NCBI GenBank assembly: GCA_016931365.1
Contig: JAFGEY010000497.1
Coordinates: 1-59,658, forward strand
Length of the DNA stretch: 59,658 nucleotides
Origin: Anaerolineae bacterium
GTDB taxonomy: Bacteria > Chloroflexota > Anaerolineae > JAFGEY01
Direction: 5' to 3'
Position numbers and translations under genes: made by a program. Under the pieces are notes generated by a model. The model searched no databases. It had not been told where the DNA came from and worked only from the letters and a program-made list of their open reading frames with translations. This document shows positions 1 to 59,658 of this stretch, piece by piece (positions within the stretch are counted from its first letter, which is position 1; every line of letters begins with the position of its first letter).

Positions 1-6
1 ACCAGG

Positions 7-2748
7 TTACAGCAGGCCCAGTTCCTCGGCGCGGGCGATTGCTTCGATCCGGCTGCGGGCTCCCAGTTTGGCATAGAGGTTTTTGGCATGGGAGCGGACC
101 GTGTTGACCGAGAGGTAAAGCTGATCGGCAATCTCACGCTGCGTCAGGGCGCTTTTCAAAAGGCGCAGCACTTGCAGCTCGCGCTCGCTCAGCGGCTCGA
201 TCGGGGCAGTTTGCGCGGCAGGTTTGGCTCCGGGCGACGGCATGTGCTGGCCGGCGCACCCCCTGGCCTCGAACGCAGCCATGAGTTGGCGCGCGTAGCC
301 CGTTTCGATATCACGGCGCACTGCCTCGCGCAGCAGCTCGATCATGGGCGGGCCGTGCTCCAGAAAGATCAACGCGTGTCCTGTCGTTTGGGCAATTGTG
401 AGCGCGCGTGCCAACGGCGGCATAGCCTCCGCCGTCCGCCCCAGCACATAGAGGAGGAGCGCCTCAAGTGCCAACACTTCAGCCTGCCATCCGCTCGACT
501 TGTCTGCTGGAGCTTCAATGTGTCCGTCAAGCACGGCCAGAACCGGCAGCAGATCTGGTTTTCCGTGAGCGCGATACTGAGCGATGCGCACCCGCACCAG
601 GCTCTGTAACTCCCAACTGTATTCTCCTGGATCGGCAAGCGCGCATCCATCCGCCCATTGGATGGCCTCATCCAGCCAGCGCGGATCGTTCTCGGCCTGC
701 GCCAGCCAGATGCGGGCGTGCAGCGCGTGGAGATAGCCCGCATCCCAACGGCATGCTTGCAGGGCCTTGTCCATCCAGGCGTGCGCCTCTTGAAAATTGC
801 CCTGCATCCAGTGCAGCCGGGCCAGATCGCGACAGCCGTCAACCTGCACGCCTGGCTCCGCGATCCGCTCGGCCAACTCGATGCCGCGCAAGAGAAGCGG
901 TTCCGCCTGTTCCAACTCGTTCCACTCGACCAGCGTCCTGCCCAGGTAGACATCGATCAGGCAGGCATAGGGCGCAGGCTCGCCTGTTTGCTCGGCGGGC
1001 CGGACCAGCGAGGCGATCGCCTCCCGGCAAATGCGGGCCACAGCGTGCAGGTCGCCCCGATCCCAGGCCTCTCCCGCCTGGATCCCGGCCACGACGAGCG
1101 CGACGGCGTGCCCTTCGGCGATCAACCCAAGCTGCCTGGCTTGCCCAAGCGCCCGCTCCGCAGCTTCCCGGTCGCCCAAACGCTGGTAGGCCTGGGCGAG
1201 ATAAAAGGTGATGGCGCTCCGCGTGTACGTGTCCGCCTCCGGAAGCGTCTGCAGCGCTTCCAGGCAAAGGACAACCACTTTTTCTGGCGCTGCCTGTCGC
1301 TGTGCGATGGTGATACGGAAAAAGCGTGCATTCTCGTTGATCATTTCGTGATCGGTGCGATAGGGACTGCCGGGATCGCTGAGGGGGCGCGGGTTTGCCG
1401 CTGACAGGGCGTGCGCGCGTTCCATCCAGGATATGGCGCGATCGGTCGTTTCGGAAACACTGCCCAAGGTCCAGGCGCGCGCCAGGCAGAGCAGCGGCCT
1501 GGCGCGAACCATTTCTTCGGGCAAGGCATCGATCCAGCGGTCGACGCGCACCACTTCGCCGCGCATCAGGGCCTGCCCGCCATATCGCTCCACCAGACGG
1601 GCCGCCCGCTCATAGTCTGCTGCTGCCAGCGCGTGCGAGATCGCCTCGTGAATCGATCCCTGGCTCTCGTACCACGCGCTGGCCCGCACGTGGCCCTCGG
1701 CGACCTGCTCGAGATGCAGGCTTGCAAGTCGCCTGCGCAGCAGGTCGGCAAAAAGATGGTGATAGCGATACCAGCGCCGCTCGTCGTCCAGGGGCACCAC
1801 GAACAGGTTGGCGCGGTCGAGATAGTCCAGTGTGGTCTGAGAATTGGCTAACCCACCTTCTTGCACCACCGCATCGCAGAGGGGCGCGGTCAGGCGTTCG
1901 AGGATCGAGGTCTGGAGCAGGAACGTTTGCAGCGCATCGTCTTGTTGATCGAGCACCTGTTCGACCAGGTAGTCCAGGACAAAGCGATGGCTGCCGCTGA
2001 AGGCCTGGATAAAGGCCGCTGCGTCCTCTTGCCCGCGCATCGAGAGCGCCGCCATCTGCAGCCCGGCGATCCAGCCTTCCGTGCGCGCGTCGAGCGCGGC
2101 AATATCCTTTGCCGACAGCGCAAACCCCAGCGTGTTGTTGAGAAAGGCCGCCGCCTCTTCAAGAGTAAAGCGCAGGTCTTGGGCGCGCAGCTCGATCATT
2201 TCCTGGCGCGAGCGCAGGAGGGCCAGCGGCCAGGGTGGATCGACGCGGGTGGCGATGACCATATGGGCGTGCGGGGGCAGATGATCGAGCAAAAAGGTCA
2301 GTGCATTGTGGACAACATCTGCCGCGATCTCGTGACCGTCGTCCAGCACGAGCACAATAGCGCCACGACAATCGGCCAGAACGTTGATCAGGTCGATCAG
2401 CATGGCTTCAGTATCTGGCGGCTGCGATGGTTGCACCCGTGCCAGGGCGTTCTGGCCCAAGCCGGGCTCGACTGTCTGGATCGCTGCCGCCAGGTAGGCG
2501 AGGAGTCGGGCAAGATCGTTGTCCTCCTGATCCAGAGAAATCCAGGCGACGCGCGTATCCTGTGCGCAGCCGGCGATCCATTCGCTAAGCAGTGTGGTCT
2601 TGCCGAAACCGGCTGGAGCAGAGAGGAGGGTCAGCTTGCACCCCAGACGCAACCCCGCATCCAGCCGTTCGACCAAATGGGGTCGGAAGACCCACCCGGG
2701 GCGAAGTGGAGGGATATAGAGCTTGGTTTTGAGGAGCGGAATGACCAC
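7..2748 (-). CDS. MalT-like LuxR-family transcriptional regulator (STAND ATPase)
   Basis: Large ATP-dependent transcription activator of the MalT type, 913 aa, the usual length for the family. The N-terminus carries a P-loop (SAPAGFGKTT, about residues 43-52) and a Walker B-like segment ending in Asp136-Asp137. The middle is a long alpha-helical, TPR-like sensor region. The last 65 residues are a LuxR/GerE helix-turn-helix (LSERELQVLRLL, then TQREIADQLYLSVNTVRSH). The start is a GTG at 2748 with AAGG about 6 nt upstream, 12 nt after the stop of the preceding amidohydrolase, so it is probably the last gene of the operon starting at the aminotransferase. MalT homologues bind a small sugar inducer in the TPR region; the ligand here is unknown. 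Regulation of its own operon or of nearby sugar genes is inference. Confidence 0.93.
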   Translation of the reverse strand: MVIPLLKTKLYIPPLRPGWVFRPHLVERLDAGLRLGCKLTLLSAPAGFGKTTLLSEWIAGCAQDTRVAWISLDQEDNDLARLLAYLAAAIQTVEPGLGQNALARVQPSQPPDTEAMLIDLINVLADCRGAIVLVLDDGHEIAADVVHNALTFLLDHLPPHAHMVIATRVDPPWPLALLRSRQEMIELRAQDLRFTLEEAAAFLNNTLGFALSAKDIAALDARTEGWIAGLQMAALSMRGQEDAAAFIQAFSGSHRFVLDYLVEQVLDQQDDALQTFLLQTSILERLTAPLCDAVVQEGGLANSQTTLDYLDRANLFVVPLDDERRWYRYHHLFADLLRRRLASLHLEQVAEGHVRASAWYESQGSIHEAISHALAAADYERAARLVERYGGQALMRGEVVRVDRWIDALPEEMVRARPLLCLARAWTLGSVSETTDRAISWMERAHALSAANPRPLSDPGSPYRTDHEMINENARFFRITIAQRQAAPEKVVVLCLEALQTLPEADTYTRSAITFYLAQAYQRLGDREAAERALGQARQLGLIAEGHAVALVVAGIQAGEAWDRGDLHAVARICREAIASLVRPAEQTGEPAPYACLIDVYLGRTLVEWNELEQAEPLLLRGIELAERIAEPGVQVDGCRDLARLHWMQGNFQEAHAWMDKALQACRWDAGYLHALHARIWLAQAENDPRWLDEAIQWADGCALADPGEYSWELQSLVRVRIAQYRAHGKPDLLPVLAVLDGHIEAPADKSSGWQAEVLALEALLLYVLGRTAEAMPPLARALTIAQTTGHALIFLEHGPPMIELLREAVRRDIETGYARQLMAAFEARGCAGQHMPSPGAKPAAQTAPIEPLSERELQVLRLLKSALTQREIADQLYLSVNTVRSHAKNLYAKLGARSRIEAIARAEELGLL

Positions 2749-2760
2749 GCTGCCTTACCT

Positions 2761-3573
2761 TTATATTTCGAAAAGCTGCTCGGCATTGCGATGCAGGATC
2801 GCGTGCCGATCCTCGTCCGTGATGCGCGCGCCGAGCACGCAGCCCACGGCGTACAGCGAGTCAAACCAGGGCAGATCGTTGCCAAACAGCACCTTGTGCG
2901 CGCCGCAGCCGGCGACCATCCGCTCCAACAGGCCGTTGTAGGCATAGGCGGCGGTCAGCTCCAGGTACAGGTTGGGGTGTGCCGCCGACAGGGCGATTGC
3001 GTTCTTCCAGTCGCCATAGCACGAGTGTCCGGCCAAAAAAGGCACATTGGGATAGGTTTCGACGATCTCGCGCACCTGCCGGGTGCCGCACAGGCCGTCA
3101 GCGCCCCAGGTGTGCGACAGCACCGGGATGCGCTGCGCATCGACAAACTCGAACAGGGGGCGGTAGCCGTCGCCGGTCAGGCTGTATTTGTGCCCACTGG
3201 GGTGAATCTTGAACCCAACAAAGCCGCGCGTCTGCCAGAAGTCGAATCCGGCAATGTCGCGTTGGGCCTGCTCCGGGTAGTTGGGGTTGATCACCAGGTA
3301 GCCGCGAAAGCGATCCGGGTGGGTGGCGATCAGATCGGCGACCAGTTCATTGCCGCGCAGTGGATCGACCAGCGCCGTGTGCCCGCTGACCACGGCCAGC
3401 CGCACGCCGGCACGATCCATGACCGACAGCATCGCCGCCGCCTCGCCGCGTCCAGGAAAATAGATGCCATTGAATGGCCCGTAGTGAGCGTGGGTGTCGA
3501 AAATCGGGCAGTCAGCGACGCGGCCTTGCGCCCAGAATGTTTGTAACAATCTCGATTCGTTGGCCGGTTTCAT
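2761..3573 (-). CDS. Metal-dependent amidohydrolase (amidohydrolase_2, TIM barrel)
   Basis: A 270-aa TIM-barrel hydrolase of the amidohydrolase_2 superfamily. The expected metal ligands are all present: DTHAH near the N-terminus, a His in LSHTWG, a His in AGHS and the late Asp in FGNDLPW. Members include lactonases, decarboxylases and uronate-related hydrolases, so the substrate cannot be read from motifs. The ATG at 3573 follows GGAGGTG and overlaps the stop of the upstream gene by 4 nt (ATGA), so the two are probably translationally coupled. The reading frame extends further upstream, but that extension is arginine-rich and overlaps the neighbour, so I rejected it. With sugar-acting genes nearby, a sugar lactonase role is possible but unproven. 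Confidence 0.88.
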   Translation of the reverse strand: MKPANESRLLQTFWAQGRVADCPIFDTHAHYGPFNGIYFPGRGEAAAMLSVMDRAGVRLAVVSGHTALVDPLRGNELVADLIATHPDRFRGYLVINPNYPEQAQRDIAGFDFWQTRGFVGFKIHPSGHKYSLTGDGYRPLFEFVDAQRIPVLSHTWGADGLCGTRQVREIVETYPNVPFLAGHSCYGDWKNAIALSAAHPNLYLELTAAYAYNGLLERMVAGCGAHKVLFGNDLPWFDSLYAVGCVLGARITDEDRHAILHRNAEQLFEI

Positions 3574-4313
3574 AACCGCACCTCCGTCAGCAGGCGTTTC
3601 AGGTTGCCGCCGGCAATGGCCGCGATCGCGTCTGTGTCGATGTCGGTGTGCAAGAGCTGCATCAGTGCACCGCCCATATAGCGCGTGGGATATTGCGAAC
3701 CGAAAAGCCATCGCTCCGCACCGTAGGTATTCACAAAATCGCGCAGTCCGTGTGCCAGTTCATAATGCGAGGTTTCCAGATACAGGTTGGGGTATTTTTC
3801 AATCAATGGACGAAAATAACGGTCTTCGCCCCACACCGACTGATCGGTGGCGACCAGGGTCAGTTCGGGAAAATCGGCCAGCAGCGCGCCGATCGCCGAC
3901 CAGCCAAACTCGGTCAATGGCACAAAGAGCGGGATACGGCGCGCGACCAGCGTTTCCAGCAGTGGCCCAAAGGTCATCACGTCGAGCAGATAGTGGTGCT
4001 CGGCCGGCCAGGCCCACAGCGCGCGCACGCTGTTTTCGCGCATGCCGGCAAGCAGATCATCGACCGGCATCTCGCCTGTCTGCGCAGGCAGGATCGCCCA
4101 GGCAGGGTGCAGTCGCGGCTGGCCCTTGATCTGCTCGATCAGCAATGGGTTGCCGATCAGCGGCGACTCGTCATGCTGTGCGGCGCAGGTAACCAGCGCT
4201 TCGTCAATGCCGTTGTGATCCATCTCATCGAGCAGGGTTTGAGCGGTCTCAGCGTAACTCAGCGCCGGTACGCTGGGGCGGCCAAAAGAAACGTTGCAGT
4301 CGAAAAAGAACAT
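3570..4313 (-). CDS. Amidohydrolase-fold protein with lost metal ligands
   Basis: A 247-aa protein of the same fold and order as the next gene, but without the catalytic metal residues. The DxHxH motif reads FDCNVSFG, the middle His positions read PLTEFGWS and VATDQSVWG, and the terminal Asp motif FGND reads FGSQYP. The surrounding signatures (NLYLETS, WLFGS, GNLKRLL) keep family spacing, so this is an intact fold rather than a broken gene. The ATG at 4313 has a strong AAAGGAGG. It overlaps the catalytic paralogue by 4 nt. I infer a non-catalytic partner or a subfamily with different chemistry; a heterodimer with the neighbour is plausible. Confidence 0.85.
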   Translation of the reverse strand: MFFFDCNVSFGRPSVPALSYAETAQTLLDEMDHNGIDEALVTCAAQHDESPLIGNPLLIEQIKGQPRLHPAWAILPAQTGEMPVDDLLAGMRENSVRALWAWPAEHHYLLDVMTFGPLLETLVARRIPLFVPLTEFGWSAIGALLADFPELTLVATDQSVWGEDRYFRPLIEKYPNLYLETSHYELAHGLRDFVNTYGAERWLFGSQYPTRYMGGALMQLLHTDIDTDAIAAIAGGNLKRLLTEVRL

Positions 4314-4330
4314 AGAACACCTCCTTTGCT

Positions 4331-5509
4331 TTATATCGCTTCTGCCGCGTCGAGCAGTTTGGCGATCAGCTCGCGCACCTGGTCGTCCGTCCAGAATGGA
4401 TCGGTGGCAATGGCGACCGTGCGGGCCAGGATGTCCAGCGTGTTGGGGCACATATCTTTGCTGTAGGTCACGTCGCCGGTATAGTGCGGCGGACTCCAGA
4501 CATCCCACTTGGGGCTGACGTTGGCGCGATTGATCACAAATTCCCAGTTGGCATAGACGTGACGCCCGGTGTTGATCGGCCGCCCCGCGTCGACGTCGCG
4601 TTCTTCCAATGCCGCCTCAAAACGCGCCGCCGTGTCGATGTCGCCGAATTGCAGGTGCAGCGTCGTGCCGCAGTCGCCGTCGGCGTCGTTTTGCGGGGCG
4701 GGGGGCAGCGCGCCCGATACGGCTTTGTAGACTTGTTTTTTGATCGGACGCATGCCGCCGAGAAAGGTGTCGAGGCGGCTCAACTGCACCAGTGCGAACG
4801 CGCCGAGCACTTCGCTCATCCGGTAGTTGATGCCGGGAATAAATTCGATCCGAGTGCCCTCGTTCCGCCCCCAAAAACTGACTCCGCAGTCGTGATGCAT
4901 GCGCATGCGGTCGAAAACGGTGCGGTCGCGGGTCACAGCGACGCCGCCCTCGCCTATGCCGATGATCTTGTAATAGTTGAGGCTGTACGCGCCCGCGTCG
5001 CCCAGGCAGCCCAACGGCTGTCCCCGGTATGCCCCGCCGATCGCCTGGCAGGCGTCTTCGATCACGTACAAACCGTGTTCGCGGGCCAGTTCGAGCAGCG
5101 GGCCGAGGTTGCAGGGGATGCCGGCCATGTGCACGGGAATGATCGCTTTGGTGCGCGGCGTAATTTTACGACGCACGTCGGCCACATCGAGGGTCAGCGT
5201 CTCGTCGATCTCGGCGATCACCGGCACGGCGCGCGCATCGAGCACGGCGGCTGCCGTGGCAATAAACGTATAACCGGGCACGATCACCTCGTCGCCTGGC
5301 CCGATGCCCAGCCCGATCAGCGAGCAGATCAACGCCGCTGTGCCCGAAGTAACGGCGACGGCATAGGGCACCTGCATCCGTTCGGCCCATTTCTGCTCAA
5401 ACTGCTCTACTTGGCGCAGCGTTTGGCTCTCACCGCCGTAGCGGAACAGCCAGCCCGATTCCAAAACCTTGCCGATGGCTTCCAGTTCTTCCTGACCGAA
5501 TTTATACAT
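4331..5509 (-). CDS. DegT/DnrJ/EryC1/StrS family PLP aminotransferase
   Basis: A 392-aa fold-type I PLP enzyme of the family that usually transaminates nucleotide-linked keto-sugars. Visible hallmarks are TSGTAAL (phosphate-binding loop), GDEVIVPGYTFIATAAA, VIEDACQAIGG (the Asp pairing with the PLP pyridine) and SLNYYKIIGIGEGG, whose Lys is the expected Schiff-base residue. The ATG at 5509 follows AAAAGGAG. It is the first gene of the minus-strand operon that continues through both amidohydrolase-fold genes to the MalT-like regulator. A sugar substrate is likely from the family, but some members act on other carbonyls and no dedicated nucleotide-sugar partner lies in this operon. Confidence 0.9.
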   Translation of the reverse strand: MYKFGQEELEAIGKVLESGWLFRYGGESQTLRQVEQFEQKWAERMQVPYAVAVTSGTAALICSLIGLGIGPGDEVIVPGYTFIATAAAVLDARAVPVIAEIDETLTLDVADVRRKITPRTKAIIPVHMAGIPCNLGPLLELAREHGLYVIEDACQAIGGAYRGQPLGCLGDAGAYSLNYYKIIGIGEGGVAVTRDRTVFDRMRMHHDCGVSFWGRNEGTRIEFIPGINYRMSEVLGAFALVQLSRLDTFLGGMRPIKKQVYKAVSGALPPAPQNDADGDCGTTLHLQFGDIDTAARFEAALEERDVDAGRPINTGRHVYANWEFVINRANVSPKWDVWSPPHYTGDVTYSKDMCPNTLDILARTVAIATDPFWTDDQVRELIAKLLDAAEAI

Positions 5510-5558
5510 CAGACGCTCCTTTTCTGTGCGAGATGCGGGGGAAACGCGAGTAATGGGT

Positions 5559-5588
5559 ATTTTACACCTATATCTGAACAGTGTCGAA
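5559..5588 (-). promoter_or_regulatory. Candidate promoter for the aminotransferase operon
   Basis: Read on the minus strand, TTCGAC and TAAAAT are separated by 18 nt, upstream of the ATG at 5509. The -35 is weak and the -10 is good, so this is a modest candidate. Confidence 0.4.
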
Positions 5589-5594
5589 TCTGGC

Positions 5595-5623
5595 TTGACA
5601 GGTACCACTGCCTGTGGTACTGT
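5595..5623 (+). promoter_or_regulatory. Promoter with inverted-repeat operator in its spacer
   Basis: A perfect -35 TTGACA (5595-5600) is followed after 17 nt by TACTGT (5618-5623). The inverted repeat GTACCAC-TGCCT-GTGGTAC (5602-5620) fills the spacer almost exactly, where a bound repressor would block polymerase. It drives the HEPN-like gene and, through overlap, pyruvate kinase. The cognate regulator is not identifiable. Confidence 0.6.
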
Positions 5624-5657
5624 TGTGGCAAACAAGATACCCCTGATGTGAGGTCGA

Positions 5658-6350
5658 ATGATAGAATTTCCTTTCCAGAGCTCGATTGTGCAGGCGATGA
5701 TCCATCTGGCGCAAGGCATCGAAGTGGGGCCGGAGGCCGAAATCCAGCAGTTTTTGTGCTATTGGACCGCTTTTGAGGCGATCTGTGCTGCGTTGGGCCA
5801 ACGCGCCGGGTTAAAACCTGGTTTTGTGCTGCGTCGCAACGGCACGATGCAGACGCGCAAACTGGGCAAGCTCAAGATCGTCGAGGTCGATGTGCCGTCT
5901 CAAGAGGCCCAGATCGATGCGGCGTTCAGTCACTTTTCTGACGATCTGAAACATCGTTTGATCCTGCACCCAGGTGCCGCTTTTTTTGCCGAGCGCACGC
6001 CGACCTGGGGAGATCGAGCTATCGAGGTGGATGGGTTCGGGCAGCGGTTGAACGGCGTCATCGATGTGGGACGCACCGTCGACCGGCGCTACCCGGTGTG
6101 GAGTCCGCTTCAACTTGTCTTGTACCGGCAGTATGTCCGGCAGGGTGGCGACGACAAGACGCGCGATCTGCTGGCCCGGCAGGTGATCGGCATTTTGCAG
6201 GCCGTGCGCCGGAATCTTGTCCAGGATGCAGTGCATCCTGACGCGGCGCAGACAGACCAGGAAAACAGCGCGCCGGTGGTGCATCACGCGCTGGCTTTGC
6301 TCAGGCTGGTTGTTACAGAGTTTATCGACGAGGGACGGTACAATGCGTAA
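5658..6350 (+). CDS. HEPN-like protein of unknown function
   Basis: A 230-aa soluble protein with no confident family. An early helix, FLCYWTAFEAICAAL (32-46), resembles the first helix of Apea-like HEPN domains. A late segment, QAVRRNLVQDAVHPD (181-195), followed by a helix with ALALLRLVV, resembles the HEPN pattern Arg-Asn-Leu-(Phe-His-Gly). In this protein the His lies 8 residues after Arg185 instead of the usual 4-6. HEPN domains are often RNases or toxin and CRISPR-associated components, but many are inactive structural domains. The ATG at 5658 follows GAGG. The last 8 nt overlap the start of pyruvate kinase, so the pair is probably co-translated. The HEPN call is inference from pattern. 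Confidence 0.6.
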   Translation: MIEFPFQSSIVQAMIHLAQGIEVGPEAEIQQFLCYWTAFEAICAALGQRAGLKPGFVLRRNGTMQTRKLGKLKIVEVDVPSQEAQIDAAFSHFSDDLKHRLILHPGAAFFAERTPTWGDRAIEVDGFGQRLNGVIDVGRTVDRRYPVWSPLQLVLYRQYVRQGGDDKTRDLLARQVIGILQAVRRNLVQDAVHPDAAQTDQENSAPVVHHALALLRLVVTEFIDEGRYNA

Positions 6351-7764
6351 AACAAAAATCATTTGCACAATCGGCCCGGCGAGCCGTGCCCCCGAGATAC
6401 TGCGCCAGATGATCGCCGCCGGGATGGATGTAGCCCGGCTCAACCTATCGCATGACAATCTCGGCGTTCACACGGAAAACGTGTCCGGGATTCGCGCTGC
6501 GTCCGAAGAGATGGATCGACCGGTCGCCATCCTGATCGATCTGCAAGGCCCCAAGTTGCGCGTCGGGCAAATGCAGGCCGGCGGCGTCGAACTGATCGAC
6601 GGGCAGAGCGTGACACTGACCACACGCGGAATCGTCGGCGAAAGCCCGGACGCACTGCCCGTCCAGTTTGCCGATCTGCCCCAGGTTGTCCAGCCCGGCG
6701 ACCGCATCCTGATCGACGACGGGATGATCGAGCTACAAGTTCTTTCAACGGCGGCGGCCGAGGTGTCCTGCCTGGTGGTGGACGGCGGCATCCTGCAAAC
6801 GAACAAGGGCATGAACCTGCCGCGCACGCCGCCCGGCATCAGTTCGATCACTCCCAAAGACCGCACCGACCTGGAATGGGCCATCCAGCAGCAGGTCGAT
6901 TGGGTGGCGCTCTCTTTTGTGCGCACTGCCGACGATGTGCGCCGGCTCAAGACGCTGATCCGCGATTTGACCCCGCCCGATCAACCGATCATCCCGGTGA
7001 TGGCCAAGATCGAAAAGCCGCAAGCGCTGGAAAATATCGACGCGATTGTGGCCGAGGCGGACGCCATGATGGTCGCGCGCGGCGACCTGGGCGTGGAAAT
7101 TCCGGCCGAAGAGGTGCCGATGGCTCAAAAACGGATCATTCGGGCCTGCAATGCGGCCGGCATGCCGGTGGTAACGGCCACACAGATGCTCGATTCGATG
7201 ATCCGCAACCCGCGCCCCACCCGCGCCGAAGTCTCTGACGTGGCGAATGCTATCCTAGACGGCACCGATGCGATCATGTTGTCCGGCGAAACGTCGATCG
7301 GCTCATTTCCGGTGCGGGTGATTGGGACGATGGATCGCATTGCGCGCGAGGTAGAGGGACACCGCATTGGGTTGGATTTTATATCCCTCCAGGACGCACC
7401 GACGATCGCCAATGCTGTGACCCGCGCCGCACGCGAGATCGCCCACGATGTCAACGCGACGGCTATCATCACGCCGACGACCTCCGGCTACACGGCGCGA
7501 CTCATGTCGGCCTACCGCCCGCAGTCGCCGATCATTGCCACCACCGCCGACGCGATCGTGCAACGCCAGTTGATGCTCTACTGGGGCGTCACGCCGCTTT
7601 TTGCGCCGCGCGCGTCGTTTACGGACGAGATGATCGCCCAGGCAATCCGGGTAGTCAGAGATAAAAGTCTGGTGCAAATTGGTGATACGGTGGTCATCAC
7701 CGCCGGTGCGTCCGGCTCTGCGCCGGGCACCACCAACCTGGTGCAGGTTGTGGTTGTCGGGTAG
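6343..7764 (+). CDS. pyk: Pyruvate kinase
   Basis: Catalyses phosphoenolpyruvate + ADP to pyruvate + ATP, the last step of glycolysis. The 473-aa length is normal. Signatures in order are KTKIICTIGPAS at the N-terminus, NLSHDN, the LIDLQGPKLRVG loop, VMAKIEKPQALENID (the catalytic Lys region), MVARGDLGVEIP (Mg/substrate binding), TATQMLDSM (active-site helix), AILDGTDAIMLSGETSIG, and the C-terminal allosteric-type domain. The ATG at 6343 overlaps the upstream HEPN-like gene by 8 nt and has no promoter of its own in sight, so it appears to depend on the promoter at 5595-5623. Ordinary housekeeping gene; only the coupling is unusual. Confidence 0.98.
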   Translation: MRKTKIICTIGPASRAPEILRQMIAAGMDVARLNLSHDNLGVHTENVSGIRAASEEMDRPVAILIDLQGPKLRVGQMQAGGVELIDGQSVTLTTRGIVGESPDALPVQFADLPQVVQPGDRILIDDGMIELQVLSTAAAEVSCLVVDGGILQTNKGMNLPRTPPGISSITPKDRTDLEWAIQQQVDWVALSFVRTADDVRRLKTLIRDLTPPDQPIIPVMAKIEKPQALENIDAIVAEADAMMVARGDLGVEIPAEEVPMAQKRIIRACNAAGMPVVTATQMLDSMIRNPRPTRAEVSDVANAILDGTDAIMLSGETSIGSFPVRVIGTMDRIAREVEGHRIGLDFISLQDAPTIANAVTRAAREIAHDVNATAIITPTTSGYTARLMSAYRPQSPIIATTADAIVQRQLMLYWGVTPLFAPRASFTDEMIAQAIRVVRDKSLVQIGDTVVITAGASGSAPGTTNLVQVVVVG

Positions 7765-7769
7765 ACAAC

Positions 7770-7803
7770 AAGCCGCCCTATGCGACAAAACATAGGACGG
7801 CTT
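7770..7803. terminator. Stem-loop after pyruvate kinase
   Basis: AAGCCGCCCTATG pairs with CATAGGACGGCTT around an 8-nt loop, with one G-T position. It begins 6 nt after the pyk stop. There is no clear T-run on either strand, so termination strength is uncertain. It sits between the convergent pyk and the GH29 remnant. Confidence 0.55.
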
Positions 7804-7806
7804 GCA

Positions 7807-7899
7807 GAGGGTATACTTGTCGATCGGGTCTTTGATGTGGTCGAACCACTTGTCGTGTCACCAAGAGTTGGACGTGTACCAGTTTTCGCCGTCTTGGGG
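7807..7899 (-). pseudogene. Remnant of a GH29 alpha-L-fucosidase
   Basis: Read on the minus strand in the frame of 7882-7884 downwards, this stretch gives GENWYTSNSW, a TGA stop, then HDKWFDHIKDPIDKYTL. It matches residues about 204-229 of the intact fucosidase at 11081-12517 (GEWYTSNSWWHERW, then YTYVKELIDVYH). One conserved Trp codon has become TGA. The remnant starts directly after the stop codon of the aldo/keto reductase and ends near the stem-loop at 7770-7803. It is too short to be a gene and is best read as the leftover of a deleted fourth GH29 copy just before the catalytic Asp region. Confidence 0.7.
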
Positions 7900-8841
7900 T
7901 CAGGCAGAGGCCTGGTTTAGTCTGTCCATCTGTTCCGGGTTGAGCATGATATTCAACGCGCCCAGATTTTCTTTCATTTGTTCGTCTGTGCTTGCTGTCA
8001 TCAAGGGGATTACCGGGGGATCGCTCTGCACCATCCAGGCGTACACGATCTGGTTGGCCGTCGCGCCCGTTTCTTTAGCGATGGCGCGCAATGCGGCCAG
8101 CCGCGCATCGGTGTCTGGTCCGAGGTATTGCTCCTGGAAAGCGCGGTCGGCGCGCGTGTAGGCGCCGTTGAGCAAGGGCGAATAGGCCAGCAACGTGAGG
8201 CCCTCGCTTTGGCAGTAATCCAACAGATCGTCGTTGGCGGAGACCTGGGCACCAAAGCTGGCTCCGGGTTTGGGGCGCAGGTAGGTATAGCGCTGTTGGA
8301 TGCAGCAGTACTCCGCCCAGCCGTTTATGCGGCTCACCCAACGCGCCCTTTCCAGCCGCCAGGCTGGGAAATTGCTGGCGCCGATATAGCGCACCTTGCC
8401 AGCTTGGACCAGGCGATCAAAAGCCTCCATCGTTTCCTCTAGTGGCGTGATCCGATCGTCCACATGGGCATAGTACAGATCAATGACATCGGTCTGCAGC
8501 CGTTTGAGGCTTTTCTCACATTCACGCTCGATCTGATCGGCGCGCAGCCCGCGCTCGACATCCTGGTAGGCAAAGCCAAGCTTGGTGGCGATGAACAAAC
8601 GAGAGCGATTCTGGCGCGCTTGCAGCCATTCGCCCAGGACGGTCTCGCTCTCGCCTCCCTGAAAGCCCGGCAGCCAAAAGGAATAGATGTTGGCCGTGTC
8701 AAAGAAAAAGCCTCCCGCCGCTACGTACTGATCCATCAAGCGAAAGGACATTTCCTGGCCGACGCGATTCCCATAGTACAGAATGCCCAGGCAGAACGCG
8801 CTGACTTGAATTTCGGTGTTTCCGAGTGGTACAGTTTTCAT
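7900..8841 (-). CDS. Aldo/keto reductase
   Basis: A 313-aa NAD(P)H-dependent oxidoreductase of the AKR barrel family. The tetrad positions are visible: FDTANIYSF (Asp and Tyr), IATKLGF (Lys) and YYAHVDD (His). The C-terminal part carries the cofactor-binding segment around VIPLMTAST. The ATG at 8841 has AAAGGA inside the end of the upstream NUDIX gene, with a 3-nt gap, so both belong to the fucoside operon. In non-phosphorylated L-fucose breakdown an AKR can oxidise the sugar to its lactone, which fits the context, but the substrate is not shown by the sequence. Confidence 0.9.
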   Translation of the reverse strand: MKTVPLGNTEIQVSAFCLGILYYGNRVGQEMSFRLMDQYVAAGGFFFDTANIYSFWLPGFQGGESETVLGEWLQARQNRSRLFIATKLGFAYQDVERGLRADQIERECEKSLKRLQTDVIDLYYAHVDDRITPLEETMEAFDRLVQAGKVRYIGASNFPAWRLERARWVSRINGWAEYCCIQQRYTYLRPKPGASFGAQVSANDDLLDYCQSEGLTLLAYSPLLNGAYTRADRAFQEQYLGPDTDARLAALRAIAKETGATANQIVYAWMVQSDPPVIPLMTASTDEQMKENLGALNIMLNPEQMDRLNQASA

Positions 8842-8844
8842 CGC

Positions 8845-9360
8845 TCACTTTCCTTTCGTTCGACGTTTATCTCGCTTGCGGCCAAGAAGCAGATTGCGTA
8901 CTCTACGCCACAAAAAAAAGCAACTCAAGAACACAGTTTCGGGCCTGGAAAACCTTTGCTCTTTCTCAAATGGCGTTTTAGAATGAGCGCAAGCATCCTG
9001 GATGTGCTCACCGGAAAACCTGAAAAGCCGCCTGGGCAATGCGCTCAACGGGAACCACTTTACCTCAAGCGACTCCCAGTCATGCTCAGATGGATTGCCG
9101 CCAACGACTCTGCCGGCGAATACTCGTTGCCTGTCTCCTCCGTGAGGAAACTGTGGGCGCCAGTATTCGCCCACCAGGCGTTCTAACTCGATCTCGTAGC
9201 CGGTTTCCTCGCGCGCCTCGCGGATGGCGGCTTGCTCAAACGTCTCACCGGGTTCCAGTCGTCCGGCCGGCAAGGCCCACAATCGTGCATCCTCTCGGAG
9301 GATCAGCAACACGTGATGATCGTCATTGAAAACAACCACTGAACTGCTTTGCGTCGTCAC
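8845..9360 (-). CDS. NUDIX hydrolase
   Basis: A 171-aa pyrophosphohydrolase. The Nudix box runs from GRLEPGETFEQAA into IREAREETGYEI and has the full G-x5-E-x7-REUxEE pattern that binds Mg. Substrates in the family range from nucleoside triphosphates to nucleotide sugars; the location next to a nucleotidyltransferase hints at a nucleotide-sugar or house-cleaning role. The GTG start at 9360 lies 1 nt from the upstream stop. The last 45 residues are rich in basic and hydrophobic residues beyond the usual Nudix fold and are unassigned. Confidence 0.88.
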   Translation of the reverse strand: MTTQSSSVVVFNDDHHVLLILREDARLWALPAGRLEPGETFEQAAIREAREETGYEIELERLVGEYWRPQFPHGGDRQRVFAGRVVGGNPSEHDWESLEVKWFPLSALPRRLFRFSGEHIQDACAHSKTPFEKEQRFSRPETVFLSCFFLWRRVRNLLLGRKRDKRRTKGK

Positions 9361-9361
9361 G

Positions 9362-10174
9362 TTAGAACCCCCGCAGGTCCGTACTCGTCCGGCGCGTCAG
9401 ACCCTCTTTCGGCAGGCGTTTGAGCACCACATACTCCAGTCCGTGTTCTTGACAGAACGTACGCTTTTCGGGCTTGTCGCCATCTTCGTTAACCGCATAG
9501 ATGTCGGGCCGAATCCTGGCGATTTCCGGTTCAGCGTCCATCCACCCGCTGCCGGTGGAAATCAACGTCTGTTTGACGTAACGGATGGACTGCACGACAT
9601 AACGCCGTTCGTCCTGCCCGAGCAGCGGATGCCCCGCCCCTTTGAGCATTTCGACGTTGGCGTCATTGCCCACCACCACATAGAGGTCACCCAGGGCCGA
9701 GACCTCCTCAAAAAAGCGCACATGGCCGGAGTGCAGCCAGTCATAGCAGCCGGTGACGAGGACTTTTTTTCTGTCTGGCGGGCTTTCGACGGAAAAATTC
9801 GCAAAGCCGGCGAGGTCGGCATCGGTGAGCACGCGGTAAGTGAGGCCGTCCGCGGCACAGTAGGCGCGTCTTTGTGGGGTGTCTTCCGCCGCTCGGGTGG
9901 CCCACACATCCGGCGTCAGCCCGGCAACCTGCGGCAACGCGTCCGGCGCGGGCGGCTCTGTGACCAGCGTGAGGCGATCCACATAACGCACGGCTTGCAG
10001 GAAATACTGTCGCTCCGCCTCCGGGAACTTGGGCGCGCGGCCTGTCAGGGCTTGCGCTACGGCATCAGACCATAACAAGACGTGCAGCGTCCCCAACCTG
10101 GCCGCTTCTTCTAAAAAGCGCAGGTCACGAGAGCGAATGTCGTCAAAAGCGCCGGTCACAACAACTTTGTTCAT
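9362..10174 (-). CDS. Tandem-domain nucleotidyltransferase (RfaE2/TagD-like)
   Basis: A 270-aa protein built from two copies of a cytidylyltransferase-like fold. The C-terminal copy has the full nucleotide-binding signature VLVTGCYDWLHSGH. The N-terminal copy begins VVVTGAFDDIRSRDLRF, lacking the HxGH pair, so it is probably inactive. The repeated ERxYxxQxxRYV segments (ERQYFLQAVRYV and ERRYVVQSIRYV) show internal duplication. Such enzymes attach CMP or AMP to sugar or alditol phosphates. I chose the ATG at 10174, which has AAGGA 6 nt upstream; an ATG two codons earlier is also possible. It follows the GHMP kinase, giving a kinase plus transferase pair. Confidence 0.85.
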   Translation of the reverse strand: MNKVVVTGAFDDIRSRDLRFLEEAARLGTLHVLLWSDAVAQALTGRAPKFPEAERQYFLQAVRYVDRLTLVTEPPAPDALPQVAGLTPDVWATRAAEDTPQRRAYCAADGLTYRVLTDADLAGFANFSVESPPDRKKVLVTGCYDWLHSGHVRFFEEVSALGDLYVVVGNDANVEMLKGAGHPLLGQDERRYVVQSIRYVKQTLISTGSGWMDAEPEIARIRPDIYAVNEDGDKPEKRTFCQEHGLEYVVLKRLPKEGLTRRTSTDLRGF

Positions 10175-10223
10175 CCTCATTCCTTGTTAGCCCTGCAAAG
10201 GCTTGCACACCTTCGCAAGGTTT

Positions 10224-11018
10224 TCATACCCTTACCTGCACGCGGAACCCGCCCGACACCGGCTCGTCAGAAACGACGTACAGGTAGCCGCCTCCGCAGC
10301 CGGAATACATCGCGCCTGCGTAGCGCGCCTGGTAGGCGCGTGCTAGCGTCATCAAGTCCACGGTGAGGGTGTGATGGTGAACCACGTCCGGCAGGATCGT
10401 TTCCCAACAAAGCATACACTCGTTCATCGAAGCGCCGAGCGCGGCGGTGTCCATCGCTACGATGGCGTCAAAGCAGTCCTTGCCCGATTGCCCCAGGCGG
10501 CGAATCCACGCCGGGTCGAGGTTTTTCATGCCCAGCGGGTTATAGCCAGCAGGCCGCTGGGCGATGGGCACCAAATAGATGACGCTCTCCAGCCAACGCG
10601 CCACGGCCGGGTCGGTGTTGGTTTCAATGTGGGCAGGAAAGAGGCCGCCCTTGTGCGCAAAATCATAGTCCAGCCGGTTGACGCCGGGATAGAGCAGGCC
10701 GATCATGTCTTGCGATCCCGACGGCTCAACCAGGTCGCGGTTTTCCTCGGCATACAATTCCTGCACCAGTGCGGCAGGATCGTGGTTAGGGAGGTCGTTG
10801 GGCCACAGGCGCAAGGCCACCTTGCGCGTGCTCGTCCCCATTCCGCAGCGATCCATAAAACGGCATGTCGGTTCGATGGCGACTACCACCATCGAGCCGG
10901 GCGGATCAGGATTGCATCTTGATACAAATGGCTGGTCAATCCACCCACCGGCAAATGCCATACGGTAGGGGAGATAGCCAATGGTGTCGGCGAGAAGGGT
11001 TTTCACATTTGCAGTCAT
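10224..11018 (-). CDS. GHMP-family sugar kinase
   Basis: A 264-aa ATP-dependent small-molecule kinase, shorter than typical heptose or fucose kinases (about 330 aa or more). Visible GHMP features are YRMAFAGGWIDQP (sugar-binding strand), DRCGMGTSTRKVAL in place of the usual GLGSSSA loop, GSQDMIGL corresponding to the family GKQD segment, and YSGCGGGYLYVV, the C-terminal glycine-rich motif. These point to the sugar 1-kinase branch (HddA or fucokinase-like) rather than galactokinase. The ATG at 11018 has only a weak ribosome site. Next to a nucleotidyltransferase it would supply sugar-1-phosphate for activation; the sugar itself is unknown. Confidence 0.75.
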   Translation of the reverse strand: MTANVKTLLADTIGYLPYRMAFAGGWIDQPFVSRCNPDPPGSMVVVAIEPTCRFMDRCGMGTSTRKVALRLWPNDLPNHDPAALVQELYAEENRDLVEPSGSQDMIGLLYPGVNRLDYDFAHKGGLFPAHIETNTDPAVARWLESVIYLVPIAQRPAGYNPLGMKNLDPAWIRRLGQSGKDCFDAIVAMDTAALGASMNECMLCWETILPDVVHHHTLTVDLMTLARAYQARYAGAMYSGCGGGYLYVVSDEPVSGGFRVQVRV

Positions 11019-11034
11019 AGTTATATCTCGTGAA

Positions 11035-11065
11035 GCGTGAAACGTGAGGGCATCACGTTTCACGC
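11035..11065. repeat. Perfect intergenic palindrome (GTGAAACGTGA type)
   Basis: GCGTGAAACGTGA and TCACGTTTCACGC form a 13-bp perfect stem around GGGCA, between the GHMP kinase and the fucosidase. It is followed by further CTCAC units up to about 11080. It looks like a short REP-type element rather than a terminator, since no T-run follows. Confidence 0.7.
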
Positions 11066-11080
11066 CTCACACCTCACGGT

Positions 11081-12517
11081 TTACGCCAGCGTCACCCGCA
11101 AACACTGGGCGTAATCGCATGGCTTTTGCTCCGGCAGGTCAACGGCCAGGCCGCGCGATGTCTGCTCGAACTTGACCGGGCCGGCGCCCAACATAGTCAC
11201 GTCCGTCACTGTGCCGACAGCCCCCTGCGCCAGGCCGCGCACGACGGTCCTCCCGCCCTCCGGCCATTTCATCTGGAAAGCGTAAATGACGTTGCCTTTG
11301 GCCGTGAAGCGCAAGTCCTCAATCGTCCAGGGCACGGCCTCCTCGCGAAAGCCCTCGATGATCACCGAAGATGGCCCTTCGCTGGACACCTTCCACGGGC
11401 GCGTGCCGTAGATGCCCTCGCCGTTGATTTTGATCCACGCCGCCATGCGCTCCAGCAGGTACGTACATTCATCGTCGAGCGTGCCGTCGGGACGTTGCGG
11501 GATGTTTAGCAGCAGGTTCCCGTTCTTGCTGACAATGTCCACCAGCATTTCGGCCACCTGCTTGGGCGTCTTGTACACATCGCGGACATTGTAAAACCAG
11601 TCGCCAACGCTGGTGTCGGTCTGCCAGACATAGGGAAAAATATCTGGGCGTTGGCTGCGCTCGATGTCAAAGACGCCCACCGACAGCACGTCCACGTTCT
11701 TGTCTTTCTGATTGTATACGGCCTGATTGACGCCGTCGTGCAATCTTGCGCTGGTGTTGTACAGATGGGCAATGGCGTTCAAGCCGTATTGCCCGAACGG
11801 CACGCCGCCGTCGGAGTACAGCAGGTCGGGATGATACACGTCAATCAGTTCTTTGACGTAGGTATACCAACGTTCGTGCCACCACGAATTGCTGGTGTAC
11901 CATTCGCCCTGACGGATGTCTTTGGCGCCACGGTTGGGCAAATACAGGTCTTCGTAGGCCGGGTCGCTGCCGTCGTAAGGCACACCCGTGTAGGGGCCGG
12001 CTTTGTCTGCGCCTTTGGTCGGCGTGTACCAGCTAAACGTCGCACCCATATGCTCGGAAAAGCCAAAGGGCAGCCCGTGAGCCAACGCTGCATCCATCCA
12101 GACTTGGACAATGTCCTTTTGCGGCCCCATTTTGACGGAGTTCCAAGGGTGGCGAGAATTCCAGTTATGAAAATTGTCGTGGTGCGCGGCCTGGGCCACG
12201 AAATAGCGCGCACCAGCGGCCACGTACAATTGCATCAGCCCTTCGGGATCAAACTTTTCTGCTTTCCACAGCCGCGCCACGTCCTTGTAGCCGAACTTTG
12301 ACGGATGCCCGTACTTGCGGACGTGGTAGCGGTACTGATCCGATCCCTCGATGTACATATTCCGGGCGTACCAGTCGCCGTACATCGGCACGGACTGCGG
12401 CCCCCAGTGCGACCAGATGCCAAACTTGGCATCGCGGTACCAATCGGGGCACTGAAACTGTCGCAATGATTCCCACGTGGGCGCAAACGGCCCGGCTTCA
12501 ATCGTCATGTCTACCAT
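11081..12517 (-). CDS. Alpha-L-fucosidase, GH29 (copy 1)
   Basis: A 478-aa glycoside hydrolase that releases terminal alpha-L-fucose with retention. Family features are WYRDAKFGIWSHWGPQSVP, AQAAHHDNFHNW, and DLLYSDGG, whose Asp236 is at the expected nucleophile position. The middle and C-terminal part have SKNGNLLLNIPQRPDGTLDDE and a beta-sandwich domain. No signal peptide is visible, so it should act in the cytoplasm on imported fucosides. The ATG at 12517 follows GGAGGG. The first substrate-site His-His of most GH29 enzymes (KHHDGF) reads AHHDNF here, so it belongs to a different GH29 subgroup from the other two copies. The 7807-7899 remnant derives from this type. Confidence 0.92.
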   Translation of the reverse strand: MVDMTIEAGPFAPTWESLRQFQCPDWYRDAKFGIWSHWGPQSVPMYGDWYARNMYIEGSDQYRYHVRKYGHPSKFGYKDVARLWKAEKFDPEGLMQLYVAAGARYFVAQAAHHDNFHNWNSRHPWNSVKMGPQKDIVQVWMDAALAHGLPFGFSEHMGATFSWYTPTKGADKAGPYTGVPYDGSDPAYEDLYLPNRGAKDIRQGEWYTSNSWWHERWYTYVKELIDVYHPDLLYSDGGVPFGQYGLNAIAHLYNTSARLHDGVNQAVYNQKDKNVDVLSVGVFDIERSQRPDIFPYVWQTDTSVGDWFYNVRDVYKTPKQVAEMLVDIVSKNGNLLLNIPQRPDGTLDDECTYLLERMAAWIKINGEGIYGTRPWKVSSEGPSSVIIEGFREEAVPWTIEDLRFTAKGNVIYAFQMKWPEGGRTVVRGLAQGAVGTVTDVTMLGAGPVKFEQTSRGLAVDLPEQKPCDYAQCLRVTLA

Positions 12518-12579
12518 TGTTATCCCTCCTGATCTTGATATCTGCAAATTGGAAATCGCAAATCAACAAATCTGCAATC

Positions 12580-13620
12580 TTAGTCCTGTACCGTGCGCTT
12601 GCCGGCCTTGCGATCGGCGTACTGCTGCTCGATCCAGGCGTAGGTCTTGGCCAGACCCGCACGGAAAGGCATGTTGGGTTCCCAGCCAAGCGTCTGCAAG
12701 ATGAAGGTGTTGTCGCTGTTACGCCCGGCGACGCCGCGCGGCGCGTTCAGGTCGTAATGTCGCTCTAACTTTACACTGCCGATCTCTTCAGCGATGCTGA
12801 CCAGGGTGTTGATGGCGATCAACTCGCTTGACCCCAGATTGATCGGCGTGGCGATGAGGGCGTCGCAGTGCATAATCAGATCAATGCCTTTGACGCAGTC
12901 ATCAATGTACATGAAACTGCGCGTCTGATGGCCGTCGCTCCAGATGGTGATCTCGTACTTGCCGGTGTCCTTTGCCTCGATCACCTTACGGCAGAGGGCT
13001 GCCGGCGCCTTTTCGCGCCCGCCGTCCCAGGTGCCGAAGGGACCGTAGACGTTGTGAAAGCGCGCAATAAAGGTTTTCATCTGCCGCTCGGCCCAATATT
13101 CCTGGCAGAACATCTCGGACATCAGCTTTTCCCAGCCATAACCGCGCTCGGCCATAGCAGGATAGGCGTCACTTTCTTTCAAGGCGCGCACGTTGGGGTC
13201 TTGCTGGAGCAGCGTGTTGTAGGCGCAGGCCGACGAAGAGAAAAAGTACCGCTCCGCTCCGGCGCGGTACACTGCCTCGATCATGTGTGTGTTGATGAGA
13301 ATGCTGCGCAGGCACTCGATGCGAAAGCGCTCGATAAAGCCCATCCCGCCCATGTCGGCGGCCAGGTTGTAGACCTCTACCGCCCCTTCGACAGCGCGGA
13401 CACAGTTGGGGTACTCGCTCAAGTCCATACACAGGCTTTCGACGCCCGGCACGCGCTGGTACCATTCAGGCAGAGGCTTTTTGTCCACCGCGCGGATGCG
13501 CGTAAAGCCCTGGTCGTGGAAATAGCGCGTGAGTGCGCCGGCGATAAAACCGCCCGCGCCGGTAATGACAATCAAATCATTCTTGTTTAGTGTTGTAGCC
13601 GCAGTTGGGTTTTCTTTCAT
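12580..13620 (-). CDS. GDP-mannose 3,5-epimerase-like protein
   Basis: A 346-aa extended SDR epimerase. It matches the plant GDP-mannose 3,5-epimerase closely from memory: GAGGFIAG (NAD binding), ADMGGMGFIE, SSSACAYN, LKESDAYPA, YGWEKL (Tyr161, Lys165), GPFGTWDGGREKAPAA, TRSFMYIDDCV and RGRNSDNT. Positions equivalent to the plant catalytic Cys and Lys are Cys132 and Lys204. The plant enzyme converts GDP-D-mannose to GDP-L-galactose and GDP-L-gulose. The ATG at 13620 follows AGGAG. Its presence among fucosidases and beside a sugar kinase and nucleotidyltransferase suggests synthesis or interconversion of an L-sugar nucleotide. GDP specificity was not tested. Confidence 0.88.
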   Translation of the reverse strand: MKENPTAATTLNKNDLIVITGAGGFIAGALTRYFHDQGFTRIRAVDKKPLPEWYQRVPGVESLCMDLSEYPNCVRAVEGAVEVYNLAADMGGMGFIERFRIECLRSILINTHMIEAVYRAGAERYFFSSSACAYNTLLQQDPNVRALKESDAYPAMAERGYGWEKLMSEMFCQEYWAERQMKTFIARFHNVYGPFGTWDGGREKAPAALCRKVIEAKDTGKYEITIWSDGHQTRSFMYIDDCVKGIDLIMHCDALIATPINLGSSELIAINTLVSIAEEIGSVKLERHYDLNAPRGVAGRNSDNTFILQTLGWEPNMPFRAGLAKTYAWIEQQYADRKAGKRTVQD

Positions 13621-13726
13621 TTCTTTATTCTCCTGATAAATAAAAATGTCAGGTCATTATGTTGACACCTGTTTTGTTTCAGTTGCGGTATGTCAGCCGC
13701 CACGGTGAACTAGACTGCGCGGCGAA

Positions 13727-14512
13727 CTAGGCCGCATTCAGATCAGCCCACGTCCAGGGCGGCGACTGGATGTTTGTGACATCTACAGGGAAGGCCCAAA
13801 GGCCGCCCAGGGGGGCGGTCACATGCGCGGCGGCGCGCCGATAGCACGCCAGTTTGGCTGCCCTGTCCGTGGTTTTGACCAGGCTCTGATAGAGCTCCAG
13901 GTAGCCGGGATCGCGCTCGCTGAGATAGTTCACAGCCGCCTTGTCTCCCTTCCAGGGGATGTGCCTGATCGTAAAATAGTTGAACCACACATCTGCGTGC
14001 CCATAGACGGCCATGCGGATGTCCGCCACTGCTTGGTCACGCAAGGCAGGTGAGTGAGCAAGCCGACAGGCAACGGCCAGGTTATAGTTGGTGGCAAACC
14101 AGGCCCCATACGCGGCCGCATCCGATATGGGTTGCACAAGTTTGTGCCGCTGTACGTGCTGTTGCGTGCCGGCCAGTTGGCCGCTCCGGTCAAACAAAAT
14201 AACGCTGCGCTCGAACCAACGGATGACGGGAGCCAGTTCGTGGGCATCCGAAAGTGGAAACGTATGTTCCCGAATCTGCCGCAGCGCGTTGGCTGAGACG
14301 AAAAGCAGGTCTGTAAACCGCTCTTGGATCGCCGTTACGCCCACATACCACACACACTCGGCGTCTCGCAGTACGATGACAAGGTCGTAATCGCTGGCGG
14401 GCGTCAGTGTGTGGCTGACCAGCGAGCCAATTGCCAGAATGCCCTCAACCTGCTCTTTTGTGCGCAGCCGGGAAATGACCGTTTCCAGTGCTTCAGGTAT
14501 CTCGATATTCAA
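13727..14512 (-). CDS. Nucleotidyltransferase-domain protein (Pol beta-like)
   Basis: A 261-aa protein with an N-terminal minimal nucleotidyltransferase domain: GSLVSHTLTPASDYDLVIV gives the G-S-x10-D-x-D metal and nucleotide motif. The rest is helical, resembling the substrate domain of aminoglycoside adenylyltransferase or kanamycin-type relatives, without a recognisable specificity motif. The start is TTG at 14512 with GGAG 7 nt upstream and 18 nt after the fucosidase stop, so it is translated as part of the operon. Its role in a fucoside operon is unclear; AMP or nucleotide transfer to a small molecule or protein is the family activity. Confidence 0.75.
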   Translation of the reverse strand: MNIEIPEALETVISRLRTKEQVEGILAIGSLVSHTLTPASDYDLVIVLRDAECVWYVGVTAIQERFTDLLFVSANALRQIREHTFPLSDAHELAPVIRWFERSVILFDRSGQLAGTQQHVQRHKLVQPISDAAAYGAWFATNYNLAVACRLAHSPALRDQAVADIRMAVYGHADVWFNYFTIRHIPWKGDKAAVNYLSERDPGYLELYQSLVKTTDRAAKLACYRRAAAHVTAPLGGLWAFPVDVTNIQSPPWTWADLNAA

Positions 14513-14530
14513 ACGTCTGCTCCGGCTCGA

Positions 14531-15907
14531 TTACCCGACCGCCAGCGCGATCACCGTATCAATCTGGTCCGGGGACTGGGCCGGCCCGGCAACGACTGTC
14601 TCGTTCTGTTCGACCTTGATAGGCAGCGGTGTGTGTGCCGCATCGCTTAACAGATATGCGCCGGCGATCTTGCCGGGAACCCTGATCTGCCCACCCTGCG
14701 GCCAATCGAACACGTGCAGGTAGAGCTTGCCCGGTTTGGCCGTGCTGCGGCACCAGTCAACGCCCTGGATAGGCCCCGGTTTGGTGCCATAGACCGCTTC
14801 GCCGTTGACCTTGAGCCACTCACCCATCGCCAGCAGCCGGTCGACGCTGGGCTGCGGGATTACCCCTTCGGCGGTCGGCCCGACGTTGAGCAAATAGTTG
14901 CCGCCTTTGCTGACGATATCGACCAGCTTGTGGATCAGGTCTTCCGTCGATTTCCAGTTGTGGTCGTAGGATTTAAAGCCCCAGGTGTCGTTGATCGTCG
15001 CCGGCGTCTCCCAGTCGACGTCTACCGCGCGCTCGGGGATGCGGTTGTCGCCCGCCGAGGCATAGTCGCCCTGCGCGTTGCCCACGCGCCCGCAGACCAG
15101 GCAGTCAGGCTGGAGCTGGTGGACCAATTCGAGCAGCGATTCGCTCTGCGCGGCGGTCATGTGCTTGGGCGTGTCGAACCAGACCAGGCCGATCGGCCCA
15201 TAGTTGGTCAGGATTTCGCGCACCTGCGGCTTGACGTAATTTTCGACATAGCCGGCAAAGTCCTGCTGCTTGGGGTCGTAATCCCAGTCATTGCCGTCGC
15301 CGTCGGGGTGATGCCAGTCCTGCGTTTGCGAGTAGTAAAAGCAGAGCTTGATGCCCTGCTTTTGGCATTCCTCGGCCAGTTCTTTGAGCGGATCGCGGCC
15401 AAAGGGCGTGCCATCGACCATGTTGTAGCTGGTGTGCTCGGATTTGAACAGGCAAAAGCCATCGTGGTGCTTGGAGGTGATGACGAGGTATTTCTGCCCG
15501 GCCCGTTTGGCGATGGAAACCCACTCGGCGGCGTCAAACTTGACCGGATCGAACTGCCTGGCGAGCTGCTCATACTCGGCGACGGGAATCTGGGCGCGTT
15601 TCATGATCCATTCGCCGATGCCGGGGATGTGTTTACCTTTCCATTCGCCGGCGGGGATGGCATACAGCCCCCAGTGAATGAACATGCCAAAGCGGGCCTC
15701 GCGCCACCAATCCAGGCGCGGGTCGGACTTGGCCTCTTTTCTTTGCCCGCGCTCGTCGGCAATCGCCGAGCGAGAGGGCGGCCACTCGATGGCATGGACG
15801 AGCGTCAAGGCGGCCAGGTCGGCCAACTCGACGCCTTCGACCCGGGCCATCTCGGTCAATTTTTGGACGATGGCGTCGGGCAAAGAAAGCGTAATCTCTT
15901 TTGACAT
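14531..15907 (-). CDS. Alpha-L-fucosidase, GH29 (copy 2) with RHH-like N-terminal extension
   Basis: A 458-aa fusion. Residues about 1-42 (ITLSLPDAIVQKLTEMA, then a second helix) look like a ribbon-helix-helix or CopG-like DNA-binding or dimerisation unit, followed by a charged linker. The GH29 domain starts near residue 65 with LDWWREARFGMFIHWGLYA. It has KHHDGFCLFKSEHTSYN, LVWFDTPKHM with the nucleophile Asp245, and SKGGNYLLNVGPTAEGVI. It retains a classical GH29 active site and has no signal peptide. The ATG at 15907 follows AAAGGA. No internal start precedes the catalytic domain, so the extension is part of the protein. The RHH label is inference from pattern. Confidence 0.88.
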   Translation of the reverse strand: MSKEITLSLPDAIVQKLTEMARVEGVELADLAALTLVHAIEWPPSRSAIADERGQRKEAKSDPRLDWWREARFGMFIHWGLYAIPAGEWKGKHIPGIGEWIMKRAQIPVAEYEQLARQFDPVKFDAAEWVSIAKRAGQKYLVITSKHHDGFCLFKSEHTSYNMVDGTPFGRDPLKELAEECQKQGIKLCFYYSQTQDWHHPDGDGNDWDYDPKQQDFAGYVENYVKPQVREILTNYGPIGLVWFDTPKHMTAAQSESLLELVHQLQPDCLVCGRVGNAQGDYASAGDNRIPERAVDVDWETPATINDTWGFKSYDHNWKSTEDLIHKLVDIVSKGGNYLLNVGPTAEGVIPQPSVDRLLAMGEWLKVNGEAVYGTKPGPIQGVDWCRSTAKPGKLYLHVFDWPQGGQIRVPGKIAGAYLLSDAAHTPLPIKVEQNETVVAGPAQSPDQIDTVIALAVG

Positions 15908-15932
15908 CCGTTGATCCTTTCTGTGGTTTGAG

Positions 15933-15965
15933 ATAAACCAGGTTTTTCCAAAAAACCTGGTTTAT
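15933..15965. repeat. Perfect 15-bp palindrome between two fucosidase genes
   Basis: ATAAACCAGGTTTTT pairs with AAAAACCTGGTTTAT around CCA. It lies between GH29 copies 2 and 3 on the same strand. It could act as a weak terminator or mRNA stabiliser. Its design (AACCxxGTTTTT mirrored) resembles the terminator at 31492-31522. Confidence 0.7.
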
Positions 15966-15975
15966 TATCAAGTAC

Positions 15976-17424
15976 TTATGATGTGGGCAGTGGTTCGATC
16001 TTGAGCGTAAAAGCCGGTGCATTGTCCGTGACCGGCGGCAGCGAGATCGCCAGTCCGCCATCCTGATGCTGCCAAGACAGCGCGGCATCGTGCCCAAGCA
16101 GATGAACCGTGCTGTTTTCCTGGATTTGGAGGTCGTCGATGCGCACCTGATCCCCGCGACGCTCGTCCAGGACGACAGCGTAGAGACAGCCTTCGCGCTG
16201 CGTAAAACGCACGGCGATACCGTCCCCGGTCTTGCCATCGGCCCTGTTCCACGGCCGCGATCCATAGATCGCCTCGCCGTTGACGCGCAGCCAGTTGCCG
16301 AGGCCGATCAGCCGTTCGCGCTGCATATCGACGATGGTGCCATCGGCCATCGGGCCGACGTTGAGCAGCAGGTTGCCGTTCTTGCTGACAATGTCCACAA
16401 AAGAGTGAACCAACTCGCGCACCGACAGGTAATTGTCAACCCCCTCGTTGCGGTTATAGCCAAAGGAATAGCCGATCCCGCGCGTCGATTCCCACTTTTT
16501 CTCTACGATCTGGTCAAACGAGGCGTATTCGGGGGTTTTGAAATCCGAGTGGACGCTCGCCGGCAGTTCGCCGCCCCGCTTCATTATCAGGCGCATCAAC
16601 AGCGGCAGAAAGGCCTTGAACAGCGCCCGGACGAGGCGGTTGCGCGGCGTGCGGAACTGGGCAAAGCGGTCGTTGATCACCCCGTCGGGCACGGCATTGT
16701 AATAGTGCGCGAACAGTTCGGGCAGGTTGGCGCCGGCCGGGTAGCCGATGTCGTTCCACATCACCGATGGCTGGTAGCGGGCGGTCAGCTCTCGCCAGTG
16801 GGTGTCGGCATAGGCGATGTAATCGGCGCTTTGCGGGATGGCGGCCATCAAGTCGCCGATGCCACGGATGACGAGGTCGTGAAAGGTCCAGTCGATCCCG
16901 CCGGAATAATACAGCCCCATTTTCATCCCCTGCGCGCGCACCGCCTCGGTCAACTCGCCGACCAGGTCGCGCCGGGCGTGATAGTGTGGGTGAAACGGAT
17001 TGGGGTGCTCGCTGGGCCAGAGTAAAAAGCCGTCGTGGTGCTTGGTGGTCAGAACGACATACTGCGCGCCGACCTGGCGAAACAGGCCGGCCCACGCGCC
17101 AGGGTCCCAGTTTTGGGTTGCCTCGTTAAACATGGGGATAAAATCGCGATAGCCCAAGTTGGGGCCATAGGTTTCGAGGTGGTGTTGGTGCGTCGCGCTG
17201 CCCGCGATGCGCATCGAGTTCATATACCACTCGGCGTAGGGGTTGCGAGCAAACCACTTGGCCCAGCCTTCCTCGGCGATCACCTGGGCCATTTCGCCGG
17301 TCAGCGGCGCCCAAGCGGGGACCGAATACAGGCCCCAGTGGATAAAAATGCCCAGCTTGGCATCGTGGAACCACTGCGGCACCTGATGCTGGCGGATCGA
17401 TTCGAGCGTCGGTTCGTATTTCAT
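15976..17424 (-). CDS. Alpha-L-fucosidase, GH29 (copy 3)
   Basis: A 482-aa GH29 enzyme. It has WFHDAKLGIFIHWGLYSVPAW, TTKHHDGFLLWPSEHPN and VMWNDIGYPAG, where Asp225 fits the nucleophile of the Thermotoga-type enzymes. Then come DIVSKNGNLLLNVGPMADG and a C-terminal beta domain. No signal peptide. The ATG at 17424 has AGGAGC upstream and lies 8 nt after the MFS stop. The same frame stays open far upstream through the MFS gene, but the translation there is nonsense, so the long version is rejected. With copies 1 and 2 the cell would have three intracellular fucosidases of different subtypes, probably for different linkages. Confidence 0.94.
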   Translation of the reverse strand: MKYEPTLESIRQHQVPQWFHDAKLGIFIHWGLYSVPAWAPLTGEMAQVIAEEGWAKWFARNPYAEWYMNSMRIAGSATHQHHLETYGPNLGYRDFIPMFNEATQNWDPGAWAGLFRQVGAQYVVLTTKHHDGFLLWPSEHPNPFHPHYHARRDLVGELTEAVRAQGMKMGLYYSGGIDWTFHDLVIRGIGDLMAAIPQSADYIAYADTHWRELTARYQPSVMWNDIGYPAGANLPELFAHYYNAVPDGVINDRFAQFRTPRNRLVRALFKAFLPLLMRLIMKRGGELPASVHSDFKTPEYASFDQIVEKKWESTRGIGYSFGYNRNEGVDNYLSVRELVHSFVDIVSKNGNLLLNVGPMADGTIVDMQRERLIGLGNWLRVNGEAIYGSRPWNRADGKTGDGIAVRFTQREGCLYAVVLDERRGDQVRIDDLQIQENSTVHLLGHDAALSWQHQDGGLAISLPPVTDNAPAFTLKIEPLPTS

Positions 17425-17432
17425 ATGTGCTC

Positions 17433-18707
17433 CTATGATTGATTTTGTCGCACAAAGCGCGGTTCGCGCACCCAAAAGGCCAGCAGGGCCGCGCCGACCA
17501 GCGAGACGATCAGCGCCGCCGCAAACATCCCGCGATACCCGGCCCATGTCGCCAGCCAGCCTCCGATGATCGGGGCCAGCGTTTTGACCGGCGCGAGCAG
17601 GGTGTTGGTGAGGCCGATGTAGGTGGGGCGATCCTCCGGCGCGCAAAACTCCAGGATGATGTTCATCCCGGAGACCGAATCGGCCGACATGGCCGCGCCC
17701 AGCAGCACAAACGTGGCCCACAGCCAGACCGTCGAGTTGGCCAGCCAGGCGACGGCGGCAGTGAGGGCCATGGCGATGGCGGCCCCGCAGAGCACGGCCT
17801 TGTGGCCCCGGCGATCGCCCAGCACGCCCCACAGCAAGTTCATTGCTGCCTGCGTGCCGACCAGGATCGCGGTCAAGACGCCGACCTGTTCCAGCGCTCC
17901 GGCGATGTTCTCCTTGCCATAGACCATAAAAAAGCCGCCGGCCATCGTTCCCAGGTTGGCCACCGACCGCCCGATCAAAAAGCGCACATAGTTGCCGTCG
18001 CGGCGCAAGACGGCGGGTAGCTTGCGCAAATAGCTGCCCAGGCTGGTGCGCGGCTTGACGGTCGGGCTGGCCGGTTCGCGATTGGCAGCCAGCCCCAGCC
18101 ATGAGATCGCCGCAAAGGCAAATGCGAGCAGAAAGGAATAGCCATAATTTTGCGGAAAGGCCCAGTTGGCCAGCAGCCAACCCGAAAACGCGCCGCCGGC
18201 GATGCCCAGCAGTGCCCCCAGGCTGTGCGCCAGGCCCGACCACAGGCCTCGGCGGTGGGTGGGGATCACTTTGGCGATCATCGAGTACCAGGCCGGGGTG
18301 GCCATGCCGTTGCTCGCCGCCGTGATCGCCAAGAGCAGGAAAAAGAGGAGCAAGGCCAACAGTGGCGCAGATGGAGCCAGCCACAACACGACCAGTCCCA
18401 TCAACAGGTAGGGTCCGCGCTCGCCCAGGCCGCCGAGCAGCATCACAAAGGGCTTGTTGACGCGCAGCCCCTCGGCGAAATTGGCCGTCAGTAATTGGGG
18501 CAGCAAAAAGCCCAGGCTGTAGATGGCCGGGATCAAGCCGATGGCGATCTTGGAGTCGGTCAGTTCGCTGACCAACAAGGGCATGATCGTCGTTTGCGAG
18601 ACGAGGTTCAGGCCAAAGGTGATAAACGCGATGTCCCACAGGTTGGCGCAAAAGTTCCAGCGAAAATGGGCCTCAACCTGTTGTTCAAAGCGTTGCTGGG
18701 CGTCCAT
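17433..18707 (-). CDS. MFS transporter
   Basis: A 424-aa major facilitator with about 12 predicted membrane spans. Features include FWNFCANLWDIAFITFG-type first helix context, repeated GLGERGPYLLMG and GDRRGHKAVLCGAAIAM loops (the latter the expected MFS loop motif GDRxGxK/R) and two six-helix halves. The ATG at 18707 follows GAGGAAT; a frame extension upstream lacks a better start. It is directly upstream of GH29 copy 3 and downstream of the GH151-like gene, so it likely moves fucose or fucosides across the inner membrane. Direction and substrate are not determined. Confidence 0.88.
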   Translation of the reverse strand: MDAQQRFEQQVEAHFRWNFCANLWDIAFITFGLNLVSQTTIMPLLVSELTDSKIAIGLIPAIYSLGFLLPQLLTANFAEGLRVNKPFVMLLGGLGERGPYLLMGLVVLWLAPSAPLLALLLFFLLLAITAASNGMATPAWYSMIAKVIPTHRRGLWSGLAHSLGALLGIAGGAFSGWLLANWAFPQNYGYSFLLAFAFAAISWLGLAANREPASPTVKPRTSLGSYLRKLPAVLRRDGNYVRFLIGRSVANLGTMAGGFFMVYGKENIAGALEQVGVLTAILVGTQAAMNLLWGVLGDRRGHKAVLCGAAIAMALTAAVAWLANSTVWLWATFVLLGAAMSADSVSGMNIILEFCAPEDRPTYIGLTNTLLAPVKTLAPIIGGWLATWAGYRGMFAAALIVSLVGAALLAFWVREPRFVRQNQS

Positions 18708-18758
18708 ATTCCTCGGCTCCTTCGATGTGGTATTTTGTCGCGAAACGGCAATGGGCAC

Positions 18759-20756
18759 TCAGTATTCAAATACGATGGCTTGATGGCATTGTATCTTTGG
18801 TACGACGACCTGAATTTTATCGTCGATGCGATGGTATGCAATCTCGGATTCACCCGGCACCAAGTATGCCTTTTGGATGGTGTGGGGCACATCGAGTTCG
18901 ACCGGAATGTTGTACAAGGGCACGAGGTCTTCGATCACCAGGCAGCGCCCGCGCTTCATCGGCGGGCCGTAGAGCAGATGCGCCACATAGCGATTTTGTT
19001 CTGGCTGATGAAGCAAACTGATTCGACCGGCACTGGGCATTTGGGTCTTGATCATTGGATCAGCGTAAATCAAGCTCAGGGCATTGACAAATAGATCACG
19101 ATGCACTCTTGCACCGAGGTTAAAGTACATTCGGCCCAACGGGTGCGGGACAAACACAACATTCCCTCTGCGCAGCACGCCGGGGTGCGCTGCGTCATCT
19201 GGTTTATAGGGTGTGTTGAGATGGGAGCAGTATTTGCCATAAGTGCGGCTGAAATACGGTTCGCGGATCGCGGCCAAAATCTCGGTGCCTGCATTTGGCT
19301 GGACGCGCATCGCAGCTTCATAGTTGAGGAACGGGCTTTTGACAATTCTGTCACGCAACCTTTCGCCGACGACAAGGTAGTCAATGTCAAATTCACCAGG
19401 ACCAACATAGCTTGCGCCTACGTTCAGCAAAAACCGGGTTTTTGTCGTATCTAGCGCGCTCTCACCTAGCACGAGCAATCCACCGCCGTTTTTGGCGAAT
19501 TCGTTCAATTTAGCTGCTTGCGCTTCGGTCAAACAAACCGCGCCAGGAAGAACAATCGCTGCATATTTTGACCAATCACCATCGAGATCAACGACACCGA
19601 AATCGGTCTGTGTTTCGAGCAGCATAGCGACTGTGCCTTCGTCGTCGGCTTTGCTGTTGGTAAACCACAGCCCCAGGTTGGCGGCCGAACGTGCGCCGAC
19701 ACCATAGTCCTCGATCTGTTCGACGTACTTGAACGCCTCGCCAATGTTGGCATAGGTCGAGAGGTCCATTTCGCCCAGGGGATGAAGTTGGTCGCCAAAG
19801 TTGCAGGCCGCGCCAAAGGCGACCATCGATGCGGCTTCATAGCGCAGCGCGTCTGGGTGCTTGAAACCGCCAAACTCGCCCCACGAGGTGTGAAACTTGC
19901 CGCTCATGGCCACGATGGGCTGCTCGATGTTGTGGAACAATTTGGCGCGCAACGGAAACTCGTCATAGCCGCCCCAGGTGGTGGGTAGATCTTCCAGGTC
20001 CTGCTGGGTATTGTACTCGTACATCTTGAATTCGATGTTGCGGTGACTGGGCGTGAGCTTGGTCGTGCCATTGAAATAGATCGATGCATTGGGATGGTAT
20101 TTTTTAATAATTTCTGTGCAGGATCGCATCATATGTTTCCAGGTACGCACGCTGTAGCCAAAAACCGCTTGCTCGTCATTCGGGTCGATGCCTTTCTGGG
20201 CCATGCCCTGGCGGCAGTTGTCGCAGTAACAGACCGGGTAGGTATTGTGGATGTCGTACCAAAAGCCGTCAACATCATAGCGCTCGCAAATTTCTTGGGT
20301 TTGAGCCAAAATCAATGCCAAATAATCGCCACTGGGGCACATAAACTTCCACGATCCGGGAGGGCGTGGGGCATCAGGCGGAGCTTCAAGATCGAACCGG
20401 GCGGCGGCGATACTGCCATCTTGATGATGAATGCACCATTCGGGGTGTTCCTCGGCGTCGGTGGCCGACCAGCCGACGGTGAAATAGATCGGGCAGCGCA
20501 CGCCGATCTCGTGGCAGGCTTCGATCTGCTGCCCCAACAGGTCGATCTGGAGCGTGGGGTGCATCTTGCCCACTTGCGTGGGATAGTAGCTCCAACTGTG
20601 ATGGCACTTGGCAAAGATATTGATCAGGTTGACGTGCCCGACCTGGAGCGCGGCCTGGAACTGCTTTTTGTCGAACCGGGAGCCGACGCCGGGGATGTGT
20701 TCGGATGTGTGAAAATCGAGATGGATTTGTCGAGATGGTAGCGGGATCATATGCAT
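18759..20756 (-). CDS. Glycoside hydrolase, GH151/GHL6-like, candidate alpha-L-fucosidase
   Basis: A 665-aa protein with an N-terminal TIM barrel and a later beta-galactosidase trimerisation-like domain. Visible segments are IHLDFHTSEHIPGVG at the start, MHPTLQIDLLGQQIEACHEIG, RYDVDGFWYDIHN, a Cys-rich YCDNCRQGMAQ, and, after residue 400, LPGAVCLTEAQAAKLNEFAKNGGGLL, which is typical of the trimerisation fold. I recall GH151 alpha-L-fucosidases and the hypothetical family GHL6 as having this plan. Context (three GH29 genes) supports fucosidase. No signal peptide. Two ATGs, at 20756 and 20750, are possible, with GGGGA upstream. The family call needs a profile search. Confidence 0.7.
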   Translation of the reverse strand: MHMIPLPSRQIHLDFHTSEHIPGVGSRFDKKQFQAALQVGHVNLINIFAKCHHSWSYYPTQVGKMHPTLQIDLLGQQIEACHEIGVRCPIYFTVGWSATDAEEHPEWCIHHQDGSIAAARFDLEAPPDAPRPPGSWKFMCPSGDYLALILAQTQEICERYDVDGFWYDIHNTYPVCYCDNCRQGMAQKGIDPNDEQAVFGYSVRTWKHMMRSCTEIIKKYHPNASIYFNGTTKLTPSHRNIEFKMYEYNTQQDLEDLPTTWGGYDEFPLRAKLFHNIEQPIVAMSGKFHTSWGEFGGFKHPDALRYEAASMVAFGAACNFGDQLHPLGEMDLSTYANIGEAFKYVEQIEDYGVGARSAANLGLWFTNSKADDEGTVAMLLETQTDFGVVDLDGDWSKYAAIVLPGAVCLTEAQAAKLNEFAKNGGGLLVLGESALDTTKTRFLLNVGASYVGPGEFDIDYLVVGERLRDRIVKSPFLNYEAAMRVQPNAGTEILAAIREPYFSRTYGKYCSHLNTPYKPDDAAHPGVLRRGNVVFVPHPLGRMYFNLGARVHRDLFVNALSLIYADPMIKTQMPSAGRISLLHQPEQNRYVAHLLYGPPMKRGRCLVIEDLVPLYNIPVELDVPHTIQKAYLVPGESEIAYHRIDDKIQVVVPKIQCHQAIVFEY

Positions 20757-20792
20757 TTTTCCCCGATCTATGAACTGGCAAATGTGCGCGTG

Positions 20793-21809
20793 CTATAGAC
20801 ATTCCTTAAAGGTGTCCAGCAGCCGATCTGGCGGGTCGAAAGGCAGGTCGATGGGCCTGGATTCGAGCGCGCTGGCATAGGTGGCCAGGACGACGCTGAA
20901 TTGCTCCAGGTTGTGCTCCAGGCAAGTGGGATGCGGTTTGCTCTCGTCCACTGCCCACTCGAACGCGGCATCGGTCAGTGCAGCCTGCGCCTGCACGTCC
21001 TGCTCGCCATAGTCCGACGGTCCGCTCGCATAACCGTCTTTTTCCGAAAACCGCTCCCAACCGGACATTGTCCAGTGAATGAACCCCCGCGTGCCGTAGA
21101 CGGCAATGCGCTTGTGGGCATAAATCGACTCGTTGTCGTTTGCCTTGGGGGCGACGGCGCCGCACACCATCTGCGCCCGCACACCATTTTCAAAGAAAAT
21201 GGCCGCTTCGGCCAGATCGGGCGCCGGCTGCCGGCTGAACAGGGTCTCGCGGCCCGAAACCTGGCCAAAGACGCGGGTCGGCGAAGCAAAGCCGTTGTAC
21301 GAATGGGCCAGTTCCAGCACGTGCACGCCCTGGTCGAGCATCGTCGAGCGCGCGCTGATGTCTATAAAGCGCACCTCGCCGATATGCCCCTCGGCCACGT
21401 AGCGCTTGAGTTCCAGGTTGCGCGGGTGAAAGTGAAGTTGGGTGTTGACCACAAAGTGGGTTTTGACCCGCTCGTTGAGCGCCTTGATCTGCCGATAGTC
21501 TTCCCCCTGGATAGCAATGGGTTTCTCGACAATCACCACAGGGACCTGATACTCTGCGGCAGTCGTCATGAGATCAACGCGCAAAGTGGGAAGGGTGACG
21601 ATGTGCAGCAGGTCGGGCCGTTCAACCTCGAGCATCTGGCGCAAATCGGTGTAACGGCGCTCGATGCCAAACTCCTGGCCAAAAGCCTGCAGCCGTTCCT
21701 CGTCCAGATCGCAGATGGCTGCCAGCCGACCTTGTGTCACCAACTTGTAAGCCAACGCATGCTGGCGCGCGCGGGGGCCGCAGCCCAAGAAAGCGGCTTT
21801 GAGTGTCAT
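20793..21809 (-). CDS. Gfo/Idh/MocA family oxidoreductase
   Basis: A 338-aa NAD(P)-dependent oxidoreductase. The N-terminus has the Rossmann glycine motif AFLGCGPRARQHA and the family-typical VEKPIA segment, whose Lys acts in catalysis. The C-terminal domain is the mixed alpha/beta half used for sugar binding. Family members oxidise or reduce sugars, sugar acids or nucleotide sugars. The ATG at 21809 has GAGAGGA in the end of the permease gene, 5 nt away, so it is co-transcribed with the importer. It is a candidate for processing imported or released fucose or a related sugar; the substrate is unknown. Confidence 0.88.
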   Translation of the reverse strand: MTLKAAFLGCGPRARQHALAYKLVTQGRLAAICDLDEERLQAFGQEFGIERRYTDLRQMLEVERPDLLHIVTLPTLRVDLMTTAAEYQVPVVIVEKPIAIQGEDYRQIKALNERVKTHFVVNTQLHFHPRNLELKRYVAEGHIGEVRFIDISARSTMLDQGVHVLELAHSYNGFASPTRVFGQVSGRETLFSRQPAPDLAEAAIFFENGVRAQMVCGAVAPKANDNESIYAHKRIAVYGTRGFIHWTMSGWERFSEKDGYASGPSDYGEQDVQAQAALTDAAFEWAVDESKPHPTCLEHNLEQFSVVLATYASALESRPIDLPFDPPDRLLDTFKECL

Positions 21810-21814
21810 TGGTT

Positions 21815-22960
21815 TTATCCTCTCGTGTAAGGATCGGCGGCGTCGCGCAAGCCGTCGCCGACAAAGTTGAACATGAGCACCGTGATCACGACAAACGCGC
21901 CGGGGATCAACTGCCACGGCCGTTGGGCGACAACGGTCAGATTTTGCGCGTCCTGCAGCAGGGTGCCCCAGCTTACCGCGGGCGGCTGGATGCCCAGGCC
22001 GAGAAAACTGAGCGCCGTTTCGCCAAGAATGTTTTGCGGAATGGACAGGGTGATGTTGACCAGCAAATAGCTGGTAAAGTTGGGTACCAGGTAGCGAAAG
22101 ATCAGGCGGGAGGTTGTCGCGCCGTAAAGCCGGGCGGCCATGATAAAGTCTTCTTCACGCAGCGAGAGCAGCTTGCCGCGCACGACCCGCGCCAACCCGC
22201 CCCAACTGATCACCGAGAGGATGACCGTGATCGCAAAATAGGTCTGAATCACCGTCCAATCGCGCGGGATGGCCGAAGCCAACGCCATCCACAAGGGGAT
22301 GTTGGGGATGGAGGTCATGAAGTCGATGCTGCGCATGATGACTTCGTCCATAACGCCGCCCAGGTATCCGGCGACGCCGCCCAGCGAGACGCCGATCAAA
22401 AAGGTCATAAACACGCTCACAAAACCGATGAACAGTGAGATGCTGGAGCCGTACAAGGTTCGTGAGAGCAGGTCGCGGCCCAGGTGATCGGCGCCAAAGA
22501 GGAGCAGCGGCGCGCCGTCGGTGCCCAAGAGCCGCCACTTGATCGGGATAACACCCATCAACTTGTGCGGTTCGCCGGGAACAAAAAAATAGATCGGGAA
22601 TCGCTCGCTGGTATTCTCGACGAATTCTCGGCGCAGGGTGTCCATATTGACCCTGAAATCGAATTTATAGATAAAGGGGCGGTGAAAATTCCCCTGCTCG
22701 TCTCGAATGTGGATTTGGGTCGGGCGGGCCATTTCTAGCCCGCCAAATCGTTCGGTCGACTCATAGGGGGCAAGAAATCCGGCAAAGAGGGCCATAAAAT
22801 ACAGGATGCCCAGAATAAACATCCCGAAAAAAGCCATGCGGTTCTTTTTATACTGCCACCACATCAACTGCCACTGCGTGGCATAGTACATCTGCTCGCC
22901 CTTGTCTTTAACGCTCAAATTGGGCGGCGTTGTTTGGGTCTCAAGCGGGTGATCGCTCAT
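21815..22960 (-). CDS. ABC transporter permease, OppC/DppC type
   Basis: A 381-aa inner-membrane permease with an N-terminal cytoplasmic tail, one early membrane span (MAFFGMFILGILYFMALFAG) and a five-span core. The EAA-type loop is present (AARLYGATTSRLIFRYLVPN). A roughly 100-residue insert lies between the first and second span, outside the membrane. The ATG at 22960 has GGAGG upstream. It pairs with the OppB/DppB-type gene and the family-5 binding protein. No ATPase gene is present in the operon, so a shared ATPase elsewhere must energise it. Confidence 0.93.
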   Translation of the reverse strand: MSDHPLETQTTPPNLSVKDKGEQMYYATQWQLMWWQYKKNRMAFFGMFILGILYFMALFAGFLAPYESTERFGGLEMARPTQIHIRDEQGNFHRPFIYKFDFRVNMDTLRREFVENTSERFPIYFFVPGEPHKLMGVIPIKWRLLGTDGAPLLLFGADHLGRDLLSRTLYGSSISLFIGFVSVFMTFLIGVSLGGVAGYLGGVMDEVIMRSIDFMTSIPNIPLWMALASAIPRDWTVIQTYFAITVILSVISWGGLARVVRGKLLSLREEDFIMAARLYGATTSRLIFRYLVPNFTSYLLVNITLSIPQNILGETALSFLGLGIQPPAVSWGTLLQDAQNLTVVAQRPWQLIPGAFVVITVLMFNFVGDGLRDAADPYTRG

Positions 22961-22965
22961 TGTTC

Positions 22966-23955
22966 TCAGCTCCCTCCAAACCGAATTCTTGGATCCAGCC
23001 AGGCCAACAGGATGTCCGAGATGAACGTGCCGATGATGGTCAGTGTGCTGAGGATCAGGACGATGCTGCCGGCCAGGTACATATCTTGCGACAGTGTGGC
23101 GCGCATCAACACCGGGCCGATGGTCTGCAAGTTGAGCACGATGCCAACGATCACCCCGCCGTTGATCAGGCCCGGCAGCACCCAGCCGATGGTGCTGAAC
23201 ACGGGGTTCATAGCGATGCGGATCGGGTATTTGACCAAGAGCCGGGTCTCAGAAAGGCCCTTGGCCCGCGCCGTGGTCACGTAGGGCTTGTGCAGCTCGT
23301 CGAGCAGCGTGGCCCGCAGCGTGCGGATCAGGCCGGCGGTGCCGCCGATGCCGATGATAATGACCGGGAACCACACATTGCTCAACAAATCCATAACCTT
23401 GGCCATCGACCACGGCGCGTCGACGAACTCTTGGGAGTACAGGCCGGTAATCATCGACCCGGAGACCAGGTACAGCAGGTACCCCAGGACGAGGGCCAGC
23501 AAAAAGCTGGGGCTGGCCAGGCCGATAAAGCCGAGAAAGGTGAAAACATAGTCGACCAGCTTGTTGTGCCGCGTCGCTGAGATGATGGCGATCGGGATGG
23601 CGAGCGCCCACACGATGACCAGGCTGGCGAGCGAGATGGCAATCGTCATCGGCAGGCGAGTACCGAGTACATCGGCGACGGTCTCTTCGTATATCAATGA
23701 GCGGCCAAATGTGCCCTGGAACACGGTTTGCATCCACTTGAGATATTGAACGAACATGGGCTGGTCAAGGCCGTATTGCCGTTTGAGGTTTTCGATTTCC
23801 TCTTGATCGAACGTTCTGCCCATCGCTTCCAGGCGGTTAACATAGGTGGACAAATAGTCTCCCGGCGGAAGCTGGATGATTGTAAAGGAGATGATCGAGA
23901 GGGCAATCAACATCGGTACCATCAGAACCAGGCGGCGAAGGACAAAGGTAAGCAT
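22966..23955 (-). CDS. ABC transporter permease, OppB/DppB type
   Basis: A 329-aa permease with six spans. It begins MLTFVLRRLVLMVPMLIALS, has the family periplasmic segment after the first span (IIQLPPGDYLSTYV) and the EAA loop VTTARAKGLSETRLLVKYPIR. The ATG at 23955 follows AAGGGG; a start 20 codons upstream lies inside a palindrome and is rejected. It follows the binding-protein gene after a 71-nt gap holding a strong hairpin (23979-24006), which may reduce permease expression relative to the binding protein. Confidence 0.93.
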   Translation of the reverse strand: MLTFVLRRLVLMVPMLIALSIISFTIIQLPPGDYLSTYVNRLEAMGRTFDQEEIENLKRQYGLDQPMFVQYLKWMQTVFQGTFGRSLIYEETVADVLGTRLPMTIAISLASLVIVWALAIPIAIISATRHNKLVDYVFTFLGFIGLASPSFLLALVLGYLLYLVSGSMITGLYSQEFVDAPWSMAKVMDLLSNVWFPVIIIGIGGTAGLIRTLRATLLDELHKPYVTTARAKGLSETRLLVKYPIRIAMNPVFSTIGWVLPGLINGGVIVGIVLNLQTIGPVLMRATLSQDMYLAGSIVLILSTLTIIGTFISDILLAWLDPRIRFGGS

Positions 23956-23978
23956 AGGCACACCCCTTAATGGGAAGG

Positions 23979-24006
23979 GTAGGGGCGAAGCACGCTTCGC
24001 CCCTAC
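23979..24006. repeat. Palindrome between binding-protein and permease genes
   Basis: GTAGGGGCGAAGC and GCTTCGCCCCTAC form a 13-bp perfect stem around AC. No T-run follows. Position inside the operon suggests mRNA processing or partial termination that favours the binding protein. Similar GTAGGGGCGA palindromes are, from memory, common intergenic repeats in bacteria. Confidence 0.7.
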
Positions 24007-24026
24007 GAGAATCACATATTGAAGAG

Positions 24027-26012
24027 CTAGGCCTTAAAGAAGACCTGTTCTCCGGCAAACATCATTGCCGACGAGCGGCCCGATGTCGGCACGTTGCCCA
24101 GGTTGGGCGGAACAATGCACGGATCGGCCACATCGCGGGCGATGGGGAACAGGTGAACGTTTTCCATGCACCACTCGCTAAAGCGCGCCGTGGCGGCATT
24201 GGCTTGCTCACCATAGGGGTTGATCTTGGTCATCTCGTCGTGGATGTCGTACAGTTCCAAGATCCAGTCGGGCGGTTCCTGACCTTCTTTGCCCTCTGTT
24301 CTCATCCAGTCATCCCACTTGATGCCCCACTTGCTGCGCTGCCAGCCCATATAGTCGTCTTTGATCAGCGGCCAGTTGCAGTCATCGAGCCAGTCGATGG
24401 TGGCGTACAGCTCGTTGGCATCGCGGCGCTCGTTCCACAAGCCGCTCTCAAGCTGCTTGAGGGTGATTTTGAGACCCACGGCCTCGAGGTTGGCAGCAAT
24501 CAGTTCGGCGGGCTGCCCGTAGAGCGGGTCGGTGCGCACTTCCATCAAAATCTCGAACGTCTTGCCATCCGGCCCGATGCGGTGGCCTTCGGCGTCTTTT
24601 TGATCCAGGCCCATCTCATCGAGCAGGCTGCTGGCCTTGGCCGGGTCGCCGCCAGGCGGGAACCAGGGGCATGGCTTGCCCAGACCCAGGTACAGGGCGT
24701 TGATGATCTCCTGAAAGTTGATCGCGGCATTGATCGCATGGCGGAAACGCTTGTCGAGCACCACTTTTTGCCAGTTTTCATCCTCGTTGTTATAGTTGAG
24801 CATCAGGGCGACCGGCGCGTTGTGATACACCATATCCAGGTTGACCTTGTAGGCGCTCTTTTCATTTTCCTTGTACAAGGCGACGTCGGTGTGCTTGAGG
24901 ATTTCGCGGCAATAGTTGATCTCACCGGTGATGATCGTCGACGGGATGTTTTCCGGCGTGGCGACCACTTTGGCTTCAACACGCCCGACATACGGAAGCT
25001 GCTTGCCCTCGGTGTCGACCTTGAAATAGTAAGGGTTGCGCTCCATGATGATCTGCTCTTCCGGCGATTCCATGATGATCCACGGACGTAAAACGGGCAG
25101 TTTCTCGGCCTCGTGCTCGCAGCCACCGCCCCACCATGTCCCACCATAGGCCTGGAACAAGCGGTGCCATTCGCCTTCGGTCAACCCTTCCTCGGCCAGC
25201 AGCGGTTTGAGTTCGTCAGCGCTGGCATACGCGGCATGATAGTTCTTTAAATAGTGCTTGGGCTGGATGAACCAGCAGTATGGCTCCCACAGGTTGCCGA
25301 CGCCCATCTTCATAAAAAAGCGACCGTTGGCGGCCTTGAAGGTACACTTGAAGGTGTAATCGTCCAGGTACTCGACGACCATTGGGTCTCCGGCCGCTTT
25401 ACCACCATCTTTGAGCCGTGAATCGAGCGCTGGTGTGATCTGTTCGTTGTTCTGAACGTCTTCCCAAGCAAACTTGACATCATCCATGGTCATCGGCTCG
25501 CCATCGGACCAACGAAGGCCCTTGCGCAGCGTGAATGTAAATTCGGTGATCTCGTCGTTGACCGAGAAAGACTCGACGATGCTGCCCGTGATCGGGCCTG
25601 TTTTGTGCTTGGGAGTGTTGAGGATGTTTTCCAGCGCGTGCTGGCAGGGGTACGACCACGTTGGGTTGGTGGTCACCGTGCGCAGGATGCCGCCGTCATA
25701 GGTGCCCACTTGCCAGTCCAGGTCTTCTTCCACTACCAGAACGCCCGGCCCGACCACAAACGGCGTCACCGGAAGCCGCTCGTTCACCGGCGCCAGTTTG
25801 CCTGACGCGACCAACTCGGTCATTGCGGGTGCTTCGTTCTTGGACGCTTCCTTGACCGGCACAGGTGTGGCTGTCGCCTCCGCGGCTGCTTTAGGTGTAG
25901 CCGTCGCCACATCTTTGGGCGCCACGGTTGTCTTGGCACATGCGGCGACAACGGCACCCGCCGTCGCCAACGCAGATACCTGGATAAATTCTCTACGACT
26001 TAGCTTTCTCAT
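24027..26012 (-). CDS. Extracellular solute-binding protein, family 5, Tat lipoprotein
   Basis: A 661-aa binding lipoprotein of an OppA/DppA-type importer, which in many bacteria takes up peptides, nickel or oligosaccharides. The signal peptide has the Tat motif SRREFIQ at residues 5-11 and a lipobox VVAAC with lipid-bearing Cys25. A Thr/Pro/Ala-rich linker follows, then the large two-lobed domain (EFTFTLRKGLRWSDGEPMT is the family hallmark). The ATG at 26012 follows GAGGAG. It is the first structural gene after lacI. Context with fucosidases suggests fucosylated oligosaccharides as substrate; this is inference, since family 5 also carries peptides. Confidence 0.94.
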   Translation of the reverse strand: MRKLSRREFIQVSALATAGAVVAACAKTTVAPKDVATATPKAAAEATATPVPVKEASKNEAPAMTELVASGKLAPVNERLPVTPFVVGPGVLVVEEDLDWQVGTYDGGILRTVTTNPTWSYPCQHALENILNTPKHKTGPITGSIVESFSVNDEITEFTFTLRKGLRWSDGEPMTMDDVKFAWEDVQNNEQITPALDSRLKDGGKAAGDPMVVEYLDDYTFKCTFKAANGRFFMKMGVGNLWEPYCWFIQPKHYLKNYHAAYASADELKPLLAEEGLTEGEWHRLFQAYGGTWWGGGCEHEAEKLPVLRPWIIMESPEEQIIMERNPYYFKVDTEGKQLPYVGRVEAKVVATPENIPSTIITGEINYCREILKHTDVALYKENEKSAYKVNLDMVYHNAPVALMLNYNNEDENWQKVVLDKRFRHAINAAINFQEIINALYLGLGKPCPWFPPGGDPAKASSLLDEMGLDQKDAEGHRIGPDGKTFEILMEVRTDPLYGQPAELIAANLEAVGLKITLKQLESGLWNERRDANELYATIDWLDDCNWPLIKDDYMGWQRSKWGIKWDDWMRTEGKEGQEPPDWILELYDIHDEMTKINPYGEQANAATARFSEWCMENVHLFPIARDVADPCIVPPNLGNVPTSGRSSAMMFAGEQVFFKA

Positions 26013-26175
26013 TTGTTTTTCTCCTCATTGGATATAACTAAAACGATCACCAACTGCAAACATTTGATCAAAGTCTTTTTTGCGGATGATCTCCTTTCTA
26101 GCCTGCCAATTCAGAAGCTTGAAGCCACTGTCACAAACAGGCGCGTTAAAGCCGGGATAAAAACAGGCCGATCAA
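26013..26175. other. Intergenic region between lacI and the importer operon
   Basis: AT-richer stretch with a weak minus-strand promoter candidate (TTGCAG at 26054-26059, TTATAT at 26032-26037, 16-nt spacer) and the palindrome TTTGATCAAA at 26063-26072, a possible operator. Whether the importer is transcribed from here or by read-through from lacI is undecided. Confidence 0.35.
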
Positions 26176-27186
26176 TTAAGCAACAAGCGGTGGTCCGCTC
26201 GATCTGCGAACAATGACTTTGACCGGTAGCAAAATCTCCTGGCATCCACCCAAAGCCGATCCGGACAGCCGGGCCAGAAGCAGTTCGGCAGCTTGCTTGC
26301 CCATCTCATAAGCCGGTTGATCGGCAACCGTCAGAAAGGGTTCGACGACTTGGCCGTTTGCCAGATCATCAAAGGCGACCATCGACATATCTTCTGGCAC
26401 CGTCAGGCCGGCATCGTGGAGCGCACTCAATGCGCCAATGGCAATAAAGTTATTGGCTGCAAACAATGCAGTTGGGCGTGGTGAGATGGCGAGTACCTGT
26501 TGAGTCATTTCATGTCCTGATGCTCGCTCAAACTCACCATAGCGTATCCAGTCCGTCCGAATCTCCAACCCCATCTCTGTCAATGCGCGGCAATAACCGG
26601 CTATTCGATCTTTAGCTGTAGATATCTCTTTAGGGCCACTTAGCACTGCGATCCGGCGATGCCCAAGAGAAAGAAGGTATTGGACAAGTTGATAGGCGCC
26701 ACCTTCCGAATCGCCGCGGACCATGTCTACCTGAACGGAAGGGACACGACGATCCAAAACGACGATTGGTGTGGTCAGTTCCTGAATCCATTTGCACAAT
26801 TTGGGATTTGTGCACGCCGGCACCAGCAGAATGCCGTCGACTTGCTTTTGTAAAAGCACGTCCAGGTATTGATCCTGTTTTTCTTCGGACTCATCGGTGT
26901 TGCACAGGATAACATTAAAACCGCTTTTCTGGGCGACATCTTCCACGCCACGAACGACGGTGGTCCAAAAGGGGTTTGTGATATCGGTCACAACGAGCGC
27001 CAGTGTATGCGTCCGTTTCAGACGCAGGCTGCGTGCCAGCCGGTTGGGTCTGTATCCGAGTTCCTGGATCGCACTCTCGACGCGTGTTCGTGTTTCTGCG
27101 CTCACATTTGCAGAATTATTGGTCACCCTTGAGACGGTGATCGGGGCCACACCTGCTCGTTTTGCGACATCACGTATGGTCGGCAT
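26176..27186 (-). CDS. LacI-family transcriptional regulator
   Basis: A 336-aa repressor-type regulator. The N-terminal helix-turn-helix is clear: TIRDVAKRAGVAPITVSRVTN, then ETRTRVESAIQELGYRPN with the hinge helix. The rest is a periplasmic-binding-protein-like sugar domain (ALVVTDITNPFW, VDGILLVPACTN, GHRRIAVLSG). The ATG at 27186 was chosen because it opens directly on the DNA-binding domain; the upstream frame has no family content. It sits between the divergent AKR/GH130 genes and the fucoside operon, so it probably senses a sugar from these pathways and controls both sides and itself through the operator at 27252-27265. Confidence 0.95.
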   Translation of the reverse strand: MPTIRDVAKRAGVAPITVSRVTNNSANVSAETRTRVESAIQELGYRPNRLARSLRLKRTHTLALVVTDITNPFWTTVVRGVEDVAQKSGFNVILCNTDESEEKQDQYLDVLLQKQVDGILLVPACTNPKLCKWIQELTTPIVVLDRRVPSVQVDMVRGDSEGGAYQLVQYLLSLGHRRIAVLSGPKEISTAKDRIAGYCRALTEMGLEIRTDWIRYGEFERASGHEMTQQVLAISPRPTALFAANNFIAIGALSALHDAGLTVPEDMSMVAFDDLANGQVVEPFLTVADQPAYEMGKQAAELLLARLSGSALGGCQEILLPVKVIVRRSSGPPLVA

Positions 27187-27251
27187 AAGACAATGCTCTT
27201 GTGGATATGGAGACGAGGAGGAAAGTACAATACTATGGTGACGATACCATT

Positions 27252-27265
27252 TGGTAACGTTGTCA
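27252..27265. promoter_or_regulatory. LacI-type operator candidate
   Basis: TGGTAACGTTGTCA is an imperfect palindrome with the central AACGTT typical of LacI-family sites. It begins at the downstream edge of the lacI -10 box, where binding would repress lacI itself. Confidence 0.55.
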
Positions 27266-27293
27266 TGATAGCATGGATTTTTAGAGTTGTCAA
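27265..27293 (-). promoter_or_regulatory. lacI-gene promoter
   Basis: On the minus strand, TTGACA (27293-27288) and TATCAT (27270-27265) are 17 nt apart, about 80 nt upstream of the regulator start. The operator at 27252-27265 overlaps its downstream edge. Confidence 0.65.
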
Positions 27294-27412
27294 ATACCAA
27301 TCTAGTGTGCGCCATCGGCACCCGTTCTGTCAACAATATCTCGTCGCCTGGTAACTGCTTACTCTCTCGACGGAAATTGCTTTTCAAGACGCGTTTGAGT
27401 TTCTATGTGCTA

Positions 27413-27441
27413 TTTACTTTTTTGACCGTGCAGTGTACAAT
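27413..27441 (+). promoter_or_regulatory. Promoter for AKR and possibly GH130
   Basis: TTTACT (27413-27418), 17-nt spacer and TACAAT (27436-27441), leaving a 50-nt leader to the ATG at 27497. Confidence 0.5.
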
Positions 27442-27496
27442 CAGGCTATCACTACTGGGATGGATATCAGTCCATTTACCCTATGAGGAGGCCACG

Positions 27497-28498
27497 ATGG
27501 AGTACACAACACTGGGACGTTCTAACTTGATCGTCAGCAAGATATGCCTTGGTACCATGCACTTTGGCAGCAGAACTTTAAAAGCTGACGCTTTTGCCAT
27601 TATGGACAAGGCTCTGGAAATGGGTATTAACTTTTTCGATACCGCCAACGTCTACGGCGGTCGCCCCAACACTGGCAGCACTGAGGAGATCATCGGCCGC
27701 TGGTTTCAGCAGGGCGGGGGGCGGCGAGATCGCGTTGTCCTCGCATCCAAAGTCTACGGACAAATGACGTCAGACACACTGCCCAATGAGGCTGCGGGCA
27801 TCTCTGCATATAAGGTGCGCAAACATCTGGCCGATTCGCTGCGCCGGCTGCAAACCGATCACCTCGACCTGTACCAGGTACACCACTTTGATCGCCACAT
27901 CACGCTGGATGAGTTCTGGGGCACTTTTGAACGCCTGATCGACCACGGCGATGTGCTCTATATCGGTACCAGCAACTTTCCCGGTTGGGGTCTGACCAAG
28001 TTCCAGATGAATGCCTGGCAGCGGGGATTGGTAGGTCTGGTGTCGGAACAGACACAGTATAACCTGCTGAACCGCATTCCCGAACTCGAAGTTCTGCCTG
28101 CAGCGCTCGACTTTGGGATCGGCATCCTGGCCTACATGCCATTGGCTGGCGGGCTGTTAACCGGAAACAAGACGATCATTGAGGGATCGCGGACGCACAA
28201 CGTCGAGCGCGAGTACGAAATCACCCCAGAGCGGGGCCCCCAGTTCGAAGCCTTCTCCGCGCTGTGCCGGGAGTTGGGAGAACAAGAATATGTCGTCGCA
28301 ATCGCCTGGACGCTGGCCCATCCAGCGGTTGCTTCTGCCATCGTTGGGGCGCGCACGCTGGCTCACCTGGAAGGGCTTGATCGGGCGGTTGCGCTGTGCC
28401 TCGATGCGGCAGTGATGGATCGCTTGAATGATATCTTTGACATCAACCGGGGGCGTCCGTTGAGGCCCGGTCCGGCGCCGGAAGCCTACGCCTGGTAG
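27497..28498 (+). CDS. Aldo/keto reductase
   Basis: A 333-aa AKR. Tetrad positions: FDTANVYGG (Asp, Tyr), LASKVYG (Lys) and YQVHHFD (His); AIVGARTLAHLEG is the C-terminal cofactor segment. The ATG at 27497 follows GAGGAG; the frame is open upstream but reads across the promoter, so that extension is rejected. It is divergent from lacI and shares its control region. It likely reduces or oxidises a sugar or sugar-derived aldehyde; the exact substrate is unknown. Confidence 0.92.
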   Translation: MEYTTLGRSNLIVSKICLGTMHFGSRTLKADAFAIMDKALEMGINFFDTANVYGGRPNTGSTEEIIGRWFQQGGGRRDRVVLASKVYGQMTSDTLPNEAAGISAYKVRKHLADSLRRLQTDHLDLYQVHHFDRHITLDEFWGTFERLIDHGDVLYIGTSNFPGWGLTKFQMNAWQRGLVGLVSEQTQYNLLNRIPELEVLPAALDFGIGILAYMPLAGGLLTGNKTIIEGSRTHNVEREYEITPERGPQFEAFSALCRELGEQEYVVAIAWTLAHPAVASAIVGARTLAHLEGLDRAVALCLDAAVMDRLNDIFDINRGRPLRPGPAPEAYAW

Positions 28499-28688
28499 CC
28501 AGGCCAAACAGATTTTCCACCGCCTCACGATCTTGCTTTGGTTTTGTTTCATTTGCGCATTTGTGCTTTTTGACTACAATCCGTTTAAAGAAGACAAAGC
28601 CCTTGTGTTTGCAGTCTGTCCATTATCATTTCTTGTATCATAGTCAAGCGCGTTACAAACTCGAGTTTTGTCGTAGAAAGGATCTCCA

Positions 28689-29687
28689 ATGCCCAAATAT
28701 CAGATTACAGGCGAATCGGTGCCCAATATGCCCTGGGAAGACAAACCCGCCGATTGCGACAAAGTGATGTGGCGATATAGCCAAAACCCGATCATCCCCC
28801 GCGACCTGATCCCGACCTCAAACAGCATTTTCAACAGCGCCGTCGTGACCTACAAGGGCGAGTTTGCCGGCGTCTTTCGCTGCGACGACACCGCACGGCG
28901 GATGGTGCTGCATGCCGGGCGCAGCGTGGACGGCATCAATTGGCAGATCGATCATCAAATGATCAAATTCACCCCCGAACCATCGGACCCGCGCATCAAG
29001 GAGATCGAGTATTTTGAGTATGGCTATGACCCGCGCGTGGTGTGGATCGAGGATCGCTATTACGTGACCTGGTGCAACTGGTTCCACGGCCCGACGATCG
29101 GCGCGGGGTATACGCAAGATTTCAAAACCTTTTACCAGATCGAAAACGCCTATCTGCCCTTTAACCGCAACGGCGTGCTCTTTCCACGCCGGATCAACGG
29201 CCACTTTGCCATGCTCAGCCGCCCAAGCGACAACGGGCACACCCCCTTTGGCGACATTTTCTACAGCGAGAGCCCCGATATGTGCTACTGGGGCCGTCAC
29301 CGCTACGTGATGGGCCGGGCCGGCGGCTGGCAAAGCACCAAGATTGGCGCCGGGCCGATTCCCATTGAGACCTCGGAGGGTTGGCTGCTGATTTATCATG
29401 GTGTGCTCACCTCCTGCAATGGGTTCGTCTACAGCGCCGGCGTGGCTCTGCTCGACCTCGATGAGCCGTGGAAGGTGATCGCGCGCAGCCGGCCGTACAT
29501 CATTTCGCCGCAAAAGCTGTACGAGTGCGTCGGCGATGTGCCCAATGTGGTCTTTCCCTGTGCCGCGATCTGCGACGCCGACACCGGCCGGCTGGCGGTC
29601 TATTACGGCGGCGCGGACACGGTGGTCGCGCTGGCCTTTAGTACCGTCGACGACCTGATTGATTTCGTCAAAGACAATCCGCTGTAA
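28689..29687 (+). CDS. Glycoside phosphorylase, GH130 (mannoside phosphorylase-like)
   Basis: A 332-aa five-bladed beta-propeller enzyme. Family marks are [36 protein letters not shown] with the probable catalytic Asp114, [21 protein letters not shown] and [11 protein letters not shown]130 enzymes cleave beta-mannosides with phosphate to give mannose 1-phosphate, which feeds GDP-mannose. That would link to the GDP-mannose 3,5-epimerase at 12580-13620. Members of the family are cytoplasmic; no signal peptide is present. The ATG at 28689 follows GAAAGGA. The exact GH130 subgroup (mannobiose, mannosyl-glucose or other) cannot be told here. Confidence 0.9.
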
Positions 29688-29719
29688 TGGCGCGCACAAA
29701 CAAGTGCTGTATAACCTCG

Positions 29720-29754
29720 AAATGCCCGACCGTCATCGTATGGCCGGGCATTTT
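29720..29754 (+). terminator. Terminator after the GH130 gene
   Basis: AAATGCCCG pairs with CGGGCATTT and ends in TTTT, 33 nt after the stop codon. Confidence 0.75.
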
Positions 29755-29847
29755 GGGTACATGATGCAACTTGGAGCACTATGTCGGCGTATTGGATATG
29801 CAAATGGTCAAGTCTAGGTTCCGGTGCATCCGGGAGGGGAGTGTTCG

Positions 29848-30495
29848 ATGAACAAGTTTTATCAAAATCGACTTTTTTGGGGCCTGCTGTTGGTCGGCGT
29901 TGGCGTGATCTTGTTGTTCCAAAATCTCAACATTTTCAAATTTGTTTGGGATGTGGCCTGGATCGGCATCCTGGGCGTCGGTAGCGCGCTCTTTTTCATG
30001 ACCTTTTTGGGCAATCGCAGCCAGTGGTGGGCGGTCATTCCCAGCGCGGCGCTCTTGGGTCTGGCGCTGTCTGCGGCAGTGAGTCTGCTTTTTCCCGCGT
30101 TGGGGGCGCGTGTCGGCGGGGCGCTATTTTTGATCGTGCTGGCGCAGAGCTTTTGGATCATCTATCTGCGCGATCGTGGTCAGTGGTGGGCGATCATCCC
30201 CTGCGGTGCGCTTTTTACCATCGCCGCCGTCGATCTGGTCGAAACCTTGCTGCCGCGCGTCGAAACAGGCGGGTTGTTCTTTCTCGGCCTCGGCGCGACT
30301 TTCGGCCTGGTCTACCTGTTGCCTGCCTCACAAGGGCGGATGCGCTGGGCGATCATCCCGGCGGTTATTTTGATCGCCATCGGGTTGGTGATCAGTTTTG
30401 CTTCGACGTCGCTGTTGCAAATGCTCTGGCCCGCGGCGATCATCCTGGCCGGCGGGTGGATGCTGATGCAAGCGTTTTGGCCGCGCAAGCGCTGA
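29848..30495 (+). CDS. LiaI-like integral membrane protein
   Basis: A 215-aa hydrophobic protein with six or seven probable spans and repeated short units (FWGLLLVGVGVILLFQNLNIF, QWWAVIPSAALLG, QWWAIIPCGALF, MRWAIIPAVILIAIG). The repeated W-AIIP phrases show internal duplication. The N-terminal half resembles the LiaI/LiaF transmembrane region. The ATG at 29848 follows GGGAGGGGAG. It precedes a LiaF-like gene by 33 nt. In firmicutes LiaF inhibits a cell-envelope stress kinase; no liaRS-like pair lies next to this one, so function is open. Confidence 0.75.
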   Translation: MNKFYQNRLFWGLLLVGVGVILLFQNLNIFKFVWDVAWIGILGVGSALFFMTFLGNRSQWWAVIPSAALLGLALSAAVSLLFPALGARVGGALFLIVLAQSFWIIYLRDRGQWWAIIPCGALFTIAAVDLVETLLPRVETGGLFFLGLGATFGLVYLLPASQGRMRWAIIPAVILIAIGLVISFASTSLLQMLWPAAIILAGGWMLMQAFWPRKR

Positions 30496-30528
30496 ACTGC
30501 GCCACAAGAAGGTTTGAGGAGATTCGGA

Positions 30529-31443
30529 ATGGAACATCGTGAACGTAAGGGAAGTCTGTTCGGGCCACTGCTGCTGGTTTTGATCGGCGTGGTCTTTTTA
30601 CTCAACAACTTTGGTCTGGTCGAGTGGGACATCTGGCTGCAACTGCTGCGCCTGTGGCCGATTTTTATCATCGGGGCCGGGCTGGACATGCTCTTTGGCC
30701 GCCGGTCGATGGCTGGTTCGTTCATCGTCGGTGTACTGCTGATCGCCCTGCTGGCTGGCGGGGTGTGGTATCTGTCCGCCCAGACGCCTGACGGGCCGGA
30801 GCGGGTTGAAGAGGTCAGTTATGGGCTGGAAGGCGTCGACAAGGCCGACGTGCATATTGGTTTTGGGGTAGGCACGCTCAAGTTGGGCGCCTTGGGCGAT
30901 TCAAGGCAGTTGATCGAAGGTAAGGCCGATCTGAGCAGAGGTGAAACACTGCTCAGCGAACACCAGGTCAAGGGCAACAAGGCGACACTGACGCTGGACA
31001 GCAAAATATCGACCCCGCTCAACTATCCCAACAGCTATGCCAAGAATAAAGTGTGGGCATTGAATCTCAGCAGCGGGGTGCAATTGTCGCTGGATGTCGA
31101 CACCGGCGTCGGGATGGCCGAGCTGGACCTGCGCCGTCTCGACGTGAGTGACCTGTCAATCGATTCTGGGGTGGGCAAAACGACGATTTTGCTGCCGCAG
31201 GAGGGGCGGTTTGATGTCGAGATTAAAGCTGGCGTGGGCGAGGTAATCATTCAAGTGCCGGAAGGGTTGGAGGTTCAGATCAACGTCGATCCGGGCCTGG
31301 GCGGCATAGAGGTACCCGAAAGCTACCGGCGCAGCGGCGATACCTACACTTCGCCCGGCTACGGCTCCGCAGCAGATCGGGCTGATATCGAGATCAACGG
31401 TGGCGTGGGACGCATCGTCATCCGCGAGTACAAGGGAGAGTAA
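30529..31443 (+). CDS. LiaF-like membrane protein with toastrack beta-domain
   Basis: A 304-aa protein. Residues about 10-80 hold two to three membrane spans (LLLVLIGVVFLLNNFGLVEWD, then WPIFIIGAGLDMLFG). The rest is a repetitive beta-domain in which GVG or GLG units recur (GFGVGTLKLG, DTGVGMAELDLR, DSGVGKTTILLP, KAGVGEVIIQVP, NGGVGRIVI), the toastrack or DUF4097-like right-handed pattern. The ATG at 30529 follows GAGGAG. It likely sits in the membrane with the beta-domain outside or inside the cell; envelope-stress sensing is inferred from LiaF. Confidence 0.8.
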   Translation: MEHRERKGSLFGPLLLVLIGVVFLLNNFGLVEWDIWLQLLRLWPIFIIGAGLDMLFGRRSMAGSFIVGVLLIALLAGGVWYLSAQTPDGPERVEEVSYGLEGVDKADVHIGFGVGTLKLGALGDSRQLIEGKADLSRGETLLSEHQVKGNKATLTLDSKISTPLNYPNSYAKNKVWALNLSSGVQLSLDVDTGVGMAELDLRRLDVSDLSIDSGVGKTTILLPQEGRFDVEIKAGVGEVIIQVPEGLEVQINVDPGLGGIEVPESYRRSGDTYTSPGYGSAADRADIEINGGVGRIVIREYKGE

Positions 31444-31491
31444 ACCCTCCAGCAATGGCGCTGGAATAAAATCTATCCTCTTTTTTTGCCG

Positions 31492-31522
31492 AGAACCCCG
31501 TTTGCAAAAAACGGGGTTCTTT
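31492..31522 (+). terminator. Rho-independent terminator
   Basis: AGAACCCCGTTT and AAACGGGGTTCT form a 12-bp perfect stem around GCAAA, followed by TT. It ends the LiaI/LiaF-like operon. Confidence 0.8.
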
Positions 31523-31569
31523 AGTATGCTTGGATGGATGGAAACACGCACTTGAATTGAGGAGGACCG

Positions 31570-32229
31570 ATGTTTGTCAAACAATTTTTGATCGGCGGCG
31601 ATCGCAATTATGCCTACCTTATCGCCGATCGGACGACAAAGCAGGCTGCTGCGATCGACGTATCCTATTCGCCGCAAAAAGTTTGGGATTTTGCTCAGGC
31701 CAACGGCTACGAAATCGCCTACGTGTTTAGCACTCACGGGCACGGCGATCACACCAACGGCAACGCCGAGATGCGCAGGCTGAGTGGCAAGCAGGCGCTC
31801 CTGTTCGGCGATGTCGATCCCGCCACCGGTCTCAGACTCGCCGATGGCGTCCAACTGCCGCTGGGCGAACTGCGCATCCAAATCATCCACACGCCGGGCC
31901 ACACTCAGGATGCGATGTGCCTGTACGTGCAAGGCCCGTCGGCGTCTCCGGGCGTCGTCTTGACCGGTGATACTCTCTTTGTGGGCAAGGTTGGTGGAAC
32001 CGATTTCGGCGCGGGCGCGCGTGCCGAGTACGATGCACTCCATAACAAGTTGCTGATCCTGCCCGACGACACGCGTGTCTTGCCTGGTCACAACTATGGC
32101 GTGGCGCCCGAGTCGACCATCGTGCATGAGCGCGAGACCAATCCCTTCCTCACCCAGCCCGATTTTGACCATTTTGTGTGGCTCAAGCAGAACTGGGTGG
32201 CCTATAAAGCGGAGCACGGCATTGCCTGA
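31570..32229 (+). CDS. Metallo-beta-lactamase-fold hydrolase (glyoxalase II-like)
   Basis: A 219-aa MBL-fold protein. The zinc motif reads STHGHGDHTNG (HxHxDH), with later ligands in HTPGHTQD and in GDTLFVGKVGG and LPGHNYG. It resembles hydroxyacylglutathione hydrolases or persulfide dioxygenase-type enzymes acting on thioesters; length is a little short for full-size glyoxalase II. The ATG at 31570 follows GGAGG. The last 8 nt overlap the methyltransferase start, so the two are coupled. Confidence 0.88.
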   Translation: MFVKQFLIGGDRNYAYLIADRTTKQAAAIDVSYSPQKVWDFAQANGYEIAYVFSTHGHGDHTNGNAEMRRLSGKQALLFGDVDPATGLRLADGVQLPLGELRIQIIHTPGHTQDAMCLYVQGPSASPGVVLTGDTLFVGKVGGTDFGAGARAEYDALHNKLLILPDDTRVLPGHNYGVAPESTIVHERETNPFLTQPDFDHFVWLKQNWVAYKAEHGIA

Positions 32230-32998
32230 CCCAATCGCCAAGCCCTGGTACGAGGCCAGTTTCGGCAAGGAATACCTGGAACTGTACGCCCACCGCGACG
32301 AGGCCGAAGCGCACGCCGACATCAAAGCGATTGTCGATCTCATTTCACCGCCCAGGGATCAACCATTGCTCGATCTTTGCTGCGGGGCGGGGCGGCACCT
32401 GGCCTCGCTGGTCGAATTGGGCTTTACCTCGCTCGTTGGCCTTGATCTGTCACACGAGTTACTCCATGTGGCCGAACGGCGCTTGCATCCCAGTGATGGG
32501 TGTGCGGACGGCAAAATTCTTCTCGTGCGCGCCGATATGCGCGAGATTCCCTATCAAAACCATTTTGCCGCCGTGCTCTCGCTGTTTACCTCGTTCGGCT
32601 ATTTCGACGACGATGCGCAAAATCAGGCTGTGTTTGGAGCCGTGTACCGGGCGCTTCGGCCGGGCGGCACGTTCTTGATCGATTATCTGAATCGCGATTA
32701 TGTGGTCGACAATCTGGTCGAATGCGACAGCAAAGAGTTGCCCGATCGGCGCATTGACAACGTGCGCTGCCTGACCGAAGGTTGCCGCCGCGTCGAAAAG
32801 ACGGTCATTGTCACCATCGCAGATGGACGGCAGCGCACCTTTCACGAGTCGGTGCGGATGTACTCGCAAGCAGAGATGATCGATATGCTGCGTGCAGAAG
32901 GGCTTGTCGACATCTGGACCTGTGGCTCGTTGAACGGTGAGTGTTTTGAGTGCGGCAGCGAGCGGCTCATTTTGGTCGCCAAAAAACCGGAGGCTTAG
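32222..32998 (+). CDS. Class I SAM-dependent methyltransferase
   Basis: A 258-aa methyltransferase. Motif I is LLDLCCGAGRHLASL, motif II region GLDLSHELL, and the post-motif segment RADMREIPYQNHFAAVLSLF gives the acidic adenine loop. The C-terminal half, ending in an acidic ECFECGSERLIL, is beta-rich. It belongs to the small-molecule branch by shape; the substrate is unknown. The start is TTG at 32222 with GGAG 7 nt upstream; no ATG or GTG fits, and the preceding MBL gene overlaps by 8 nt. Confidence 0.85.
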   Translation: MPDPIAKPWYEASFGKEYLELYAHRDEAEAHADIKAIVDLISPPRDQPLLDLCCGAGRHLASLVELGFTSLVGLDLSHELLHVAERRLHPSDGCADGKILLVRADMREIPYQNHFAAVLSLFTSFGYFDDDAQNQAVFGAVYRALRPGGTFLIDYLNRDYVVDNLVECDSKELPDRRIDNVRCLTEGCRRVEKTVIVTIADGRQRTFHESVRMYSQAEMIDMLRAEGLVDIWTCGSLNGECFECGSERLILVAKKPEA

Positions 32999-33007
32999 TC
33001 GATTCAA

Positions 33008-34225
33008 GTGTATGCCGGTGCAGCTCGACGTATCATAACGCCCAATTTGTCTCAAGTCCCTGTTTACCTGGCCGGATTCCAGGATAACCGGCCGGCGACC
33101 GGTGTCCACGACGATCTGTGGGCGCGCGCGCTTTCAATTCGCATAGTCAATGAGACGACAAACTATGCCACGCCAGAGCAGTTTATTCTCGTCGTCTGCG
33201 ACCTGATCGGCCTGGCCCACGCCGACATATGTCGGGTGCGCGTAGAGGTGCAAAAACGCGGCGTCGACGCGCGCGGGCTGGTGATCGCTTGCACGCATAC
33301 GCACTCGGGGCCGGACACGCTGGGCCTGTGGGGTCCATCGCGCTTCAAGACGGGCCTCGACCCGGCGTACCAGGCTTTCGTGGTCGAGCAGGCGGCTCAA
33401 GCCGCCTGCGATGCGGTGCAAACCCTTCAGCCGGCAAGTTTGCGCGCCGGTCGCACCGAGATGGCGCGCTGGATTCGCAACGCACGCCAGCCGCAGGTCG
33501 TCGACCGCGAGTTGAGCGTTCTGCAAGCGGTTGGTGAAAACGGCGCGACGATTTTCACCTTGCTCAACTTGGCCTGTCACCCGGAGGTGATGTTTGGTGA
33601 GAATACGCTGATCACCTCCGATTTTGCCGGTGTAGCCCGTGAGACAGTCGAAGCAGAGCAGGGAGGTGTTGCTATTTGGGCCAGCGCCGACATCGGCGGG
33701 ATGATGACTCCCGACGTGGAGGGGCACGGGCGCAGTTTCGACACCGTGGCGCAGATGGGGCGCGATGTCGCCCTCACGGCCCTGACCGCATTGGAAAACG
33801 GACAGTTGGTCGAGCCACAGGGGCTACGTTTTCGCCGCCGCGACGTGCGCATTCCCCTCGACACCCCGCTGTTCAAGTTTGCCCGTGCCCTCGGCACGCT
33901 GCCGCCGCTGCCGCTTGACCAGGGCGGGCAAATTCGCACCCAGGTCTCGCTGCTCGATCTGGGCGCGCTCAAGTTGGTTGCTGTGCCCGGTGAACTGCTG
34001 CCCAAGCCGGGGATGCGCCTGCGGTCGATGATGAACACCTCGTATCGCTTTTTGATCGGCCTCGCCGACGATGAACTGGGTTACTTGATCCCGTCAGACG
34101 AGTTTGTTTTCCCCGGCAACCCGTTTGCGCCTCAAGCGCACTATGAAGAGACAATGTCGGTCAGCCGTTACGCGCTGCCGCTGTTGATGGAAGCGTGGTC
34201 GGCCTTGCTGGCCGACGTGGAGTGA
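33008..34225 (+). CDS. Neutral ceramidase-like hydrolase
   Basis: A 405-aa protein matching the N-terminal domain of neutral/alkaline non-lysosomal ceramidase (amide bond of N-acyl sphingosine). Marks: GAARRIITP at the N-terminus, VYLAGFQDNRPATGVHDDLWARAL, VVCDLIGLA, and CTHTHSGPDTLG, the zinc and active-site region. True ceramidases are longer (about 650-750 aa) with a C-terminal domain that is missing here, so it is a shorter relative with unproven substrate. The called start is GTG at 33008, but GGAGG lies 14 nt away; an ATT at 33002 has 8-nt spacing and is in frame. No signal peptide is apparent. Confidence 0.85.
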   Translation: MYAGAARRIITPNLSQVPVYLAGFQDNRPATGVHDDLWARALSIRIVNETTNYATPEQFILVVCDLIGLAHADICRVRVEVQKRGVDARGLVIACTHTHSGPDTLGLWGPSRFKTGLDPAYQAFVVEQAAQAACDAVQTLQPASLRAGRTEMARWIRNARQPQVVDRELSVLQAVGENGATIFTLLNLACHPEVMFGENTLITSDFAGVARETVEAEQGGVAIWASADIGGMMTPDVEGHGRSFDTVAQMGRDVALTALTALENGQLVEPQGLRFRRRDVRIPLDTPLFKFARALGTLPPLPLDQGGQIRTQVSLLDLGALKLVAVPGELLPKPGMRLRSMMNTSYRFLIGLADDELGYLIPSDEFVFPGNPFAPQAHYEETMSVSRYALPLLMEAWSALLADVE

Positions 34226-34229
34226 GTTG

Positions 34230-35252
34230 ATGGTTACATTGGTCGCGCAAATCGCCCCGCAGCGCAGCACCCAGTACGCGGCGCTTGCCAGCACGTTGGC
34301 CCCGCATGAACTGCGTCTTTGTGTGCTTGGCCAGCAGATCGCCAATCTCGAACTGGTTACGCTCGGTGGGCAGGATTTTATCCGCTTTGACCTGCCCGAT
34401 GAACCCACGCCGCAGCAGGCTGAAGAATTGGGCGCGCTGGCGATGACCAGTGCCTTTTTCATCTACTATGATAAACTGGGGCGCATCGGCGGACCGCTGC
34501 TGCGTCCGATCGAGACGGGATTCGAGCCGGCGTTGCCGCCCGATCTGGTGACGGCGAGGCGCTATCGAGGTAAAACAAACGAGCTATTCACTCATTTTAT
34601 GTGCAACGTGGCTCGCGCCAGCAGCGCACTGCGCGATCGCCCCTGGCGTTCGCTGCGCGTATTCGATCCTTTGGCTGGTGGTGGAACGACGCTGTTTACG
34701 GCGTTGATGCTGGGAGCTGATGTTGCCGGGGTTGAGTCCGATGCGCAGGATGTGGAATCGACGGTGGCCTTTGTAAAACAGTATATGCGCGAGCAAAATT
34801 TGCCCTGCAAGGTCCGCGACGAGCGGTTCAAGGGAGTTGGTAAGCGGTGGACGTTTAAGTTGGGCTCGTCGGAGCCCAAACAGTGCATCCTGGCTCAGGG
34901 CGACACAAAGGATTCGGCCCAGTTGATCACCGGCTTTCGCCCGCACCTGATTGTCGCCGATCTGCCCTATGGCATCCAGCACAAGGGCCAGTTGGCCGAC
35001 TTGCTCACCTCGGCGCTGCCCGTCTGGGCGTCGATTTTGCCGCTGGGCGGAGCGATGGCCCTGGCCTGGGAATCAAAACGCTTTGGGCGCGCTGAGATGA
35101 TCGATCTGGTGCAAGGGAGCGCGCCGCTGACAGTGCTCAACGACCCGCCCTATGACGCGCTGGCCCATCGCGTCGACCGAGTGATCAAGGAACGCGATCT
35201 CGTCGTGGCGCGGTTGAACGAGGCATTGGCGAAGGAGCGAGATCGTGCCTGA
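34230..35252 (+). CDS. RNA methyltransferase-like protein (UPF0020/THUMP-type MTase fold)
   Basis: A 340-aa protein whose second half is a Rossmann methyltransferase: FDPLAGGGTTLFTALMLGA (SAM loop) and VADLPYGIQHKGQ, the DLPYG form of motif IV seen in tRNA m2G methyltransferases of the Trm11/Trm14 group. The N-terminal half carries no clear THUMP domain. So an RNA base amine is the likely target but the exact RNA is unknown. The ATG at 34230 has GGAG upstream and the end overlaps mnmA by 8 nt, placing it beside a tRNA-modification gene, which supports an RNA role. Confidence 0.75.
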   Translation: MVTLVAQIAPQRSTQYAALASTLAPHELRLCVLGQQIANLELVTLGGQDFIRFDLPDEPTPQQAEELGALAMTSAFFIYYDKLGRIGGPLLRPIETGFEPALPPDLVTARRYRGKTNELFTHFMCNVARASSALRDRPWRSLRVFDPLAGGGTTLFTALMLGADVAGVESDAQDVESTVAFVKQYMREQNLPCKVRDERFKGVGKRWTFKLGSSEPKQCILAQGDTKDSAQLITGFRPHLIVADLPYGIQHKGQLADLLTSALPVWASILPLGGAMALAWESKRFGRAEMIDLVQGSAPLTVLNDPPYDALAHRVDRVIKERDLVVARLNEALAKERDRA

Positions 35253-36336
35253 GTGCGCGCCAGCACGAGTGCCGGCGCGCGTTGCCGTGGCCCTCAGCGG
35301 CGGCGTCGACAGCGCTGTGGCGGCCGCATTGCTGCTGGAGCAAGGGTGGGACGTGATCGGCGTGACGATGCGCATCTGGCACGAGCCGCCTCTATCCTCA
35401 GATGTGCCTCCGCTGCCCGATCCCGCGAACGGCGCGGGCCGCGTGGCTGAAGTGTTAGGCATCCCGCTGCATGTGATCGATGCGGCAGTTCCTTTCAAAC
35501 AGCACGTGGTCGACCGGTTCATCGCCGAGTACAGCGCGGGGCGCACGCCTAATCCCTGCCTGTACTGCAACCGCCGCGTCAAATTTGGGTATTTGTTTGA
35601 ACAGGCTCTTGTGCTCAGCGTCGAGCATTTTGCCACCGGGCATTATGCGCGGGTCTACCTCGCGCCAGATGGTTCGGCTTGGCAATTGCTCAGGGGCGTC
35701 GACCGCGGCAAAGATCAATCGTATGTGCTGTACGTGCTCGGTCAGCGCGAGCTGTCCAGGGTGATTTTCCCGCTTGGTGAGTTGACCAAAGACCGCGTGC
35801 GGCAGATGGCACTGGAACGGGGGCTGCACGCCGCGCACACTGAAGAGAGCCAGGATTTGTGCTTTGTGTGCGACGGCGATTACCGGCGTTTTTTGCTGCG
35901 TTATGCGCCGCAGGCATTTGCGCCTGGCCCCATCCTCGACACGAGCGGGCGTGAGATCGGCCGGCACAAGGGCTTGGCTGCCTATACAATCGGCCAGCGC
36001 GGGGGAATGGGCATCGCCGCACCGGAGGCATTGTACGTGCTGCGCATCGACGTGGCACGTAACGCGCTCATTGCTGGGCCCAAGTGCGAGCTGGGGCGAG
36101 ATCGCCTGACTGCTTGCGAGGTCAACTGGATTAGTGGACTGCCGCCTGAAGCATCGGTGCAAGTCAACGCCAAGATTCGCTACCGGGCCGGGGCGGTGCA
36201 GGCCACCGTCACCCCTCTGCCCGATGCCAGCGTGGAGGTCGTGTTTGTCGAACCTTTGCGCGATATCACCCCCGGTCAGGGCATCGTCTTTTACCGGGAT
36301 GACATGGTATTGGGTGGGGGCATTATTACTTTTTGA
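35245..36336 (+). CDS. mnmA: tRNA-specific 2-thiouridylase
   Basis: Installs sulfur at U34 of tRNA-Lys, -Glu and -Gln using ATP and a relay persulfide. The 363-aa length is normal. It has the PP-loop VALSGGVDSAVAAALL, WHEP near residue 50, NPCLYCNRRVKFGYL with the first active Cys, KDQSYVLYVL, EESQDLCFVCDG with the second active Cys, and IGQRGGMG. The start is GTG at 35245, overlapping the preceding methyltransferase by 8 nt. The downstream gene begins 11 nt later. Confidence 0.96.
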   Translation: MPECAPARVPARVAVALSGGVDSAVAAALLLEQGWDVIGVTMRIWHEPPLSSDVPPLPDPANGAGRVAEVLGIPLHVIDAAVPFKQHVVDRFIAEYSAGRTPNPCLYCNRRVKFGYLFEQALVLSVEHFATGHYARVYLAPDGSAWQLLRGVDRGKDQSYVLYVLGQRELSRVIFPLGELTKDRVRQMALERGLHAAHTEESQDLCFVCDGDYRRFLLRYAPQAFAPGPILDTSGREIGRHKGLAAYTIGQRGGMGIAAPEALYVLRIDVARNALIAGPKCELGRDRLTACEVNWISGLPPEASVQVNAKIRYRAGAVQATVTPLPDASVEVVFVEPLRDITPGQGIVFYRDDMVLGGGIITF

Positions 36337-36347
36337 AGGAAAGCAAC

Positions 36348-36617
36348 ATGTTTCCCATTGCTCCACCAATTGTGCTTGCCGTGGTCATTGCCAGCGTCTA
36401 TACGGGGTTGTTCAACCTGTGGCGCAAAGGATCGCCGCGCGATCTGCTCTTTTATCTGTTTGCCGCCTGGGTTGGATTTGGCCTTGGGCAGATCGCGGGG
36501 ATACTGTTGAGGCTGGATTGGCTGATGATCGGCAGTGTGTACCTGATTGAAGGGACGGTTTTCAGTTGGGCGCTGCTCTTTTTGATGCAGTGGCTGCGGA
36601 TGCCTAAACATCGATAG
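36348..36617 (+). CDS. Small membrane protein
   Basis: An 89-aa protein with three hydrophobic segments (APPIVLAVVIASVYTGLF, LFYLFAAWVGFGLGQIAGI, YLIEGTVFSWALLFLMQWL). No recognised family. The ATG at 36348 follows AAGGAAA; an in-frame TTG five codons earlier has no ribosome site of its own. It lies 11 nt after mnmA and is probably in its operon. Confidence 0.7.
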   Translation: MFPIAPPIVLAVVIASVYTGLFNLWRKGSPRDLLFYLFAAWVGFGLGQIAGILLRLDWLMIGSVYLIEGTVFSWALLFLMQWLRMPKHR

Positions 36618-36644
36618 CTAGCCTGGAAAAGTGAGGAGGATTCA

Positions 36645-37559
36645 TTGAACGTACTGGTCACCGGGGGAGCGGGGTTTATCGGCAGCCATTTGGTCGATCT
36701 CCTGGTCAAGGATCAAACGGAGCACATCGTCGTCTATGACAATTTTTACCGCGGTCGCGAGGCCAACATCGCCCAACATCTGGGTAATCCCGCTGTCCAG
36801 CTTGAAAAGGGTGATTTACGCGACTATGACCGTCTGCTGGGCGTGATGCGACACAGCGACGTTGTTTATCACCTGGGAGCGCAGTCCAACGTGATCGGCG
36901 CGGTCAGAGACACGGATTATTCGTTTCAGACCAACGTCTTCGGTACCTACAACGTGCTCAAAGGGGCGCGTGAAACCGGTGTAAAAAAGGTGGTGTTCAC
37001 CTCCTCGCGCGAGGTCTATGGCGAAGCTCGCTATCTTCCTGTTGATGAGGCGCATCCCATCGGCAGCAAGAACACCTATGGCGCGAGCAAGGTCGCCGGA
37101 GAGATGTACTGCCAGGTTTTTCAGAACCTGTTCGACGTACAAACCGTCATTCTAAGATTGTCCAACGTTTACGGCCCGCGCGATTTTGGGCGCGTTATTC
37201 CAATCTGGCTCGAACGTGCGCACAGACACCAAAATCTAGAGATTTACGGCGGCGAGCAGGTGATCGATTTTGTGTGGATCGAGCAAGTTGTCGAGGCGTT
37301 GATCCGTGCGACGACGTTGGGCCGTGTCGAGCAGGCGATCAACGTCGGCAGCGGACAGGGCACGCAAATTCTCGACCTGGCCCGGCGCATCCTGGCTTTG
37401 ATCGACACGCCGTCGCAGATCGATCTAAAACCTGTGCGTAGCGCCGAGGTGGTCCGCTTTACGGCCGATGTGACCCGAATGAAGGATATATTAGGTTTGA
37501 CGCCTTCTGCCGATCCGCTAGATGGTCTGTCTAGAATGATCGATTTGCCCGCATCCTGA
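36645..37559 (+). CDS. NAD-dependent epimerase/dehydratase (GalE-like SDR)
   Basis: A 304-aa extended SDR. The NAD motif is VLVTGGAGFIGSHL, the structural Asp is in YDNFYRG, and the active pair is in YGASKVAGEMY (Tyr and Lys). Features such as SSREVYGEA and NVYGPRDFGRVIP fit the UDP-glucose 4-epimerase branch. The substrate is likely a UDP- or dTDP-sugar. The start is TTG at 36645 with GAGGAGG upstream. It follows the small membrane protein by 27 nt and is the last gene of the group. Confidence 0.9.
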   Translation: MNVLVTGGAGFIGSHLVDLLVKDQTEHIVVYDNFYRGREANIAQHLGNPAVQLEKGDLRDYDRLLGVMRHSDVVYHLGAQSNVIGAVRDTDYSFQTNVFGTYNVLKGARETGVKKVVFTSSREVYGEARYLPVDEAHPIGSKNTYGASKVAGEMYCQVFQNLFDVQTVILRLSNVYGPRDFGRVIPIWLERAHRHQNLEIYGGEQVIDFVWIEQVVEALIRATTLGRVEQAINVGSGQGTQILDLARRILALIDTPSQIDLKPVRSAEVVRFTADVTRMKDILGLTPSADPLDGLSRMIDLPAS

Positions 37560-37586
37560 GACGAAACCTTCCCTAAACGCCTTGTT

Positions 37587-38534
37587 CTAGACAACCATCT
37601 GCAATCGATTTAACACCTGCTGCAAGTCGTCCGGCAGCGGTGATTCGACCTCGATCCATTGGCCATCGAAAGGGCAGTAAAAACCCAATTGGCGCGCGTG
37701 CAAAAATTGCCTCGGGCAGGACAAGGTTTTCTTGCGCCGCCCGTAGACCGGATCGCCCACCACAGGATGATGGATGTGGGCCAGATGAACACGAATCTGG
37801 TGCGTGCGCCCGGTATGCAAATGAACCTCGATTAATGTATATTCTTCTCGCGTATCATAAAGAAACTGGCACACCTGATATTCGGTCAGTGCTGTCCGTC
37901 CTGCGGGAATAACGGCCATTCGCTTGCGGTTGCGCGGATCGCGGCCAATGGGCGCGTCGATTTTCCCTTCAAGGTCATTCAGCCGGCCATAAGCTAGCGC
38001 CAGGTACACTTTTTTCACCTGGCGTGCTTTGAACTGGCGTTGCAAGGCGCACCAGGCATCCTCAGTGCGCGCCACGAGAAGCGCGCCGGATGTGTCCTTG
38101 TCCAGCCGGTGCACGATGCCGCGCCGGCGGTTGCGCTCGGTTGAATCGAACAAGGCCGCCATCTCGGGGTATTGTCCGATCAAGGCATTGACCAACGTGT
38201 CCTGGCGGTGACCGGCCGCCGGGTGAACCACCAGCCCTGCCGGTTTGTTGATGACAATGCAGTATGGGTCTTCATAGAGCACATCGAGCGGCATAGCGAG
38301 CGACTGGAGTTGATCAAGTGGTTCCTGGGAGCGTGTGACGCGCACTATGTCATCGGCGGCAAGCCGGTGGCCCGCTTTGACCGCCTGTCCGTTGACTGTG
38401 ACCAAGCCGGTGCGAATCCATCTGGCGATCTGCGAGCGAGACGTGTCGTGCAGTTGGGCGGCGAGGAAAACATCTAACCTTTCGCCGCTCTGTTCGGCAA
38501 TAAATTCGCTGGGTTGCGTGCCATTTGATGTCAT
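37587..38534 (-). CDS. rluD: RluD-type 23S rRNA pseudouridine synthase
   Basis: A 315-aa RluA-family enzyme. An S4 RNA-binding domain occupies about residues 15-80 (ERLDVFLAAQLHDTSRSQIARWI). The catalytic motif is HRLDKDTSG with catalytic Asp145. Additional family segments are INKPAGLVVHPA and HTGRTHQIRVHLAHIHHPVVGD. It isomerises uridines in 23S rRNA helix 69 if it is a true RluD; RluC-like roles cannot be excluded. No strong ribosome site precedes the ATG at 38534. A terminator separates it from lspA upstream. Confidence 0.93.
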   Translation of the reverse strand: MTSNGTQPSEFIAEQSGERLDVFLAAQLHDTSRSQIARWIRTGLVTVNGQAVKAGHRLAADDIVRVTRSQEPLDQLQSLAMPLDVLYEDPYCIVINKPAGLVVHPAAGHRQDTLVNALIGQYPEMAALFDSTERNRRRGIVHRLDKDTSGALLVARTEDAWCALQRQFKARQVKKVYLALAYGRLNDLEGKIDAPIGRDPRNRKRMAVIPAGRTALTEYQVCQFLYDTREEYTLIEVHLHTGRTHQIRVHLAHIHHPVVGDPVYGRRKKTLSCPRQFLHARQLGFYCPFDGQWIEVESPLPDDLQQVLNRLQMVV

Positions 38535-38550
38535 TTGCCATCGATTCGAT

Positions 38551-38583
38551 TAAAAAAGCCGCGCTTTACGGGCGCGGCTTTGA
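38551..38583 (-). terminator. Rho-independent terminator of lspA
   Basis: On the minus strand AAAGCCGCGC pairs with GCGCGGCTTT and runs into TTTTTTA. It lies 18 nt after the lspA stop. Confidence 0.9.
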
Positions 38584-38600
38584 TGTGTACTCGATTGCGT

Positions 38601-39107
38601 TCAGGCTTGCTCTCCGGCGCTCTTGGTTTGCGTGGCTTGAGGCTCCAATATGTCTTCGCGCAGCAGAATGATCCCCAACAGGAACACCCCACAAACGATG
38701 CACATATCGGCCACGTTGAACACCGGCCAGAAATGAAAGTCGAGGAAATCGATCACGTGTCCAATGCGCAGTCGGTCGATCAGGTTGCCCACTGCGCCGG
38801 CGAGTTGTAGCGCCATACTGAGGCGGATCAACCACTTGCCAGCCGGCAGCCGGATATAGTAGTACAGGATGATGATCGATACGATAAACGATACAATGAC
38901 AAAGAACGTGCTACCATTCTGAAACAGCCCAAACGCCGCTCCTGTGTTGGTGATGGGGTGGATTTCAAAGATATGCGCCAGCGCCGGGATCGGTGCCCAT
39001 GCTTCATACAGGTCAAGCGATGAGACGACAATGAACTTGCTGGCCTGATCCACAACCAGCAGCAGCACGGTTACCAGCGGCAGCACCCACCAGCCTTTTT
39101 TGAACAC
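38601..39107 (-). CDS. lspA: Lipoprotein signal peptidase (signal peptidase II)
   Basis: Removes signal peptides from diacylated prolipoproteins, in keeping with the lipoprotein at 24027-26012. The 168-aa product has four spans, with ITNTGAAFG, GAVGNLIDRL and VFNVADMCI, which contain the two catalytic Asp residues. I chose the GTG at 39107, preceded by AGGAG, since it gives the usual length; the open frame continues 30 codons further up with no typical sequence. The gene ends in a strong terminator. Confidence 0.95.
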   Translation of the reverse strand: MFKKGWWVLPLVTVLLLVVDQASKFIVVSSLDLYEAWAPIPALAHIFEIHPITNTGAAFGLFQNGSTFFVIVSFIVSIIILYYYIRLPAGKWLIRLSMALQLAGAVGNLIDRLRIGHVIDFLDFHFWPVFNVADMCIVCGVFLLGIILLREDILEPQATQTKSAGEQA

Positions 39108-39226
39108 AATTCTCCTAACCTGAATAAATCGGAACTGAACAAGACTGTGCCTTCTACAAAAAATCCTTGCACAGGCGCTGGTGTCATCGTCAAGCAAGAA
39201 TCTTGTGGGTCAGGCCCTGTCCAAAT

Positions 39227-39574
39227 TCAGTGCCGAAAATCCCGTTTTTGCTTGCACTTGATGCACAGTGTGGCGTGCGGTTGGGCTTCCAGCCGCGCCC
39301 AGTCGATCGGCTCGCCGCAGCCTTCACAGGTGCCAAAGGTACCCAGATCGAATTTCTTGAGCGCTTCTTCCACGCTTTGCAGCGTATCCTCCAGTCGCGC
39401 GCGCATAGACTGATCGACGACTTGTTCGAATACCTCTGTGCCATCGTCGGCCATGTGGTTGCCATAACCGAGGCTGTCGCTGTTCCAGGACGTTTCGTGC
39501 CCGAGTTGGGCCATCAGCCGGGTGCGATCCTTGAGCAACAGTTGCCTGAATTCTTCCAGGCTTTTGATAACCAT
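39227..39574 (-). CDS. DksA/TraR-type zinc-finger protein
   Basis: A 115-aa protein with a helical N-terminus (LEEFRQLLLKDRTRLMAQLG) and a Cys4 zinc finger: CEGCGEPIDWARLEA followed by CIKC. In gamma-proteobacteria DksA binds RNA polymerase with ppGpp. Here the coiled coil is shorter, so it is closer to TraR or the general DksA-like group found in many phyla. The ATG at 39574 follows TAGGAGG. It lies upstream of lspA on the same strand with a gap of about 120 nt. Confidence 0.88.
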   Translation of the reverse strand: MVIKSLEEFRQLLLKDRTRLMAQLGHETSWNSDSLGYGNHMADDGTEVFEQVVDQSMRARLEDTLQSVEEALKKFDLGTFGTCEGCGEPIDWARLEAQPHATLCIKCKQKRDFRH

Positions 39575-39715
39575 AATACCTCCTACCCTGTTCGCAGCGA
39601 CGCGGGTGTCACAGTGCGGCAATTCTCATATCGTCGCTGTGAAAGGGCAGCGGACTAGTACTGCTTTTTCTGACGAAACCAAATTCTACACCAAGAAACT
39701 GATCGGCGCAAATTC

Positions 39716-40717
39716 TTATTTTGCTTTCGCTCCGGCGTAGACCAGGCCGCTTTGCTCTTCGAGGCGGTCGGTGGCCGGAGGCGGCTCAATGGACAGGGCC
39801 GAGATCTCGGTGCGCCATTCGGGCGTCATCGGCACATCGGCGGCGGCGAGCGATGGTTCCAACTGTTTAATGTTTCGCGCGCCTATGATCGGGGCCGTGA
39901 GCGCCGGGTGCGACATCACCCAGGCTACGGCTAGCGAGACCGGATGCACGCCTCGCTCTTGCGCGTGAGCGGTAAAGGCTTCGGCAATCTCGTAATAAAC
40001 CGACAGGCCGTAACGCCGGTTATACATCTCGTTTTCGACCAGTCGGCCGCTCTGAGGCTTGTTCTTGGTGTCATACTTGCCGGTCAGCAGACCACCGCCC
40101 AGTGGGCTGTACGAGATCACGCCGATCTGCTCGGCCTGGGCCAGTGGCAAAATCTCGACCTCAGCCTGACGTTTGGCCAGGTTGTACATTGGCTGGATGC
40201 ACTCGAAACGAGCCAGCCTTTCTCTGGTCGAGATGCCCAATGCTTTGGCGATCTGCCACGCCGCCCAGTTGCTGACTGCGGGGTATAGAATCTTACCCTG
40301 GCGAACCAGGTCGTCGAAGGCGCGCAATGTTTCTTCGATTGGCGTCAGATGGTCAAAGGTATGTACAAAATAAAGGTCCAGGTGATCAGTCCCCAACCGT
40401 CTCAGGCTCTCCTCGATCGCGATCATGATATGGCGGCGCGATGCGCCTCGCGCGTTGAGGTCGGCGCCCATTGGCGAGCAAAACTTGGAGGTGAGCACGA
40501 TCTCGTCGCGGCAGTTGGCGATCAACTTGCCCAGGATTTCCTCCGAGCGACCTGCCGAGTAGACGTTGGCTGTGTCAAAAAAATTGATGCCTTTTTCGCG
40601 GCAACGGTGAAACATCGCCGCTGCCGTCTCTTCGTCGGCTTCGCGGCCAAAAGACATTGTGCCAAAGCACAGACTTGACACCTGCACGCCAGTCCGCCCC
40701 AATGTTCGATATTGCAT
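39716..40717 (-). CDS. Aldo/keto reductase
   Basis: A 333-aa AKR close in plan to the one at 27497. It has FDTANVYSAGRSEEILG, LTSKFCSP, YFVHTFDHLTP and APIIGARNIKQLEPS. The Asp-Tyr-Lys-His tetrad is present. The ATG at 40717 has AAGGAGG upstream. It is divergent from anmK. Substrate unknown; general sugar or aldehyde reductase. Confidence 0.92.
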   Translation of the reverse strand: MQYRTLGRTGVQVSSLCFGTMSFGREADEETAAAMFHRCREKGINFFDTANVYSAGRSEEILGKLIANCRDEIVLTSKFCSPMGADLNARGASRRHIMIAIEESLRRLGTDHLDLYFVHTFDHLTPIEETLRAFDDLVRQGKILYPAVSNWAAWQIAKALGISTRERLARFECIQPMYNLAKRQAEVEILPLAQAEQIGVISYSPLGGGLLTGKYDTKNKPQSGRLVENEMYNRRYGLSVYYEIAEAFTAHAQERGVHPVSLAVAWVMSHPALTAPIIGARNIKQLEPSLAAADVPMTPEWRTEISALSIEPPPATDRLEEQSGLVYAGAKAK

Positions 40718-40755
40718 GTCAAACCTCCTTATTATTTATAGGCGCGCTCGGACAT

Positions 40756-40784
40756 TTGCCGGATCACGCCCTTTGTGATACAAC
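40756..40784 (+). promoter_or_regulatory. anmK promoter
   Basis: TTGCCG (40756-40761), 17-nt spacer, TACAAC (40779-40784). The spacer contains the inverted repeat ATCAC/GTGAT, another possible operator. Confidence 0.55.
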
Positions 40785-40830
40785 AGCCCGAATTGTAACC
40801 GTTTTTGGAGACTTGGTCAAGGAGCGACTG

Positions 40831-42054
40831 ATGATCGTCGTTGGGTTGATGTCCGGCACTTCTGTCGACGCCATTGACGCCGCTGTAGTGCGCTTGGAAC
40901 AAGACGGGCCGACTTTGTGGTTGGAACCGCTGGTCTTTGTCGAGTATCCCCACCCGGCGCAGGTACGCCAGCGCATTCTCGATCTGTTCCCGCCGCACCG
41001 GGGTAGTGTGCGGGCTGTGTGTGAGGCCAATGTGCTGATCGGCGAGGCTTTTGCTGAAGCTGCGCTGGTGGCAATTGCCCAGGCAAGGTTGTCGCCGCAC
41101 GAGGTTGACCTGATTGCCTCGCACGGGCAGACCGTTTATCACCAAGTTGCGCCGGGCCATGTGCGATCCACGCTACAGATTGGCACCTCGGCGGTCATCG
41201 CCGAGCGGACGGGGCTCACGACCGTGGCCGATTTTCGCGCGCGCGACATCGCTGCCGGCGGGCAGGGCGCGCCGCTGGTCAGTTTTGTCGATGTGCTGAT
41301 CTTTGGCGTGCCCGGACAGACCGTTGCTGTACAAAACATCGGTGGGATTGCCAACGCGACGATCCTCGGTGAGCAGACTTTTGCCTTCGACACCGGGCCG
41401 GGTAACGCACTGATCGATCACGCAGCAGTGCGTCTGTCAAACGGTGAGCTGCGTTGCGATCAGGATGGACGCTGGGCTGCCCAGGGGAAGGTACAGCCGG
41501 CACTTTTGGTCGATCTGCTCGCACATCCCTATTTCGAACAGCGCCCTCCCAAGACCACCGGGCGAGAGGTGTTTGGTGCACCTCTGGCCGATGCATTCAT
41601 CGACCGGGCGCTGGCATTGGGGCTGTCTCGTTTTGACATTCTGGCCACGCTGACCGCGCTGACCGCGCAGTCGATCGCACAAGCGTATGCTGATTTTGTA
41701 CCCGGCGGCGTGGATCGAGTCGTTCTCGGCGGCGGAGGAGGTCGCAACCCAACGTTGGTCAAGATGCTCAAACAGGCGTTGAGGCCGCAGGTTTCGGTCG
41801 CCTTTTCAGATGATTTTGGTCTTTCCAGCGATGGCAAGGAGGCGATTGCTTTTGCCGTGCTAGGGTATCTTGCTCTGTACGGATGGCCGGGCACGCTTGC
41901 CGCTTGTACCGGCGCGCGGCGTCCGACGGTGCTTGGCCACCTCGTACCGGGCGACAATTATCGAGAGTGTCTACACAAGGTTCTTGAAGTTATGGAGCCG
42001 CCAGAGCGCATCAAAATCAAATCGGCCATTTCGCGTGCTGGACAGCGCGTATAA
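40831..42054 (+). CDS. anmK: Anhydro-N-acetylmuramic acid kinase
   Basis: Phosphorylates and hydrolyses 1,6-anhydro-MurNAc during cell-wall recycling. The 407-aa length is normal (about 370-400). The family opening is VVGLMSGTSVDAIDAAVV, then DLIASHGQTVYH, ADFRARDIAAGGQGAPLV, NIGGIANAT and FDTGPGNALID. The ATG at 40831 has AAGGAG. It shares its divergent region with the aldo/keto reductase. Its C-terminal part has FGLSSDGKEAIAFAVLG, also typical. Confidence 0.96.
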   Translation: MIVVGLMSGTSVDAIDAAVVRLEQDGPTLWLEPLVFVEYPHPAQVRQRILDLFPPHRGSVRAVCEANVLIGEAFAEAALVAIAQARLSPHEVDLIASHGQTVYHQVAPGHVRSTLQIGTSAVIAERTGLTTVADFRARDIAAGGQGAPLVSFVDVLIFGVPGQTVAVQNIGGIANATILGEQTFAFDTGPGNALIDHAAVRLSNGELRCDQDGRWAAQGKVQPALLVDLLAHPYFEQRPPKTTGREVFGAPLADAFIDRALALGLSRFDILATLTALTAQSIAQAYADFVPGGVDRVVLGGGGGRNPTLVKMLKQALRPQVSVAFSDDFGLSSDGKEAIAFAVLGYLALYGWPGTLAACTGARRPTVLGHLVPGDNYRECLHKVLEVMEPPERIKIKSAISRAGQRV

Positions 42055-42075
42055 AAATCGACGGCCAAAAGTTGG

Positions 42076-42105
42076 TTGACAAACCGATCACACATGCGGT
42101 ATACT
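42076..42105 (+). promoter_or_regulatory. Strong promoter of the SWIM-protein leader
   Basis: TTGACA (42076-42081), 18-nt spacer and TATACT (42100-42105); transcription would start near 42112. Confidence 0.75.
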
Positions 42106-42134
42106 AGAAGTAACTCGATCAGTTGGGAGGCAAG

Positions 42135-42188
42135 ATGGTGTTGAGTTCGGCCAATTGGATCGCAAATGTACAGACACCACAGTGTTAG
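42135..42188 (+). CDS. 17-aa leader ORF ending in a terminator loop
   Basis: Small ORF encoding MVLSSANWIANVQTPQC, with GGGAGG placed 6 nt before its ATG. Its TAG stop lies inside the loop of the terminator hairpin at 42170-42212. This is the arrangement of a transcription-attenuation leader: ribosome position could change the hairpin. No run of one regulatory codon is obvious. It could instead be a small peptide or part of a roughly 100-nt sRNA. Confidence 0.55.
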   Translation: MVLSSANWIANVQTPQC

Positions 42189-42212
42189 CGCATCTGTGGT
42201 GTCTGTTTTTTT
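42170..42212 (+). terminator. Strong intrinsic terminator upstream of the SWIM gene
   Basis: ACAGACACCACAG and CTGTGGTGTCTGT form a 13-bp perfect stem around an 11-nt loop, with TTTTTTT directly after. It lies between the promoter at 42076 and the SWIM gene. Confidence 0.9.
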
Positions 42213-42226
42213 ACCATCCGGGCAAT

Positions 42227-42247
42227 TCGTACTCAAATCGAGTACGA
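42227..42247. repeat. Inverted repeat before the SWIM gene
   Basis: TCGTACTC and GAGTACGA around AAATC, just upstream of the ribosome site of the SWIM gene. It may be an operator or an mRNA hairpin. Confidence 0.5.
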
Positions 42248-42275
42248 CCAAAAATTATTCAAAGGAGCATAGTGT

Positions 42276-42563
42276 ATGGATTCGGGAATGATCGGCAAGA
42301 TTCTCAAGGCCAAGCAGTATGCAGAAGAACGCGACCGCATCGAGTTTACCGAATTTGCGGCCGTTATCCACGGCGAGAACAACGATCACACAATCCGATA
42401 TACCCAAGGTGAATGGACATGTACGTGTAATTATTTTTCTTCGCATGGCGTGTGCAGCCATACGATGGCTCTGGAACGTGTTTTGGGGGAGATGCTCCGG
42501 CCTGCAGGCCGACAACAGGCTGTTGCCGAGCAGCAAAGTGAAACGGCGATGGCATCGGCTTGA
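42276..42563 (+). CDS. Stand-alone SWIM zinc-finger protein
   Basis: A 95-aa protein. The zinc motif CxCx(n)CxH reads CTCNYFSSHGVCSH, preceded by HTIRYTQGEW. The N-terminal helix is charged (ILKAKQYAEERDR). SWIM domains bind DNA or proteins and are usually part of larger ATPases or transposase-like proteins; an isolated one is a small regulator or adaptor by inference. The ATG at 42276 follows AAAGGAG. Expression probably depends on read-through of the terminator at 42170-42212. Confidence 0.75.
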   Translation: MDSGMIGKILKAKQYAEERDRIEFTEFAAVIHGENNDHTIRYTQGEWTCTCNYFSSHGVCSHTMALERVLGEMLRPAGRQQAVAEQQSETAMASA

Positions 42564-42587
42564 CGGTGGACGGCCTGGAATGCAGAA

Positions 42588-42620
42588 AAAAGCGCAGAGA
42601 TTTGCAGTCTCTGCGCTTTT
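42588..42620. terminator. Bidirectional terminator
   Basis: AAAAGCGCAGAGA pairs with TCTCTGCGCTTTT around TTTGCAG. The A-tract on one side and T-tract on the other serve both the SWIM gene and the convergent MBL gene. Confidence 0.9.
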
Positions 42621-42623
42621 GTG

Positions 42624-43265
42624 TTACTTGCTCGGAATAATAACTTGCCCCCGGTACAATGATTTGAATCGCTCTGCATCGGACAGCGTACCGACAACGC
42701 CGGCACCATAGTGCATCGGTATGGCGACCTGGGGCGAAATGGTCTGGGCGGCCTGAGCGGCTTCTTCGGCAGTCATCACATACGTTCCACTGACCGGTAG
42801 CAGTGCCACGTCGCAGTCGATTTGGGCCATTTCGGGGATGTGATCGGTATCGCCGGCGAAATAAACGCGCTCGTCATCGACGGTAACGATATAGCCATTG
42901 TGTCGCGCTTCTTTGGGGTGAAATGGCACGCCGGGTGCGCGGAACTTGTTGATGTTGTACGCCGGCACGGCCTCGATCTTGATCCCGCTGAGTTCCAGTA
43001 CATCGTCGGGAACCATAATATGCACGTTGCCCTTGAGTTTGGCTGCTGCCGTTTCATTGGCGACGATGCTCGTGCCCGGCCCGCTGATTTTGCGTATGTC
43101 ATCGGGCGAGCAATGATCGCCGTGCTCATGACTGATGAGGACAATGTCAGCCTTGGGCAGACCGTCTGGCAGCTTCCAGGGATCGAAATAGATGATCGGG
43201 GGGCCGTCAAGATGAAAGCTATCATGCCCCAGCCAGTGCAGGTGTTTGAGTAACTGAATGTCCAT
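42624..43265 (-). CDS. UlaG-like MBL-fold metal-dependent hydrolase
   Basis: A 213-aa MBL protein of the UlaG/UPF0173 type. Ligand motif: LISHEHGDHC, then NGYIVTVDDERVYFAGDTDHIPEM and PMHYGAG. Family members include ascorbate-6-phosphate lactonase but most are uncharacterised. The ATG at 43265 follows AAAGGAG; a frame extension of 13 codons starts without a ribosome site. It is convergent with the SWIM gene and divergent from the MBL-STAS-pseudokinase. Confidence 0.88.
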   Translation of the reverse strand: MDIQLLKHLHWLGHDSFHLDGPPIIYFDPWKLPDGLPKADIVLISHEHGDHCSPDDIRKISGPGTSIVANETAAAKLKGNVHIMVPDDVLELSGIKIEAVPAYNINKFRAPGVPFHPKEARHNGYIVTVDDERVYFAGDTDHIPEMAQIDCDVALLPVSGTYVMTAEEAAQAAQTISPQVAIPMHYGAGVVGTLSDAERFKSLYRGQVIIPSK

Positions 43266-43640
43266 CGATCCAACTCCTTTATCTATCTGCTCAAAGAAAC
43301 CCATTTATCACCAGTATAGCCTGTTTTTCCGGTGACGCAAGTGGATGAAATTGACAATCACACTATTGTGTGTTAGCATATATGCGAGTGACCAGGACGT
43401 AATGTAAAAGAAAGAAGCAGGATGTCTAATCTAGTGTCGAAAGATGACTGATCGCTGGTATATCGCCTTGTCCGGAACGTGCTTTTTGTTGCCGTGCCTG
43501 GCGTTGGTTTGACGCCAACCGGAAACGGCTTGAATCCATCGTTTTTTGGCAGAGCACGATCGCGAGCGTCGAGGGGGCCTGGCTCCAACGTGTGATTCTG
43601 ATAACCGTTTCACAATGGGGGAGAGATAGGATCGTACCAT
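43266..43640. other. Long leader region of the MBL-STAS-pseudokinase gene
   Basis: A 375-bp region with the promoter at 43351-43379 and a leader of about 255 nt. The leader can fold: GTGCT (43479-43483) with AGCAC (43553-43557), GCCGT (43491-43495) with ACGGC (43525-43529), and TGGCGT (43499-43504) with ACGCCA (43512-43517), nested in order. This suggests a structured RNA element, not a recognised riboswitch class. A 9-codon ORF in it has no good ribosome site. Confidence 0.45.
43351..43379 (+). promoter_or_regulatory. Promoter of the MBL-STAS-pseudokinase gene
   Basis: TTGACA (43351-43356), 17-nt spacer, TAGCAT (43374-43379). The short palindrome CACAC-TATT-GTGTG lies in the spacer. Confidence 0.55.
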
Positions 43641-45752
43641 ATGAGAATCAAATTTTGGGGTGTAAGGGGATCGATTCCGGCAACCCTGAATTCGAATGAA
43701 GTCAAGCACAAATTGATCACGGCCTTAATGGGGGCACAGAATGTTGATCTGAGCAATCGGCTTGGAGTCCAGAAATATGTTGACGACTTGCCCTTATTGA
43801 TCAAGGGTACCGTCGGCAGCAACACACCATGTGTCTCGATCGAAGCGGGCAGCGACCTGATTATTCTAGACGCCGGTTCCGGCATTCGCACTTGCGGTAT
43901 TGAGTTGATGAAGGGCGAGTTCGGCCGCGGGCAGGGAACCGTGCATATTTTTATCAGCCACACCCACTGGGATCACATTCAGGGATTCCCTTTTTTCACC
44001 CCGGCCTACGTGCGCGGCAATCGAGTTCTCATTTATAGCCCTTTCCCTGACCTTCAGGAGCGTCTGCGCAAGCAGCAAGAGCCCGAGTTCTTTCCTCGTC
44101 GATTGGATCAGATACCTGCCGATGTCCAGTTTGTTCAACTGGAAGAAGGTGTGCCTGTTACTGTAGGTGGTGTTCGCGTCAACAATATCCTGCAGACGCA
44201 CCCTGGACGCTCGTACGGCTACCGATTGGAAGGGGATGGTGCGATTGTTGTCTATGCCACTGACTCGGAATACAAAGATCTGGGCGAAGCACACACCAAG
44301 CGTTACGTCGAGTTTATGTCTGGTGCGGATTTGCTCATTTTCGATGCCCAATACACGCTCAGTGATTCCTTCCAGTTGATTGACTGGGGGCACAGTTCGT
44401 CGGTTATTGGCATCGATATGGCGACGCGCGCCAACGTCAAGCGGATCGCACTCTTTCACTTTGATCATACCTATACTGACCAGCAGATTGGCGATATTCT
44501 CGAAACGACGCTCAAATACATCAAGAGCGATCCTACGCATCCCAATTGCGAGGTGTATCTGGCCACCGAATCGCTCCAGTTTGACATTGGACGAAGCCAG
44601 AAGATTCGGCTGGAATGCCATCAAGTCGGCGATTCCATGGTTCTGTCGATTGAGGGGCGGTTCGATGCACGTGCATCCGAACAGGTGGATCTGCGCTTGA
44701 CCGAGTTGATCTCTGATCAACATGGTGGCGGATTGGTCGTCGATCTGTCCAAGATCAGTCATTTGAGCATTGCCGGGCTCAAGACCTTGCTCAATGCTCA
44801 GCAGATGGGACAGGGAATCCCATTGCTCCTGGCTGCTGCGCCACAAAACGTGCAAGAAGTGCTGTCGAGGGTCGGATTTAGCGAGGCATTTGAGCAGTAC
44901 GATTCGGTTGCCAAGGCGGTTGCTGCTCTGGAAGCGAAACAGTATTTGCAATTAGAAGGTCACGTCCTGCACGATCGTTACCGCATCGAAAGCAGCATTA
45001 ATATGGGCACCAAACACGCCATCTTTAAGGCTTTTGACACCTGGTTTGAACGCCCGGTGACGGTCAAAGTGCTCTCCAAATCTTTGGGTGATGACGTCAA
45101 CCAGCGTTTGCTTGGCGAGGCTAAGGCTGTTGCGCGCCTGAACCATCTTAACATTGCCGCAGTTTACGATTGCGTCGAATACCAGAACCAGCTTTATCTG
45201 ATTCGTGAATTTGTCGATGGGCAGACGCTTGAACACTGGTTGGGCAAAGACTCTGGCGCATGGCCTTTTTCTCCGTCCGACATTTTGCACATTGCGCAGG
45301 ATGTCTTGAGCGGGCTGGATTATGCGCATCGACGCCATGTCTTGCACCAAACGCTGCGTCCTGCATCGATAATTCTGTCCGATCGGGGAGCCAAGATCAT
45401 CAATTTCGGTTTGATGCTTTCCCAAGAATGGTCGTTCGATGATGTCAAGTACGTTTCGCCGGAGCAGCTTGCCGGCGAGAATGCTACCGAGCGCTCTGAT
45501 CTGTTTTCACTGGGCGTGATTTTGTATTTGATGCTGACCGGCCAACTGCCCTTCGATGGAAACAGTGTCGAGGCTGTTTTGCAGGTTCGTTCACATACCG
45601 ATCCTATCCCGTTGCACCAGATCGCTCCCAGCGTGCCATTGCCTTTGGAGCGTATTGTTCTCACGTTGTTGAGCCGCGATCCTTTGCAGCGCTATCCTTC
45701 GGCGGCGATGACTCTTGATGCTCTGGCAGACGTTGAGCCATGGAAGGCTTAG
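43641..45752 (+). CDS. MBL - STAS - pseudokinase fusion protein
   Basis: A 703-aa three-domain protein. Residues 1 to about 315 are an MBL phosphodiesterase-like domain with HTHWDH at 107-112, ATDSEYK near 206 and GHSSS at 250. Residues about 322-432 are a STAS domain (RLECHQVGDSMVLSIEGRFD, VVDLSKISHLSIAGLKTLL) like anti-sigma antagonists. Residues about 444-700 are a Hanks-type kinase fold: YRIESSINMGTKHAIFKAFD, Lys476 in VTVKVLS, then HQTLRPASIIL in place of HRDLxPxN and INFG in place of DFG, so catalytic Asp, Asn and metal Asp are all replaced. It keeps SPEQLAG and DLFSLGVILYLMLTG. No membrane span. The start is ATG at 43641. I infer a signalling adaptor with hydrolase activity. Confidence 0.88.
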   Translation: MRIKFWGVRGSIPATLNSNEVKHKLITALMGAQNVDLSNRLGVQKYVDDLPLLIKGTVGSNTPCVSIEAGSDLIILDAGSGIRTCGIELMKGEFGRGQGTVHIFISHTHWDHIQGFPFFTPAYVRGNRVLIYSPFPDLQERLRKQQEPEFFPRRLDQIPADVQFVQLEEGVPVTVGGVRVNNILQTHPGRSYGYRLEGDGAIVVYATDSEYKDLGEAHTKRYVEFMSGADLLIFDAQYTLSDSFQLIDWGHSSSVIGIDMATRANVKRIALFHFDHTYTDQQIGDILETTLKYIKSDPTHPNCEVYLATESLQFDIGRSQKIRLECHQVGDSMVLSIEGRFDARASEQVDLRLTELISDQHGGGLVVDLSKISHLSIAGLKTLLNAQQMGQGIPLLLAAAPQNVQEVLSRVGFSEAFEQYDSVAKAVAALEAKQYLQLEGHVLHDRYRIESSINMGTKHAIFKAFDTWFERPVTVKVLSKSLGDDVNQRLLGEAKAVARLNHLNIAAVYDCVEYQNQLYLIREFVDGQTLEHWLGKDSGAWPFSPSDILHIAQDVLSGLDYAHRRHVLHQTLRPASIILSDRGAKIINFGLMLSQEWSFDDVKYVSPEQLAGENATERSDLFSLGVILYLMLTGQLPFDGNSVEAVLQVRSHTDPIPLHQIAPSVPLPLERIVLTLLSRDPLQRYPSAAMTLDALADVEPWKA

Positions 45753-45803
45753 GTCGGCTTTGAATAGTTCGTTTTTCACCGAGTGCTGTAGAAAAGAAAA
45801 CAG

Positions 45804-45839
45804 AGGCGCGCTGCCAAACCCAAGTTCGGCAGCGCGCCT
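45804..45839. terminator. Convergent terminator
   Basis: AGGCGCGCTGCC and GGCAGCGCGCCT form a 12-bp perfect stem around a 12-nt loop, between the pseudokinase gene and the convergent ParA gene. T-runs are short. Confidence 0.75.
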
Positions 45840-45860
45840 TGGCTGTTTGAGGTGGTCTGT

Positions 45861-46649
45861 CTAGCCGGATGTTTCTAAATCAGTCGGGGGTACGCGCTCC
45901 AGTATCGCTTGAGCCACCTTTTCATAGGCTACAGCGCCCTTGTGTACCTGATCGTAATCCATAATTGATTTGCGCGCCACCGAGGCTTCGGCAAAGCGGA
46001 TGCTCTTATAAACCACTTCTTCGAATACCCTGTCTGCAAAAACTGTTTTGATCTCTGACAATACTTCGCGGGCGTGGACCGTGCCGGTTGAATACATCGT
46101 TGCCAGGATGCCGGTCAGTTCCAGGCTCTGATTGAGGCGCTCGTGCACACGCTCGATCATATCCAGGAGCAGCCGGATGCCGCGCATCGCAAAGTACTCG
46201 CACTGCATCGGAATGACCACCTCACTGCTGGCGCAGAGCGCGTTGACGGTCAGCAGGCCGAGGCTGGGCGGACAATCGATCAAAATCAGATCGTACCAGG
46301 GCACCAGCGTTTCAAAGACCCGCTTGAGGATAAACTCGCGCCGGATCTCGGCAATGAGTTCCATTTCGGCTGAAGCCAGTTCGATGTTGGCCGGGATCAT
46401 GTCCAGGTAGGCTTGCACGGGGTAGATGACACGGTTGACCGCAAAGTCGGGATCCATCAGTGCATTATAGATCGTTTCCTGCAGTCCATACCCATCGATG
46501 CCTATACCGGCCGACAGAGCGCCCTGCGGATCCATATCGACCAGCAGCACTTTTTTCTTCATCCGTGCCAGGGCGACGCCCAGATTGATCACCGTTGTCG
46601 TCTTGCCGACACCCCCTTTTTGATTGGCGACCGAGATGACCCTTGCCAT
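45861..46649 (-). CDS. ParA-family ATPase (Soj-like)
   Basis: A 262-aa deviant-Walker ATPase: ISVANQKGGVGKTTTVINLG (A), LLVDMDPQGALSAG (A') and YDLILIDCPPSLGLLTVNAL (B). This matches chromosomal Soj/ParA in length and sequence and normally acts with ParB. No parB lies nearby. The ATG at 46649 begins right at the ATPase domain. It ends at a convergent terminator and starts 73 nt downstream of the second ParA-type gene, in the same direction. Confidence 0.92.
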   Translation of the reverse strand: MARVISVANQKGGVGKTTTVINLGVALARMKKKVLLVDMDPQGALSAGIGIDGYGLQETIYNALMDPDFAVNRVIYPVQAYLDMIPANIELASAEMELIAEIRREFILKRVFETLVPWYDLILIDCPPSLGLLTVNALCASSEVVIPMQCEYFAMRGIRLLLDMIERVHERLNQSLELTGILATMYSTGTVHAREVLSEIKTVFADRVFEEVVYKSIRFAEASVARKSIMDYDQVHKGAVAYEKVAQAILERVPPTDLETSG

Positions 46650-46722
46650 AGATTCTACTCCATTTCTGCTTGTTCCATCTTGTTTTGCTGATTGAAATGC
46701 GCTATGTGGCTATCGTTCTGAA

Positions 46723-47487
46723 TCAAGTTTCATCCGCCGAGATCGGCGGCATATTGAGCACGAGATCGGCTAATTTGGCATAATCTTCGGCCCCGCGGCT
46801 TTTTGGGGCAAACTCAAAGATCGTTTTGCCGGCGCCGGGCGCTTCTGAGAGCAATGTGTCGATGCGAATCGGACGTGTGACGCGGTCGCCAAAGTCTTTG
46901 GTGATCGATTGCAGCACCAAATCGCTCACGCGGCGGCGAGGATCGTAAAATGTGGGAATGATCAAGCGGATCACGGCCCCTTTGCCCAACATACGACTGA
47001 TCGTGCGGAGATAGGTGAAAAACTGACGCGTGCCTGCCAGGGCGAGCATTTCCATCGAAACGGGGATAAACACTTCTTCGGCATAACTGACCACGTTGAC
47101 TGTGAGCAGTGATACCGAAGGCGCACAATCGAGTAGTTGAAAGTCGTAACCGTCGAGTTCAGACAACTGCTCGGCAAAAATTTCCTCACGGCCCATTTCC
47201 AGCACCATACGTTGTTGGGCTTTGAACAGAGCCATACTGCTTGGTAGCACGTCGAGGTTTTTTCGAGCCGGAATGATACATTCTTGCGCGCGCGCTTTGC
47301 GAGTGATCACTTCGGCCAGCGACTTTTTGTAGTCATGCAATCCCAGGGCAATAGACACGTTGGCTTGTGTGTCTGTATCGATGATCAGAACACGCTGTTT
47401 TTGAAGCGTCAGCGCTGCCCCGAGGTTGATCGTGGTGGTTGTTTTGCCAATTCCGCCTTTTAACCCGACAATGGCTATCTTGCGCAA
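46723..47487 (-). CDS. ParA/MinD-type ATPase
   Basis: A 254-aa deviant-Walker ATPase. It has IAIVGLKGGIGKTTTTINLG, VLIIDTDTQANVSIALG and FQLLDCAPSVSLLTVNVVSY. I start it at the TTG at 47487, which has GGGGGA 6 nt upstream; a TTG eight codons earlier is also open, but lacks this spacing. It is less like Soj than its neighbour. The strong promoter at 47545-47573 serves both ParA-type genes. Partner and cargo are unknown; candidates are a nucleoid or other cellular cargo. Confidence 0.88.
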   Translation of the reverse strand: MRKIAIVGLKGGIGKTTTTINLGAALTLQKQRVLIIDTDTQANVSIALGLHDYKKSLAEVITRKARAQECIIPARKNLDVLPSSMALFKAQQRMVLEMGREEIFAEQLSELDGYDFQLLDCAPSVSLLTVNVVSYAEEVFIPVSMEMLALAGTRQFFTYLRTISRMLGKGAVIRLIIPTFYDPRRRVSDLVLQSITKDFGDRVTRPIRIDTLLSEAPGAGKTIFEFAPKSRGAEDYAKLADLVLNMPPISADET

Positions 47488-47544
47488 AATGTTTCCCCCA
47501 AGAGCTATCAAGAAATGGCCAGTATGAGAGATGCAAACTCAATT

Positions 47545-47573
47545 ATTGTAACAAAAATAAAAACAAAGGTCAA
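47545..47573 (-). promoter_or_regulatory. Promoter of the tandem ParA genes
   Basis: On the minus strand TTGACC (47573-47568), 17-nt spacer, TACAAT (47550-47545). A matching inverted copy, TGTTACAAT, occurs at 47635-47643 and may be the -10 of the divergent gene. Confidence 0.7.
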
Positions 47574-47682
47574 GCGACAAATCGCATATTTCTGAAAATT
47601 CGTGAGACATTCTTATGTTTGTCTAATGAATTCTTGTTACAATCCCAGCAGAATATTTTCCGCATCATACGGAGGGCAAGAG

Positions 47683-47889
47683 ATGATCAAAAACGAGGAT
47701 GGCGTTTATTACCTGCGCTGTGATCGCTGCCAGAGCGAACACAGCACGCGGGCTACGGCGTTTACGGAAGCCAAGTTCAAGGAACTGGCATCGAGTTGGG
47801 GCTGGGCGTTTGGCACCGAGCATGGCGATTTGTGCAAGAAATGCGCCAAGGCCTGGAAAAAGGGGCAATTGACCCAGGCTCAGGAATGA
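47683..47889 (+). CDS. Small zinc-ribbon protein
   Basis: A 68-aa protein with two CxxC pairs: LRCDRCQSEH and LCKKCAKAWKK, a zinc-ribbon layout. Between them is an aromatic helix (FKELASSWGWAFG). No named family. The ATG at 47683 follows GGAGGGC. It stands alone, divergent from the ParA genes and followed by a terminator. Confidence 0.7.
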   Translation: MIKNEDGVYYLRCDRCQSEHSTRATAFTEAKFKELASSWGWAFGTEHGDLCKKCAKAWKKGQLTQAQE

Positions 47890-47907
47890 TGTTTCCTCAT
47901 CATAGCA

Positions 47908-47943
47908 AAAGCGCCTGACCAACGTAAGCCGGTCAGGCGCTTT
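47908..47943. terminator. Bidirectional terminator
   Basis: AAAGCGCCTGACC and GGTCAGGCGCTTT form a 13-bp perfect stem around a 10-nt loop, between the zinc-ribbon gene and the convergent secF. Confidence 0.9.
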
Positions 47944-47963
47944 GTCGTTTGTCGTGTTTGTCT

Positions 47964-48896
47964 TTATGCCGCAGCGCGGATGTTTTGAACATTCCGCCGT
48001 GCGCCGTTTTCCCACACCACCAGCAGCGGCACGGCAATGCAGATCGACGAATAAGTGCCGCTGATCATTCCCACCAGCCAGGTGGCGATGAATTTCTCCA
48101 GTGACGCACCGCCAAAGAGCAGGATGGCAGTCATCACAAACATCGCATTGAGCTGGGTGGTGATCGACCGCTGGATGACCTCCAGAATGCTGCGGTTGAC
48201 CATCGGTTCAAAGCCTTCGCGCCGCTTTTTGGCGTTTTCGCGGATGCGGTCGAAAACGACGATCGTATCCTGGACCGAAAAACCGACCACGGTCAGGATG
48301 GCTGTCAAAAAGAGCGCATCCACCTCCCATCCGCGCAGCAGACCCATCACGGCAAAGAATCCAGTAGCGATGAGCAGGTTGTGTATCATTCCAGCGATGG
48401 CGCACGCGCCGTAACGGAATGCATGAGCTACGCGCCGGAAAGAGAACCAGATAAAACCCAGCACAATGACCGAGGCGACGATCACTGCCGCGGCGGCGGC
48501 CTGCGTTACTTCACCGCCAATCGCCGGATCGACCATGTCGTAGCGCGTGCGTTCGCGGTCGATGATCGCCACCTGGGCATCCATCTCATCGAGCAGGATT
48601 TTGACTTGGTCGGCATCGACGAACGTGGTGCGGATTTGCCAAGTGTTGGCGTTGCTTTCGCCCAACTGCTGGATGGTCGGATCGAAGCCTTGTTGGGTGA
48701 ACACCTCGCGCAACGCGTCTTCATTGACCGGGGCGGTGAACTGGACCACAAAGCGGCTGCCGCCGGTAAAGTCGACGCCAACACGCAGCAGCGTGCCGAA
48801 CTGGATCAGCGAATAGATCATCGCACCGAACCCCATCAAGATCAGCGTGCCGGAAAGAATAAAGAACCACTTGCGTTTACCGACAATATCGTACAT
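47964..48896 (-). CDS. secF: Protein translocase subunit SecF
   Basis: A 310-aa inner-membrane protein of the SecDF complex, which uses the proton gradient to help export through SecYEG. Six spans, a first periplasmic domain with VDFTGGSRFVVQF, and later GFSVQDTIVVFDRIRENAKKR, the SecF signature near the fourth span. The ATG at 48896 follows AAGGAG. It is 9 nt downstream of secD on the same strand. Confidence 0.96.
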   Translation of the reverse strand: MYDIVGKRKWFFILSGTLILMGFGAMIYSLIQFGTLLRVGVDFTGGSRFVVQFTAPVNEDALREVFTQQGFDPTIQQLGESNANTWQIRTTFVDADQVKILLDEMDAQVAIIDRERTRYDMVDPAIGGEVTQAAAAAVIVASVIVLGFIWFSFRRVAHAFRYGACAIAGMIHNLLIATGFFAVMGLLRGWEVDALFLTAILTVVGFSVQDTIVVFDRIRENAKKRREGFEPMVNRSILEVIQRSITTQLNAMFVMTAILLFGGASLEKFIATWLVGMISGTYSSICIAVPLLVVWENGARRNVQNIRAAA

Positions 48897-48905
48897 GATG
48901 ACTCC

Positions 48906-50420
48906 TTAAATCCCCAACAACCAGCGCCGCTTTTCGATACCCTTTTTCGCCGCTTCAAAAACCGCACTCATAAAGGTGCGCGTGATCGTGATTGCCGTGA
49001 ACAGGTTGATCACCGTGCCGATGGCCAGAGTAATCGCAAACCCTTTGACGATGCTCGCCCCAAAGTTGCTGCCGAAAATGTATAGGATCGTGCAGATGAT
49101 CAGTGTAGATGCCTGTGAGTCCCAGATCGACATCCAGGCGCGGTCAAACCCGGCATTCAACGCGGCGCTCAGGCTGCGCCCGCCGCGCAGTTCTTCCTTG
49201 ATCCGCTCAAAGATGAGGATGTTGGCATCGACGGCCATCCCGGTGGACAGCAAAAAGCCGGCAATGCCGGGCAAAGTCAGGGTGACGGCCTTGAAATTGA
49301 GTACCAGGGCTACCATCAGCAGTCCGATAAACATCCACAACTGCCAGGTGTCTTTGCGCTCGATCAAATAAATGATCAACAGCACGACAGCAAGGACGAT
49401 CATAAAGGTGCTGCCCATCTTGAACACGGCAAAGTTGAGCGCGCCATAGATGATCAGCGACAGGTCGGCCAGCAGGCCCGGCAACCGGTAATAGACGAGC
49501 ATAAAAATCAGCACCGCGCTCAAGCCGACGATGCCGGCCTTGACGCTTTGCTGGATCGACTCCTGGCCCAATGAGGGGCCGATCTTTTGGTTGCTTTCGA
49601 TGCGCAGCGGCACCGGCAACGCGCCGTAACGCAACTGGACCGCTAGTGCGCGCGCTTCTTCGCCCTCGAAATTCCCGCTGATCACGCCTTTTCCGTCAGG
49701 GATGCGCTCCTGGATTTGCGGGCAAGAGATGACCGTCTTGTCGAGCACGATTGCCAGAAACTCGCCGCCGCGCGATCCAGTGTACTCGGAAAAAAAGGTG
49801 GCCCAATTCGATTGCAGTTCAAAGGCGACTGCATATTTGTTGCTCCCGGTCGGTGAATCGGGATTGACCGTGGCAGCAGCACTTTTGAGCGCTTCGCCGG
49901 TCATTACGGTATGATAGATACGGTTGCCCAGTTCGTCGTATCGGTCTGTCGCCGGAGCTTCGGCCAGGGGCAGGCCGGGGATATAATCGGTCTGTACCTG
50001 CGTACCAGCCAACACAGGTTCATAGCCTGCGTCGATAAATTCGAGCAAGCCCGTTTCCCGGATCAGTTCCAGAGCCTGGGCTTCGTTTTCGACGCCCGGC
50101 AGTTCGACGATGATCCGCTGCGTGCCCTGAAGCTGGACCAACGGCTCCGAGATGCCCAACCCGTTGACGCGGTTTTCGATGATCTTGCGCGCCGTTTCCA
50201 TCGTCTCCGCATCGGCTCTGGCCCCGTCAGGCAGGTCGGCCTCCAAGAGCACCTGGATGCCTCCTTGCAGATCTAGCCCCTGTACCACGCGGATATCGCG
50301 GCTAACTGTGGTTTCTCCCACCCGAAAGTGAATACCAGGATTGTTGGGCAGGTCGATCCAGATTGCGGCTGCTGCTAGAAGAACGATAGCAAGCAAAACA
50401 AGAGATGTTTTCTGATTCAT
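48906..50420 (-). CDS. secD: Protein translocase subunit SecD
   Basis: A 504-aa partner of SecF with six spans and a large periplasmic P1 domain. It has GLDLQGGIQVLLEADL, AVDANILIFERIKEELRGGRS and STLIICTILYIFG, which carry the family signatures. The ATG at 50420 has GAGGAAA. The upstream open extension reads through the leader and is rejected. The consensus promoter at 50521-50549 lies upstream, with a hairpin at 50460-50485 in the leader. Confidence 0.96.
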   Translation of the reverse strand: MNQKTSLVLLAIVLLAAAAIWIDLPNNPGIHFRVGETTVSRDIRVVQGLDLQGGIQVLLEADLPDGARADAETMETARKIIENRVNGLGISEPLVQLQGTQRIIVELPGVENEAQALELIRETGLLEFIDAGYEPVLAGTQVQTDYIPGLPLAEAPATDRYDELGNRIYHTVMTGEALKSAAATVNPDSPTGSNKYAVAFELQSNWATFFSEYTGSRGGEFLAIVLDKTVISCPQIQERIPDGKGVISGNFEGEEARALAVQLRYGALPVPLRIESNQKIGPSLGQESIQQSVKAGIVGLSAVLIFMLVYYRLPGLLADLSLIIYGALNFAVFKMGSTFMIVLAVVLLIIYLIERKDTWQLWMFIGLLMVALVLNFKAVTLTLPGIAGFLLSTGMAVDANILIFERIKEELRGGRSLSAALNAGFDRAWMSIWDSQASTLIICTILYIFGSNFGASIVKGFAITLAIGTVINLFTAITITRTFMSAVFEAAKKGIEKRRWLLGI

Positions 50421-50459
50421 AAACGGCGTTTCCTCTGCAAAATTTCGCCCTACACACAA

Positions 50460-50485
50460 CGACTGCGTACGCGAGCACGCAGTCG
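50460..50485. repeat. Hairpin in the secD leader
   Basis: CGACTGCGT and ACGCAGTCG around an 8-nt loop, between the secD promoter and its start. No T-run follows, so it is more likely an RNA structure than a terminator. Confidence 0.6.
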
Positions 50486-50520
50486 CTGTGCAAATGAGCG
50501 GCTGATACGCAAACGGAGCG

Positions 50521-50549
50521 ATTATAGTCGATCCCTCCGCTTCTGTCAA
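50521..50549 (-). promoter_or_regulatory. Consensus promoter of secD-secF
   Basis: On the minus strand a perfect TTGACA (50549-50544), 17-nt spacer and perfect TATAAT (50526-50521). Confidence 0.9.
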
Positions 50550-50555
50550 AAACAG

Positions 50556-50584
50556 TTGGCAGAAATGCCAGTTCGTGGTAAACT
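50556..50584 (+). promoter_or_regulatory. Promoter of the histidine-kinase cluster
   Basis: TTGGCA (50556-50561), 17-nt spacer, TAAACT (50579-50584), back to back with the secD promoter. Confidence 0.55.
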
Positions 50585-50667
50585 GATCACATTGACCAAG
50601 TGGAAAAATGATGATCTATCCATCTGCCAGAAGGCAACTGATTTCAATAGTGCTTGGGGACGGTGGA

Positions 50668-50759
50668 GCAATGCATAATACTCGTATTCGTCTGGCGTCT
50701 GAGCATTGCGCCCTGAGCGGGGAAGTTATTCCATTGGCTCAGGGCGTTGTTGTTTTTGG
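50668..50759 (+). promoter_or_regulatory. Structured leader with terminator-like hairpin
   Basis: GCAATGC (50668-50674) pairs with GCATTGC (50703-50709). Directly after, GCCCTGAGC (50710-50718) pairs with GCTCAGGGC (50737-50745) and is followed by GTTGTTGTTTTTGG. The second hairpin looks like an attenuator ahead of the kinase gene at 50787. Confidence 0.5.
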
Positions 50760-50786
50760 TTTGCTCTGCTGAATTGGGAGTAGGGA

Positions 50787-53384
50787 ATGTCTGACGACAA
50801 ACCGATACGTGTCTTGATCATCGACGATGAAGAGGTGATCTGCCATACGGTGGCAACATATTTGAACGAGTTCGGATATGCGACGGTTACAGCCCCCGAC
50901 GGCGAGGCGGGTCTGGACAAGGCGCGCGCCGAGTCGTTTGATGTGGTGCTTGTCGATTTGCGTATGCCTCGCATAGATGGTCTGGAAGTCGTGTCCGCAC
51001 TCAAGGAAGAGCAGCCGGACCTGCCCATAGTTGTCGTTTCCGGAACCGGCGTACTCAAACATGCCATCGAGGCATTGCGGCAGGGGGCATGGGATTATCT
51101 GACCAAGCCGTTACATGATATCGATGAGTTGATCGTGGTCATCGAGCGGGTGCTGGAGCGCGCGCGGTTGATCGTTCAACGGCGAAAGGCCGAAGCCCAG
51201 ATGGCGCGCCATCTGCGCGAGGCACTGTTGCTGAATAGGGTGATTGCCGCGTCGTCGTCGGCGCTGAAACCTCAGGCTGTTATGGAGGTACTGTGTAAGG
51301 AACTCGCTCAAGCATTTGATCTGCCCAAGGTGGTTTTTGCCCAATTCGATACAGACCGTAAAAACCTAATCGTCCAGGCTGAACATCGTGCATCAGAGTG
51401 GCCGTCGGTGCTGGGGCAAGTGATTTCGGCGGCAAACAGTACCGTGATCCGGCAGATGCTGGTCCAACAGACGTCGCTTCTGATCGGCGCGGAGCAGGTC
51501 GGTGCGCGGTGCGCCGACGTGCGCGACTGGCTGCACCAGCAAGCCGATATGGCGCTTTTGTTAACGCCGGCGTTGTTGCGCGGCACGATAGTGGGCCTGT
51601 TTGGATTGCTTTCCAATGAGGCAGGTGTGTTTGAACCGTCGATGATCGAACTGGTGCAAGGGGTTGCCACGGCGGGCACGCAGGCTCTGGAGAATGCATG
51701 GCTGTTTGAGCAGGCTGATGCGGCGCGCGTCGAATCACAGGCGCGCGCATCGGCGTTAAGCGAGGCAAATGAGCGGCTCAAAGAGCTGGATCGGCTCAAG
51801 AGCGAGTTTTTGGCGACGGTGAGCCACGAATTGCGTACCCCGCTCAACGCGATCATTGGCTTTTCCGAGTTGCTGCTCAGCGAAAAATTAGGCGCATTGG
51901 CCCCGGAGCAGCGTCGAGGGGTGGACAATGTTCTTGCCAGCGGGGAGCTGTTGCTGGAATTGATCAATAACATTCTCGACTTTTCCAAGATTGAGGCTGG
52001 ACAGCTGGACCTCGACGAGGTTGATTTTGATCCGGGGCAGGTGGTCGAACAGATGGTCGATCTGGTCGCCCCGCGCGCGTTTGCTAAAGGGCTCGAATTC
52101 GTGTACACGGTGTCTCCTGACATCCCCGCGTGTCTGCGCGGCGACCCGCTACGTCTGCGCCAGGTGTTGGTCAACCTGGTTTCCAACGCCGTCAAATTCA
52201 CGGAACGCGGCCAGGTGGTGGTTCGTGTCGATCTGGTTCATGCCCAGGATGCTTCAGTCAGGCTCGGCTGCTCGGTCGCGGACACGGGTATCGGCATCCC
52301 TCCAGAGCGGTTGGCCTCAGTCTTTGCCAGCTTCGTCCAGTCCGACGGCTCGGTGGCCCGGCAGTATGGTGGTAGCGGTTTGGGTCTGACCATTTCGAAA
52401 CGGTTGGTTGAGATGATGGGGGGGGATCTTCGGATCGAAAGCCAAGTGGGCCGGGGCAGCACCTTTTCTTTCGATGTTGTTCTCCAGCATGCTCTGATCC
52501 AGGTCCCCGCCGCGCAGCCTGAAGTCGATGTGCTGGCAAATTTGCACCTTCTGGTGGTTGATGACAATGAGGCGAATCGGCAAATTTTGTGTGAAACGCT
52601 GAATTTTTGGGGCTGTCGATGCGAGATCGCTGCAAGCGGTATTGAAGGACTGCAAAAACTGCGTCAGGCCGTGGCAGGGAGTGCGTCCTTTGATCTGGTG
52701 CTGCTCGACATGCAAATGCCTGGCGTCAGCGGCCTGGATGTGTTGGCCTCGCTCCGGCGGCATCCGATCTTGAGTCAATTGCCGGTGGTGATGGTGGCCT
52801 CGGATGATGCGCTACCGCCAGTGTCCGATAGCGGTGAGCGACCCTGGGCGGCCCATCTGTCCAAGCCGGTCAGACGCAAGCAGCTCTTGTCGACGCTTCT
52901 GGAGGTGCTGCGTCCAGAAACGGCGTCAGGCGGCGTTCAGGGGCGTGCCGATGTCGAGCCTTCGTCATCAGGGAATATTCAGGATCGCAAAATGCCGACA
53001 CTCCACATTTTGCTCGCCGAGGATAATCCAGTCAATCGACACCTGATCAAGATGATGCTCGAACAATTGGGGCATTGCGTGGCGGCGGTGGATAACGGGC
53101 AGACGGCATTGGACTTGCTCGTCGAAGGTGTGTTTGATCTGATCTTTATGGACATTCAGATGCCAGGGATGGACGGTACAACGGCGACCCAGGCGATCCG
53201 GGCCGACGCGCGTTGGGCAGACATTCCCGTCATTGCGATGACCGCACACGCGATGAAGGGAGATCGGGAGTGGTTTATGCAGGCCGGGATGGATGACTAT
53301 GTCAGCAAACCTGTGCGGGTTGAAGACCTGGATGCGGTCATACGTCGTCAGTTTGCGCGGCGACACTTGGGAGAGCGACTATGA
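50787..53384 (+). CDS. Hybrid histidine kinase (REC-GAF-HisKA-HATPase-REC-REC)
   Basis: An 865-aa soluble hybrid kinase. An N-terminal receiver has phospho-acceptor Asp57 (VVLVDLRMP), then a coiled helix and a GAF-like segment (about 150-305). HisKA has ATVSHELRTPLN with His347. HATPase_c follows with LVSNAVKFT, DTGIGIPPE and GGSGLGLTISK. Two C-terminal receivers have acceptor Asp641 (LVLLDMQMP) and Asp789 (LIFMDIQMP). The arrangement, with a receiver first, fits an integrating phosphorelay. The ATG at 50787 is 4 nt after a GGGAGTAGGGA. Its stop overlaps the next gene by 4 nt. Confidence 0.92.
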   Translation: MSDDKPIRVLIIDDEEVICHTVATYLNEFGYATVTAPDGEAGLDKARAESFDVVLVDLRMPRIDGLEVVSALKEEQPDLPIVVVSGTGVLKHAIEALRQGAWDYLTKPLHDIDELIVVIERVLERARLIVQRRKAEAQMARHLREALLLNRVIAASSSALKPQAVMEVLCKELAQAFDLPKVVFAQFDTDRKNLIVQAEHRASEWPSVLGQVISAANSTVIRQMLVQQTSLLIGAEQVGARCADVRDWLHQQADMALLLTPALLRGTIVGLFGLLSNEAGVFEPSMIELVQGVATAGTQALENAWLFEQADAARVESQARASALSEANERLKELDRLKSEFLATVSHELRTPLNAIIGFSELLLSEKLGALAPEQRRGVDNVLASGELLLELINNILDFSKIEAGQLDLDEVDFDPGQVVEQMVDLVAPRAFAKGLEFVYTVSPDIPACLRGDPLRLRQVLVNLVSNAVKFTERGQVVVRVDLVHAQDASVRLGCSVADTGIGIPPERLASVFASFVQSDGSVARQYGGSGLGLTISKRLVEMMGGDLRIESQVGRGSTFSFDVVLQHALIQVPAAQPEVDVLANLHLLVVDDNEANRQILCETLNFWGCRCEIAASGIEGLQKLRQAVAGSASFDLVLLDMQMPGVSGLDVLASLRRHPILSQLPVVMVASDDALPPVSDSGERPWAAHLSKPVRRKQLLSTLLEVLRPETASGGVQGRADVEPSSSGNIQDRKMPTLHILLAEDNPVNRHLIKMMLEQLGHCVAAVDNGQTALDLLVEGVFDLIFMDIQMPGMDGTTATQAIRADARWADIPVIAMTAHAMKGDREWFMQAGMDDYVSKPVRVEDLDAVIRRQFARRHLGERL

Positions 53385-56074
53385 AGCGCCTTGATAGCAG
53401 GTGGACCAAGTTGACGGCATCGGGCCCCGTTGACGGGGATAAGGCGCGTCATGAGTACATGACCCAGATTGTGCTGACGGTGATACTGATTACGTTGCTT
53501 TGCTTTACCTTGTTGATTGCCTGGAGCTGGTTGTTCGATCTTTTCTTATTCAGTGACGTGCTGTTGATGCTCGGCATTGATGCGGTGATCGGAGGGGGGC
53601 TGTGGGCAGCCCATCGAGGCGGATGGAAATGGGCCAGCGCGCTTCCGCCGACGTTGTTCTTCTTGATTGCTGTGGCGCTTACCTACCAATCCGGTTTTTT
53701 CACTTCAGCAGTCTTGTTTTACGTCGTGACACTCATGCTCACTGCCATTTTGCGCGGCGTCAAGTCGCAGTGGTGGATGTTGGCTTGTAGCCTGATCGCC
53801 TACCTGGTTCTTGGTTGGATGCATATCGACTATGACGGGGAGGAGCAAGCTGCGTTTGTGCTTGTGGCCTGCGGCGCATTCTTGGGCGTGGCTCTGTTGC
53901 AATGGCTGTCGATTGGACAACTGCAACGCGCGCTCGATCGGGCGCGCGCTCTCGCGCTCGAGTTGGAGCGTAGTGAAGACAAGTATCGCCGCGTGGTTGA
54001 GAATGCCAATGAGAGCATCCTGGTGATCCAGAATGGCTTGATCCGCTTTTTTAATCCCAATGTGCCCCAGATGCTCGGCATCGACGCTGACAGATTGGCC
54101 GAGACGTCATTTATCGGCTTGGTTCATCTTGAGGATCGTGCGCTGGTAATGGATCGTTACCAGCGCCGTGTGCGGGGTGAGCAGGTACCCGAGATGTACA
54201 CTTTTCGGGTGGTGGATGGGATGGGGCAGGTACGTTGGGCAGAACTCCGCGCCGTGTTGATCGATTGGGAAGGCGCTCCGGCAACGCTCAACTTTGTAAC
54301 CGAGATTACCGCGCGCAAGCAGGCCGAATCCGAGCGCGAACGGCTTTTGGCCGACCTGGAACGCCGTAACGTCCAGTTGCAGACCGCCGCGCAGATCTCC
54401 CAGTCGACGAGCACAGTGCTCGAGCCGGAAGAACTGATCGGCCGTGCTGTGAGCTTGATTCAGGAGCGGTTTGATTTTTATTACGTGGGCTTGTTCCTGG
54501 TGGATGAGGCAAGTGGGTTTGCCATCCTGCGGGCGGGAACCGGCGATGCCGGGCGGCAGATGCTTGCACAAGGTCACAAGCTGGCCGTGGGCGGTGAGTC
54601 GATGATTGGGCAGTGCGTGGCCGATGCACAGGCACGGATCGCCCTCGATATCGGGCACGCGTCGGCGCGGTTTGATAATCCCTTGTTGCCACTGACCCGT
54701 TCCGAGATGGCCTTGCCCCTGGTGAGTCGAGGCCAGTGCATCGGCGCGCTGACCGTACAAAGCGATCAGGAGGCCGCTTTTTCCAGTGAGGATATAGCTG
54801 CGCTGCAAACGATGGCCGATCACCTGGCTGTAGCCATCGAAAATGCGCGCCTCTTTCAGCAGCTTGACGATCAACTAACGCAATCGCATCTGCTCAATAT
54901 GACCCTGTCGCGCACTCAGCGATTGCTGCAAAGCATCACCGATTCGATGCCTTCTGCCCTGGTTGTCCTGGATGCCGTGGGGCAGGTTTTGCTCTGGAAT
55001 CCGGCGGCCGATACGATGACCGGCTGCACGGCGCAACAGATCGGCTCAGAGTCGTTATGGGATCGCTGTTCCAAGTTGGCCCACTATCGTGAACTGTTTG
55101 AACAGGTATTGCGCGAGGGGCAGATCGTACATCGGCACCGCGATCATTTGCTTACTCTGGCGGGCGAGGTGTATTGTGATGTCAGTGTGTTTCCGCTCAC
55201 GTCCGATGTGGTGGAAGGTGCTGTATTGCGTGTCGATGACGTGAGCCAGCGAGTGCAACTGGAAGAAATGATGCTCCAGTCGGCCAAGATGGCCAGCGTC
55301 GGCGGGTTGGCAGCAGGCGTGGCCCACGAAATCAACAACCCGCTGGGCGCGATCATCCAGAGCGCGCAGATGCTGCAACTGGCGTTCGACACGACGCGTG
55401 AGCGTACCCGGGAGCGGTTGGCCCGCTGCGGCGTCGATGCGGAGGCCCTGTCCCATTACCTCGACGAACGCGGCTTGCACGAGTATTTGCAGGGTATCCG
55501 TTCCACCGGGGAACGCGCGGCCAAGATCGTCTCTGACCTGCTGAGTTTTTCACGCTATCGTCCTGCCGAAACTGCGCCGCACGATTTGAATGAACTGATC
55601 GAACAGACACTAGAGTTAGCAGCCACTGATTATAACTTGAGCAAGCAATACGATTTCCGCAACATTGACATTGTGCGCGAGCTTGCGCCAGGGTTGCCCC
55701 AGGCACTGTGCGACGGATCGCAGATACAACAGGTGGTGCTTAACCTGTTGCGCAACGCGGCCCAGGCGATGAGCGGCGCGCATGACGATTTGTGCGCGTC
55801 ACGGGAGGGCTGGTATCCCCGATTGATCTTGCGGACGCTACGTCGCGATAATGATCTGATTCTAGAGGTCGAGGATAACGGTCCGGGGATGCCACAGGCG
55901 GCGCAATCGCGTCTTTTTGAGCCTTTTTTCACCACCAAAGAGGTTGGGGAAGGCACGGGATTGGGATTGTGGCTCTGTTGGTCGATCATCGTCGAGCGGC
56001 ACAAAGGCGTCATCCGCTATGAGGCCGGGGGGGAAGGCGGTGCTCGTTTTGTGATCGCGCTTCCGCTCGTGTGA
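53381..56074 (+). CDS. Membrane histidine kinase with PAS and GAF domains
   Basis: An 897-aa kinase with about five N-terminal spans (residues 30-175), a PAS domain (about 200-310), a GAF domain (about 335-490), a second PAS (about 515-625) and HisKA plus HATPase: LAAGVAHEINNPLGAI with His648, then LLRNAAQAM, DNGPGMPQ and GTGLGLWLCW. It ends without a receiver, so it probably signals to the neighbouring receivers. The ATG at 53381 overlaps the preceding stop by 4 nt. The large gap of 80 nt after it contains the promoter at 56086-56115. Confidence 0.92.
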   Translation: MKRLDSRWTKLTASGPVDGDKARHEYMTQIVLTVILITLLCFTLLIAWSWLFDLFLFSDVLLMLGIDAVIGGGLWAAHRGGWKWASALPPTLFFLIAVALTYQSGFFTSAVLFYVVTLMLTAILRGVKSQWWMLACSLIAYLVLGWMHIDYDGEEQAAFVLVACGAFLGVALLQWLSIGQLQRALDRARALALELERSEDKYRRVVENANESILVIQNGLIRFFNPNVPQMLGIDADRLAETSFIGLVHLEDRALVMDRYQRRVRGEQVPEMYTFRVVDGMGQVRWAELRAVLIDWEGAPATLNFVTEITARKQAESERERLLADLERRNVQLQTAAQISQSTSTVLEPEELIGRAVSLIQERFDFYYVGLFLVDEASGFAILRAGTGDAGRQMLAQGHKLAVGGESMIGQCVADAQARIALDIGHASARFDNPLLPLTRSEMALPLVSRGQCIGALTVQSDQEAAFSSEDIAALQTMADHLAVAIENARLFQQLDDQLTQSHLLNMTLSRTQRLLQSITDSMPSALVVLDAVGQVLLWNPAADTMTGCTAQQIGSESLWDRCSKLAHYRELFEQVLREGQIVHRHRDHLLTLAGEVYCDVSVFPLTSDVVEGAVLRVDDVSQRVQLEEMMLQSAKMASVGGLAAGVAHEINNPLGAIIQSAQMLQLAFDTTRERTRERLARCGVDAEALSHYLDERGLHEYLQGIRSTGERAAKIVSDLLSFSRYRPAETAPHDLNELIEQTLELAATDYNLSKQYDFRNIDIVRELAPGLPQALCDGSQIQQVVLNLLRNAAQAMSGAHDDLCASREGWYPRLILRTLRRDNDLILEVEDNGPGMPQAAQSRLFEPFFTTKEVGEGTGLGLWLCWSIIVERHKGVIRYEAGGEGGARFVIALPLV

Positions 56075-56085
56075 GAACAGACATA

Positions 56086-56115
56086 TGGACAGGAAAACAC
56101 GTTTTGAGGTATACT
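56086..56115 (+). promoter_or_regulatory. Promoter of the receiver and third kinase genes
   Basis: TGGACA (56086-56091), 18-nt spacer, TATACT (56110-56115), about 40 nt before the receiver gene. Confidence 0.6.
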
Positions 56116-56156
56116 AGTGGCAGCGATCATCTGCCGACTGGTGTTGAGGAGTGCAT

Positions 56157-56534
56157 GTGGCCCATAAACGGATTTTGGTTGTAGACGACGAGCGATTGAC
56201 CAGAATCTCTTTGGTTGATTTTCTGGCCGATATGGGATTTGAGACGGTGAGTGCTGCCGATGGCGAATCGGCGATTGCTTTGCAGCGAGACCGTCCGTTT
56301 GATTTTTGCATCATCGATATTCGCATGCCCGGCATCGACGGCGTGGAGACGATCATAACCCTGCACCGTATTGATGCGCGCTCGCGCTTTTTTGTCTGCA
56401 CCGGCTCGCCTCAGTTTGCCCTCTCCCCGGTCTTGAAACAGATTGGCCTGCAGGAGCACGACGTGGTTTTCAAGCCGGTGCTCGATATGCGCGTTTTTGT
56501 CGACCTGATTGCCCAGGTCGAAGGAGTTGGGTAG
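56157..56534 (+). CDS. Single-domain response regulator (receiver)
   Basis: A 125-aa CheY/Spo0F-like protein. It has KRILVVDDERLTRISLVDFL (acidic pair), CIIDIRMPGIDG with acceptor Asp54, FVCTGSP in place of the usual Thr/Ser loop, and VVFKPVLD with the conserved Lys. No output domain, so it is a phosphorelay intermediate. I start at the GTG at 56157, with AGGAG 5 nt upstream; a GTG two codons earlier has no spacing. Its stop overlaps the next gene by 1 nt. Confidence 0.88.
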   Translation: MAHKRILVVDDERLTRISLVDFLADMGFETVSAADGESAIALQRDRPFDFCIIDIRMPGIDGVETIITLHRIDARSRFFVCTGSPQFALSPVLKQIGLQEHDVVFKPVLDMRVFVDLIAQVEGVG

Positions 56535-58573
56535 TGAGCCAGGCGCGAATTCTGGTCGTTGATGACGAGGCACTGATCCGCCGCGCGTTGGCCGACTATC
56601 TGGTCGAGTGTGGCTATGATGTCGAGATGGCTGCGGATGGCTTGGAAGGTTTGACCAGAGTACGAGTAAGCCGCTTCGATGCCGTGTTGATTGACCTGCG
56701 CATGCCCAGGTTGGATGGGTTGGAGGTCATCACCGCATTGCGTGCCGAGCAACCCGATCTGCCGGTGGTCGTCGTTTCGGGCACCGGCGTGTTGAACGAT
56801 GCGATCGAAGCAATGCGGATGGGCGCCTGGGATTATGTGACCAAGCCGGTGCGCGATATGAACGAGATCGTGGTTGTCGTCGAGCGAGTGCTGGAAAAAG
56901 CGCGCCTGCTCGCAGAGCGCGACCGCTATCAGCAGGAACTGGAGCAGCTCAATCGCTCTCTAGAAGCTAAAGTGACTCGCCAGACGCACGACCTGCGCGT
57001 TCAAAACCGCGAATTGGAACGTTTGCTGGCCCAGGTGCAGGCACAGGTGACGCGCGTACAGCAGATCGTCGATACGGTGCCCGAAGGCGTGCTGCTGTTG
57101 GATGCTGACGGCCGGATCGTACTTGCCAATCCTTTGGCACAGCGCGATCTTGTCACCTTGGCTCCTGTGCCGGAAGATGAAAGCGCAGGTGGTCCCTATC
57201 AGTTGTATACCCAAATGCCTTTGCCTGGTCTGGGCGATTGCTCGCTTGCCAGCCTGCTGGAACCGCCGCCGCAAGGATTGTGGCACGAGGTCGCAGGCGA
57301 CGGTCAGCGGTTTGAGGTCATCGCGCGGGCCATCGAACAAGAGGTAGTGTCCGGTGGCTGGGTGATAGTGATTCGAGATGTGACTCAGGAACGCGAGATT
57401 GCGCGTCACGTTCGACAACAGGAGCGGCTGGCTGCGATCGGGCAGCTCGCCGCGGGCATTGCGCACGATTTCAACAACCACCTCACAGCGATCAATGGCT
57501 ACTCGGAACTGCTGTTGCTTGGCCTGCCCACCGAGGATCCGCGCCGCGCCGACCTGGAAGAGATCAAAAAGGCTGCCGGTCGTTCGGCTTCGTTGACCCG
57601 CCAGTTATTGGCTTTTAGCCGCAAGCAGGTCATTCAACCCTGCATTCTCAATTTGAATGACCTCGTTGCCGACATTGAAAGGATGCTGCAACGGCTGATC
57701 GGCGAAAACATCGAGTTGATTGCCCAGCTCGACCCGATGCTCGGTCAAGTGGAAGCCGATCCGGGGCAGATCGATCAGGTGATCATAAACCTGGTCGTGA
57801 ACGCGCGCGATGCGATGCCCGATGGCGGCAAATTGATCGTCGAGACGGCGAATGTTGATCTGGATCATACGTTTACGACCCGGCATATCGATCTGGAACC
57901 AGGGTCATACGTGATGCTCTCCGTAGCTGATACCGGGATTGGGATGGATGAGGAAACCCAGTCCCACCTTTTTGAGCCTTTTTTCACCACCAAAGAACGG
58001 GGGAAAGGCACAGGGCTGGGGCTGGCGACTGTGTATGGCATTATCAAACAGAGCGGCGGCAGCGTCTGGGCGTACAGCGAATTGGGACATGGGAGCGCGT
58101 TCAAGATCTATTTGCCCCGCGTTGATGGCGTGCCGATGTCGATCTCGAGCGAGCAGACGAACATTAATCGGCTTCAGGGCACCGAGACCTTGCTTCTGGT
58201 TGAGGATGACGACGCTGTGTGCGAACTGGCCCAGCGTATTTTACAACGCTATCGCTATCAGGTGATTGTCGCACGGAACGCCCAAGAGGCGCTTGACCGT
58301 GCTTTGGTGTATCGTAATCACATCGATCTGCTGATCACCGATGTGATTATGCCCGAAATGAGCGGGCGCGATTTGGCCGCGCGGCTCTTGAAAGTGCGCC
58401 CCGGTATTCAGGTTTTGTATATGTCAGGTTACACTGACGAAGTGATTGTCCGTCACGGAGTGCTCGAACCCGGCGTTCATTTTATCCAAAAACCATTCAC
58501 CGCGCTTGCTTTTTTGCGCAAAGTCCGTCAGGTGCTCGACGTACCGGCGACTGTTGTCCATCAAGGAGTGTAA
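56534..58573 (+). CDS. Hybrid histidine kinase (REC-PAS-HisKA-HATPase-REC)
   Basis: A 679-aa soluble kinase. The N-terminal receiver (acceptor Asp54, VLIDLRMPRLDGLEV) closely resembles that of the kinase at 50787, including the phrase VVVSGTGVL and WDYxTKP. A coiled coil (about 115-175) and PAS (about 176-285) follow, then LAAGIAHDFNNHLTAI with His311, NARDAMPDGG, DTGIGMDEE and GKGTGLGLATVYG. The C-terminal receiver has ITDVIMPEMSG. The start is GTG at 56534, sharing one base with the preceding stop. The H-box HDFNN form is common in this kinase group. Confidence 0.93.
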   Translation: MSQARILVVDDEALIRRALADYLVECGYDVEMAADGLEGLTRVRVSRFDAVLIDLRMPRLDGLEVITALRAEQPDLPVVVVSGTGVLNDAIEAMRMGAWDYVTKPVRDMNEIVVVVERVLEKARLLAERDRYQQELEQLNRSLEAKVTRQTHDLRVQNRELERLLAQVQAQVTRVQQIVDTVPEGVLLLDADGRIVLANPLAQRDLVTLAPVPEDESAGGPYQLYTQMPLPGLGDCSLASLLEPPPQGLWHEVAGDGQRFEVIARAIEQEVVSGGWVIVIRDVTQEREIARHVRQQERLAAIGQLAAGIAHDFNNHLTAINGYSELLLLGLPTEDPRRADLEEIKKAAGRSASLTRQLLAFSRKQVIQPCILNLNDLVADIERMLQRLIGENIELIAQLDPMLGQVEADPGQIDQVIINLVVNARDAMPDGGKLIVETANVDLDHTFTTRHIDLEPGSYVMLSVADTGIGMDEETQSHLFEPFFTTKERGKGTGLGLATVYGIIKQSGGSVWAYSELGHGSAFKIYLPRVDGVPMSISSEQTNINRLQGTETLLLVEDDDAVCELAQRILQRYRYQVIVARNAQEALDRALVYRNHIDLLITDVIMPEMSGRDLAARLLKVRPGIQVLYMSGYTDEVIVRHGVLEPGVHFIQKPFTALAFLRKVRQVLDVPATVVHQGV

Positions 58574-58576
58574 GCA

Positions 58577-59658
58577 ATGGCCGAACCAAGTTTGTCTCCG
58601 GTTGACAAGGCGCAGCCCGCCCGCCCGCCGCTCAAGGATCAGATTTCAAAGACCAGGCACAAGATCACCGTCGGCGATCGCGAAATCGCCTTTACGGCGC
58701 AGGCGGGGATCGTGGTGCTCAAAAAGGAAGACGATCAGCCTCAGGCTGCGATGTTCTTTGTTGCCTATTTCCGCGATGACGTTGAGGATGTCAGCCGACG
58801 TCCGCTCACCTTTTCTTTTAACGGCGGACCGGGCTCGTCGTCAGTGTGGCTGCATCTGGGATTGCTTGGTCCCAAACGCGTCGTATTGGAAAAGGATGGC
58901 AAACCGCTGCCGCCGCCCTGCCAGTTGGTCGATAATGCCTTTTCGCTGCTCGACGAGACCGATCTGATTTTCATCGACCCGGTGAGCACCGGGTTCAGCC
59001 GGGCTGCTGAGGAGGAAAAGGCTAAGGACTTTCACGGCTTTGAAAAGGACATCGAATCGGTGGGCGATTTCATCCGCCTGATGGTCACGCGGTTCAAACG
59101 CTGGGCTTCGCCCAAGTTCTTGATCGGCGAGAGTTACGGCACCACGCGCGCGGCGGGGCTTTCTGGCTATCTGCAGGAGCGGCACGGGTTATACCTGAAC
59201 GGGATTATGCTCATCTCATCGATCCTCAATTTTCAAACCGCGCGATTCAGTCCGGGCAACGATCTGCCCTACATCCTCTTTTTGCCCACCTACGCGGCGA
59301 CGGCGTGGTACCATCACCGATTGGATGACGAACTCGAGCGCGATCTGCGCCAGATGCTCGACGAGGTTGAGGCATTTGCACGCGGCCCGTATGCAAATGC
59401 TTTGTTCAAGGGCGCATCTTTGCCGGCGGACGAGCGGGTCGAGATCGCCCGGCAGTTGGCCCGTTACACCGGCTTGAGCGTCGAGTATGTCGAGCGCACC
59501 GACCTGCGCATTGAGATTTTCCGCTTTACCAAGGAACTGCTGCGCGCTGAGGGGCGCACGGTAGGTCGGTTGGACAGCCGCTATACCGGCGTCGACCGCG
59601 ACGCGGCGGGTGAGCAGTTCGAGTTTGATCCCAGCCTGGCCTTGATCACCGGGCCGTA
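58577..59658 (+). CDS. Serine carboxypeptidase-like protein (S10), 3' end cut
   Basis: The first 360 codons of an S10-type peptidase; the frame is open at the window end. The oxyanion-region motif is SFNGGPGSSSVWLH, and the nucleophile is in LIGESYGTTRAAG (the GxSxG serine). FIDPVSTGFS is also typical. The catalytic Asp and His lie beyond the window. No signal peptide is seen, so secretion is not supported. The ATG at 58577 follows AAGGAG, only 3 nt after the kinase stop, so it is co-transcribed with the signalling genes. Confidence 0.9.
   Translation, partial: MAEPSLSPVDKAQPARPPLKDQISKTRHKITVGDREIAFTAQAGIVVLKKEDDQPQAAMFFVAYFRDDVEDVSRRPLTFSFNGGPGSSSVWLHLGLLGPKRVVLEKDGKPLPPPCQLVDNAFSLLDETDLIFIDPVSTGFSRAAEEEKAKDFHGFEKDIESVGDFIRLMVTRFKRWASPKFLIGESYGTTRAAGLSGYLQERHGLYLNGIMLISSILNFQTARFSPGNDLPYILFLPTYAATAWYHHRLDDELERDLRQMLDEVEAFARGPYANALFKGASLPADERVEIARQLARYTGLSVEYVERTDLRIEIFRFTKELLRAEGRTVGRLDSRYTGVDRDAAGEQFEFDPSLALITGP

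Follow-up and report, generated by a model that had tools for sequence, protein, structure and literature searches.

According to passages of PMC12599244, a function has been tied to few bacterial pseudokinases, and all CP1 pseudokinases are linked to a COG3899 ATPase. Among the class II cyclic-nucleotide phosphodiesterases, which have the metallo-β-lactamase (MBL) fold, Apyc1 is a homodimer like other enzymes of its class, as stated in part of PMC9117128. The window analyzed here, the whole 59,658-nucleotide stretch of contig JAFGEY010000497.1 from an Anaerolineae bacterium, contains a gene in which an MBL-fold hydrolase, a STAS domain and a kinase fold with altered catalytic residues are joined. 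No prior description of an MBL-STAS-pseudokinase fusion was found in a literature search of open-licence PMC text, and the passages of PMC7159879 matching STAS, protein kinase, Chloroflexi and fused are unrelated to it.

Domain architecture and catalytic residues

The gene begins with ATG and forms one uninterrupted open reading frame of 703 residues (Table 1). Pfam matches to the protein pass the gathering score for Lactamase_B_2 (99-274, E 5.3e-18), STAS (327-426, E 3e-11; 43.4 bits against 22.6) and Pkinase (448-685, E 1.9e-32). The presence of the three domains in a single chain, as proposed in an earlier sequence-only reading, is therefore borne out by Pfam and by the reading frame, and the fusion is a real, conserved architecture built from known domains. 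No AAA domain was matched by Pfam in the protein, and no membrane segment is predicted by a crude test (top 19-residue Kyte-Doolittle mean of 1.41). In the AlphaFold model of the full-length chain, built with 43 homologues, the three domains fold with a mean pLDDT of 81.8; its pTM is 0.50, so that the packing of the domains is not fixed by the model and their contacts cannot be taken from it. The model of MBL and STAS only (mdcc6dd7be241) is better, with a pLDDT of 90.8 and a pTM of 0.76.

Table 1. Positions of the features discussed, in window coordinates unless a locus is named.
Feature	Position	Strand	Basis
Whole gene, MBL-STAS-pseudokinase, 703 aa	43641..45752	+	ORF, Pfam, homologue architectures
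MBL-fold hydrolase domain, residues 1-318, helical insert ~10-58	43641..44594	+	Pfam, model, fold matches
HTHWDH metal motif, residues 107-112	43959..43976	+	H107, H109, D111, H112 in 84/84 rows
His187	44199..44201	+	kept in 84/84 rows
Asp208	44262..44264	+	kept in 84/84 rows
His251 of WGHSS motif	44391..44393	+	kept in 84/84 rows
His273	44457..44459	+	kept in 84/84 rows
STAS domain, residues 323-432	44607..44936	+	Pfam, TM1442 and SpoIIAA matches
S-I-A-G (376-379) replacing D-S-x-G phosphorylation motif	44766..44777	+	alignment to TM1442
Pseudokinase domain, residues 440-695	44958..45725	+	Pfam, PknB matches
Lys476 (beta-3), kept	45066..45068	+	44/44
Glu493 (alpha-C), kept	45117..45119	+	44/44
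HQT (569-571) replacing HRD	45345..45353	+	PknB alignment; HRD Asp 0/44
Ser576 replacing catalytic-loop Asn	45366..45368	+	Asn 38/44, Ser 6/44
NFG (588-590) replacing DFG	45402..45410	+	Asn588 in 44/44
UlaG-like MBL (Lactamase_B_3) gene, just upstream of fusion gene	42624-43304	-	
Two ParA-type ATPase genes, ~70 bp apart, converging from downstream	45861-46649, 46723-47511	-	
Class III cyclase-AAA_16-TPR gene	L147:11610-14960	-	stop overlaps start of MBL-STAS-kinase gene
Class III cyclase-AAA_16-TPR gene	L164:3539-6964	-	stop overlaps start of MBL-STAS-kinase gene

The hydrolase site is highly conserved. The HTHWDH motif, which the sequence-only reading took to be intact, is indeed so, and its His and Asp residues together with H187, D208, H251 and H273 are present in all 84 aligned rows (44 from the window clade and 40 from longer or other relatives, two rows being exact copies of others) as well as in 7 additional long forms, five more rows of that last alignment being left out as repeats of genes already in the count. 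Across 49 MBL-STAS proteins without the kinase, H187, D208, H251, H273 and the motif His and Asp residues are never replaced; HTHWDH itself is found in 45 of them, and the other four vary only at Thr108 (3) or Trp110 (1). By family position, we take His187 and His273 to be metal ligands, Asp208 to be the bridging metal ligand, and His251 to correspond to the catalytic histidine in RNase Z. The domain thus presents the MBL fold with an HxHxDH metal site that characterizes class II cyclic-nucleotide phosphodiesterases, and among its nearest solved folds are YhfI, a cAMP/cGMP phosphodiesterase, and RNase Z, the two being tied by Z score. The NCBIfam cyclic-nucleotide phosphodiesterase model NF041851 is missed with 48.9 bits against a cut-off of 400, although this model is of the equivalog type and may be narrow; TIGR02651 (RNase_Z) is also missed, at 59.4 bits against 292.95, a score still above that of NF041851.

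The kinase fold shows a different pattern. Its best match among solved kinases, both by sequence and by fold, is PknB of M. tuberculosis, and direct alignment places HQT at HRD with T571 at the HRD Asp, Ser576 at the catalytic Asn, Asn588 at the DFG Asp and Lys476 at the beta-3 Lys. Realignment, which had been named as a way to overturn the sequence-only reading, brings back no catalytic residue. The loss of the HRD and DFG Asp with retention of the beta-3 Lys holds across all 44 clade members, whereas the loss of the catalytic-loop Asn, claimed in the same reading, is local, with Ser in 6 of the 44, the window protein among them, and is not a trait of the clade (Table 1). The marks of the clade are instead the missing HRD Asp and the NFG motif. 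At the HRD Asp position, Tyr (20), His (11), Thr (9), Phe (2), Asn (1) and Arg (1) are found. The protein accordingly falls under the general definition of bacterial Ser/Thr pseudokinases, i.e. a missing VAIK Lys, HRD Asp or DFG Asp, and T571, S576 and N588 set it apart from PknB-type active kinases. The Gly-rich loop is also degenerate, which argues against tight ATP binding. Judging from these residues, the kinase fold of the window clade is probably no longer able to transfer phosphate. PADLOC matches are generic kinase matches and were set aside as evidence for a defence role.

The closest solved relatives of the STAS domain by sequence are TM1442 and the SpoIIAA-type antagonists. Position 377, presumably that of the phosphorylated Ser in SpoIIAA and TM1442, is Val in 32, Ile in 11 (including the window protein) and Ala in 1 of the 44 members; in the 40 other rows, it is Thr in 15 and Ser in none. 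Since Ser is lacking there throughout the clade, the proposal that the STAS domain is a sink for an anti-sigma kinase is weakened, and a structural or ligand-binding role seems as likely as that of a phosphorylation sink. Phosphorylation near the D-S-x-G position may still take place at the preceding residue, which is Ser in 26 of the 44.

Relatives and gene neighborhoods

A homologue search returned, among the best 120 of 1300 matches, 43 proteins with the full chain (P0001-P0043, P0001 being the window's own), 53-84% identical to the window protein. K476, E493 and N588 are present in all 43, and the genome-derived L085 (717 aa) brings the count to 44 of 44. The sequence-only reading had named separate domains in relatives as evidence against itself, and this holds in part: MBL-STAS proteins without the kinase and lone MBL proteins are common, whereas the 43 aligned clade members are single chains. 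Relatives are of three kinds, namely MBL alone, MBL-STAS of about 440 aa, and MBL-STAS-kinase-AAA_16-TPR, the latter long forms occurring in Chloroflexota and measuring 1472-1686 aa in the four scanned. In P0110, the same MBL module is joined to HATPase_c_2, a domain known from RsbW-like anti-sigma kinases. In P0116, and likewise in P0117-P0120 by precomputed Pfam domains, a response-regulator receiver domain precedes the MBL module, which in P0116 looks like an output domain.

Labels of the relatives are mixed (Anaerolineae, Ardenticatenales, Chloroflexi); in the NCBI taxonomy, Ardenticatenales belongs to the class Ardenticatenia of Chloroflexota. Within a class sample of 396 genomes, reached via a record labelled Ardenticatenales (Chloroflexota), 35 match at E<=1e-60, and the three-domain form with 56% identity is encoded by just one of them, G003; across the phylum, 3 of 400 genomes match at E<=1e-100. 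A second three-domain protein, L110, has 696 aa, 34% identity and an even more altered kinase. The contig scan with two MBL peptide patterns gave, among the matches listed, mostly MBL relatives from other phyla, and is no gauge of the frequency of the three-domain form.

In the MBL-STAS tree, the window clade forms one side of a branch with an SH-aLRT of 100 (by a quick method, with 17 members used). The tree requires at least 4 changes at the HRD Asp and at least 5 at the DFG Asp, a count that is blind to loss versus gain; that the ancestral kinase was active is our assumption. Of 36 long forms on the tree, L085 and L110 being set aside, 6 have both Asp residues, 12 only that of HRD, 7 only that of DFG and 11 neither. 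Because the six with both Asp residues have Gln at the alpha-C Glu position, none of the 84 rows holds the five canonical kinase residues together.

The fusion gene stands alone in the window, flanked by genes on the opposite strand, with no clear excess of promoter-like (2 vs 2.2 in shuffles) or terminator-like matches (4 vs 2.7) around it, and the two loci examined for the 703-aa clade (the window and L114) gave no sign of a conserved operon. Elsewhere in the window, a small frame at 42276-42563 (+) encodes 95 aa with a CxC...CxH pattern, which we take to resemble a SWIM zinc finger, and has no Pfam match at 1e-5; three large histidine kinases of the sensor or hybrid type are clustered at 50787-58573 (+).

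The neighbors of the long relatives point to cyclic nucleotides. At 4 of 31 long-form loci (L119, L123, L147 and L164), the MBL gene has upstream of it, on its own strand, a gene for a class III cyclase with a fused AAA_16 domain, the flanks having been covered for 31 of the 35 loci found; no cyclase was seen at the remaining 27, many of which are on short contigs. At L147 and L164, the stop codon of the cyclase gene and the start codon of the MBL gene share the sequence ATGA, a usual sign of translational coupling. These two belong to different subclades, L164 being P0045 and L147 being nearest to P0054 and its kin (76% over MBL-STAS), and three of the four coupled loci fall in one subclade, with L147 placed by identity. 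The cyclase domains keep the first-metal Asp of FADxSGFT, the Lys of DKFIGD/DKHIGD, and the Asn and Arg of VNLxxRLE, residues that we take to mark adenylyl cyclases. A TPR gene intervenes between cyclase and MBL gene at L119, and a TPR gene plus about 1.6 kb at L123; co-transcription is uncertain at L119 because a terminator-like hairpin, spotted by eye, separates the upstream genes from the MBL gene.

Upstream cyclases are seen 4 times against 0.27 expected (Poisson P ~2e-4), a post hoc figure that takes its cyclase density from just 6 genomes and treats related loci as if they were independent. In the window clade, 2 loci (the 59.7-kb window and 20 kb around L085) showed no cyclase, and neither did 17 MBL-STAS or MBL-only loci. 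Cyclase matches occur, among the matches listed, at 3 of 79 pattern-scan loci (1.2 Mb), and with the 0 of 17 this led us to reject cyclase neighbors as a general property of the MBL module. Outside the count of four, a fifth cyclase lies about 10 kb upstream (L146, via the extended locus L118), and in a Desulfosarcina MAG a frame of 1135 aa that strongly matches class III cyclases (L071:12827-16231, -) converges on an MBL gene (L071:10001-10927). HATPase_c_2, SpoIIE, class III cyclase and cNMP-binding domains abound in the six Chloroflexota genomes sampled, each of which has 6 to 28 class III cyclase matches; G003, with 6 cyclase and 9 cNMP-binding matches, has fewer than the five other genomes tested.

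Proposed function and alternatives

The hydrolase residues are constant while the kinase residues vary, and this is our main argument that the MBL domain is the output; judged by these residues, it is probably the enzyme of the chain and the kinase fold its regulator. The suggestion of the sequence-only reading that the pseudokinase controls the hydrolase seems to be the most economical one, because the fusion is conserved, the hydrolase site is intact and the kinase fold has lost catalytic residues; it may thus have been retained to switch the hydrolase. Its description of the enzyme as phosphodiesterase-like likewise gains support from the fold neighbors and from the cyclase genes coupled to longer relatives, and the substrate is probably a small signal such as cyclic AMP. 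Our best explanation, in which we have about even confidence, is thus a regulated MBL-fold cyclic-nucleotide phosphodiesterase with STAS and pseudokinase as regulatory parts, for which we infer the substrate, the ligand, the dimer and the allostery. The MBL domain, as the sole part with a complete catalytic center, would most likely hydrolyze a cyclic mononucleotide of the cAMP type, and the chain would probably be a dimer, as Apyc1 is, with the MBL part doing the chemistry. With its Lys-Glu pair and fixed NFG, in which Asn588 would stand where Asp holds Mg, the pseudokinase most likely binds a nucleotide or a partner; binding might alter the packing or the dimer state, and the signal would then pass through the STAS domain to the rate of the hydrolase. 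A more specific version, which we hold only tentatively and regard as doubtful, is that the protein is a bacterial counterpart, acting in breakdown, of the kinase-homology domain of receptor cyclases: the pseudokinase would read ATP or ADP and gate a cAMP-degrading MBL domain, and the protein would share ancestry with the Chloroflexota cyclase/phosphodiesterase gene pairs, in which the kinase fold would have changed state several times and the hydrolase would not.

It is possible, though less likely, that the MBL domain hydrolyzes something else under the same STAS and pseudokinase control, such as RNA 3' ends, a 2',3'- or 1,2-cyclic phosphate, a diphosphate, a sulfate or a lactone; the missing RNase Z arm (21 profile positions compared with 64 residues in E. 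coli ZipD) and the cyclase coupling in some relatives argue against this. Partner switching, in which the STAS domain binds an RsbW-like anti-sigma kinase while MBL and pseudokinase only tune the binding, would be in line with the closeness of the STAS fold to TM1442 and SpoIIAA, and P0110 joins the same MBL to HATPase_c_2. The search proposed earlier for a SpoIIAB-like kinase and a SpoIIE-like phosphatase gave such domains in G003, the genome with the close three-domain relative; HATPase_c_2 (RsbW-type, although the weaker matches probably include many ATPases of other histidine kinases) and SpoIIE are, however, found in all 6 genomes tested, and therefore give no specific link. We consider partner switching unlikely, since Val, Ile or Ala at the phospho-Ser position in 44 of 44 makes a normal phosphorylation cycle improbable, TIGR00377 is missed (35.9 bits against 53.45), and the adjoining genes encode a UlaG-like MBL and two ParA-type ATPases; in a variant of it, the STAS domain may be a constitutive, non-phosphorylatable binder.

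The remaining alternatives concern the kinase fold itself. That it is alive, with other ATP chemistry of an AMPylation-like kind or with weak phosphotransfer, would be in line with the Lys-Glu pair in 44 of 44 and the Asn in 38 of 44, and SelO and SidJ are precedents in passages of PMC12599244. Nevertheless, both Asp residues are absent from all 44, the HRD Asp has been replaced by Tyr, His, Thr, Phe, Asn or Arg with no single choice, and the Gly loop is degenerate, which together render it quite improbable. The repeated and varied changes of catalytic residues in relatives would suit a kinase domain that regulates nothing and persists as a passive relic or scaffold. This we find very improbable in view of the mean pairwise identity of 0.546 in the kinase domain among 43 members, the invariance of H569 and the VYDC segment in those 43, and K476, E493 and N588 in all 44.

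Since a pseudokinase fold is here covalently joined to a predicted enzyme with a measurable activity, in a family that also includes members with much less altered kinase residues, the regulated phosphodiesterase that we favor would be a good system for asking how a pseudokinase affects its partner enzyme, and why such a domain can persist without its kinase chemistry. With cAMP as the substrate, it would also add a regulated cAMP-degrading enzyme to the Chloroflexota of this group.

Comparison with known systems

The MBL domain is 16-21% identical in alignments to YhfI and to the class II phosphodiesterases yeast PDE1 and Apyc1, and the window protein differs from them by its conserved N-terminal helical insert (~10-58) and by the fusion to STAS and pseudokinase. 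Unlike RNase Z (TIGR02651), whose cut-off it falls far below, it lacks the arm between the third His and the bridging Asp. With the anti-sigma factor antagonists SpoIIAA, RsbV and TM1442 it shares the STAS fold, for which the Pfam cut-off is passed, but not the phospho-Ser of D-S-x-G.

The kinase part resembles the CP1 pseudokinases, as described in passages of PMC12599244, in having a bacterial Ser/Thr kinase fold whose motifs are lost to a varying extent and, by the crude hydropathy test, in lacking a transmembrane region. The linked COG3899 (AAA) ATPase of CP1 is absent from the window protein; an AAA domain is found only in the longer relatives, whose AAA_16 ATPase domain is reminiscent of COG3899. 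A term search of the main text of PMC12599244 gave no STAS, lactamase, MBL or Chloroflex. Compared with PknB-type Ser/Thr kinases, the window kinase fold has lost the HRD and DFG Asp residues, and no PASTA domain is matched by Pfam.

In receptor guanylyl cyclases, a kinase-homology pseudokinase regulates the adjoining cyclic-nucleotide enzyme. There the enzyme carries out synthesis in eukaryotic receptors, whereas here it would carry out breakdown in a bacterial protein, so that the likeness is one of analogy only.
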